Assembly (NCBI GenBank): GCA_900318115.1
Contig: ONJJ01000045.1
Span: forward strand, 1 to 40,020
DNA: 40,020 bases
Reading direction: 5' to 3'
Origin: an uncultured Prevotellaceae bacterium
GTDB taxonomy: Bacteria > Bacteroidota > Bacteroidia > Bacteroidales > Bacteroidaceae
In this document: one piece after another, positions 1 to 40,020 of the stretch
Layout of the letters: each line of letters starts with the position of its first letter
How positions within the stretch are numbered: the stretch's first letter is position 1
Made by a program: the position numbers and the translations under genes
Notes under the pieces: generated by a model
The model's database searches: none
What the model was told of the DNA's origin: nothing
The model's input: only the letters and a program-made list of their open reading frames with translations

Positions 1-195
1 GAGTCGCGAAAGCTCGCTTTCAGGCGCTCAACGAACGCTACTGCATCGAGGCACGTAGTGCCCACCTTTCCAACTGGTGTTTTTTATGTTTTTTTCTTCC
101 TCAACCTTTTATGTTTTTGTCTTTATCAATATTATGTTTTTTCTAACTCTATAACAGAAGCTATTCGTGACGAAAGGAAATTGGGGTCGGGGGGA
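1..195. other. Non-coding left edge downstream of the antiterminator gene
   Basis: No convincing reading frame continues leftward after the antiterminator stop codon within the window. The stretch holds three spaced copies of a TTATGTTTTT-like motif (around 84-95, 109-118 and 132-142, about 23-25 bp apart) in T-rich DNA, then GC-richer sequence at the very edge. If a polysaccharide operon follows, its first gene lies beyond the left edge. No clear terminator hairpin was found here, so readthrough from the antiterminator gene into whatever follows is possible. Confidence 0.5.
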
Positions 196-1302
196 TTAGA
201 GTTTGTTGGTGCGGCGGATGATGGCGACGAACTTGGTGAGTTTGTCGGATTTGGGGTGATGCTGCTGGACGTACTGCTTGGCGGCATCGCGATAGCGGGC
301 ATCGCCGGTGGCGATGTAGAGGGCAATCCAGAGGTAGGTGCGGGTGTCGGTGGCGGCGAGGGTTTCGCCTCGCGCATCAATGGCGGCGAGGGCCTGAAGG
401 GTCTGGGCCTGCAGCTGCGCCTTGCCTTTCTCATCGCGGATGAGATGGGCGCAGATGAGCATCAGGGCGAGGAAATGGAGGCGGGCGGACTCGTTCTCCA
501 CCTGGTGGTGGCGGTAGTGATAGAGGCGGGAGAGCATGGCGGCATCGCGGCGGCGCGACGGCTCATCGCCCGTGCGCTTCATGCGACGGTAGAGGATGGG
601 CAGCAGGTGGTTCTGGGTGTACTTGATGAAATCGGTGCGGATGAGGTCGGTCTTCTCCCGATCCAGGATGACGACCTGGCTGGGGGTGACGTCCCTCATC
701 TCGATGTTCATCACGCCGGCCACGAGTTCGAGGGCCAGACGCAGATGAATCTCGCCCTTGGCATGGTGTACCTCCACGACGGCGGCACGATAGCCGGCGA
801 AGGGTCCGGAGAGGATCTCCACCTTGTCCATCTTCTCGATGCCCTCGATGGAGGGACAGAGCTCGAAGCGACCGCGGTACTGCAGGCACGACTCAAAGAA
901 GTCCTGCATGACCTGGTCCGACACCGTGGCGGGTTTGCCCTCGGGGTCGAGGTAGTACATGAGGCGTGCGCGGAAGTCCGTGTTCCACTTGTCGTTGACG
1001 AACTCGTTGAGATCGCTGCGCGTGGACTTCAGGAACACGAGGTGCTGGAAGTCGGCGGAGACGGGCGGCGGCGCTATCTCGTCCCTGTCGCGCTCGGCGG
1101 GGGTACCTTCCTGGACAGAGGTGCGTCGTCCACGGAGGAACTCCCCCGGGAAGAACGACTCGATGATGGGAGCACCGTTGCCGAAACGCAGGGCGTTGGC
1201 GGCTTCCAGCCAGTCCTTGAAACGCTTCATCTCGTGGTGCGTCATCAAGTACCAACGTGGCAGCTCTTTCTTCTTTATGACTCTTACGATTTCTGAGTGC
1301 AT
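196..1302 (-). CDS. UpxY-like NusG-family transcription antiterminator with long C-terminal helical extension
   Basis: 368 residues. The N-terminal part (about 16-145) resembles a NusG N-terminal domain, opening with RWYLMTHHEMKR. Residues about 155-212 look like a KOW domain (KMDKVEILSGPFAGYRAAVV, ending near a TPSQVVIL strand). In Bacteroides, UpxY proteins let RNA polymerase read through terminators in the leader of the capsule operon they head. Classical UpxY proteins are about 170-180 residues. This one has a further ~150 mostly helical residues (217-368) that I do not recognise, perhaps a TPR-like bundle. It starts at ATG 1302 and lies downstream of a tyrosine recombinase and an inverted-repeat promoter segment, the usual setting for a phase-variable capsule or exopolysaccharide locus. 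The target operon would be off the left edge. Family assignment is fairly secure; the target is inferred. Confidence 0.8.
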   Translation of the reverse strand: MHSEIVRVIKKKELPRWYLMTHHEMKRFKDWLEAANALRFGNGAPIIESFFPGEFLRGRRTSVQEGTPAERDRDEIAPPPVSADFQHLVFLKSTRSDLNEFVNDKWNTDFRARLMYYLDPEGKPATVSDQVMQDFFESCLQYRGRFELCPSIEGIEKMDKVEILSGPFAGYRAAVVEVHHAKGEIHLRLALELVAGVMNIEMRDVTPSQVVILDREKTDLIRTDFIKYTQNHLLPILYRRMKRTGDEPSRRRDAAMLSRLYHYRHHQVENESARLHFLALMLICAHLIRDEKGKAQLQAQTLQALAAIDARGETLAATDTRTYLWIALYIATGDARYRDAAKQYVQQHHPKSDKLTKFVAIIRRTNKL

Positions 1303-1507
1303 CGACTATGAGACCTTGCCCGTGCGGTTATCTTCCGCTTGGGCTATTTGACTTAATTCCAAATGGTTGCAGCCTGCAAGAAATCCAGTGGATTTGCCGA
1401 TGTCCGAATAACGCGCTGCGGCGTCTTCTATCTGGCCAGTCTGCCAACCTGTCTTGAAGTGCTTTCTGAACCATCAAATGTAGCTACGTGAGCCATCATT
1501 TTTCAAA
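1303..1507 (-). promoter_or_regulatory. Antiterminator leader with a candidate fixed promoter
   Basis: This is the untranslated region in front of the antiterminator gene. It contains small potential hairpins on either strand (for example AAATCC-AGT-GGATTT at 1381-1395 and TTGCA-GCC-TGCAA at 1367-1379), which could matter for an RNA-borne antitermination signal. On the minus strand, TACATTTG (1475-1482) matches the Bacteroidetes -7 element TAnnTTTG. A TTTG at 1504-1507 sits 21 bp upstream, close to the consensus spacing of 19-21. This would be a leftward promoter just outside the inverted repeats, giving a leader of about 165 nt. Whether it is active is unknown. If it is, the antiterminator would not depend only on the invertible promoter. 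Confidence 0.45.
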
Positions 1508-1535
1508 TTCATCCACTTCTATCCCATGAAAGGGA
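1508..1535 (+). repeat. Left inverted repeat of the invertible segment
   Basis: 28 bp. The perfect 19-bp core is 1517-1535, with an inner imperfect palindrome ATCCC-ATGAAA-GGGAT at 1521-1536. An extra half-site-like CATCC lies just outside the core. The predicted crossover spacer is ATGAAA at 1526-1531. Confidence 0.8.
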
Positions 1536-1741
1536 TGGAACTACTTCCGACAGTGTCCTGCGAAAACTACTGAACATCTCCAGTAATCTGGGGAGGGACA
1601 ATCCTTAGGAACATAGACTGACCAAATAGTACGATTGAAATCAGTTTATCACCACAACAAGGAAGATTAATCCTGTTACGTCTGCGCTTTTGTTAAAATC
1701 TGTTATGAATTATTTATTAGCTTCACTTTTCCTAACATTTT

Positions 1742-2794
1742 TCACGTGCATATCGCAATTTTTACGTACCTTTGCGGCCATAAAATGTCCCTTTCATGGG
1801 ATAGAAAGGGATGAAAAAAAGTACGGTCAATCAGGAACTTATTAGCTCCATGAATCTTATTATTTTCCAATGACTTAATGTATATCTGCGTGGTCAATTC
1901 CGAGTCATGTCCCAGTCCCTGACTGATGACGGAGATGGGCATGTCGAGTTCGTGCATGACGCTGGCCCACGAATGGCGTGCGACGTAGGAGGTGAGGCAG
2001 ACTTCCTCGCCCAGCATGGCAGAGAGCAGTTTCAGATAGTTGTTGTAGGTGCGGAGGGCTGTGCGATAGGCCCGGTAGGCCGCCTCCTCGTCCACGGTGC
2101 GGAGGATGGGAAAGAGGTACGGTATGCCCCGGGTCTGGGCGGCATAGCGCTCGATAATCTCCCGCATGATGGGTTCCAGGGCGACTTCTATCTGCTGACC
2201 GGTCTTGCGGCGACGATAGCAGATGATGCCCTGACGGACATCCTCCTTCTTCAAGTAGGCCAGGTCCACGAAGGCCATGCCGCGGGCGCAGTAGGAGAAG
2301 ATGAAGAGGTCGCGGGCGAAGGTCACGCGGCGAAGGAGTGAGGCGAAGGTGCGGCGACAGGGAGATTTGCCAATAGCGGCCAGCGCGTGAGGGATATCCA
2401 GCACCCGAAGCTGCTGGATGACAGAGATGCTGGTGGCGCGTTTGCGGGTCTTGGCGATGCCACGATAGACCTTGGCAAAGGGGTTCGCGGGCTGGATGGG
2501 AAGACCAGACGCAGCCTTGTTGAAGACGGACTGGAGCGAGCGGATGTAGCAGGAGGAGGAGTTCTTGACCACACTGGTGGTGCCGAGCCACTGCTGGTAG
2601 GCAAGGACGAGGGTTGCGGTGAGCTCACCCAAGGTGAGGTCTGCCCTACCCTGCGACCGGAGGAAGCGGACAAAGCTGTTGCGGGCACTCTCTATCCGGG
2701 AGGCCTGCCCAAATCTCTTGGCCTTACGGAGTGACTGGATCTCCTGACTTAGGCAGCAGAGGAAGGAGTGTTGAAGGATTTCTTGATTGTTCAT
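1742..2794 (-). CDS. Tyrosine recombinase, probable DNA invertase
   Basis: 350 residues with a SAM-like N-terminal domain (about 10-115) and a phage-integrase catalytic domain. Visible catalytic residues are Arg171 (YCARGMAF), Lys197 (RRRKTGQ), Arg273 in VARHSWAS, His296 in GLGHDSE, and Tyr305 in TTQIYIKSL. The first His of the HxxR motif appears replaced by Tyr270, which I believe is common in Bacteroidales recombinases of this type. Family knowledge: such enzymes act locally to invert promoter segments next to capsule loci. The conserved fold should end near ANKFLID (residue 323). The tail beyond it runs through the right inverted repeat, so the final 14 residues lie in the movable segment. 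It starts at ATG 2794, with a terminator 60 bp upstream separating it from the genes to the right. No consensus promoter for it was found. Confidence 0.9.
   Translation of the reverse strand: MNNQEILQHSFLCCLSQEIQSLRKAKRFGQASRIESARNSFVRFLRSQGRADLTLGELTATLVLAYQQWLGTTSVVKNSSSCYIRSLQSVFNKAASGLPIQPANPFAKVYRGIAKTRKRATSISVIQQLRVLDIPHALAAIGKSPCRRTFASLLRRVTFARDLFIFSYCARGMAFVDLAYLKKEDVRQGIICYRRRKTGQQIEVALEPIMREIIERYAAQTRGIPYLFPILRTVDEEAAYRAYRTALRTYNNYLKLLSAMLGEEVCLTSYVARHSWASVMHELDMPISVISQGLGHDSELTTQIYIKSLENNKIHGANKFLIDRTFFHPFLSHERDILWPQRYVKIAICT
1767..1774 (+). promoter_or_regulatory. Promoter -7 element inside the invertible segment, pointing right
   Basis: TACCTTTG fits TAnnTTTG exactly and is followed by CGG, as in other likely promoters of this window. 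The -33 box is poor: only a T-run at 1738-1742, about 24 bp upstream. In the present orientation it would transcribe toward the right, antisense to the recombinase. Inverted, it would occupy about 1549-1556 and read left into the antiterminator. Confidence 0.55.
1788..1815 (-). repeat. Right inverted repeat, inside the recombinase 3' end
   Basis: Partner of the repeat at 1508-1535. The perfect core is 1788-1806, followed by an outer GGGATG half-site-like arm. The core falls inside the recombinase reading frame and covers codons about 330-336 (FLSHERD), so the sequence to its left, including the stop codon, belongs to the movable segment. Confidence 0.8.
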
Positions 2795-3041
2795 TGCGTG
2801 TGCTTAATAAATGAAGGGTTCATATATTATTATGGTACACGCGCGCAAAGAGACAAAAAAATCAGCTGGCGGAGACCAGCTGATTTTCATTCTGAATTGT
2901 TAGTTCAGAGTTTAGAGTTTAGAGTTTAGAGACAGTAGCGAGCTATGCTCGACAGTTTAGAGTGTTGAGTTCTTCGAAGTGTCGAAGCGAGCAAGCTCGA
3001 GCGCTTGAAGGGTCAAGCGACCAGAGGTCGAGCGCTGCGGC
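2795..3041. repeat. Repeat-rich gap with TTTAGAG heptamers
   Basis: Between the recombinase and the next gene lie a terminator hairpin, then four GTTYAGA-type heptamers in tandem (about 2903-2931) and another near 2952. After these come short GC-rich inverted motifs around AGCGAGCAAGCTCGAGCGCT (2983-3002). The same heptamer recurs at 10405-10435. It is simple-sequence DNA with no open reading frame. Confidence 0.6.
2855..2888 (-). terminator. Intrinsic terminator, leftward
   Basis: A perfect 10-bp stem (AATCAGCTGG at 2860-2869 with CCAGCTGATT at 2876-2885) and a 6-nt loop. On the minus strand it is followed by a T-run (complement of 2854-2860). It can end leftward transcripts from the 3042-6736 genes before the recombinase, and would partly work in the other direction too. 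Confidence 0.8.
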
Positions 3042-3656
3042 TTACTTGCCACAGACCTTGCGGACACGGCCGTCGCTGAACTTGACGAGGCAGAGGCCAT
3101 GGGGACGCTGGCTCACCTGACGGCCATCCAGGGTGTAGTAGGCCACAGGAACGACATCTGCTTCGACGCCTGCGACGTGGCTTTCGCCATAGAGGAACTG
3201 GATGGTGACGGTGTAGGTCTTGCTGCCGACCTTGGCTTCGAGCGTGGTCAGCATCTCACCCTCTTTCTTGACGATGCAGTCGTACTGAATGGGGGTGAAA
3301 CCGCCTGCCTTGGTCTCGAACTCCTTGGTCTTGGTGGTACCCTTGAGGATTTCGCACTGGCCACCCATGCACCACTGGATGTTGCCGGTGGACATGGTCT
3401 TCTTGGTGATGGTGATCGTGGCGGAGCCGGAGACGGCGGAGCTGCCTTTGTTGACGAACAAGAGTCCGTTGGTGGGATTGCTGGCGGGGTTGGTGTTGCA
3501 CTCCATGTCGCCGAACAGCGGATCTTCCTCCGCAGCGATGGTCACCGTGGCGCCATCTTCCAGAGGCTGACCCTTGAACTGGAAGAAGCAGTTCTGGGCC
3601 TGCATCGTGAGGAAGGATGCACAAAGTAGTGCGAGTGAAGTAAAGAGTTTTTTCAT
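3042..3656 (-). CDS. Small secreted protein with C-terminal sorting-like tail, function unknown
   Basis: 204 residues from ATG 3656, the start that gives a clean signal peptide (MKKLFTSLALLCASFLTMQA, cleavage near AQN). The frame is open further upstream, but that part lacks a signal and overlaps the next gene. The mature part has several cysteines (ECN, QWCMGGQC, YDC) and looks like a beta-sandwich. The last ~35 residues (AYYTLDGRQVSQRPHGLCLV...KVCGK) have the pattern of C-terminal domains on Prevotella secreted proteins, perhaps type IX secretion signals. It lies 74 bp downstream of the Omp28-like gene on the same strand and may be cotranscribed. I recognise no specific family. Confidence 0.75.
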   Translation of the reverse strand: MKKLFTSLALLCASFLTMQAQNCFFQFKGQPLEDGATVTIAAEEDPLFGDMECNTNPASNPTNGLLFVNKGSSAVSGSATITITKKTMSTGNIQWCMGGQCEILKGTTKTKEFETKAGGFTPIQYDCIVKKEGEMLTTLEAKVGSKTYTVTIQFLYGESHVAGVEADVVPVAYYTLDGRQVSQRPHGLCLVKFSDGRVRKVCGK

Positions 3657-3730
3657 AGGCTTTAATATTTTAAATTCCAATATTTTAGTATGCAGTTCGC
3701 TAAAGTACCGCATCAAGCGTTCTCCAGCGG

Positions 3731-4534
3731 TTAATCGATGGGCATAGGCAACACTTTGAGCACACGCGCCTCGGTCACGTAGTCCACGCCTTTGTCGCTG
3801 TAGATGAAGGCCACGACCGACAGGTTCTCGGGTACCCAGCTCTCGTCCAGTTCGCAGTTGAATTTGAGGTCGCGAATCTCGCCCTGGGCAGACTGATAGG
3901 GTTCGCCCCACGTGCCGTTGATGCTGCGGCGGAAGACGTGGTTATGCACATATTCCTGATTGGCCGTGCCATCCGGCATCATCTGCAGGGCCACGATGTT
4001 GCTCTCGGTGAGCCACAGCTGCAGGTGAGCATCGATGGGTTCGCCTCCGATGACCGTGAGTTTCACGTTCAGCTGCCGACTGCCTTCAAAAGTCTGGGCC
4101 TGGATTTCCATGCGGATGTCTGTGGGCTGCTGGATGGCCTCGCGGACGAGTGTGGCCCAGTTATCTACGGTGCTGAGCACGCCACGGCGGTTGACATACC
4201 CCATGGGTTCCTGCTCCACTCCCCAGTGCTCGTAGTAGGCATCGCCCTCTTCGGTGCGAAGCCCGAGCACGCGGGCGTTGGAATAGACGGCAAGGGGTCC
4301 TGAATGAATACCTACGGCGATGATGCTGTCGGTGCCGTACTGCTGCTTCAGGCGTTCTATCTCCTCGGCAGCGTTGGGGCAATTGATGCAGCGCTGGCCG
4401 GTGAAGTCCTCGATGAGCACAGCGCGCGACGAGGACGTCAGCGGATGGTAGATGTAGCGCTCCGACTCGTCGATGCTATTGCAGGAGGCCAGGAGCAGGA
4501 GCAAGCTGCCACATATTGTCTTTTTCAAATCCAT
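3731..4534 (-). CDS. Omp28-like outer-membrane lipoprotein
   Basis: 267 residues from ATG 4534. The N-terminus is a lipoprotein signal (MDLKKTICGSLLLLLASCNS, lipid-modified Cys in the ASC lipobox). Residues after about 35 read VLIEDFTGQRCINCPNAAEE, matching the start of the Omp28 family, which has a thioredoxin-like N-terminal half with a CxxC motif (here CINC). The C-terminal half is a beta-rich domain. The start lies 4 bp after the stop of the upstream beta-barrel gene, implying translational coupling. Longer in-frame starts overlap that gene and lack the signal. With the upstream TlpA and barrel genes it forms what I take to be a recurrent Bacteroidales envelope cassette; the exact role is unknown. 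Confidence 0.85.
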   Translation of the reverse strand: MDLKKTICGSLLLLLASCNSIDESERYIYHPLTSSSRAVLIEDFTGQRCINCPNAAEEIERLKQQYGTDSIIAVGIHSGPLAVYSNARVLGLRTEEGDAYYEHWGVEQEPMGYVNRRGVLSTVDNWATLVREAIQQPTDIRMEIQAQTFEGSRQLNVKLTVIGGEPIDAHLQLWLTESNIVALQMMPDGTANQEYVHNHVFRRSINGTWGEPYQSAQGEIRDLKFNCELDESWVPENLSVVAFIYSDKGVDYVTEARVLKVLPMPID

Positions 4535-4538
4535 TTCG

Positions 4539-6188
4539 TTAGAAATTATAGTTGTACGAGAGCGTGAAGCCACGTGTGGCAGGAATCCAGCGGCAGACAC
4601 CGCCTGTGCAGTTGAAGCCGGCACGCGTGCGGCCGTAGGAGCCTTGCAAGCGGTGGGCACCCACGTTGTAGGTGGCACCGAACTGGTAGTAGTGGTTATG
4701 GGTCTCGCCGACGTTGTACATATCGCTGACGGTGAACATCCAATGCGGGTTCAGCGAGAGTTCCAGGAGTCCGAAGGCCCAGTCGCCCTCGTCGTCCTTG
4801 GTGAACAGATACTGGGCCTCGCCGCGGAGGGTGAACAACCGGCTGATGCGCCATTTGGCCTCGCCGATGATGATGTGGCTGTTGATCATGCCCCCCTCGC
4901 CCTCTACGGCCGTCTTGTTGTAGCGCTGATACATATACATCAGGTTCAGCTTCCAGTCGGCCGTGAGTTTCTTGTCGATCTGGACATTGAGGTCCTGGTA
5001 GTAGGTATCATCGCCCCATTTCCAGAAGGGCGAAGCGTAGCCATTGCTGCCCATGAGGGTGCCGTCGAGCGGGCGTAAATCCTGGACGATGGAGTGGACG
5101 TGGGAGAAATTCAGCTTCACCGTGGTGCCGTACTTACCGCCCAGGGACGTCTTGCGCTTGAAGTTATAGCCGAACTCAGCCTGGTAGGCCCACTCGCCAC
5201 TGGGATTGGTGGCATAGGGATAGAGGGCGGCCAGGGCGTAGGTGTGGTCGAGGGTGAAAGCCGGGAGGTGGTTGATCATCGAGGAGGTTCCGTTCTGACG
5301 ACGGCGGCTGCGGAACGACATGTTGTCGCTGCGCTTGGCCTGCAGGAGGATGCTGAGTCCGCGTTTGCTGTAGCTGCCACTGAGCATGGCGACGTAGCCG
5401 GGACGATAGATATATCCGTTGTCGAAGCAAGGATCCTGGGTCTTGCGGGCATACTCGGCCAGGATGTTCCAGCCACCTGTCTGCAGGCGGGCACGGACAT
5501 CGAAGGCGTGGACGAACTCCGGGAGGTTCAGCGTGTGGGTGGCATTGACGAAGAGATCTTCCTCTTCCTCATACTTATTGACGTAGGCCCCCCCGAGGGT
5601 GAGGTAGGTGCCATGATTGGAGAGGGAGGGGATCCACTCATCGAGGCTCAGCTCGGCATCGGCGCCGCTAATCCACGATTCGTTGTGCTCCCAATAGTGA
5701 CGCTGGCGTCCGCTGAGGACCTTCAGTGCGATACCCTTGTAGGGGTTCCATGCCACGTGTGCTCCCCGGATGCTGTTGTCGATGCCCAGCGAGCGTTCCT
5801 CGTAGGAGCGGAGGATGAAGCCCGAGCCAAACTGCTCGTAGAAGTCACCGAGGGTGACGGCACCATTCTTCCAGCGGGCACGGGCGTAGAAGTTCGCCAG
5901 TCCCCACCCCTTGAAATCAGCCTCGTAGCCCGGCAGGGGGAACTGGTTCCACTCCAGACGGGCACCGGCATCGACGTAGCGACTCTGGAGACGCAGGTCG
6001 GCATAGGTATTGGCCAGGGCCCATTCGTCATACTTCCGGGCACCGATGGCCTTGTCCTCCTGCGGCACGAGGATGTCCGCCTGGACGCTACCGCTGAGGG
6101 TGGCACGGTCACGCTCTTCTTCCTGAGCCATGGCGGTCGTCGTGGCCGCCAGACACGCAGAGAGCAACAGATAGTTAACAGCCTTCAT
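4539..6188 (-). CDS. Outer-membrane beta-barrel protein, DUF6029-like
   Basis: 549 residues with an N-terminal signal peptide (MKAVNYLLLSACLAATTTAMA). The rest alternates polar and aromatic residues in many predicted amphipathic strands and ends in an aromatic residue (FTLSYNYNF), the usual outer-membrane assembly signal. Repeated segments such as GSGFILRSYEERSLGIDNS and motifs rich in Tyr, Trp and Gly fit a porin-like barrel of the DUF6029 type that I associate with this TlpA/Omp28 setting. It is 17 bp downstream of the thioredoxin gene and 4 bp upstream of the Omp28-like gene, so the three are surely one operon. Substrate or channel role is not known. Confidence 0.8.
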   Translation of the reverse strand: MKAVNYLLLSACLAATTTAMAQEEERDRATLSGSVQADILVPQEDKAIGARKYDEWALANTYADLRLQSRYVDAGARLEWNQFPLPGYEADFKGWGLANFYARARWKNGAVTLGDFYEQFGSGFILRSYEERSLGIDNSIRGAHVAWNPYKGIALKVLSGRQRHYWEHNESWISGADAELSLDEWIPSLSNHGTYLTLGGAYVNKYEEEEDLFVNATHTLNLPEFVHAFDVRARLQTGGWNILAEYARKTQDPCFDNGYIYRPGYVAMLSGSYSKRGLSILLQAKRSDNMSFRSRRRQNGTSSMINHLPAFTLDHTYALAALYPYATNPSGEWAYQAEFGYNFKRKTSLGGKYGTTVKLNFSHVHSIVQDLRPLDGTLMGSNGYASPFWKWGDDTYYQDLNVQIDKKLTADWKLNLMYMYQRYNKTAVEGEGGMINSHIIIGEAKWRISRLFTLRGEAQYLFTKDDEGDWAFGLLELSLNPHWMFTVSDMYNVGETHNHYYQFGATYNVGAHRLQGSYGRTRAGFNCTGGVCRWIPATRGFTLSYNYNF

Positions 6189-6205
6189 AGATCGTAAGTC
6201 TGCTA

Positions 6206-6736
6206 TTAGTCCTTTTCTTCCTTATCTTCCTTTTCTTTCTTCTCATCGCCGGCCACGAGTTCACGCACCTTCTCGATGAGTTCTTCCTCGGCACCGTCGG
6301 TGTAGCCATTGTGCTTATAGACCACATTGCCTTCGCCATCGCAGATGACGACGTAGGGAATCAGTTCGCCGCCGAAGGTGCGACGCAGCTCGCTGTTGGG
6401 GTCGAGCAGGACGTCGTAGGTCCATCCGTGGTTGTCCACCAGGGGCTTCACCTTGTTGGTGTTCTGAGCGCGGTCGATGCTGACGGCAAAGAGCTTCACG
6501 CCAGTCTCTTCCTGCCATTCCTCATAGACCTCGGCAATGGCATCGAGCTCGCGGTTGCAGGGTTTGCACCAGGTGGCAAAGAAGTCGATGATAAAGGGTT
6601 TTCCGCCGTTGGAGAGTGTGTCCACGCGTACGGCTTTGCCGCTGATGTCCTTCAGGGTGATTTGCGGCAGCTTCTGGGCCAGTGCTTCGCCGGCCAGGGT
6701 CAGAAGAAGTGAGAGAGCAACAAAAAAGTGTTTCAT
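6206..6736 (-). CDS. TlpA-like periplasmic thioredoxin
   Basis: 176 residues: signal peptide to about residue 20 (TLAGEALAQ), then a TlpA/ResA-type thioredoxin fold. The redox motif WCKPC (Cys57, Cys60) follows FIIDFFAT. The cis-proline region is ELIPYVVICD. The C-terminal 20 residues are almost all Lys, Glu and Asp (EKKEKEDKEEKD), an unusual charged tail. As first gene of the operon with the beta-barrel and Omp28-like genes, it may keep cysteines of those envelope proteins in the right redox state; that is inference. A promoter at 6764-6771 precedes it. Confidence 0.9.
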   Translation of the reverse strand: MKHFFVALSLLLTLAGEALAQKLPQITLKDISGKAVRVDTLSNGGKPFIIDFFATWCKPCNRELDAIAEVYEEWQEETGVKLFAVSIDRAQNTNKVKPLVDNHGWTYDVLLDPNSELRRTFGGELIPYVVICDGEGNVVYKHNGYTDGAEEELIEKVRELVAGDEKKEKEDKEEKD

Positions 6737-6763
6737 TATGATTTTAATTTATTTTCGGTGGCG

Positions 6764-6771
6764 CAAAGATA
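6764..6771 (-). promoter_or_regulatory. Promoter of the TlpA/barrel/Omp28 operon
   Basis: On the minus strand TATCTTTG matches TAnnTTTG exactly and lies 27 bp before ATG 6736, giving a leader of about 20 nt. No good -33 TTTG was found. Confidence 0.6.
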
Positions 6772-6792
6772 AGCATTATTCATTGTCCGACC

Positions 6793-6836
6793 AAAAAAAA
6801 TGCACAGAAAGATACGTTTAACGTCTTTCTGCGCAT
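6793..6836 (-). terminator. Intrinsic terminator after the kinase-RapZ gene
   Basis: A long stem pairs 6800-6813 (ATGCACAGAAAGA) with 6823-6835 (TCTTTCTGCGCAT), one mismatch, extended inward by ACGTTTAACGT. On the minus strand it is followed by eight T. It ends leftward transcripts of the 6890-10267 genes and insulates the next operon. Confidence 0.85.
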
Positions 6837-6889
6837 GAAAACGCTTTCTTAGCAGCCGTTTTTAGAGTTCAGCTTCGGCAACTATCGTG

Positions 6890-8404
6890 CTATTTTAGTA
6901 TTGTATGAATATGCTGTTCACGGTGTGTGAGGTCCACGACTATTCCGTATTTGTCGTGCAGGTGTTCTGCCAGGTGCTGTGCACTGTACACTGAGCGGTG
7001 CTGTCCGCCGGTGCATCCGAAGGAAAACATGAGGTCCGTGAAGCCACGCTGGAGATAGCGTTCTACGTGGGCATCGGCCAGTCGATAGACCGAGTCGAGG
7101 AACGTCAGTATCTCCCCGTCCTCTTCCAGGAAGCGGATGACCGGTTCGTCCAAGCCCGTCAGTTGTTTGTACGGCTCATAGCGCCCGGGGTTGTGCGTGG
7201 AGCGGCAGTCAAAGACATATCCGCCGCCATTGCCGCTGGTGTCCTCGGGGATGCCACGTTTGTAGGAGAAGGAGAAGATGCGGACGGTGAGAGAAGACCC
7301 ACCCCCCAAACGAGTCCAGCCGGAACACTCAGACCCACCCCCCGCCCTCCCTGTGAGGGAGGGAGTTGATACCTGTGAAGGTTGTTTCTTTTCACTCTGG
7401 CTTATGTATTTTGCTGCCAATTTCTCCAGCACACCTCTCATATACTCATACGGGCATCCATCCTCTTCCTGCAGGAGGACGCGGAGGTTATCCAGGGCCG
7501 GGGGTATGCTGTCCAAGAAATGCTGCTTGCGCTCGAAGAAACCACGGTAGCCATAGGCACCCAGGACCTGCAGGAGGCGGAAGAGGACAAACAGACGCAG
7601 GCGCTGGCGGAAACGAGCCTCATCGACCTCCACGTAATGACGGAGGTTCTCCAGGTAAACGCCTATGAGTTCCTCGCGCAGCTCAGGACTATAGCGCGCC
7701 GAAGCCTGCCAGAGGAAACTGGCGAGGTCATACTGCACGGGGCCGCGGCGGCCACCTTGGAAATCAATGAAATGCGGATTGCCGGCGGCATCCAGCATCA
7801 CGTTGCGAGCCTGGAAGTCGCGGTAGAGAAAAGCCTGCTCATCCGATGCCACCAGGTCGCGGGCAAAGCGCTGGAACTCCCGCTCCAGACGCACCTCGTG
7901 GAAATCCACGCCCGAGGGCTTCAGGAAGGAGTACTTGAAGTAATTGAGGTCGAAATGAACGTTCATCTCATCCATCTCGGCCTGGGGATAGCAATGGGAA
8001 AAATCCAAACCTTCGGCACCCCGGATCTGCAATGCCGGCAGCATGGCGATGGTGCGGCGCAGCAATTCCCGCTCCTCTTCAGAGTAACGTCCTCCCGCAG
8101 CACGTCCACCGCTGAGGGCATCGAAGAGCGAGCGCGCCCCGAGGTCTTCCTGAAGATAGCGGAGACCATCGGAGGAGACTGCCAGCACCCGCGGTACGGG
8201 CAGGTCCTGACTACAGAAATGATCGGACAGATAACAGAAGGCATGGTTCTCCTCGAGCGAGGTGCCAATGACACCGATCACGCTCTTGCCGGCCGACGAC
8301 GTGAAGCGGACGTAGCGCCGGTTGCTACCAGAACCCGTGATGGGCTCCACCGTCTTTGGAGGAGCACCCATGAAAGTGGTATATAACGCAGTAAGTTCTT
8401 GCAC
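6890..8404 (-). CDS. Fusion of sugar-kinase-like phosphotransferase and RapZ C-terminal domain
   Basis: 504 residues. Residues 1-335 are an aminoglycoside-phosphotransferase-fold kinase related to AmgK-type cell-wall sugar kinases, with catalytic loop YRDFQARN (Asp196, Asn201) and metal-binding Asp214 in FIDFQGG. Residues 373-504 match the C-terminal domain of RapZ (FGCTGGQHRS at 462-471), which in enterobacteria senses glucosamine-6-phosphate and binds the small RNAs GlmY/GlmZ. The N-terminal NTPase half of RapZ is missing. The linker (about 345-371) is encoded by a GC-rich palindromic repeat. The start is GTG 8404. A role linking cell-wall amino-sugar recycling to signalling is plausible but inferred. 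The gene follows the ABC permease gene by 52 bp. Confidence 0.85.
   Translation of the reverse strand: MQELTALYTTFMGAPPKTVEPITGSGSNRRYVRFTSSAGKSVIGVIGTSLEENHAFCYLSDHFCSQDLPVPRVLAVSSDGLRYLQEDLGARSLFDALSGGRAAGGRYSEEERELLRRTIAMLPALQIRGAEGLDFSHCYPQAEMDEMNVHFDLNYFKYSFLKPSGVDFHEVRLEREFQRFARDLVASDEQAFLYRDFQARNVMLDAAGNPHFIDFQGGRRGPVQYDLASFLWQASARYSPELREELIGVYLENLRHYVEVDEARFRQRLRLFVLFRLLQVLGAYGYRGFFERKQHFLDSIPPALDNLRVLLQEEDGCPYEYMRGVLEKLAAKYISQSEKKQPSQVSTPSLTGRAGGGSECSGWTRLGGGSSLTVRIFSFSYKRGIPEDTSGNGGGYVFDCRSTHNPGRYEPYKQLTGLDEPVIRFLEEDGEILTFLDSVYRLADAHVERYLQRGFTDLMFSFGCTGGQHRSVYSAQHLAEHLHDKYGIVVDLTHREQHIHTILK
7295..7366 (-). repeat. GC-rich palindromic repeat inside the kinase-RapZ coding region
   Basis: ACCCACCCCCCGCCCTCCC, then TGTGA, then GGGAGGGAG (about 7333-7366), with a partial second copy ACCCACCCCCC at 7297-7308. 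It closely resembles intergenic copies at 31123-31147 and 31219-31243, and the copies in the PspC gene. It stays in frame and encodes the linker segment TPSLTGRAGGGSECSGWT. Confidence 0.75.
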
Positions 8405-8456
8405 GATAGAATGGTTTATCAGATGAGACGACCACCGGAAGGGCGGCCAGAGGATG

Positions 8457-9626
8457 CTACAATCGTTTGATCTTCCGCCGGATGGCGATGATGTTGAAGA
8501 ACGAGACCAGGATGAAGAGCGCCAGTCCTATCAGGATGGCTAAGTTCAGGCGTCCCTCCACCAACGTGGGGAACATCTGCCACAGGCGTTCCAAGTAGAG
8601 ACCACGCAGCCAGATGAGCAGCCCGAAGGCCAGCACCATCACGGCAGCATTCAAGCCGATGGTCAGCAGCTGGTAGGGCAGCGCCACGTGAGCGGGCGAA
8701 TAGCCGATGAGGAGCAGGTTCTGCAGCTTCTCGGCGTTCTTCTGCACGAGCAGGAACACGCTGAGCATCAGAATGTAGAAAGAGAGTGCACTGATGAGCA
8801 GTCCCACGGCCATCACCAGTGCTGCCACGATCTTCAGGAAATAGGTGGCCCTGCCCGCCTCGAGGCTGTTATCCTCGAGTTCATAGCCACGCTCTTGGAT
8901 GTAGCGGGCGATGGCATCGTCGGCCGGGTTGTCCACTTCGACAATCAGACGTGTGGGCTCGGCAGCGGAGGCGGGAGCCAATTCGGCGTTGGTCCGGCGC
9001 ATGAAGGTCTCGGGAACCAGCACCGTGTTCAGGCGGGTGCTGAATCCCACGACCCGTCCCTTCATCTGCCGTTCTCTGCCGTCCTCACCACGCAGGCGCA
9101 CATCCATCTGTATCAGCGAGATAAGTCCTTCGGACAGCTTGGGCAGGTTCTTCGTCTGGGCAAAGCCGAAGTTGTACAGCGCCAGATAGCTCTTGGGCAG
9201 GATGATGGGCACCTCGGAGGAGGAAGCAGGCCACTTCACATCCACGAACTCATCCGGCACACTCTCGAAGAACATATCCGTGCCCATGCTCATCCCGGCC
9301 ATCGAGATACTGCCATAGACCTGATATTGCGAAGCCGTGAAGGCCCCCACGCGGCGCACGAAGCGCTGGTCTTCCAGGTCCCGGACATCCGACGGCGTGA
9401 ACGTCTGCGCCTCGCCACTCAGGCTGGAGACGGCAGCGATGCGCTTGGAGAGAATGATATAGGTGTTCTTCATCACCCCGTCCTCGCCGGAGAATGCGGG
9501 GATGATATCTTCATAAAACTGCACGCTGAGCAGCACAATCAGCATCCCCAGGAGATTAGCCAAGAAGAAGCCTGCGAGCTGGCCCACACTGACGTGTTGG
9601 CGCAGAAGTTTCCATATAAGTTTCAT
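8457..9626 (-). CDS. FtsX-family ABC transporter permease
   Basis: 389 residues. One membrane segment near the N-terminus (about 17-38, LAGFFLANLLGMLIVLLSVQ) is followed by a large extracytoplasmic domain (about 45-260) and three membrane segments at the C-terminus (about 265-295, 310-340, 360-383). This is the FtsX/MacB permease plan. It overlaps the upstream ATPase gene by 4 bp (ATGA), so the two form a coupled transporter. Such systems often extract lipoproteins or work mechanically on the envelope rather than import small molecules; the substrate cannot be read from the sequence. Confidence 0.85.
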   Translation of the reverse strand: MKLIWKLLRQHVSVGQLAGFFLANLLGMLIVLLSVQFYEDIIPAFSGEDGVMKNTYIILSKRIAAVSSLSGEAQTFTPSDVRDLEDQRFVRRVGAFTASQYQVYGSISMAGMSMGTDMFFESVPDEFVDVKWPASSSEVPIILPKSYLALYNFGFAQTKNLPKLSEGLISLIQMDVRLRGEDGRERQMKGRVVGFSTRLNTVLVPETFMRRTNAELAPASAAEPTRLIVEVDNPADDAIARYIQERGYELEDNSLEAGRATYFLKIVAALVMAVGLLISALSFYILMLSVFLLVQKNAEKLQNLLLIGYSPAHVALPYQLLTIGLNAAVMVLAFGLLIWLRGLYLERLWQMFPTLVEGRLNLAILIGLALFILVSFFNIIAIRRKIKRL

Positions 9627-10267
9627 AGGCGATAGACTTTTTCGTAGGGTAATTCCATGTGATGACCGATGCTGGTGACGATGACGCCTGCTCCCTGACG
9701 GCGGGCCTCGTCCATCATTATCTCGCCCATCACCCGGCTGTTCTCCTTATCCAGGTGGCTGACAGGCTCGTCGGCCAGCAGGAAGTCGAAGGGTTGGCAC
9801 AAGGCACGCATGAGAGCCACGCGCTGCTGTTGGCCGAAGCTCATGCGCGCAAGCTTCACATCGCGTTTATCGCTGATGCCGAGGGCCGCGAACCAGGCCT
9901 CTATCTCGGCATCGCTCTTGTGGTGCGTCAGCTGGTTCTTGATCTGCACATTCTCCCACGCCGTGAGTTCCGGAAACAGACGCAGTTCCTGAAACATGTG
10001 GCTGAGCGAGCGCTGGCGGATGGTCGTCCAGTCGAAGCTATGCAGCTGGCGGATGTCGCGCCCGTCGAAGGCGATGGTGCCCGTGTAGTCGTGGCGGTAT
10101 CCTGTGAGGTAGGCACAGAGCGAGGATTTGCCCGTGCCGGAGGCGGCCTCTACCAGATAGAGGTGCCCTCGTTCGAATGTGACGTCCTGCAGCCAGAGAT
10201 CTGAGGCGACGTCCGTGCGCTGGGCAAAGACTTCCGGGAGGATGGTATGGAGGGTGAGGGAGGTCAT
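9623..10267 (-). CDS. ABC transporter ATP-binding protein (FtsE/LolD type)
   Basis: 214 residues, single nucleotide-binding domain. The Walker A is EAASGTGKSS (about 41-50), where the usual first Gly is Ala. The signature is ARMSFGQQQRVALMRAL (LSGGQ replaced by MSFGQ). Walker B is FDFLLADEP, with a D-loop SHLD and a His in VTSIGHH. It is first in the operon with the FtsX-like permease and the kinase-RapZ fusion. The variant Walker A and signature are unusual but occur in this subfamily of small ABC proteins; activity is likely retained. Confidence 0.85.
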   Translation of the reverse strand: MTSLTLHTILPEVFAQRTDVASDLWLQDVTFERGHLYLVEAASGTGKSSLCAYLTGYRHDYTGTIAFDGRDIRQLHSFDWTTIRQRSLSHMFQELRLFPELTAWENVQIKNQLTHHKSDAEIEAWFAALGISDKRDVKLARMSFGQQQRVALMRALCQPFDFLLADEPVSHLDKENSRVMGEIMMDEARRQGAGVIVTSIGHHMELPYEKVYRL

Positions 10268-10520
10268 GTGGAAAAAAATTAAAAATTAAAAGAGAAAAAA
10301 TAAAAATGAGAGAAAAATTAAAAAATATAAGAATATAAAAATTAAAGATTAAAAATGAAAAATTAAAAATGAGAGAAAAATGAAAAGTGAAAAGTGATAT
10401 TTTTAGTTTAGAGTTTAGAGTTTAGAGTTTAGAGTAGTATCTAAGTTTAGAGTTTTAAGTATAATGTTTAAAGTGGGGGGGGAAAATGAAAAGTGAAAAG
10501 TGAAAAGTGAAAAATGAAGG
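10268..10520. repeat. A-rich simple repeats and TTTAGAG heptamers
   Basis: 253 bp with no gene. 10270-10390 is built from near-repeats of AAAAATTAAAAATGAGAG, 10405-10435 from tandem TTTAGAG, and 10484-10515 from GAAAAGTGAAAAGTG. The same A-rich family occurs in the opposite orientation at 25467-25551, and a relative follows rho at 30215-30272. No convincing promoter for the ABC operon was found inside. Confidence 0.7.
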
Positions 10521-10522
10521 CT

Positions 10523-10585
10523 GCCCATAGGCCCTATTGACCCCATAGGCCCCATTGTCCCCATAGGCCCCATTGTCCCCATTGA
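10523..10585 (+). repeat. 18-bp tandem repeat, three and a half copies
   Basis: Copies at 10523-10540, 10541-10558 and 10559-10576, with a partial one at 10577-10585. Copies 2 and 3 are identical (CCCCATAGGCCCCATTGT); copy 1 differs at three positions. It lies just after the stop codon of the DUF4836-like gene (10589, minus strand), so it would be transcribed in that gene's 3' end. Confidence 0.85.
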
Positions 10586-10588
10586 ATG

Positions 10589-12043
10589 CTACTCTGCCAG
10601 CAGGATTTCGCGGGCGATGTTGGTGCCTCGGGGTGCAATGAGCTTGAGCTTGAATTCACCCGCATGTTCCATCTCGATATTCAGTCGTTCGAAGCGAGAG
10701 AGGACCGGTGGCAGGCTGGTTCTGGAGCCCAACTGGTTCAGCAGCGACGGGATGGCGAAGGTGGCATAGAAGCGGTTGCCCCTGATGTCGCTGCGCTCGC
10801 GACTGAGGAAATCATTCTTTTCCTGGGCTAATCCCTGCGTGGCGCCGAGGTAAAACGTCTTGTCCTGGACACCAAAATAGTAAGAGGTGACGCCCAGGTT
10901 CAGGGCAAAGTCCTGTTGTGACAGTGCCTGCACCCCGAAGAGGTTGTTGCCCCAGGCGGAGGCATCGTTCAGGAAATCGGTATTTTCCACCTGTGCGGTG
11001 ACATAGAAGCCGCCGGGAGGGGTGTCCAGCCCGATGCCGCTCAACAGCGACGACACATTTGTCAGTTCCAAGGCCACATCGCCGTCCACGGCGCGGATGA
11101 TGCGGTCGAGGTCGAAGGCGAAGTTCAACGCAAGCAGCCCCATGCGCACGGAGTTGTTTGAGCGCAGGGCATCGAGCAAGGTGGTGCCCTCGACATTCAC
11201 TGCCAGCCACGCCACGTTCTCCGCGTGGGCATAGTCCGTCAGCGTTCCCTTGACGGGGCGCAACAGGTCGTTCATGCGCTTGAGTTCGGCCTTGACGTCC
11301 TCGCTCTCCGCCAGGACATCGGCTTCTAATTCCAATTCATTGTCGTCCGTCTCCAACGTGAGGCGCAGCAGGGCATCTGCCTTGGAACCCACCTTCAGGC
11401 GCTGGAGTTCCTTGCGAGCCACGGAGGGTAATATCTCGGGCGCCACGACGGCTGCCAGGGGCTCATCGTCCCGGATGAGGGCTGCATACAACGACGATTC
11501 CATGCCGCTGTCCTTGCTTTTCTGCTCCAGCAGACGCATCATCTCCACGCGCAGCTGATCCTGACCGGCGCCCACGGCAGGTCCCATCACCAGCGCTTTC
11601 TTCGAGTCGAACGCCAGCAGCCACTGCTGCTCCAGGACCACCCACGAGTAGCCTCTCTGCTTGGTGATCTCCGAGGCATGACCCTCACGCTGGCTGGACG
11701 CGCAGAAAGCCTCGAGGTCATCGTCATCGCTGACGGCGGCTGTCACACCAATATTTCCTGATGGCGAGGTGAAGGCATAGATAGGCCGTTGCATGTCGAT
11801 GCCAATCTTCTGGTCGTCATCCCCTTCCTGATTCTGGCGCAAGAGACGGATGACATCCTTCAGGCTGAGGTCGGCATCGTGCAGGAACGAGCGGGCATCC
11901 AGGCGGGCGATGGCCGTGGCATCGTAAGGAATGGCGCGCACATACGCATCACTCATGATTCCGCGCAGTGCAAAGAACGATACCAGTCCGCCAACCACAG
12001 CGTCTGCGGCTGCCGAGTAGAGAAGTAGGTATTTCTTATTCAT
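10589..12043 (-). CDS. DUF4836-like exported protein
   Basis: 484 residues. A hydrophobic N-terminus (YLLLYSAAADAVVGGLVSFFAL) looks like an uncleaved anchor or poor signal peptide; no lipobox Cys is visible. It is followed by AIPYDATAIARLDARSFL, the opening typical of DUF4836 proteins of Bacteroidales. The remainder is a large alpha/beta protein without recognisable catalytic motifs. It is upstream of nothing closely coupled: rsmE precedes it by 90 bp on the same strand, so cotranscription is possible. The family is uncharacterised, so no function is proposed. Confidence 0.7.
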   Translation of the reverse strand: MNKKYLLLYSAAADAVVGGLVSFFALRGIMSDAYVRAIPYDATAIARLDARSFLHDADLSLKDVIRLLRQNQEGDDDQKIGIDMQRPIYAFTSPSGNIGVTAAVSDDDDLEAFCASSQREGHASEITKQRGYSWVVLEQQWLLAFDSKKALVMGPAVGAGQDQLRVEMMRLLEQKSKDSGMESSLYAALIRDDEPLAAVVAPEILPSVARKELQRLKVGSKADALLRLTLETDDNELELEADVLAESEDVKAELKRMNDLLRPVKGTLTDYAHAENVAWLAVNVEGTTLLDALRSNNSVRMGLLALNFAFDLDRIIRAVDGDVALELTNVSSLLSGIGLDTPPGGFYVTAQVENTDFLNDASAWGNNLFGVQALSQQDFALNLGVTSYYFGVQDKTFYLGATQGLAQEKNDFLSRERSDIRGNRFYATFAIPSLLNQLGSRTSLPPVLSRFERLNIEMEHAGEFKLKLIAPRGTNIAREILLAE

Positions 12044-12133
12044 GTAATCAATAATGTGTTATTTGACGACTATCGAGGTTTCGAGATTTCGGCATTTCGA
12101 GGTTCAGGTTTGGAAGCCAATGGCCTCAGGACT

Positions 12134-12889
12134 CTACCTGTTGGCCAGCCGCATCAGATGCACAGCAGCGAGTGCTGCCGTCTCCGTGCGCAGACGACTG
12201 GTGCCGAGGGACACCGACTGGAAGCCGGCAGCCTCGGCCGCACGCACCTCATCGATGCTGAAATCTCCCTCGGGGCCGATGAGCACCAAGGCAGGAGTGC
12301 GCGGCTGCAGGACATCGAGGAGGAAAGGTTTGGCGTTTGCCAGGGCATCTGCCGAGGGGGATACGTCCTCCAGAATATCCGTCATGGAATAGCAATGCGC
12401 GATGAAGCGCTGAGCGGGGAGGTCCTCACGAGCAATGAACTTACTGAAGGCTGACATCTCATCGATCACGGGCTTCCATGCCTTGTGGCTCTGCTTCATG
12501 GCCGAGATGACAATCTTCTCCAGCCGCTCGGTCTTCACCTGCCGGCGTTCGGAGAAGCGGCAGTCCAGCAACGACAGATGGTCGATGCCAATCTCCGTGG
12601 CCTTCTCCACGAACCACTCCACGCGATCCATGTTCTTCGTGGGTGCCAGTGCCAGATGAATGGTTCCTTCCCATTCAGGCTCCTGCGGCAGCCGTTGCTC
12701 GATGCGATAGCGGCAGTGGTGGCCTCCGGCCTCGGTGATGGCGGCGTGATAGAACGTTCCCCGGCCATCGACCAAATTCAGTTCGTCGCCCATGCCCAAG
12801 CGCAGTACGCGCAGCACGTGCTGTGCTTCGTCCGCAGGCAGTTGCAAGCAGTCGGGATCGGGTGTGTAGAAGAATCGGAGCTCTTTCAT
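12134..12889 (-). CDS. rsmE: 16S rRNA m3U1498 methyltransferase RsmE
   Basis: 251 residues, normal length. An N-terminal PUA-like domain (1-70, DEAQHVLRVLRLGMGDEL) is followed by a SPOUT methyltransferase domain. Hallmarks are KATEIGIDHL and the knot motifs LVLIGPEGDFS (about 203-213) and SLGTSRLRTETAAL (about 227-240). It methylates N3 of U1498 in 16S rRNA using S-adenosylmethionine. Its start overlaps the stop of the bifunctional-nuclease gene by 4 bp, showing translational coupling. Confidence 0.95.
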   Translation of the reverse strand: MKELRFFYTPDPDCLQLPADEAQHVLRVLRLGMGDELNLVDGRGTFYHAAITEAGGHHCRYRIEQRLPQEPEWEGTIHLALAPTKNMDRVEWFVEKATEIGIDHLSLLDCRFSERRQVKTERLEKIVISAMKQSHKAWKPVIDEMSAFSKFIAREDLPAQRFIAHCYSMTDILEDVSPSADALANAKPFLLDVLQPRTPALVLIGPEGDFSIDEVRAAEAAGFQSVSLGTSRLRTETAALAAVHLMRLANR

Positions 12890-13464
12890 TCCTCTGGTGT
12901 TTCGGTTTGCGGCGAGCGCTTGGCCAGTTCATCGCGCAGGCGAGAGGCGGTCTCGTAGTTCTCGGTGTCCACCGCATACTGCAGTGCATCCTCCAGCATC
13001 TTACGGCTGAGGGTGTTGATGTTCAGTGCGAAGGAGTGTTCTCCGGTGGGGTGCATGTACTGCGCCTCCAGCAACTCCTCATCAATCATGATGGGACATT
13101 TGGCCACTACGGCCATGAGCAGCCCGTCGGGAGCCTGACAGAGATCCACGCTCTGCACGTCGTCCTCCCGCTGGCCCACCACCCGGCAGAAGAATACTCC
13201 ATCCTTCAGGTGGGTCAGTTCCACATGGGTCAGTTTGATGCCGAACTTCTTCATCAGGATGACACTGATGTCGGCAGGCGACACGGGCAAAGGCAGGCTC
13301 ATGATGGTGTTGACATGAGCGCGCATCAGCATGATGGAAGCGGCCTGGGCAGAGATCAGCACGGGAAGGATGCGATCGCCATCCTTCTCCTTGAGCAGGA
13401 CCATCGACTGATCATCGCCCGCAGAAGTGCCGGCCGCAGCGTGTATGATGAGTTCCTTAAGCAC
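12886..13464 (-). CDS. Bifunctional nuclease family protein (DUF151) with C-terminal UvrB/UvrC-like motif
   Basis: 192 residues. Residues 1-135 fit the DUF151/BFN domain (MVLLKEKDGDRILPVLISAQ; ILMKKFGIKLTHVELTHLKDGVFFC). The last ~45 residues (MLEDALQYAVDTENYETASRLRDELAK) are a UVR motif, a short helical hairpin found in UvrB and UvrC. The start is GTG 13464; an in-frame stop two codons upstream rules out a longer protein. Family members in plants and Thermotoga have reported nuclease activity; the bacterial role is uncertain. It shares a 4-bp overlap with rsmE. Confidence 0.88.
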   Translation of the reverse strand: MLKELIIHAAAGTSAGDDQSMVLLKEKDGDRILPVLISAQAASIMLMRAHVNTIMSLPLPVSPADISVILMKKFGIKLTHVELTHLKDGVFFCRVVGQREDDVQSVDLCQAPDGLLMAVVAKCPIMIDEELLEAQYMHPTGEHSFALNINTLSRKMLEDALQYAVDTENYETASRLRDELAKRSPQTETPEE

Positions 13465-13484
13465 GATTTACGAATTTGCGGTTA
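13465..13484 (-). repeat. ATTTACG-type repeat in the nuclease-gene leader
   Basis: GATTTACGAATTTGCGG directly abuts the GTG start of the bifunctional-nuclease gene. Similar units occur immediately upstream of pheT (33764-33800) and dnaB (35533-35556). Confidence 0.5.
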
Positions 13485-13532
13485 TTCTATTTTTATTTAT
13501 AATGATGAAATATGGATTGACGAAACGACGGA

Positions 13533-14819
13533 TCAATGGGCAGCGGCGGCAGTTGTGGGTTTCTGGCTGTCCTTGAAGAACAAGGCAAAGAGCACCGCCA
13601 CCACCAGGGCGTAGGCAGCAAAGATGAACCAGCATGTCTGCCAGCCTGCCACCACCTCCTCGCCGGTGGCACCTGCGGCCTGCGGCGTGAAGACGTAGTT
13701 GTTGATGACCGCCTGTGCCACCAGCGTGCCAACGAAAGCACCCAGTCCGTTGGTCATCATCATGAACAGCCCCTGGGCACTGCTGCGAATGCTCTCGTCC
13801 GTCTCCTGGTTCACGAAAAGCGAGCCGCTGATATTGAAGAAGTCGAACGCCACACCATAGACAATCATCGAGAGGATGAACAACCAGACACCGCTGCCGG
13901 GGTTGCCCAGACCGAAGAAAGCAAAGCGCAGCACCCAGCCCAGCAGGGCCATCAGCACCACCTTCTTGATACCGAACTTCGAGAGGAAATAGGGGATGAG
14001 CAGGATGCACAGCGTCTCGCTCATCTGGGAGAGCGAAATCAGGATATTCGCGTGCTGAACACCGAAAGTATCACTATAAGCTTCGATGTCTCCGAAGCTG
14101 GTAATGAACGGGTTGGCATAGCCATTAGAGATCTGCAGGCAGAAGCCCAGCAACATGGCGAAGCAGAAGAACAAGGCCATGCGAGGATTCAGGAACAGCT
14201 TGAAGGCATTCAGCCCCAGAGCCTCGGACAAGGACTTGTGTTCACCCTTCTTGATCGGCATGCGAGGCATCGTCAGCGAATAGGCAGCCATCACCAGACT
14301 CAGCGCACCGCTGACCATCCACTGACCGGGAGTAGCCTGCAGGCCGCAGAGGTCCACCACCCACATCGTCACGATGAAACCAACCGTACCCCAGACGCGG
14401 ATGGGCGGGAAAGCCTTCACCGTGTCGTAGCCGGCCTTCTCCAGCGCGGCATAGGCCACGGAGTAGCTCAGCGCGATGGTCGGCATGAAGAATGCCACGG
14501 AGCAGGTGTAGAGCGCAAAGAGCGTGGAGAACTGAACGGCATCGTCTGCCTGGTAGGCATAGGCCGAGGCACCCATCATGAACAGGCCCGCCAGCGCATG
14601 GCACAGACTCAACACACGCTGACCTTCCATCCAGCGGTCGGCCAGGATGCCCATCAAGGCGGGCATGAAGATGCTCACGATACCCTGAACGGAATAGAAC
14701 CAGCCAATGTTGGCACCCAGGCCTACGCCTGCAAGATAGGTACCCATGCTGGTCAGATAAGCGCCCCAAACGGCGAACTCAATGAAATTGAGGATTGTCA
14801 GTCGAATCTTTAGGTTCAT
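13533..14819 (-). CDS. Nucleoside transporter, MFS/NHS family (NupG-like)
   Basis: 428 residues from ATG 14819; the longer frame to 14996 adds a non-conserved segment that crosses the promoter region. About 12 hydrophobic segments are visible. The N-terminus MNLKIRLTILNFIEFAVWGAYLTSMGTYL and the following VGLGANIGWFYSVQGIVSIF pattern match nucleoside:proton symporters of Bacteroidales. It should import nucleosides across the inner membrane. It is 68 bp upstream of the nuclease-family gene on the same strand, so nucleoside uptake and that protein may be coexpressed. A promoter lies 29 bp before the start. Confidence 0.88.
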   Translation of the reverse strand: MNLKIRLTILNFIEFAVWGAYLTSMGTYLAGVGLGANIGWFYSVQGIVSIFMPALMGILADRWMEGQRVLSLCHALAGLFMMGASAYAYQADDAVQFSTLFALYTCSVAFFMPTIALSYSVAYAALEKAGYDTVKAFPPIRVWGTVGFIVTMWVVDLCGLQATPGQWMVSGALSLVMAAYSLTMPRMPIKKGEHKSLSEALGLNAFKLFLNPRMALFFCFAMLLGFCLQISNGYANPFITSFGDIEAYSDTFGVQHANILISLSQMSETLCILLIPYFLSKFGIKKVVLMALLGWVLRFAFFGLGNPGSGVWLFILSMIVYGVAFDFFNISGSLFVNQETDESIRSSAQGLFMMMTNGLGAFVGTLVAQAVINNYVFTPQAAGATGEEVVAGWQTCWFIFAAYALVVAVLFALFFKDSQKPTTAAAAH

Positions 14820-14847
14820 CTTTCTTGAAATGTTTACATTTACGGCG

Positions 14848-14855
14848 CAAAAATA
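14848..14855 (-). promoter_or_regulatory. Promoter of the nucleoside transporter gene
   Basis: Minus-strand TATTTTTG matches TAnnTTTG and gives a leader of roughly 20 nt before ATG 14819. It is divergent from the GH16 promoter at 14899-14906, so the two genes share a ~110 bp control region. Confidence 0.55.
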
Positions 14856-14898
14856 CAAAAAAGTTCCCAACATCGCATGAAAAACACCAAACTTTTTA

Positions 14899-14906
14899 TA
14901 CATTTG
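14899..14906 (+). promoter_or_regulatory. Promoter of the first GH16 gene
   Basis: TACATTTG matches TAnnTTTG and is followed by CAGCGC. The start codon is at 14930, giving a short leader of about 17 nt. Confidence 0.6.
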
Positions 14907-14929
14907 CAGCGCAAAAAGCACAAACAACG

Positions 14930-15847
14930 ATGAAAAAGTCCCTCTACCCTCTCCTCTTGGTAGCTTTTCTACCTCTTTATTCTCCCGCGCAAGCACCTGC
15001 GAGCTCGCGCGCGAACGAGAACCTGAAACTTATCTGGCACGATGAGTTCGACCGCCCCGGAGCTCCGGACCCCTCCCGCTGGCAGTTTGAACACGGCTTC
15101 GTGCGCAACCAGGAGCTGCAGTGGTACCAGCCCCAGAACGCCCGCGTCATCGACGGCGTGCTCCAGATCACAGGGCGCCGCGAGCGCGTGGCCAATCCCA
15201 ACTACCAGGCCGACAGCCGGAACTGGAAGCGCAACCGGCAGTGGGCCGAGTACACCAGTTCCTGCATCGAGAGCCGCGAGCGGTTCACCTTCCACTACGG
15301 ACGGCTGGAGGTGCGGGCACGCATCCCCATCGCCCCCGGAGCGTGGCCTGCCATCTGGACCCTGGGCAACCAGGGCGGCTGGCCCGCCTGTGGCGAAGTG
15401 GACCTCATGGAATACTACCGCGTTCCGCCTGCCGACGTGAACATCCATCATCAGGCACAGGCCCGGCGCACCGTGCCTGTGCTGCTGGCCAACGCCTGCT
15501 GGCAGGGCGAGGACGGGCGCGACGCCTGGAATACCGGGCGATGGCCCTTCACGCGGTGGACTGCCGTGGACCCTGACTGGGCCTCGAAGTTTCATGTGTG
15601 GCGCATGGACTGGACGCCCGATGCCATCCGCCTCTACCTCGACGACGAACTGCTGAACGACATACCTACCTCGCAGGCTGAACCCACCCGCGAAGGTGGA
15701 TTCAACCCGTTCCGCAACGACCGTCCGGGCTTCGGACAGTACATCCTGCTGAACCTGGCCATCGGAGGATGCGGCGGCGAGGTCGATGACACCGCATTCC
15801 CCATGGTCTATGAAGTAGATTACGTGCGAGTCTATCAGCACTCGTAG
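14930..15847 (+). CDS. Secreted GH16 glycoside hydrolase (beta-glucanase-like)
   Basis: 305 residues from ATG 14930, with signal peptide MKKSLYPLLLVAFLPLYSPA. A jelly-roll GH16 domain fills the rest. The catalytic signature is GEVDLMEYY with Glu156 (nucleophile), Asp158 and Glu161 (acid/base), preceded by the conserved PAIWTLG. The N-terminal LIWHDEFDRPGAPDPSRW is typical of laminarinase/beta-1,3-glucanase subgroups. It should cleave beta-1,3 or mixed-linkage glucans outside the cell or in the periplasm; the exact glucan cannot be assigned. No SusC/SusD pair is nearby. Its last 13 bp overlap the convergent gene at 15835. Confidence 0.92.
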   Translation: MKKSLYPLLLVAFLPLYSPAQAPASSRANENLKLIWHDEFDRPGAPDPSRWQFEHGFVRNQELQWYQPQNARVIDGVLQITGRRERVANPNYQADSRNWKRNRQWAEYTSSCIESRERFTFHYGRLEVRARIPIAPGAWPAIWTLGNQGGWPACGEVDLMEYYRVPPADVNIHHQAQARRTVPVLLANACWQGEDGRDAWNTGRWPFTRWTAVDPDWASKFHVWRMDWTPDAIRLYLDDELLNDIPTSQAEPTREGGFNPFRNDRPGFGQYILLNLAIGGCGGEVDDTAFPMVYEVDYVRVYQHS

Positions 15848-16398
15848 ATCCAATGGAACATGCCCAGATAGCGGTCGCGCGCCCAGAAGCGATAGCGCGA
15901 GCGTTCGGCATGGCCTAAATACCTGAAGACTTCGTTCGCCAGCCTGTCGATGCAGGCCCCCAGGCGGCGGGCATCCACCTCGCTGACCCGCGCGGACCAG
16001 GGGTGGTACCACTGTGCGAAGCGCCACCCCGGATAGTAGTGGTTCCGGGCATAGTCCTCCTGCAGGTTGTCGTCCACCGAGATGAGGTGGTTCAGCGCCA
16101 CCTTCATCAGCGTCAGTGCCAGCAGCGGCCGCCCGCATACGAAGAGGAGCTGCCCCACTTGCATGGCGCGGTCGGCGATGTGGCCGGGGTTCTCGCTGTC
16201 GAGAAGGTAGTGCAGCTGGTCGTCGTAGATATCCCGTGCGTAGTCAGGATGCAGAGCCACAATGCCCTCCCGGGGCGTGCAGCGGCAGTAGCAGTTCACC
16301 TTGCGGCGGCGGTGAAGACGGAAGAGACGGCCGTCCACGTGTTCTGCAGCCCACATGCGCAGGCGGAGGTCCTGAATTGTGAAAGTTTTCAATTTCAT
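15835..16398 (-). CDS. Unrecognised protein of 187 residues
   Basis: Translated from ATG 16398 (MKLKTFTIQDLRLRMW); the frame is open upstream to 16746, but that part is poor in coding character and crosses the divergent promoter. The protein is rich in Arg, Tyr, Trp and His, with a CYCRC cluster near residue 34 and a predicted all-helical body (MQVGQLLFVCGRPLLALTLM; LGACIDRLANEVFRYLGHAE). There is no signal peptide or membrane segment, so it is probably cytoplasmic. It overlaps the 3' end of the GH16 gene by 13 bp and is divergent from the second GH16 gene. I recognise no family. Confidence 0.65.
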   Translation of the reverse strand: MKLKTFTIQDLRLRMWAAEHVDGRLFRLHRRRKVNCYCRCTPREGIVALHPDYARDIYDDQLHYLLDSENPGHIADRAMQVGQLLFVCGRPLLALTLMKVALNHLISVDDNLQEDYARNHYYPGWRFAQWYHPWSARVSEVDARRLGACIDRLANEVFRYLGHAERSRYRFWARDRYLGMFHWIYEC

Positions 16399-16402
16399 AA
16401 TC

Positions 16403-16523
16403 TGCAACAATTTAAAGAACGTTGCAGGCTCGCCGTCAGCACGTTGTTTCACGGAAATTGTTGCATACGAAAGGACGCAACAATCCCGTGATGCCACTCG
16501 GCGTGGCCTGCGGATTGTTGCGT
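16403..16523. repeat. Palindromic GCAACAA motifs between divergent genes
   Basis: Two inverted pairs: TGCAACAATTT (16403-16413) with AAATTGTTGCA (16455-16465), and ACGCAACAATCC (16475-16486) with GGATTGTTGCGT (16512-16523). Both pairs are perfect (11 and 12 bp). The loop of the second contains a smaller GCCA/TGGC hairpin. They lie in the leader of the 187-residue gene and 65 bp or more upstream of the second GH16 promoter's -33 box. They could be operators or RNA structures. No T-run follows, so a simple terminator is unlikely. Confidence 0.6.
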
Positions 16524-16587
16524 CATTATGATTTCTGGGTGCAAAGGAAGCGCTTTTCAGGGACTTCTGCAAATTTTTCTGCATTTT

Positions 16588-16621
16588 TTTGCTCGCAGAT
16601 GCACAAAAATATGTATCTTTG
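16588..16621 (+). promoter_or_regulatory. Promoter of the second GH16 gene
   Basis: TTTG at 16588-16591 and TATCTTTG at 16614-16621 are spaced 22 bp, near the Bacteroidetes consensus. The start codon at 16662 leaves a leader of about 35 nt. Confidence 0.65.
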
Positions 16622-16661
16622 CCCACGAAAACAGACCGAACCCCTACTACTATATAAAGAT

Positions 16662-17639
16662 ATGTCACGTAGCGCCACGTTTTTTGCCACCCTTCTTGCA
16701 GCTTGTTCCATCCCCCTCCTGCTGCACTCCCAACCCCTGCCTCCATCTGCCGACGATGCCGACGAGCAGTGGGAGTATCAACTCGTCTTCAGCGACGAAT
16801 TCGACCAGCCCAACGGATCCCTGCCCGATGCCACGAAATGGCAGTCCTCCAGGCGTCAGGGGGCAACGTGGAACCGCTGGATTGCCGACTCCTCGGCTGT
16901 GGCCAGCATCCGCAGCGGCAGCCTGCTCTGCCGGGCCATTCCCAACCGCGACCGCTCTGTGGACGATGTGCCGATGATCACCGGTGCCATGGAGACGCGC
17001 GACCGCTTCTCCTTCACCTACGGCAAGGTGGAAATACGCCTGCGCACCAACCTCTATCAGGGCAACTTCCCGGCGGCGTGGATGATGCCCCAGCCGCCCG
17101 CCGACGGTTGGCCCAAAGGGGGCGAGATAGATATCTTCGAGAGCATTGACGACAAGGAAGTGGCATACCACACCGTGCACAGCCACTGGACCTACGACCT
17201 CGGACATCGCAGCGACCCCGTCAGTTCCTTCAGCGAGAAAATGACCGTCAGCAGCTGGCACGTCTATGCCCTCGAGTGGACCGAGGACGCACTGACATGG
17301 CTCGTGGACGGAAAAGTGGTCGGCACCTACCGGAAATCCACCGACAGCAATGCCCTCAAGCAGGGTCAGTGGCCCTTCGACCATCCGTTCTACATCATCC
17401 TGAACCAAAGCGTCGGCAACGGCTCGTGGGCCAAGGACGCCGACACCAAGCACACCTACAACACGTTCTTCGACTACGTCCGTGTCTATCAGCGCGTGCC
17501 CACCGGAATCCACCGTCCCTCCTCCCCTGCCGATGAATCCCGCTGCGCCGACATCTTCGACCTGAGCGGACGCCCGGTTTCTGCTCCACTACGTCCTGGC
17601 GTCTATTTCCGCAACAACCGTAAGTTCATCCTCCGATGA
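16662..17639 (+). CDS. Secreted GH16 glycoside hydrolase with C-terminal sorting-like tail
   Basis: 325 residues from ATG 16662; upstream in-frame sequence crosses the promoter and is not coding. A signal peptide ends near residue 23 (LLLHSQ). The GH16 signature is GEIDIFESI with Glu155, Asp157 and Glu160, preceded by FPAAWMMP. Conserved WHVYALEWTEDALTWLVDG and FDYVRVYQ follow. The C-terminus (IFDLSGRPVSAPLRPGVYFR) has the pattern of Bacteroidetes secretion tails, which the first GH16 enzyme lacks. Sequence divergence from the 14930 enzyme suggests a different beta-glucan preference or location. A DUF3089 gene follows after 7 bp. Confidence 0.92.
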   Translation: MSRSATFFATLLAACSIPLLLHSQPLPPSADDADEQWEYQLVFSDEFDQPNGSLPDATKWQSSRRQGATWNRWIADSSAVASIRSGSLLCRAIPNRDRSVDDVPMITGAMETRDRFSFTYGKVEIRLRTNLYQGNFPAAWMMPQPPADGWPKGGEIDIFESIDDKEVAYHTVHSHWTYDLGHRSDPVSSFSEKMTVSSWHVYALEWTEDALTWLVDGKVVGTYRKSTDSNALKQGQWPFDHPFYIILNQSVGNGSWAKDADTKHTYNTFFDYVRVYQRVPTGIHRPSSPADESRCADIFDLSGRPVSAPLRPGVYFRNNRKFILR

Positions 17640-17646
17640 GAGAAGC

Positions 17647-18660
17647 ATGACACAGAAATCCACTGAGAAAACCATGAGACAGAAACTCCTTTGGGTGGTT
17701 GCCGCCGTCCTCCTCTGCTGCGGTGTTTTATCCCTCAAGTTTTGTTGTGCCGACCGTACGTCATCGACCACCGAGGCCGTCTGGAGCGAACACATCCCCC
17801 AGAAACCCGACTACTCCGATGCATCCCTGTGGATCACCCGCGATGAAGATGCCGACGGCACGGGGGCCGACGTGTTCTATGTGGTCTCCACCTGGGAGAA
17901 GGACTGGTGGACGGCGGACAGCGTGGTATGCCATTATGCCGACGCCTACGACTCCACGCATCAGCAGCGCATGGCCATAGAAATCAACGGCGTAGCCGAA
18001 TACATGGCGCCCGGCAACCGATTCTTTGCCCCCTACTACCGCCACGCCACCATCGATGCCTTTGTCACCCAGAACGAAGACACCATCCGGCGCCGCACAC
18101 GCATGGCGATGGACGATGTCTGTGCAGCCTTCGACCAATTCCTGTTGCAGCACGATGCCTCACGCCCCATCATCATCGCGGGCTTCAGCCAAGGCGGCAT
18201 GGCGGTGGTGGAACTGTTGAAACACATGAGCGACGAGACCTATGCACAGCTGGCGGCAGCTTATGTGCTGGGCTACAAGGTGACACCCGAGGACACCGCC
18301 GCTTGCCATCACATACGTCCTGCCACAGGTGAGGCAGACACGGGAGTCACCATCTGCTACAACACGGTGAAGGACGTGAAGTACGTCAAGCCCGTCATCT
18401 CTGCCACTTGCTTCGGTATCAACCCCGTGAACTGGCGCACGGACGACACACCCGCCACGCTGCACGACACCATCACCGTGCGGCTGTCGCCTGAGTACCA
18501 CGTGCTGGTCGTAGAGGGGTATAGCGGCGACGAATATCATCCCTACGCCGACCTCATCAACGTGGGGGACATACACAGCTGCGAGCCTTGGCTCTACAGC
18601 GAATGTCTGCGCAGCAACTTTGCTGTGCGCACTCGCCAATGGCGCAAGGCTCGCGAGTAG
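17647..18660 (+). CDS. DUF3089 alpha/beta-hydrolase-like exported protein
   Basis: 337 residues. The N-terminus is hydrophobic (LLWVVAAVLLCCGVLSLKFCC), a signal or lipoprotein-like anchor; an internal ATG at 17674 is an alternative start. The DUF3089 pattern is visible: DYSDASLWITR, ADVFYVVSTW, then the nucleophile elbow GFSQGG (Ser181) and a C-terminal HPYADL (His). The fold should be an alpha/beta hydrolase, perhaps an esterase acting on an acylated sugar, since it directly follows a GH16 gene; that substrate is a guess. It is convergent with the nitroreductase gene. Confidence 0.8.
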   Translation: MTQKSTEKTMRQKLLWVVAAVLLCCGVLSLKFCCADRTSSTTEAVWSEHIPQKPDYSDASLWITRDEDADGTGADVFYVVSTWEKDWWTADSVVCHYADAYDSTHQQRMAIEINGVAEYMAPGNRFFAPYYRHATIDAFVTQNEDTIRRRTRMAMDDVCAAFDQFLLQHDASRPIIIAGFSQGGMAVVELLKHMSDETYAQLAAAYVLGYKVTPEDTAACHHIRPATGEADTGVTICYNTVKDVKYVKPVISATCFGINPVNWRTDDTPATLHDTITVRLSPEYHVLVVEGYSGDEYHPYADLINVGDIHSCEPWLYSECLRSNFAVRTRQWRKARE

Positions 18661-18696
18661 GAATCACGAGGATTCGAATCAGAGTGCCACCCTCCG

Positions 18697-19323
18697 CTAC
18701 TTGACGTAGCCCACGGGGTGGTTGAGAAGGAGCAGCTGTTCAGGGACGAGACCGAGGCCCTTGGCCAGCTGTTCACGTTCCATCATGGCACGTGCCACGG
18801 TGCCCAGTCCCATTGCCGTGGCGGCGAGATAGACGTTCTGGGAGACGTAGCCGGCGTCGATGCGGCCGTAGTCAGGACTACCCTGCGGACCGAACTGACG
18901 TTGGTCACTGACGATGACGAGGCATACGGGAGCTTCCTTGGCAAAGGGCTGGCGCGCACCGGCCACATAAGGACGCAGGTCCTCCGTACCTACGCGCTGC
19001 AGGGCGTGCTCCTTGGCATCGTAGAGGAAGGCACCATCGGCACGGCAGACGTACACCTGGATATCCTGACGGTTCATGGCCGTAGGTGCTGTGCGGCGAC
19101 CGTCTTCGCGGTTGATGCCGTTGGCGGCCCACAGCAGCAGCGAGAGCTGGTCGTCGGTGAGGGCACGGTCCGAGAAACTGCGCACAGACCGCCGCTGTGT
19201 CAGGGCGTCCATCACACTCATTGCGGCCTTGGACTTGTCCGGGACTGGTAACTTAATCGTCTCCTGAGCGCAAGCGGTCAGGGAAAAGAGCAGCACAGCG
19301 GCTGCCATCATTAACTTCTTCAT
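18697..19323 (-). CDS. Nitroreductase-family lipoprotein (SagB-like)
   Basis: 208 residues from ATG 19323 (an ATG two codons earlier is equally possible). A lipoprotein signal ends in LLFSLTACAQ. The remainder is a nitroreductase fold: RRSVRSFSDRALTDDQLSLLLWAANGIN near the start (FMN-binding Arg residues), IDAGYVSQNVYLAATAMGLGTVA, and NHPVGYVK at the end. Such proteins bind FMN and use NAD(P)H; the exported lipoprotein forms common in Bacteroidales have unknown substrates. The family is clear, the reaction is not. Confidence 0.88.
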   Translation of the reverse strand: MKKLMMAAAVLLFSLTACAQETIKLPVPDKSKAAMSVMDALTQRRSVRSFSDRALTDDQLSLLLWAANGINREDGRRTAPTAMNRQDIQVYVCRADGAFLYDAKEHALQRVGTEDLRPYVAGARQPFAKEAPVCLVIVSDQRQFGPQGSPDYGRIDAGYVSQNVYLAATAMGLGTVARAMMEREQLAKGLGLVPEQLLLLNHPVGYVK

Positions 19324-19368
19324 TTCCATATCAGTTCTTATAAGCAAGTTCTTTACTAAATTCCGCGG

Positions 19369-19376
19369 CAAAGGTA
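19369..19376 (-). promoter_or_regulatory. Promoter of the nitroreductase gene
   Basis: Minus-strand TACCTTTG matches TAnnTTTG. A CTTG-like -33 lies 20 bp upstream (19397-19400). The leader to ATG 19323 is about 40 nt. Confidence 0.6.
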
Positions 19377-19607
19377 TCATTTTTTACCCATAGCGGCAAG
19401 AAAATGGGAAATTATTTCTTCCAGACTGCTACTGAACCTATCAATTCAGGACGAAAGAGGAATGACAAATGACAAATCTCGCTTCGCTCGAAATGACGAA
19501 TAAAAGTTTCTTTCCAATATAATTTATATTAACAACTATACGTATGAAGTTCCATAATCCTTACTGTTTTTTTGAAAGTTAGACAAAAAGTTAATGGGTC
19601 CCGAATG
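19377..19607. repeat. Gap with ATGACAAATGACAAAT repeat
   Basis: No gene. 19471-19502 contains ATGACAAATGACAAA, a short palindrome TCGCTTCGCTCGA and another ATGACGAAT. A related sequence on the other strand, with TCGTCATTTGTCA and more copies of TCGTCATT, lies at 20748-20780. The rest is AT-rich. Confidence 0.55.
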
Positions 19608-20563
19608 TTATTTGTTGTCGGGGAAAATCTTCTTCAATTGCTGTTCGATGTTCTCGCCGGCCAACCCACGGGCAAGAATGGTGCCGTCGGGGGCGAAGAG
19701 GATGATGTGGGGAATGCCGTTGAGTCCATAGAGGTTGTAGGCACCATCCTGCGAATCGAGGATTTGCGGATAGGGTATCTGCAACTCGGCGATTGCTTTC
19801 AGAGTTGCTTCAGGCTTGTCTTTGACGGCAATACCAAGTACTGTCAACCCTTTGTCCTTATATTTATTATAGGCCGCTATAAGTCTTGGAATCTCCGCCC
19901 GGCAGGGGCCGCACCATGAGGCCCAAAAATCTACGAGTACATATTGTCCGTGGCCTACGTAGTCGCTGAGACGGGTAGTCTTGCCGTCGTAATCTACGGC
20001 GAAGTCTATGAACTTCTCACCTACGCGACTGCCAAGTTGCACCTCGTATGTTTTCCGTTGTGCAATGATTTCCTCGTTAGCTTGCAGCCGTTCAGCCCCA
20101 GGACATCGTCGGCGTGTAGGCGAACTACAGGCTCCATCGCTTCGTCGAGTTTTTCATTTTGTAAGTCCTCATCATCCTTATAGTCGTTGAGTATGCTGAT
20201 GCATTTCTGTTGGAGGGTCCTCATGTCATCGTTCAAAGGCGTGCCCGACGCATAGTACCATTTCCCTGCAGAAGGGCCTTCGACGTGTATAAAGCCGTCC
20301 TCGATGAACAGCGGCTTGACGCTGATTTTCCAGTCTCTGCTGGCAAGCGTACATAGCTTTGCTTGTGGCAGTTGGCCGCTGTGCTCCGTGATTACACCCT
20401 TTACGACCTGAACGGAATCCACGAATGATGAATAATCGTAAAGGTAAAGCGTTCCTGTGAAATCGGGATGTCCCGTGTTGCCGTCAATGTGGTAGTTGAC
20501 TTGCCCCTGCCCCGCCGTTGCAACGAGGGCAAGCAGGATGGTGATGATGGTTTGCTTGTTCAT
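19608..20563 (-). pseudogene. DUF4369/TlpA thioredoxin protein split by a frameshift
   Basis: The N-terminal frame (20563 to 20021, 180 codons) begins with a signal peptide (MNKQTIITILLALVATAGQG) and a DUF4369-like beta domain. The C-terminal frame (20042 to 19608) has a full TlpA-type thioredoxin domain with WASWCGPC. The first frame ends in non-conserved residues. Adding one C to the C4 run at 20096-20099 (plus strand) joins them smoothly: VLGAERLQANEEIIAQRK leading into QLGSRVGEKF. So the gene is either truly broken by a 1-base deletion or misread at a homopolymer. Intact proteins of this type are exported and mediate thiol-disulfide exchange. Confidence 0.85.
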
Positions 20564-20790
20564 TTTGTTTTGTTTTATTTTATTGGTGTCAGCTAAACAT
20601 GTTTTAGTGACTAATTATATTGATTTTGGCAACAGACAAGCCCCCTTTTTAAAAGGTGTCAACGGCTGTCCGAGAAATTAGTAGTTGTTGAAAACCCCAA
20701 AGATTTTAAGCAGACACCAATACTGTCCAATCCTGAAGGTAACTCTTATTCGTCATTTGTCACTCGTCATTCGTCATTCTTCCTGATTCC
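20564..20790. other. AT-rich gap between two thioredoxin-protein genes
   Basis: No gene. It holds a 10-bp inverted repeat (TATTGGTGTC at 20581-20590, GACACCAATA at 20713-20722), a near-palindrome CTAAACATGTTTTAG at 20593-20607, and TCGTCATT repeats at 20748-20780. No promoter matching TAnnTTTG was found on the minus strand. Confidence 0.5.
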
Positions 20791-23151
20791 TCATTCGCCA
20801 CCCTTCAGCTGCTCAAGCAACCGAACTAAATCATCGAGCTGGCGGGCATCAACCTTGATGTCCAGCAGACGACCTTCGCGGTCGAAGAGCTTATAGGTGG
20901 GGAAGGAGCGGACGTCTAGGTAGCGCTCGATGGCGGCTTGCTGTTCACGTGGCAGGTTGTAGTGGGCGACGTTGTCGTCGGTTACCTCGTACATCTTGAT
21001 GACATTCTCCCACGACTCCTGCGGGCTGTTGTTGGCCAGATAGAGGAATTCTATGTCGAAGTCCTTCAGGCGGGCATACTCCTCGGCGGAGTGGCTGAGG
21101 GCTTCCTTACAGGGTCCGCACCATGTGCCCCAGACGTCGAGCAGCACGAACTTGCCCTTGAAGGGTTCGAGGATCTTCTGCAGCAGGGCTTCGCCTTCGC
21201 TGATGCCTGCAAGGCTGTCGGACGACTTGAGCACCAGCCTGTCGAACTCGCGGTTCTCGATGGCGATGTAATGGTCGTTCTGCCGCTCGACCATCGCGAT
21301 GCAGGCGGGATTGGCGACCATGCCCCTCAGCGTGTCGAGGACTTCTGCGGACAGCGACGCGCGGTTCTGGTCGAGTTCTTGAACCACCGTCTGTGTGAGG
21401 CGCATATCCTTGATGAACGGGTCGGCGCCCAACGAGTCCAGCACCGACTGCCAAGTCTTCAGTCGAGCTAAGAGATACTTCTCATTGAAGAGACGGGTGG
21501 CCTTGGGGCCATTGAGGATCTTAGTCATCCCTGCATTCAGTTCGGCATTTCCGGCATTGAATTCATCGGCCAGCCGCTGCTTCTCTTCAATCGTAGTTGC
21601 CTGAAGAATGGCCTCATTAACCTCTTTTACCCAATCCTTCCAACGGTTGACCAAAGCCCGTTCCTCCTCATTCGATACAAGTTCCTGAACGTACTCGGTC
21701 GGATTCCACGTGAACGGGCGGGCGTGCGCACTTTTGGCATCATTCAGATAATCGCGCAGGAAGCCGCAGAGGTCGCGATGCAGGGTGTAGGGTCGCTCCA
21801 TCTGCGTCCAGAAAGTGTCGTAGGCATAACGGCGGGCACTTTCGGGGAATTGAAAATCCTTGCTGTTGAAGCGTGCCTGACCGAAATCCCCGGCCTGCTG
21901 GCAGAGTGTGTTGCCTCGCCGATACAGGCGGAAGCGGGTGGAGAGCGAGGGATGCGTTTCGCAGAGGTCGTCAATGTAGGCGTACTGAGCCTTGAGCAGG
22001 CTATCTACCGATGCGATATACTGGTCGAAATCGCCTCCCTCAGCCATGCGCAGAGACTCCCAGTCGAGCGGGTACTTGAAGAGCTCGTTCTGCAGGCGGG
22101 CGTCATCGCCCATGACAAAGCGGCGACCCTCCTTGAAGTCGTAGAGCAGGAAGTAGGTCTTGCCAGGCTCGAACATGGTACGGAGGAAGCAGTGCTTCCA
22201 GTCGCCAAAGAACTCAGTGCTGTTCAGGACGGGGATCTTCACCATGAAGCGTCCCAAGGAGTCCAAGTCGGCATAGGCGCTCTCCTGCTTGTCCGTGAGG
22301 AAGTCTTCGTAGCCGAACTCGAAGGTCTGCTTCTTCCCCCACTTTTCGGGGAAATCCTTTATCCAACCGACTACCGTCACGGTGTCTGTCGCGTAGCCTG
22401 TATCCACGAAGTCTGTGCGGGTGTCCTTAGTCGGATAGTCGGGCAGGAAGCGACTGGTGATCATGCTATACGTGGCCTGATGACCACCAATCTGTATCGC
22501 GCGCGTACCTTTTTTATTCTTCCCGATTTTGACGTGGAGCTCTTCGCCAGCATTGCTCATGACGATGTCGGCCTCGCCCGTCTTCGGGTTCACGCCGCAT
22601 CGTTTGTATGTCCAGAACCGGCAATCGTAGATAGCGCAATCCTCTAAGAATGCAATCTTCCAATCACCATTCACGTCGCGCCAATACGAGGGGAACAACT
22701 GCTTCCAGCGTTCTTCTACGGGCTTGATACCCTTGATCTGGAAAGCATGTTCGCCATCGCCTTCGATGAAGTCGAACGAGCGCGTGCCCTGCGGCAACGG
22801 CTGGAAATGAAAGACGATGTCGCAACGACCGTCACGACCCGTATGAACGTACTTGTCAAGTTCTATCCCGTCGGCGGACTTCAGGGCATAACGCAGGTAA
22901 CCTGCCTTCAGGTAGGTGCCGCTGACGAACTGGAACTGATATTCCGACCGCAGCATCAGGGTGGCGTACACCACCGTCTCGTCCTCCTTCAGTTCCACCT
23001 TCGTCACGTCAATGGCCAGGTTGAAGTAGCCGTCGCCAAAGACGTTTCCGTACTCAGTCGTGGGATGCTCCCACACTTGCATCTTCTCTCGTGCCTGCCC
23101 TGCCATAGTGGCGAGGGCAAGTAATGCGGTAATGATGGTTGTCTTGTTCAT
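20791..23151 (-). CDS. Large exported protein with C-terminal TlpA-like thioredoxin domain
   Basis: 786 residues. The signal peptide MNKTTIITALLALATMAGQA is nearly the same as that of the broken gene downstream, so the two are probably paralogues. Residues 30-400 are beta-rich and unrecognised; about 400-640 look helical (DDLCETHPSLSTRFRLYRRG and following). The last ~130 residues are a thioredoxin fold with WGTWCGPC (Cys678, Cys681) and cis-Pro751 in RSFPTY. Such multi-domain thioredoxin proteins are abundant in Bacteroidales envelopes; partner unknown. It lies 51 bp downstream of the PspC gene on the same strand, so it may be the distal gene of that operon. Confidence 0.85.
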   Translation of the reverse strand: MNKTTIITALLALATMAGQAREKMQVWEHPTTEYGNVFGDGYFNLAIDVTKVELKEDETVVYATLMLRSEYQFQFVSGTYLKAGYLRYALKSADGIELDKYVHTGRDGRCDIVFHFQPLPQGTRSFDFIEGDGEHAFQIKGIKPVEERWKQLFPSYWRDVNGDWKIAFLEDCAIYDCRFWTYKRCGVNPKTGEADIVMSNAGEELHVKIGKNKKGTRAIQIGGHQATYSMITSRFLPDYPTKDTRTDFVDTGYATDTVTVVGWIKDFPEKWGKKQTFEFGYEDFLTDKQESAYADLDSLGRFMVKIPVLNSTEFFGDWKHCFLRTMFEPGKTYFLLYDFKEGRRFVMGDDARLQNELFKYPLDWESLRMAEGGDFDQYIASVDSLLKAQYAYIDDLCETHPSLSTRFRLYRRGNTLCQQAGDFGQARFNSKDFQFPESARRYAYDTFWTQMERPYTLHRDLCGFLRDYLNDAKSAHARPFTWNPTEYVQELVSNEEERALVNRWKDWVKEVNEAILQATTIEEKQRLADEFNAGNAELNAGMTKILNGPKATRLFNEKYLLARLKTWQSVLDSLGADPFIKDMRLTQTVVQELDQNRASLSAEVLDTLRGMVANPACIAMVERQNDHYIAIENREFDRLVLKSSDSLAGISEGEALLQKILEPFKGKFVLLDVWGTWCGPCKEALSHSAEEYARLKDFDIEFLYLANNSPQESWENVIKMYEVTDDNVAHYNLPREQQAAIERYLDVRSFPTYKLFDREGRLLDIKVDARQLDDLVRLLEQLKGGE

Positions 23152-23202
23152 GTTCGTTCCATTTTATTTTTGAAATATAGCTCCTATGGGATAGTAATGT
23201 GT

Positions 23203-25131
23203 TCACTCCACACGGGTGATATGAAAGTCGGTGGCGGAGAACCACTGGCCGAGCCAGGTCTTGCCAGTGAAGGCGTTGTCGGAGGTGAGGCCGTAGCGGA
23301 CGACGGTGGGAGCAGTGATGCGGAAAGGCTCGAAGGCAATGCGGTTCCAGCCGTAGCCTTTGTGGTCGTTGGCCTCAACCAATTCGCATTGCTGATTGCC
23401 GTAAGCGACAGAGTCTGAGGGAATAGGAACGTCGTTGTGGTAACGGACGAACTTGTCGGCCTCCACCCAGATATCGCCTCCCGTGTTGCCAGTGGCAGGA
23501 ATCTCCTTGAACTGAGGCTTCTGATTGCCCACGATGGCATAGATGCAAGCTCCTGTGCCATTGGCTCGGGCTGCACATGTCAGGCGGTAGGTGCCTGGCT
23601 GGAGGGTGTCGGTTCGCTCCACACGCAGACGCTGGCGGTGGTTGTCGTCGTAGCAATCGAGATAGCGGACATCGCGGTCGCCTGAGAGGTGCTCGCCATA
23701 AACTGTAAAGCGGTCGTTGCAGCCCTCGGCATTCAGAATCTTCCAGCCGTTGTCTTGAAGGAAATTCCATTCATGAGGCTGCACGTAGATACCATCGTGC
23801 GTGTTCTCGGCACGCTCACGAGCATCGTGTTTTTGCCACTCTTGCCTACTATACTCCTCCGAAGCCTTGATGAGCTTTGGGAAGCCATAACCTATGGCAG
23901 CGCCTGCCACTGCCAGTCCGACTATCCACATCATGAGCAGGGCAATACGCTGGCGATAGGGCATGGAGGGCATCTGCTTGAACTCGTTCAAGAGGCTGTG
24001 GATGAGCGCGTAGGCCGTAATGGCAAGGACGATACCTGCGGCTACCACGAAGATGTAGAAAGGAACGGTCAACGTAGGAACGAGCGCTGCAAACTCCTCC
24101 GTCCGGAAGAAGCTGTCGCCTTCCTTTAGAAATTCAAAAGGATTCACAGCAAAAGCGGTCAGGCAGACAATGCCGATGAGACACATGACGGCGAGGAAGG
24201 CACCGAAGGCATAGATGCACCAGCGGAAGAGGGTCGAGATGACTGTCCACAAAGCTACGAAGAAGCCGCCGATGCAACCAAGGCAACCGAAGGATGACCG
24301 TCCACCCCCTGCCCCTCTCCGGGGAGGGGTGTTCCTTACAGCTTGCCCACTTCCTGTTTGAACTCCCCTCCCTTGGGAGGGGGCGGGGGTGGGCTGTTGG
24401 GTGAGCTGCTCGTTGCTGGAGCTTATTTCCTCCGCCAGATTCTGCGGGTTCACCTCCATCCCCTTCATGCGCAACCGGTCCTCGGGCGTCTCGGCCACAG
24501 GCATGAGAACCGCAAGGAGGATGTAAGCGAGGATGAGGGCAAAGCCCCAGAAGTAAATATTGAAATAGAGGTACTGGTGAGGCAGGAACCACAGGAAATT
24601 GTACGACGAGCCGGCGAAGGAAAGCAGGACGATGGCAGCATAGCCCAAGCGCCACCACAGCACGTCGCCGCCAAAGTAAGCAGCGAAGCCCGAGAGCACG
24701 CCCATCAGCTTCTTGTCGTCGGGGTTGCGGTAGAGGCGCTTAGAGGCAGACTGCCCAGCCCCTCCCCGGGGAGGAAAGTTCTTTGCTGCTGGCCCGCCAC
24801 CTGCTCGGTCTCCCCGCCCTTGGGAGGGGTCGGGGGTGGGCTGTTGGGTGGATTGCTCGCCGGGGGCCTCTCCCTCCATCTCTTCCGGCCTTCCGATGCG
24901 ATGAATGACCTCACGCACGTGATCTATATTTATAGCCTCGACGTTCTGAGCCTTCAGTTCGTCGAAGAGCTCGGCGATGCGCGCTTCCAGGTCCTCGGCA
25001 ATCTCCTCGCCGCCTTCGCGCGTGCGGAAATAATTACGGAGCGACTGCTCGTAGGTGGCGAGCATCTCATAGGCATCCTCGTCGATGGCGAAGAGGCGCC
25101 CACAAAGGTTGATAGTTATATTCTTCTTCAT
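23203..25131 (-). CDS. PspC-domain membrane protein with two repeat-derived linkers
   Basis: 642 residues. Residues 1-90 form a helical cytoplasmic domain (EIAEDLEARIAELFDELK). A PspC domain follows at about 130-212 (RNPDDKKLMGVLSGFAAYFG, then two membrane segments). Further membrane segments lie at about 283-345, 365-385 and 395-415, then an extracytoplasmic C-terminal domain (about 430-642) of carbohydrate-binding-like beta character. Two linkers, 95-127 and 244-277, both read TQQPTPxPSQGRG...PPRxGAG and are encoded by copies of a GC-rich repeat. It overlaps the PadR-like regulator gene by 4 bp, a standard Bacteroidales envelope-stress-type pairing. Confidence 0.85.
   Translation of the reverse strand: MKKNITINLCGRLFAIDEDAYEMLATYEQSLRNYFRTREGGEEIAEDLEARIAELFDELKAQNVEAINIDHVREVIHRIGRPEEMEGEAPGEQSTQQPTPDPSQGRGDRAGGGPAAKNFPPRGGAGQSASKRLYRNPDDKKLMGVLSGFAAYFGGDVLWWRLGYAAIVLLSFAGSSYNFLWFLPHQYLYFNIYFWGFALILAYILLAVLMPVAETPEDRLRMKGMEVNPQNLAEEISSSNEQLTQQPTPAPSQGRGVQTGSGQAVRNTPPRRGAGGGRSSFGCLGCIGGFFVALWTVISTLFRWCIYAFGAFLAVMCLIGIVCLTAFAVNPFEFLKEGDSFFRTEEFAALVPTLTVPFYIFVVAAGIVLAITAYALIHSLLNEFKQMPSMPYRQRIALLMMWIVGLAVAGAAIGYGFPKLIKASEEYSRQEWQKHDARERAENTHDGIYVQPHEWNFLQDNGWKILNAEGCNDRFTVYGEHLSGDRDVRYLDCYDDNHRQRLRVERTDTLQPGTYRLTCAARANGTGACIYAIVGNQKPQFKEIPATGNTGGDIWVEADKFVRYHNDVPIPSDSVAYGNQQCELVEANDHKGYGWNRIAFEPFRITAPTVVRYGLTSDNAFTGKTWLGQWFSATDFHITRVE
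24305..24405 (-). repeat. GC-rich repeat, copy 1, inside the PspC gene
   Basis: About 100 bp bounded by CCCCTCTCCGGGGAGGGG on one side and CCCCTCCCTTGGGAGGGG followed by CGGGGGTGGGCTGTTGGGTG on the other. It is in frame, encoding residues about 243-277, and resembles the copy at 24757-24855 base by base. Confidence 0.8.
24757..24855 (-). repeat. GC-rich repeat, copy 2, inside the PspC gene
   Basis: Same structure as copy 1: CCCCTCCCCGGGGAGG, a variable middle, then CCGCCCTTGGGAGGGG and TCGGGGGTGGGCTGTTGGGT. It encodes residues about 94-127. The two encoded 33-residue linkers agree at about 22 positions. Confidence 0.8.
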
Positions 25132-25454
25132 TGCTTCAAGTAATTTACCGTGTTAGAGATTTCGCCCCATGCCTTGTCGAGTTCATCGAGGAACTGCTGT
25201 CCGAGCGGGGTCAGTTCATAGTACTTGCGGGGCGGCCCTTGTGTGCTCTCCTGCCATTCATAGGCGAGCAGGCCGTCCTTCTTCAGACGCGTCAGCAGCG
25301 GGTACAGCGTGCCTTCGACCACCAGCAGCTCAGCTTCTTTCAACTGCTGGATGATGTCCGAGGCGTAGGCCGGCTGCCGCTTCAGCAGCAACAGGATGCA
25401 GTACTCCAGCATCCCCTTGCGCATCTGGGATTTGGCGTTTGTTACGTCAACCAT
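25128..25454 (-). CDS. PadR-family transcriptional regulator
   Basis: 108 residues from ATG 25454; a GTG at 25466 would add four residues. The winged-helix pattern of PadR is clear: SQMRKGMLEYCILLLLKRQPAYASDIIQQL, then VVEGTLYPLLTRLKKDGLLAYEW and PPRKYYELTPLGQQFL. PadR regulators usually repress their own operon. Its stop overlaps the PspC start by 4 bp, so it probably controls the PspC genes on both sides of it. Confidence 0.93.
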   Translation of the reverse strand: MVDVTNAKSQMRKGMLEYCILLLLKRQPAYASDIIQQLKEAELLVVEGTLYPLLTRLKKDGLLAYEWQESTQGPPRKYYELTPLGQQFLDELDKAWGEISNTVNYLKQ

Positions 25455-25551
25455 ATCATTATTCACTTTTCATTGTTCACTTATCACTTTTAATTTTTCT
25501 CTCATTTTTAATTTTTCTCTTTTAATTTTTCATTTTTCATTTTTCCCTTTC
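25455..25551. repeat. T-rich simple repeats upstream of the PadR gene
   Basis: Tandem variants of TTTTTAATTTTTCTCTCA and TTTTTCATTTTTC. It is the same family as 10270-10390 but in the opposite orientation. It separates the small PspC gene from the regulator; no promoter consensus stands out. Confidence 0.6.
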
Positions 25552-25740
25552 CTACTCCTGCGGCATGATGAGCCATAGGATCAGGTAGATGATACCGCCG
25601 CAGAACATGGTGCTGACGGTCAGTACGACCCACACGAGTCGCAGAAGTTCCGGATTCCAGCCGAAATACTCAGCTATACCGCCGCAGATGCCGGCAATCC
25701 ATTTGTTGTAGCGTGAACGAGTCAGTCTTCCTTGTGTCAT
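25552..25740 (-). CDS. Small PspC-domain protein
   Basis: 62 residues forming a single PspC domain: RSRYNKWIAGICGGIAEYFG, then one or two membrane segments (LLRLVWVVLTVSTMFCGGIIYLILWL) and the ending MPQE. It matches the PspC domain of the larger protein at 23203. In enterobacteria PspC senses envelope stress; here it heads the cluster with the PadR regulator and the large PspC protein. The start is ATG 25740, downstream of a consensus promoter at 25835. Confidence 0.93.
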   Translation of the reverse strand: MTQGRLTRSRYNKWIAGICGGIAEYFGWNPELLRLVWVVLTVSTMFCGGIIYLILWLIMPQE

Positions 25741-25834
25741 AATTGGTTCTTACTTATTAAGTTACTATTTCATTTCAAGTCCTCGGCGGCCTCGGGCGTC
25801 CCCTACTCCACGAGAACATTTGCTTAAGCGGGGG

Positions 25835-25842
25835 CAAAGGTA
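25835..25842 (-). promoter_or_regulatory. Promoter of the PspC/PadR cluster
   Basis: Minus-strand TACCTTTG matches TAnnTTTG and lies about 95 bp before ATG 25740. The rest of the 25741-26161 gap holds a terminator hairpin (25955-26003) and otherwise nothing recognisable. Confidence 0.6.
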
Positions 25843-25954
25843 TGCAAAATTAGAGTACCTTGCAATACATAGTACTAATAAAAAGCCAAAGAATAACATT
25901 ATTTAACCAATCATGCGGCTTTCTTTCACCCGACATAGCCTCACACGACTTCAA

Positions 25955-26003
25955 AAAATAAAGGAAAATAACTCGCCCCGCACGGAGGACTGTGCGGGGC
26001 GAG
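25955..26003 (-). terminator. Intrinsic terminator after the ABC-F gene
   Basis: A perfect 12-bp GC-rich stem (CTCGCCCCGCAC at 25972-25983 with GTGCGGGGCGAG at 25992-26003) and an 8-nt loop. On the minus strand it is followed by TTATTTTCCTTTATTTTTT. It ends leftward transcription coming from the ABC-F gene at 26162. Confidence 0.85.
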
Positions 26004-26161
26004 AGATCACTATGAGGGTATGATTTGAGGGAAAGGGCTATTCGCTCCGTACGGACGCAGCGAGAACTTCCAATGGATGTGCAGTGAAATTAAAATGGAC
26101 GGACAGCTGGGTATGGGAGGACGGACGGGTGATTATGGGAGGACGGTGATGTGCCGCTGCA

Positions 26162-28078
<1,917 letters not shown>

Positions 28079-28095
28079 AATCGCTATTTTTGGTG

Positions 28096-28103
28096 CAAAA
28101 GTA
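28096..28103 (-). promoter_or_regulatory. Promoter of the ABC-F gene
   Basis: Minus-strand TACTTTTG matches TAnnTTTG. It is only 18 bp from ATG 28078, so the leader would be about 10 nt. It is divergent from the rho promoter. Confidence 0.55.
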
Positions 28104-28123
28104 TAGAAAAAATGCGAGAAAAG

Positions 28124-28154
28124 TTTGCGGAATGCCAAAAAAAGCGTACCTTTG
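28124..28154 (+). promoter_or_regulatory. Promoter of rho
   Basis: TTTG at 28124-28127 and TACCTTTG at 28147-28154 with a 19-bp spacer is a complete Bacteroidetes consensus. The start codon at 28286 leaves a leader of about 125 nt, unusually long here and fitting the leader-based autoregulation known for rho in other bacteria (inference). Confidence 0.75.
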
Positions 28155-28285
28155 CACTCGAATTTATGACGGAATACTCCCTTGAGTGGGTTTCCGTGTG
28201 TAGTTTTCACCATTCAATCCCTTTCAATAGACTATTCATGAAGGTACCTTTGTGACCTTAATCTTTTTGATGAACCCATACACGT

Positions 28286-30214
28286 ATGCACACAAAAAGT
28301 GAACTTGAAGCCCTGACAGACGAACAGTTGGTCGTCCTTGCCAGATCACTAAACATTCCCGTAAAATCGGATACCGAGAAACTGGATCTCATCTATGCCA
28401 TCATTGGCGCCGAGAGCGAAAAAGTATCTGCCGAACCGGCGGAGAAGCCCAAGAAGCGCGGCCGCAAGTCCAAGGCAGAGAAGGAGGCCGAGGCCGCCGC
28501 ACAGGCAGCAAAAGAGTCTGCACCAGCAGACGCCCCGGAGGAGCAGGGGAAGGAAAAGGATGCTCAGAAAAAATCCAAGAAGAAGGCTGATGCGACTCCT
28601 GCAGAACAGCCCCAGGAGCCAGAGGCCAAGGACGAAAGCGCCGCCGAGGCAGCAGAAGCCCCTGCCGCCCCTGCCCCCAAGAAGCGCGGCCGCAAGTCCA
28701 AGGCCGAGAAGGAAGCCGAGGCCGCACGCGCAGCCCAGGCAAAGGAGGCTGAGCTCCCGCTCTTTGAGAACGAAGCACCGTCTGCTCCCAGCGAAGAGAC
28801 CCCGGCACCTGCCGACGAAGTAACACCTGCAGCCCCCGCCACCGAGCCACAACCGGCTCAGGCCGAGCCCACAGGCGAGATGGAGATGACGCCAGAGGCT
28901 GTGGACGCCTTCTTCAAGGCCAACGAACCCGACTTCATCATCGTCAAGCCCATCCCCGACTACCCCGGATTTATTCCCGAATACGACGCTCCGGAAACCC
29001 AGGTGCCCTCGTTCATCCAGAACCTCGCCACGGTGACACACGGCGGTCCGGCTCAGGAAACGCAGGCAGCCCAGCAGCCAGCCAGCCTCTATGACTTCGG
29101 CGACCTGGTGAAGTGCGAAGGCGTGCTGGAAACGACGCCCGAGGGGTTCGGTTTCCTGCGCAGTTCCGACTACAACTACCTGGCCAGCCCCGATGACGTG
29201 TACGTCAGTCAGCAGCAAATCAAGCAGTACGGACTGAAGACGGGCGACGTGGTGGAAGGCAGCGTGCGTCCTCCGCGCGAGGGCGAGAAGTACTTCCCCC
29301 TGATGAGCATCGACAGCGTGAATGGTGTGGATCCGGCCCGCATCCGCGACCGTCAGTCCTTTGAACACCTGACGCCGCTGTTCCCCGACGAGAAGTTCCA
29401 GCTCTGCCGCGGATACAACGACTCCACCAGTGTGCGTGTCGTCGATCTGTTTGCCCCCATCGGCAAAGGCCAGCGCGCCCTCATCGTGGCCCAGCCCAAG
29501 ACGGGTAAGACGCTGCTGATGAAGGATATCGCCAACGCCATCGCCGCCAACCACCCGGAGGCCTACCTGATGATGTTGCTCATTGACGAGCGCCCGGAGG
29601 AAGTGACGGATATGGCGCGCACCGTGAACGCCGAGGTCATCGCCTCGACCTTCGACGAGCCTGCCGAACGCCACGTGAAGATTGCCGGCATCGTGCTGGA
29701 GAAGGCTAAGCGCATGGTCGAGTGCGGCCACGACGTGGTCATCTTCCTGGATAGCATAACGCGTCTGGCCCGCGCCTACAACACCGTGGCTCCGGCCAGC
29801 GGCAAGATCCTCTCCGGCGGCGTGGACGCTCAGGCGTTGCACAAGCCCAAGCGTTTCTTCGGCGCCGCGCGCAACATCGAAGGCGGCGGTTCGCTGACCA
29901 TCATCGCCACAGCGCTCATCGACACCGGCAGCAAGATGGATGAAGTCATCTTCGAGGAGTTCAAGGGTACGGGCAACATGGAGCTGCAGCTGGACCGCAT
30001 GCTCTCGAACAAACGTATCTTCCCCGCCGTGAACATCATCGCCAGCTCCACTCGTCGCGACGACCTGCTGCATGACAAGACGACGCTGGACCGCATGTGG
30101 ATCCTCCGCAAGTTCCTCTCCGACATGACTCCGCTGGAGGCCATGACGGAACTGAAGAAACGACTGGAAGACACCAAGACCAACGAGGAGTTTCTCATTT
30201 CGATGAACTCATAG
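28286..30214 (+). CDS. rho: Transcription termination factor Rho with long disordered insertion
   Basis: 642 residues, far longer than the ~420 of E. coli Rho. The N-terminal SAP-like helices ([19 protein letters not shown]) are followed by a low-complexity segment (about 48-250) rich in Ala, Lys, Glu and Pro, with a repeated [15 protein letters not shown] at about residues 53 and 132. Then come the RNA-binding cold-shock-like domain ([20 protein letters not shown]) and the ATPase domain with Walker A AQPKTGKT and Walker [18 protein letters not shown]. It is a hexameric RNA helicase ending transcription. In Bacteroides thetaiotaomicron a comparable disordered region has been linked to phase separation of Rho. 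Confidence 0.97.
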
Positions 30215-30272
30215 AAAGAGAAAAGAGAAAAAAAGAAAAAAGAAAAGTGAAAAAAAGAAAAGAGAAAAAATA
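30215..30272. repeat. A-rich AAAAGAGAAA repeats after rho
   Basis: Purine-rich repeats (variants of AAAAGAGAAAAAAAG and GAAAAGTGAAAA) between the rho stop codon and its terminator, resembling the A-rich family at 10268-10520. Confidence 0.6.
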
Positions 30273-30282
30273 ACGATTATAT

Positions 30283-30319
30283 AAAAATAAGGTTCGCGTG
30301 CCACGCGAACCTTATTTTT
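30283..30319. terminator. Bidirectional intrinsic terminator between rho and the YebC gene
   Basis: AAAAATAAGGTTCGCGTG pairs with CACGCGAACCTTATTTTT around a single central base; A- and T-runs on both sides allow it to work for rho and for the convergent gene at 30366. Confidence 0.88.
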
Positions 30320-30365
30320 ATGTCTGCAACAACCTGAATGATCAGGAAGAAGAGAGGTGGGGCGA

Positions 30366-31103
30366 TTACTCTTCCACCTCTTCGGGCTTCATGTTGGTGT
30401 AAACGGTCTGGACGTCGTCGAACTCCTCGAGACGCTCGATCATCTTGTTGATGCTCTCGCGCTGCTCGGGCGTTACGTCCTTGAGGTCGTTGGGGATGTA
30501 GGTGAACTCACCACCGACGTCCTCAAATCCCTGTTCCTCCAGGTGCTTCTGGATGGCTCCGTAGGACTTGGGGTCGCCATAGATGGTCAGCGTGCCCTCT
30601 TCCTCATCCTCGTCGAACTCGTCTTCCACTCCGTAGTCGATGAGGTCCAGGATGAGTTCGTCCATGTCGATGCCGTCCTTCTTCTTGAAGGTGAACACGG
30701 CCTTGTGGTCGAAGAGGAATGCCAGCGAGCCCATGGTGCCGAGGTTGCCACCGAACTTGTTGAAGACGCTGCGGACATCGGCCACGGTGCGTGTGGGGTT
30801 GTCGGTGAGGGTGTCCACGAAGATGGCGATGCCGTGGGGGCCGTAGCCCTCGTAGGTCATGCCCTTGTAGTCGCTCTGGTCCTTGCCCATCGCGTTCTTG
30901 ATGGCACGGTCGATGTTGTCTTTGGGCATGTTTTCGCGCTTGCAGGTGGCGATGATACCACGCAGCGTGGGATTCATGTCGGGATCCGGACCGCCAGCCT
31001 TGACGGCGATGGCGATTTGCTTGCCCAGCTTGGTGAAAGTCTTTGCCATGTGGCCCCAGCGCTTCAGCTTGGCAGCCTTACGGTATTCAAATGCTCTTCC
31101 CAT
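30366..31103 (-). CDS. YebC/PmpR family protein (TACO1-like)
   Basis: 245 residues, normal length. It opens with MGRAFEYRKAAKLKRWGHMA and has the conserved PDPDMNPTLRGIIATCKRENMPKDNIDRAIK and YEGYGPHGIAIFVDTLTDNPTRTVADVR. YebC proteins have been described as transcription regulators, and more recently as factors that help ribosomes through difficult (proline-rich) stretches. The C-terminus is acidic (EDEFDEDEEEG). It lies 148 bp downstream of pheT on the same strand, separated by a pair of inverted GC-rich repeats. Confidence 0.95.
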   Translation of the reverse strand: MGRAFEYRKAAKLKRWGHMAKTFTKLGKQIAIAVKAGGPDPDMNPTLRGIIATCKRENMPKDNIDRAIKNAMGKDQSDYKGMTYEGYGPHGIAIFVDTLTDNPTRTVADVRSVFNKFGGNLGTMGSLAFLFDHKAVFTFKKKDGIDMDELILDLIDYGVEDEFDEDEEEGTLTIYGDPKSYGAIQKHLEEQGFEDVGGEFTYIPNDLKDVTPEQRESINKMIERLEEFDDVQTVYTNMKPEEVEE

Positions 31104-31122
31104 AGTAATAAAAAAGACGGAC

Positions 31123-31147
31123 TCTCCCCCCGCCCTCCCTAAAGGGA
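31123..31147 (+). repeat. GC-rich palindromic repeat, left copy of an inverted pair
   Basis: 25 bp (TCTCCCCCCGCCCTCCC, then TAAAGGGA), perfectly inverted relative to 31219-31243. It sits 20 bp upstream of the YebC-family start codon, so it lies in that gene's leader. Confidence 0.85.
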
Positions 31148-31218
31148 GGGAGCAGAATCCTTTGCTATTAAATTTTAAATGATTGTATTATTTTCATATT
31201 TCACTGGTAATCGCCCCA

Positions 31219-31243
31219 TCCCTTTAGGGAGGGCGGGGGGAGA
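31219..31243 (-). repeat. GC-rich palindromic repeat, right copy of an inverted pair
   Basis: Reverse complement of 31123-31147 over all 25 bp, 8 bp after the pheT stop codon. The 71 bp between the copies are AT-rich with no recognisable signal. Transcribed together, the two copies would fold into a very stable stem between pheT and the YebC-family gene. Confidence 0.85.
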
Positions 31244-31250
31244 ATCCGTT

Positions 31251-33755
31251 TTATCTTAGTTCAGCCCCCAGCTGCTTGGTCAGATTCTGGATGAGTTTCT
31301 GCATGATGGCGTCGATGGCGCGATCGTTGAGGGTCTTGGTCTCATCCTGAAGGATGAAGTTGACAGCATAGGACTTCTTGCCGGCGGGCAGGTTCTTGCC
31401 CTCATAGACGTCGAAGAGGCGCACGTCCTTCAGCAGCTTGCGCTCGGACTGGTAGGCGATGGCCTCGATCTGGGCGAACTCCACGCTCTTGTCCACCAGC
31501 AGGGCGAGGTCGCGGCTGACGGCGGGGAACTTAGGCAGCTCGGAGAAGCTGACCTTCTCCTTGCGGATGAGGCGCATGAGCTGTCCCCATGCGAGGTCGG
31601 CATAGAACACCTCGGTGGGGATATCGAAGGCGGCCTGCAGGCGCTTGGCCACGATGCCCAGCTCGGCAATCATCTTGCCGCCGCGGTTCTCGATGAGGAG
31701 GCTCTTGGCGAAGATGTCGTTATGTCCTTCCTTGAAGACCAGGGCTCCGAAGGGAACGCCCAGGCGGCGGAAGATGTTCATCACCTGTGCCTTCAGGCCA
31801 TAGAAGGTCTGGTCCTCATCGGGATGTGCCCAGGAGCCGCTGACACGCTTGCCGGTCACCCAAAGGCCGAGGTGGTAGTCCTCGGAGTAGGCATCGAGCA
31901 CGTGCTTGATGACCTCGGGGTCACGGCTGGAGCTGACGCCGGGAATGATGTCCGGGCACTTCTTCTCGGCGTGGAAGTAATAGCAGTTGCCGAACTCGAA
32001 GAACTGAAGGTCGGCACGGCGGCGATTGACGTTGCGGCTGATGCTCTCCAGACCACCGAAGAGCAGCGTCTGGCGCAGCACGCTGAGGTCCTGCGACAGC
32101 GGGTTCATCAGGCGCACGCAGTTCTCGGCCTTGTAGTTGCCCAGCTGTTCGTAGTAGGCAGCCTTGGTGAGGGAGTTGTTCAGTATCTCGTTGAAGCCGG
32201 CACCGAGGAGCTGCTCCGAGACGAGGTTCTGAAGCTTGAAGCTGCGATCGACGTCGCCCTTGATGGCGATGGTGGAGTTCAGCGAGAGGGGAATCTCTAC
32301 ATTATTATATCCATAGATGCGGAGGATGTCCTCGACGACGTCGCAGGGACGCTGGACATCCACGCGGTAGGCGGGCACGGTGAGCTTCAGTCCCTCGGCC
32401 GTCTCCTCGTCGATGCGCATCTCCAGCGAGGTGCAGATACTCTTGACAGTCTCGGCGGAGATGTGCTGACCGATGAGCTGATCGATGTATTCGTAGGTGA
32501 TGCTGACGGGGAAGTCAGGCAGTGGCTGAGGATAGACGTCGGTGATCTCCATGGACACCTTGCCGCCGGCCAGCTGCTGGCAGAGGAGAGCAGCATACTT
32601 CAGGGCATAGATCTGACCGTTGGGGTCGATGCCACGCTCGAAGCGGAACGAGGCGTCGGTCTGCAGGCCGTGGCGACGGGCGCTCTTGCGGATCCAGGTG
32701 GGATGGAAGTAGGCGGACTCGAGGAGGATGTTGTGCGTGGTCTCGTAGGTGCCACTGCCCTTGCCGCCATAGACTCCGCCGATGCACATGGGTTCCTCAG
32801 CGTTGCAGATCATCAGGTCGTGGTCGCTGAGCTTACGCTCCACGCCGTCCAGGGTCTCGAAGGGAGTGCCCTCGGACATGGTTTTCACGATGACCTCGCC
32901 GCCCTTGATCATATCTGCATCGAAGCAGTGCAGGGGCTGGCCGAACGCCATCATGACATAGTTCGTGATGTCCACGATGTTGTTGATGGGACGCAGACCG
33001 ATGGTGGTCAGGTGGTCGCGAAGCCACTTGGGACTCTCCTTGACCTCGCAGCCCGTGACGGTCACGGCAGCGTAGCGGGGACAAGCCTCGGTGTTCTCCA
33101 CACGGATGGGAATCTCGAGGTCGTGGTTATCGACCTTGAAGTCATCGACGGAGGGACGATGCAGACTGGTCTGATAGCCATTCTGGAGGAGCCAGGCATA
33201 GAGGTCACGCGCCACGCCGTAGTGGGAGCAGGCGTCGGAATGGTTGGGGGTGATATCTACCTCGATGAGGAAGTCGCTCTCGAGTCCGAAGTACTGGGCT
33301 GCGGGCATCCCTACGGGGGTGTCCTCGGGCAGGACGATGATGCCTTCGTGGCTCTCTCCCACCCCAATCTCGTCCTCGGCACAAATCATGCCGTTGCTCT
33401 CCACGCCGCGGAGCTTGGATTTCTTGATGATGAACTCATGGTCGCCGTCGTAGAGCTTGGTGCCGAGGGTGGCAACGATGACTTTCTGCCCGGCAGCCAC
33501 ATTGGGCGCTCCGCAGACAATCTGCTGCTGTTCGGTGCCGAGGTCCACGGTGCAGACGTGCATGTGATCACTGTTGGGATGAGGTTCGCAGGTGAGGACG
33601 TGGCCAACGACCAGTCCCTGCAATCCTCCGCGGATGCTCTGCACCTCTTCCACGGCATCGACTTCGAGGCCGATGGAGGTCAGTGCGTCCGCTACTTCTT
33701 GAGCCGTCAAGTCGAAATCGACGTACTCCTTAAGCCATTTATAGGAAATATTCAT
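31251..33755 (-). CDS. pheT: Phenylalanyl-tRNA synthetase beta subunit
   Basis: 834 residues, slightly longer than the bacterial norm. Domains in order: N-terminal helical and EMAP-type tRNA-binding domain (about 1-155, LVVGHVLTCEPHPNSDHMHV, IVCGAPNVAAGQKV), the B3/4 editing domain, the B5 domain, the catalytic-like core, and a C-terminal ferredoxin-like anticodon-binding domain (about 735-834, FPAVSRDLALLVD). With PheS (not in this window) it attaches phenylalanine to its tRNA and edits mischarged tyrosine. The separate location of pheS is usual in Bacteroidales. Confidence 0.97.
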   Translation of the reverse strand: MNISYKWLKEYVDFDLTAQEVADALTSIGLEVDAVEEVQSIRGGLQGLVVGHVLTCEPHPNSDHMHVCTVDLGTEQQQIVCGAPNVAAGQKVIVATLGTKLYDGDHEFIIKKSKLRGVESNGMICAEDEIGVGESHEGIIVLPEDTPVGMPAAQYFGLESDFLIEVDITPNHSDACSHYGVARDLYAWLLQNGYQTSLHRPSVDDFKVDNHDLEIPIRVENTEACPRYAAVTVTGCEVKESPKWLRDHLTTIGLRPINNIVDITNYVMMAFGQPLHCFDADMIKGGEVIVKTMSEGTPFETLDGVERKLSDHDLMICNAEEPMCIGGVYGGKGSGTYETTHNILLESAYFHPTWIRKSARRHGLQTDASFRFERGIDPNGQIYALKYAALLCQQLAGGKVSMEITDVYPQPLPDFPVSITYEYIDQLIGQHISAETVKSICTSLEMRIDEETAEGLKLTVPAYRVDVQRPCDVVEDILRIYGYNNVEIPLSLNSTIAIKGDVDRSFKLQNLVSEQLLGAGFNEILNNSLTKAAYYEQLGNYKAENCVRLMNPLSQDLSVLRQTLLFGGLESISRNVNRRRADLQFFEFGNCYYFHAEKKCPDIIPGVSSSRDPEVIKHVLDAYSEDYHLGLWVTGKRVSGSWAHPDEDQTFYGLKAQVMNIFRRLGVPFGALVFKEGHNDIFAKSLLIENRGGKMIAELGIVAKRLQAAFDIPTEVFYADLAWGQLMRLIRKEKVSFSELPKFPAVSRDLALLVDKSVEFAQIEAIAYQSERKLLKDVRLFDVYEGKNLPAGKKSYAVNFILQDETKTLNDRAIDAIMQKLIQNLTKQLGAELR

Positions 33756-33763
33756 GATTGTAT

Positions 33764-33800
33764 AGGACGATTTACGAATTTACAGATTAACGGATTTAAG
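33764..33800 (-). repeat. ATTTACG-type repeat in the pheT leader
   Basis: GATTTACGAATTTACAGATT followed by AACGGATTT, immediately before the pheT start codon. It is the same repeat type as in front of the nuclease gene (13465) and dnaB (35533). Confidence 0.6.
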
Positions 33801-33871
33801 TATTTGAGGAATCAGGCTTATGGCAGGGCCTTTTAGGGGGTGCCAATGGCCTTAGCTCTTTATTTTGCGCG

Positions 33872-33879
33872 CAAAAGTA
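33872..33879 (-). promoter_or_regulatory. Promoter of pheT
   Basis: Minus-strand TACTTTTG matches TAnnTTTG, 117 bp before ATG 33755, giving a leader of about 110 nt. A leader of that size could hold attenuation, but no Phe-rich leader peptide or T-box was found. Confidence 0.55.
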
Positions 33880-33955
33880 CAAAAAAGTGGCGAACTTTCA
33901 GCGTGTAGCACCAAACTTTTTTGCATTGCCAACGTGTTCTGAGGTGATTTTAGCG

Positions 33956-35524
33956 TCAGAAGGGCATATTATCCGTGGATGGCATAGGTCCAAAAGGCTC
34001 ATCTTGGATGCCAGGGGCGGGTGCTTCGCTGACGGGTGCGGGAGGATTGTCGGGCACTTCGGCATCGTTCATCTGCGATCCGTAGCTGACGTTCTCGCCG
34101 GGCACGGGCACATAGTCGTCGGAGACGTCCTGGAAACGGGCGAACTCGCTGCGGAAACGCAGCAGCACCGTGTCCACGGCACCGTTACGGTGCTTGGCGA
34201 TGATGAACTCCGCCATGCCACGGACGTTGCGCCCTTTCTCGTCCTGATAGATCTTGTAGTACTCGGGACGGTGGATGAAGCACACCATATCGGCGTCCTG
34301 CTCGATGGCTCCGGACTCACGGAGGTCACTAAGCTGCGGGCGCTTGCCGTCGTCGCCCTCGCGCTTCTCCACACTACGGTTCAGCTGCGACAAGGCGATG
34401 ATCGGGATATTCAGTTCCTTGGCCAGTCCCTTAAGCGAGCGTGAGATATTAGACACCTCTTCCTGACGAGAGCCGAAACTCATGCCCGAAGCGTTCATCA
34501 GCTGGAGGTAGTCGATGAGGATGAGCTGCACGCCGTGCTCACGGACGAGGCGCCGCGCCTTGGTGCGCAATTCAAAGACGGAGAGCGAAGGGGTGTCGTC
34601 CACGTAGAACGGAGCATCGTAGAGCTGACGGATGCGGTTGTCCAACTGGCCCCACTCATAGGATTCCAGCTGGCCGCTCTTCATCTTGTCGCCAGGGATC
34701 TCACACACGTTGACCATCAGACGTTTGACCAGCTGCACGTTGGACATTTCAAGGGAGAACATCGCGACGGGTTTGCGCATATCGACGGCAATGTTCTTGG
34801 CCATGGAAAGCACGAAGGCCGTCTTACCCATAGCCGGACGTGCAGCGATGATGATGAGGTCGGAGTTCTGCCAACCGCTGGTGATCTTGTCTATCTTGGC
34901 GAATCCGCTGCTGAGTCCCGAGAGTCCGTCGCGGCGCGCGGCAGCTTTCTGCAGTTCCTCGTAAGCTTCGTGGATGACGGGGTTGATCTGGGTGTAGTCC
35001 TTCTTCAGGTTCTGCTGCGAAATGGCAAAGAGCTTGCCTTCGGCCTCCTGCATGAGGTCATCGATATCAATGGTGGCATCGAAGGCAGACTGCTGAATCA
35101 GGCTGGTATAGGTGATGAGTTCCCGGGCCAGGGCTTTCTGTGCGATGATCTTGGCATGGTACTCGATATGTGCGGACGAGGTGACGTTCTGCGAGAGCTG
35201 CATCAGGTAGATGGGTCCTCCGGCCTCTTCGAGTTGTGACTTGCTGTCGAGGTACTCGCGCACGGTGAGGATATCCACCGGACGCTGCTGGGCACAGAGC
35301 GAGCGGATGGCATCGAAGATAATCTGATGGCGATGGTCGTAGAAACTCTCGGGCTTCAGGGTCTCACTGACGAGCGAGTAGGCGTCCTGCTCGATCATCA
35401 GAGCACCGAGGACCGCTTGCTCCATCTCGATATTCTGCGGCTGCTGGTGGCCGTAGGCGTCCTCCTGCGGGGTGTTCACCTGACGGGTGCGGGGATTGGG
35501 GCGACGATTGTTGTTTGCGGGCAT
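33956..35524 (-). CDS. dnaB: Replicative DNA helicase DnaB
   Basis: 522 residues. The N-terminal helical domain begins about residue 30 (NIEMEQAVLGALMIEQDAYS). The RecA-like helicase domain has Walker A ARPAMGKTAF (Lys234, Thr235), LFSLEM-like MFSLEMS, Walker B LILIDYLQLM and the conserved LSQLNRSVEKR and SDLRESGAIEQDAD. It forms a hexameric ring unwinding DNA at the replication fork. No intein is present. The C-terminal ~50 residues are Pro-rich and probably disordered. It lies 17 bp downstream of kdsB and is probably cotranscribed with it. Confidence 0.97.
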   Translation of the reverse strand: MPANNNRRPNPRTRQVNTPQEDAYGHQQPQNIEMEQAVLGALMIEQDAYSLVSETLKPESFYDHRHQIIFDAIRSLCAQQRPVDILTVREYLDSKSQLEEAGGPIYLMQLSQNVTSSAHIEYHAKIIAQKALARELITYTSLIQQSAFDATIDIDDLMQEAEGKLFAISQQNLKKDYTQINPVIHEAYEELQKAAARRDGLSGLSSGFAKIDKITSGWQNSDLIIIAARPAMGKTAFVLSMAKNIAVDMRKPVAMFSLEMSNVQLVKRLMVNVCEIPGDKMKSGQLESYEWGQLDNRIRQLYDAPFYVDDTPSLSVFELRTKARRLVREHGVQLILIDYLQLMNASGMSFGSRQEEVSNISRSLKGLAKELNIPIIALSQLNRSVEKREGDDGKRPQLSDLRESGAIEQDADMVCFIHRPEYYKIYQDEKGRNVRGMAEFIIAKHRNGAVDTVLLRFRSEFARFQDVSDDYVPVPGENVSYGSQMNDAEVPDNPPAPVSEAPAPGIQDEPFGPMPSTDNMPF

Positions 35525-35532
35525 GAGGGGAA

Positions 35533-35556
35533 TTTGCAGATTTACGGATTTACGGA
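35533..35556 (-). repeat. ATTTACGG tandem repeat overlapping the kdsB-dnaB junction
   Basis: AATTTGCAGATTTACGGATT followed by TACGGATT. It spans the 17-bp gap and the last codons of kdsB, giving the KdsB C-terminus its QSVNP end. It is the third copy of the repeat found in front of 13464 and 33755. Confidence 0.6.
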
Positions 35557-36303
35557 TTGTGCTTTCAGGAACTCCTCGGCGCGTGCGAGGTCCTCCGGGG
35601 TGTCGATACCGATGGTTTCGACTTGCGAGACGCCGACCTGTATGCGGTAGCCGGCTTGCAGCCAGCGCAGCTGTTCCAGGCTCTCAGCCAATTCCAGCGG
35701 CGACTGCGGCAAGGCCGTCAGCTGGCGCAGCACGTCGGGGCGATAGGCGTAGAGGCCGATATGCTTGTAGAACGTGTGGGTGCTCAGCCACTCGCTGCGA
35801 TCCACGCCACGGAGGTATGGGATGACGCTGCGACTGAAGTAGAGAGCACGGCCATTGTCATCGACCACCACCTTGGGGCTGTTGGGGTTCTCCAGAGCGG
35901 CCAGACCGTCCTGAGGCGTGAAGGGCTTGACGAGGGTGGCAATCTGAGTGTCCTCGTTGTCGAAGCAATGCTGGATGGCATGGAGCTGCGATGGCTGGAT
36001 GAAAGGCTCGTCGCCCTGGATATTCACCACCACATCGAATTCCTCTCCGATGTGTTCGTAGGCTTCCCAGACGCGGTCCGTACCACTCTTGTGGTGGACG
36101 CTTGTCATCACAGCCCTGCCACCGAAAGATTCCACGACATCATAGATGCGTTGGTCGTCCGTGGCGACCACTGCAGCATCGAGCACACCATCGACCTGAC
36201 GATAGACTCGTTCGATGACTGTGCGGCCTCCTAGAAGTGCCAAAGGTTTGGCCGGGAACCTCGTTGAGGCGTATCTTGCGGGTATGATTCCGATGAAAGT
36301 CAT
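35542..36303 (-). CDS. kdsB: 3-deoxy-manno-octulosonate cytidylyltransferase KdsB
   Basis: 253 residues, normal length. Hallmarks are IPARYASTRFPAKPLALLGG at the start (nucleotide-binding loop with Arg and Lys), VVATDDQRI, TSVHHKSGTDRVWEA, VVNIQGDEPFI and HIGLYAYRPDVL. It activates Kdo with CTP to CMP-Kdo for lipid A-Kdo synthesis in the cytoplasm. It is divergent from the FolK-like gene. Confidence 0.97.
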   Translation of the reverse strand: MTFIGIIPARYASTRFPAKPLALLGGRTVIERVYRQVDGVLDAAVVATDDQRIYDVVESFGGRAVMTSVHHKSGTDRVWEAYEHIGEEFDVVVNIQGDEPFIQPSQLHAIQHCFDNEDTQIATLVKPFTPQDGLAALENPNSPKVVVDDNGRALYFSRSVIPYLRGVDRSEWLSTHTFYKHIGLYAYRPDVLRQLTALPQSPLELAESLEQLRWLQAGYRIQVGVSQVETIGIDTPEDLARAEEFLKAQSVNP

Positions 36304-36356
36304 AAGATATTTTATAAAAATTGTGAAAATTTAGTCGTTATATCCGAAAAAAGTTG

Positions 36357-36364
36357 TACCTTCG
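36357..36364 (+). promoter_or_regulatory. Promoter of the FolK-like gene, possibly giving a leaderless mRNA
   Basis: TACCTTCG is one base off TAnnTTTG. The ATG follows at 36373, only 8 bp after the element, so transcription would start at or within a few bases of the start codon. Confidence 0.45.
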
Positions 36365-36372
36365 CGCTTGAA

Positions 36373-36765
36373 ATGAGCACACATAAGTTATATATTGGCA
36401 TTGGCACCAACCTGTCGACGGCAGAACAGGTGCTTCTTTGGACAAAGCGGAAGCTGTCCGAAGCCTTTCGTGGCGAGGCGCGTTATAGCACCCCCGTCAA
36501 GACCGATCCCGTCAATTTCCCCAGCAAGGAAAAGTTTACTAACCAACTCGTGATTATCGAGACCGAAGTGCCTACGGCCTTCGCCAAACCCCTGCTGAAG
36601 AGCATCGAGCGACAACTGGGCCGCACGGACGAAGATGCCGCTCGCGGCGTGGTCCGTCTGGACCTCGACCTGCTCAGCCTCGACGGAAAGATCCTGCGCG
36701 AGGAAGAGTGGGAGCGCGACTATATCAAGCAAGCGCGCGAGGAACTGGAAGGCGCCGGGAGTTAA
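36373..36765 (+). CDS. Short FolK-like (HPPK family) protein
   Basis: 130 residues against about 160 for typical 6-hydroxymethyl-7,8-dihydropterin pyrophosphokinase. Family features seen: KLYIGIGTNLSTAEQ at the start (GSN-like), KFTNQLVIIETE (F-x-N segment), LLKSIERQLGRT and RLDLDLLSLDGK, which keeps the two metal-binding Asp residues. The Arg/Trp-rich pterin and ATP loops are shortened and the C-terminal third is missing. It may be a reduced but active folate enzyme or a related protein with another role. I cannot tell whether a full-length folK exists elsewhere. It is convergent with the PBP1A gene (30 bp gap). Confidence 0.72.
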   Translation: MSTHKLYIGIGTNLSTAEQVLLWTKRKLSEAFRGEARYSTPVKTDPVNFPSKEKFTNQLVIIETEVPTAFAKPLLKSIERQLGRTDEDAARGVVRLDLDLLSLDGKILREEEWERDYIKQAREELEGAGS

Positions 36766-36795
36766 AGCGGTCATCATTCTGCTGCTACACATCGT

Positions 36796-39123
36796 TCAGT
36801 CGAAGAGGTTGTCGAGTCCCACGGACTCGTCAATCTCCTCTGTTTGTTGTTCTTCCACGATGGAGCCGCAGGGGTCAAAGCCTGCCGGCATCTCGAACTG
36901 CTCGTCCTGCGAATAGCCCAGCGAGGAGTCCGCATAGACCTTCTTCAGGAATCCGGCACAGATAGGCAGCGAGGCGGCTGCGCCCTGGCCATAAGCCATA
37001 CTGTTGAAGTGGATGTCGCGTTCGTCGCCGCCCACCCACGCGCCAAAGGCCAGCCGAGGCGTGTAGCCCACAAACCATCCGTCGGAGTTGTCATTGGTGG
37101 TGCCGGTCTTTCCGCCCATGGGGGCCGTAATCCCCAGTCGGCGCATGCGGGCACCCGTTCCGCTGTCTACGACGCCTCGCATGAGGACTATCATCTTGGA
37201 GGCGCTCTGGTCGTCGATGACTTCATTCATCCGGGGCGAGAACTCACCCACTGTGTTGCCGTCTGCATCCTCGATCCGCGTCACGAACAGCGGCGCGGAA
37301 CGAATACCCTTGTTGGGGAAGGCGGTGTAGGCCGAGACCATCTCCAGTACCGAGATGTCGCAGGGTCCCAGACACAGCGACAACGACGGCACGATCTCCT
37401 GGTTGCGGATTCCGAACTCATGCAGCAGGCGCACCAATGCGGTGGGGTTGAGCTGATTCATCAGGTAGGCCGTGACCCAGTTGTTGGACTGAGCCAGCCC
37501 CCATTTCAGGGTGACCATCTCGCCATAGCGAGCGCGGCTGCCATTGCGCGGCGTCCACGTCTGGTTGCCCACCTGATAAGTCTGCTGCACGTTGGGCACC
37601 ACGTCACAGGGGCTCCAGTTGTTCATCATCGCCAGCGTGTACACGTAGGGTTTCATCGTAGATCCTATCTGTCGGCGCCCCATTCCCGCCATGTCGTACT
37701 GGAAGTGGCTGTAGTTCAGTCCGCCCACGTAGGCCTTGACCTGCCCCGTGCGGGTGTCCATGCAGACAAAGCCCGAACGCAGGAAGTGCTTGTAGTATTT
37801 GATGCTGTCCATGGGCGACATCGTGGTATCGACGTCCCCCTTGTGGGTATAGACGGTCATCTCCGTGGGCGTGGCAAAGTTCTGGTCTATCTGCTCGTCG
37901 GTCAGCCCGGCTTTCTTCAGATGTATGTAGCGCTCGCTCTGATGCATGGCGCGATAGAGGTTCTGGCGGTACTTGTCCATGGAGATGCCGGCAGCATAAG
38001 GCGCATTGGACTTGCCCTTGCGCTCGGCATCGAAGAGGGGCTGGAGGTACCCGGCCACGTGGGCGTCCATGGCTTCCTCTGCATAGCGCTGCATCCGGCT
38101 GTCGATGGTGGTATAGACCTTCAGACCGTCGGTATATATATTATAAGGTGTACCGTCCTTCTTCTTGTTCTTGTTGCACCAGCCGTACAAGGGATTGGTG
38201 GCCCACTCCAGGCTGTCGTCGAAAAACTTCTGGTTCTGCCAGCTGGCGTAGTTGCTGCGCACAGGCTTCTTAGCCATGAGTATGGTACGCAGGTACTCTC
38301 TCACGTAGGTGCCTGCGCCCTCCTTGTGGTCCTGGCGGTGGAAGTTCAACTCCAGCGGTTCCTTCATCAGTCGCCGTGCCTCATCCTCCTTGAGGTATCC
38401 GGCCTTTAGCATCTGACCCAGCACGGTGTTGCGGCGTTGCAGTGCCCGTTCCTGGTGGCGCACGGGATTGTAGAGCGAGGGATTCTTGCACATGCCGATG
38501 AGGGTGGCACTCTCCGTGACAGTGAGGTCCTTGGGTTCCTTGCCGAAGTAGGTCTTGGCGGCCGTCTTCAGTCCCACGGCATTGTAGAGGAAGTCGAAAT
38601 AATTGAGGTACATCGAGAGGATCTCATCCTTCGTGTAGAAACGTTCCAGCTGCACGGCAATCACCCATTCGATGGGTTTCTGCATCACGCGTTCGGCCAC
38701 GCTACCCGCCTTGGCGGAGTAGAGCTGCTTGGCCAGCTGCTGTGTGATGGTGCTGCCTCCTCCGGCCTGCGTCTGGCGCATGATGCCGCGCTTGACAATA
38801 GCACGCATCAGGGCGCGGAAATCAATGCCCGAGTGTTCGTAGAAGCGCTCGTCCTCCGTGGCCACCAAGGCCTGCACGGTGGAGGGCGCGATGTCCTCAT
38901 AGCTAACAAAGATGCGATTGGCGCGCGTGTAGCTCCACGTACCAAGCAGTCGCCCGTCTGAGGAGATGACCTGCGAGGCGAACTTGTTCACGGGATTTTC
39001 CAGTTGCTTCAACTCGGGCATGTAGCCTATGTAGCCGCGGGCGATGGCCCAGAACGTGACGGCCGCTCCGCCGATGACCAGCAGCAGCAACGACCAAAGT
39101 ATGACAAAGAATGTTTTTCTCAT
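36796..39123 (-). CDS. mrcA: Class A penicillin-binding protein 1A
   Basis: 775 residues. One N-terminal membrane segment (about 5-28). The GT51 transglycosylase domain has catalytic Glu90 in ATEDERFYEHSGID and the GGSTITQQLAKQL motif. The transpeptidase domain has Ser487 in STMK, SNN (545-547) and KTGTT (671-675). It polymerises and crosslinks peptidoglycan in the periplasm. The last ~25 residues are acidic (QTEEIDESVGLDNLFD). A promoter lies 34 bp before the start, in a shared control region with the divergent pyrB. Confidence 0.96.
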   Translation of the reverse strand: MRKTFFVILWSLLLLVIGGAAVTFWAIARGYIGYMPELKQLENPVNKFASQVISSDGRLLGTWSYTRANRIFVSYEDIAPSTVQALVATEDERFYEHSGIDFRALMRAIVKRGIMRQTQAGGGSTITQQLAKQLYSAKAGSVAERVMQKPIEWVIAVQLERFYTKDEILSMYLNYFDFLYNAVGLKTAAKTYFGKEPKDLTVTESATLIGMCKNPSLYNPVRHQERALQRRNTVLGQMLKAGYLKEDEARRLMKEPLELNFHRQDHKEGAGTYVREYLRTILMAKKPVRSNYASWQNQKFFDDSLEWATNPLYGWCNKNKKKDGTPYNIYTDGLKVYTTIDSRMQRYAEEAMDAHVAGYLQPLFDAERKGKSNAPYAAGISMDKYRQNLYRAMHQSERYIHLKKAGLTDEQIDQNFATPTEMTVYTHKGDVDTTMSPMDSIKYYKHFLRSGFVCMDTRTGQVKAYVGGLNYSHFQYDMAGMGRRQIGSTMKPYVYTLAMMNNWSPCDVVPNVQQTYQVGNQTWTPRNGSRARYGEMVTLKWGLAQSNNWVTAYLMNQLNPTALVRLLHEFGIRNQEIVPSLSLCLGPCDISVLEMVSAYTAFPNKGIRSAPLFVTRIEDADGNTVGEFSPRMNEVIDDQSASKMIVLMRGVVDSGTGARMRRLGITAPMGGKTGTTNDNSDGWFVGYTPRLAFGAWVGGDERDIHFNSMAYGQGAAASLPICAGFLKKVYADSSLGYSQDEQFEMPAGFDPCGSIVEEQQTEEIDESVGLDNLFD

Positions 39124-39156
39124 GAGTTGTACCTTTCAGAAGCTGAAATTGGGTTG

Positions 39157-39164
39157 CAAATTTA
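39157..39164 (-). promoter_or_regulatory. Promoter of the PBP1A gene
   Basis: Minus-strand TAAATTTG matches TAnnTTTG; leader about 25 nt. It is divergent from the pyrB promoter about 107 bp away. Confidence 0.55.
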
Positions 39165-39270
39165 GTGATTTTCTCGCAAACAACGTGCATGAAAGCAAGA
39201 AAAGTTCTTTTTTTTGCCTTTCAGCGCAAACTTCCTCCCATTTCATAGCACTTCTTTCGATGTTTTGCCT

Positions 39271-39278
39271 TACTTTTG
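39271..39278 (+). promoter_or_regulatory. Promoter of pyrB
   Basis: TACTTTTG followed by CGC matches TAnnTTTG. ATG is at 39305, so the leader would be about 20 nt, too short for a pyrimidine attenuator of the enterobacterial type. Confidence 0.6.
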
Positions 39279-39304
39279 CGCAAAATTAAGCATGAAATCA
39301 ACAT

Positions 39305-40020
39305 ATGAATAGAAGTCTTGTCACACTTGCAGAACATTCGCGCGAGAAAATAGAGTATCTCATACGGATGGCTCAGGAGTTCGAGCGGCAGCCCAACAGG
39401 CTCCTGCTACAGGGTCGCGTCGTCGCCACCCTCTTCTTCGAACCCAGCACCCGCACCCGCCTCAGTTTCGAGACGGCCGCCAACCGTCTGGGAGCCCGCG
39501 TCATCGGGTTCGCAGACCCCAAGGTCACCAGCGGCACGAAGGGCGAAACGCTGAAGGACACCATCATGATGGTGTCCAACTACGCCGACATCATCGTCAT
39601 GCGCCACTACCTCGAGGGAGCCGCACGCTACGCATCGGAGGTGGCCCCCGTGCCCATCATCAACGCTGGCGACGGAGCCAACCAGCATCCCTCGCAAACC
39701 ATGCTGGACCTCTACACCATCTACCAGACCCAGGGTACGCTGGACAACCTTGACATCTACCTCGTCGGCGACCTCAAGTACGGACGCACCGTGCACAGCC
39801 TGCTCATGGCCATGCGCCACTTCAACCCCACCTTCCACTTCATCGCGCCGGACGAGCTCGCCATGCCCGAGACGTACAAGACCTATTGCCGCCTGCATAA
39901 CATCCGCTACGTGGAGCACAAGGAATTCGACGCCGAGGTCATCGCGGGCGCGGATATATTATATATGACGCGCGTGCAGAAGGAACGCTTCTCCGACCTC
40001 ATGGAATATGAGCGCGTGAA
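39305..40020 (+). CDS. pyrB: Aspartate carbamoyltransferase catalytic subunit, partial
   Basis: The first 238 codons are present and the gene runs off the right edge. The carbamoyl-phosphate-binding motif [20 protein letters not shown] (about 48-67), the [11 protein letters not shown] loop (about 78-88), [20 protein letters not shown] and [14 protein letters not shown] identify it securely. It catalyses the first committed step of pyrimidine synthesis, carbamoyl phosphate plus aspartate. In Bacteroidales pyrI (regulatory chain) usually follows, beyond this window. Confidence 0.97.

Follow-up and report, generated by a model that had tools for sequence, protein, structure and literature searches.

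In the Bacteroidales, glycan loci have been described in which upxY is the first gene and an invertible promoter is served by a local invertase (PMC8748976), and the combination of invertible promoter, local invertase, and upxY is also the subject of three further sources (PMC13114119, PMC12118408, PMC11892184). In these accounts, repeats with internal palindromes lie beside tyrosine-type invertases and UpxY (PMC12118408), UpxY genes are enriched beside invertons, and some invertons intersect a gene and alter its protein (both PMC11892184). A different arrangement is described for Bacteroides fragilis, where an Mpi-type serine invertase controls several capsule promoters at a distance (PMC8375218, PMC12632263).

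Here we describe a locus near one end of a window of 40,020 bp, which is the whole stretch of DNA analyzed and an entire contig; the contig begins at window position 1. On its gene order and motifs, the locus is assigned to the known type made up of a local tyrosine invertase, an invertible promoter, and upxY. We consider it highly probable that the locus combines a phase-variable promoter and a dedicated invertase and switches a UpxY-like antiterminator.

Inverted repeats flank a segment with one promoter element

A repeat search, together with inspection of the bases, identified two inverted repeats of 28 nt, at 1508 to 1535 and 1788 to 1815, that match at 26 of 28 positions (93%) and are separated by 252 bp. 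Their score within the 600 bp from 1300 to 1899 was 22, against a best score of 12 and a mean of 3.5 in 300 single-base shuffles; the shuffles made by our script preserved base composition only, not dinucleotides. The repeats are real and far above chance, and the coordinates, match, and spacing given in the preliminary description were recovered exactly. The right repeat is a perfect 8-8-8 dyad, TCCCTTTC-TATCCCAT-GAAAGGGA, equaled in none of 100 shuffles of the right arm, and it also encodes residues 327 to 336 of the recombinase. The left repeat, a putative recombination site, is degenerate in its outer half, where both mismatches lie (CCACTTC for CCCTTTC); the spacer and inner halves are identical between the two sites. 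The arm-spacer-arm layout first proposed for both sites is thus a perfect dyad at one of the two, the right one, and is imperfect at the left.

The segment between the repeats, 1536 to 1787, is interpreted as invertible from the repeats themselves, from the pattern across the class of related loci, and from relatives in which it is inverted. It contains a single TAnnTTTG, TACCTTTG at 1767 to 1774 on the plus strand, corresponding to the -7 element of the Bacteroides promoter consensus (-33 TTTG, -7 TAnnTTTG) that was used for scoring. In the assembled orientation, this element points into the tyrosine recombinase gene and, as first described, away from the antiterminator. Computed inversion placed it at 1549 to 1556 on the minus strand, some 240 nt upstream of the antiterminator start codon (ATG at 1302), which bears out the position and leader length predicted earlier. 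The -33 box, already noted as weak, reaches at best two of four matches to TTTG at spacings of 18 to 22. The invertible promoter is here a consensus match, rather than a mapped transcription start.

The adjoining gene encodes a predicted tyrosine recombinase

The gene at 1742 to 2794 on the minus strand encodes a protein of 350 amino acids, P0002, with its last 14 residues inside the invertible segment. P0002 matches Pfam families PF00589 (7.9e-11) and PF13102, representing the SAM-like and catalytic domains of tyrosine recombinases. The catalytic residues of these enzymes are Arg, Lys, (His)xxArg, His, and Tyr. The P0002 ORF is intact and its catalytic residues are conserved: across 40 aligned relatives, selected out of 85 loci, K197, R273, H296, and Y305 were invariant and R171 was conserved at 90% or more. 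By domain and catalytic residues, P0002 is identified as a tyrosine recombinase. The first His of the HxxR motif is replaced by Tyr270 (window 1985 to 1987), which was likewise invariant across the 40 aligned relatives. P0002 is a single copy in the source genome, and the nearest named recombinase in a scan of named genomes, at 57%, was from a Prevotella MAG. With repeats that flank a consensus promoter and a recombinase that adjoins them, the locus is, as judged from these features, an invertible promoter with a local invertase.

Related loci share outward-pointing elements and include inverted pairs

Within the genus, 50 of 139 genomes, counting the source genome, have a P0002 relative at E of 1e-20 or better; the family scan gave 59 of 399 genomes (1e-60), and the scan of named genomes gave 30 loci. 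The loci taken from the genus and family scans were the best matches, at most 30 from each, and so represent the nearer relatives. Six near-duplicate loci and one locus with a fold-back contig end (L063) were removed before counting. There were 79 distinct loci, 65 of them with at least 500 nt beyond the recombinase. Repeat pairs reaching the set score were present at 42 loci, 41 of which are within the 65, and were absent from 24 of the 65, including L039/L109 (53 to 54% identity). At L009 and L038, the sequence ends too soon after the recombinase for repeats to be judged.

Among the 42 loci with repeats, 38 had a TAnnTTTG located 10 to 32 bp inside an arm and pointing outward, 31 toward the recombinase and 7 toward the next gene, and none had one pointing inward; 500 shuffles gave a mean of 1.3 of 42 and a maximum of 6 for outward elements. 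The four loci that lacked an edge element were L016, L022, L051, and L052, and at L016 the scoring had chosen a repeat other than its best one. The recombinase-side arms of the 42 loci had internal dyads averaging 5.5 bp, versus 3.3 bp in shuffles, and the dyad was at least 5 bp in 30 of them.

The ORF following the segment was UpxY-like at 28 of 39 loci, the 39 being the 42 minus L013, L022, and L113, for which the available sequence shows no ORF after the segment; at L040, L043, L047, L050, and L055, the first ORF was used for this count instead of a longer one. Other cargo included DUF3575 proteins, in three members. SNF2/phospholipase-D type proteins occurred in two members, taken to be L029 and L033 from their near-identical sequences. 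In these two, the inverton precedes a long ORF that is defense-like by its NCBIfam and Pfam names, and the promoter faces opposite ways in the two species. A locus from another genus of the same family, L108, encodes a recombinase 62% identical to P0002 with a long UpxY-like gene next to it, and has a 25-bp repeat inside the recombinase frame and a -7 element separated from the arm by 14 nt. The L108 repeat differs in sequence from that of the window, yet its two arms agree with each other, which implies that arm identity is maintained.

Two pairs of relatives aligned within the segment only when one member was reversed. For L029 and L033, the alignment z score was 7.7 reversed versus -1.1 forward, with flanks 84 and 81% identical, and for L064 and L127 it was 6.1 reversed versus 0.8 forward, with flanks 72 and 66% identical. 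These pairs were selected because, of all the pairs compared, they gained most from being reversed; the segments of four control pairs in like orientation aligned forward only. The contig ended no more than 350 bp past the recombinase at 13 of 60 loci and on the other side at none of the 60, where the nearest end was 1,431 bp away (a count that includes the window and predates the removal of duplicates). This clustering is consistent with assembly breaks at a flipping segment. The preliminary description had suggested comparing orientation across genomes, and the two inverted pairs were obtained in this way; the segment of the window itself was present in its own genome only, as a search with 1300 to 1850 against 61 genomes of the genus matched three, its own and two with short matches, and returned no inverted form. 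In the last 300 bp of L063, the contig folds back so that the segment has the 3' end of the recombinase on each side, possibly due to both orientations being present in one sample or assembly.

That an invertible promoter is worked by the adjoining recombinase and aimed at a UpxY-like gene, as had been proposed, is well supported by these relatives, through the outward edge elements at 38 of 42 loci and the two inverted pairs. Counting against it are the two left-site mismatches, the missing -33 half, a fixed promoter described below, and the 24 of 65 loci without a repeat. Some of these features would also be expected of a relic locked in one orientation, whose site or recombinase no longer works: the left-site mismatches, the weak -33 box, and the lack of an inverted form among the 61 genus genomes all fit. 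However, the P0002 ORF is intact with conserved catalytic residues, and the spacer and inner halves are identical in both sites, and we regard a relic as highly unlikely. P0002 carries general phage-integrase domains and could in principle be the integrase of an integrated mobile element to which the repeats belong. This we hold to be exceedingly unlikely, given that relatives have repeats in inverse orientation with a promoter element facing outward, that segments are inverted between relatives, and that none of ten other window ORFs scanned had a mobile-element domain.

A fixed promoter-like sequence faces the antiterminator

Outside the segment and abutting the left repeat is a second promoter-like sequence, TTTG-N21-TACATTTG, at 1475 to 1507 on the minus strand. 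It is one of four full-consensus matches in the window, versus 0.15 expected, and it fits the Bacteroides consensus better than the invertible promoter does. The second match is 28 nt before an ORF starting at 6736 (minus strand), the third is 132 nt before rho at 28286 (plus strand), and the fourth, at 16588 to 16621 (plus strand), is among overlapping ORFs. In the relatives, any TAnnTTTG between the segment and the next ORF was found at 6 of 39 loci (shuffle mean 2.1, maximum 7), and the full form was found in the window only, among seven loci inspected (the six with TAnnTTTG, window included, and L108). An exact TTTG at 18 to 22 nt accompanied 12 of 39 edge elements, versus 5% of random positions, and many kin of the invertible element likewise are without a -33 half.

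The assembled orientation had been called OFF-like, a label that is uncertain. Since the fixed promoter faces the antiterminator, this orientation may not be fully OFF and may still be transcribed. It is conceivable, though somewhat unlikely, that the antiterminator is expressed mainly from the fixed promoter, with inversion altering the level or the leader, in which case the locus would act as a dimmer and not as an on/off switch. The full-consensus match beside the left repeat, the two other matches that precede ORFs, and the invertible element without its -33 half are consistent with this. Against it, the full-form promoter is absent from the relatives inspected, and the fourth match, among overlapping ORFs, is hard to interpret.

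Other signals near the locus were slight. The leader fold was mildly stable (z score of -1.98, equally good in 7 of 200 shuffles), terminator-like sites occurred about as often as chance predicts (3 versus 2.7), and sigma-70-like sites nearly so (3 versus 1.6), with one of the latter, 1506 to 1477 on the minus strand, overlapping the fixed promoter. No Rfam match reached the gathering score within the window. Elsewhere in the window, the Rho protein of 642 amino acids (28286 to 30214) has its RNA-binding domain from residue 278 and hence a long N-terminal part, and an ORF at 6893 to 8404 combines an APH-type phosphotransferase domain with a RapZ C-terminal domain.

The recombinase frame enters its own segment

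The P0002 frame passes through the right repeat and, counting the stop codon, extends 46 nt into the segment. Computed inversion yielded a protein of 359 rather than 350 residues, in which 23 new residues replace the last 14. In the structure model, the exchanged tail lies beyond the last well-modeled helix (311 to 325), and pLDDT is below 50 at 333 to 336 and 340 to 350; it is also below 50 at 299 to 307, which includes the catalytic tyrosine. An F-to-L change in the computed inverted protein results from inverting whole arms and would be absent if exchange takes place in the spacer. The stop codon lies past the first arm at 6 of 42 loci (the window, L047, L050, L108, L113, and L132), at L132 by one base only. 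The case for a conserved function of the exchanged tail is weak, and we set it aside; the computed ON-state tails of the window and L108 are dissimilar. The last 13 codons of L009 and L108 differ by two synonymous changes, too few to support an argument.

It is unlikely, yet worth stating, that the switch rewrites its own recombinase, with inversion swapping the tail, the mRNA 3' end, and the presence of an antisense promoter. If the tail or an antisense RNA affected activity, the two orientations would flip at unequal rates and the element would bias its own memory. We found no description of a recombinase whose own frame enters its inverton in the open-access literature searched.

The antiterminator and its probable target

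The gene at 196 to 1302 on the minus strand encodes P0001, of 368 amino acids, with a KOW motif at residues 159 to 186 and a C-terminal extension. The KOW motif scored 22.4 bits against a cutoff of 22.3, and the NusG-type N-terminal domain, PF02357, was not reported for P0001 at E values up to 1. Against NCBIfam model NF033644, P0001 scored 45.8 bits over residues 85 to 190, below the cutoff of 100. For the preliminary assignment as a UpxY-like antiterminator, P0001 offers similarity to UpxY below the family cutoff and a KOW match barely above its own; it is best classed, from its sequence, as a long, divergent UpxY-like antiterminator. It is a single copy in the source genome. The next ORFs at L111, L114, and L115 (35, 32, and 31%) aligned closer to P0001 than that of L108 (26%).

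Four P0001 homologs, with 46 to 52% identity, precede polysaccharide genes. Ten proteins near them were scanned (seven at L095 and one each at L096, L097, and L098), and nine carried domains, among others those of polysaccharide export, chain-length/tyrosine-kinase, aminotransferase, sugar transferase, and glycosyltransferase proteins. No recombinase match was found near these four homologs. The homologs suggest that the target of the switch is probably an exopolysaccharide operon, which would lie off the contig; the surface polysaccharide proposed earlier is thereby supported, through homologs only. Two Poly_export genes occur elsewhere in the genome, and the ORFs listed for both neighborhoods gave no tie to the switch locus. 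Window positions 23 to 132 are repeated, at 94%, at the start of another contig of the same genome (C37), which gives no join.

Relatives of P0001 were present in 21 of 139 genomes of the genus at 1e-5. Among their loci, the combination of recombinase, repeat, and edge element was found, besides the window, only at L080/L099, which are one locus. An inverton upstream of a P0001-type regulator is thus uncommon among these genomes of the source genus.

Proposed mechanism and comparison with known systems

In the mechanism that we propose, P0002 would bind both repeats and carry out strand exchange within the spacer TATCCCAT, which is asymmetric and identical in both, inverting the 252 bp. As assembled, the promoter element is aimed back at the recombinase gene; once inverted, it would drive the antiterminator from an mRNA whose leader measures about 240 nt. 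By antitermination, this protein would then allow transcription to continue through its own operon, which probably serves an exopolysaccharide and would lie off the contig. The fixed promoter at 1475 to 1507 may supply a basal level in either orientation.

The fimS element of Escherichia coli is a promoter segment flipped by the site-specific recombinases FimB and FimE, which are coded nearby. The fimS segment is 314 bp (PMC5763102), and it thus resembles the window in the length of its promoter-bearing segment and in having recombinases coded nearby; it differs in coming from another lineage and in operating without an antiterminator. The Mpi system and the window both combine invertible promoters with antiterminators, those of Mpi being capsule promoters. 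However, Mpi, as described, is a serine recombinase acting globally, whereas the window has a tyrosine recombinase adjoining its own sites.

The closest likeness is to the Bacteroidales loci with a local invertase and upxY, as those sources present them: the recombinase is upstream, repeats surround a TAnnTTTG-type promoter, and a UpxY-type gene comes next, and the repeats with internal palindromes described in PMC12118408 are shared as well. Unlike those loci as described, the window has a longer and more divergent antiterminator, a right site lying within the reading frame of the recombinase, a fixed promoter by the left site, and an operon outside the contig. As in the gene-intersecting invertons of PMC11892184, inversion is predicted to change the end of a protein, and in the window that protein would be the recombinase itself. 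The locus would add a well-documented case to the phase-variable surface-glycan switches, and it suggests that an invertase gene can contain one of its own recombination sites, through which the orientation could influence further flipping.
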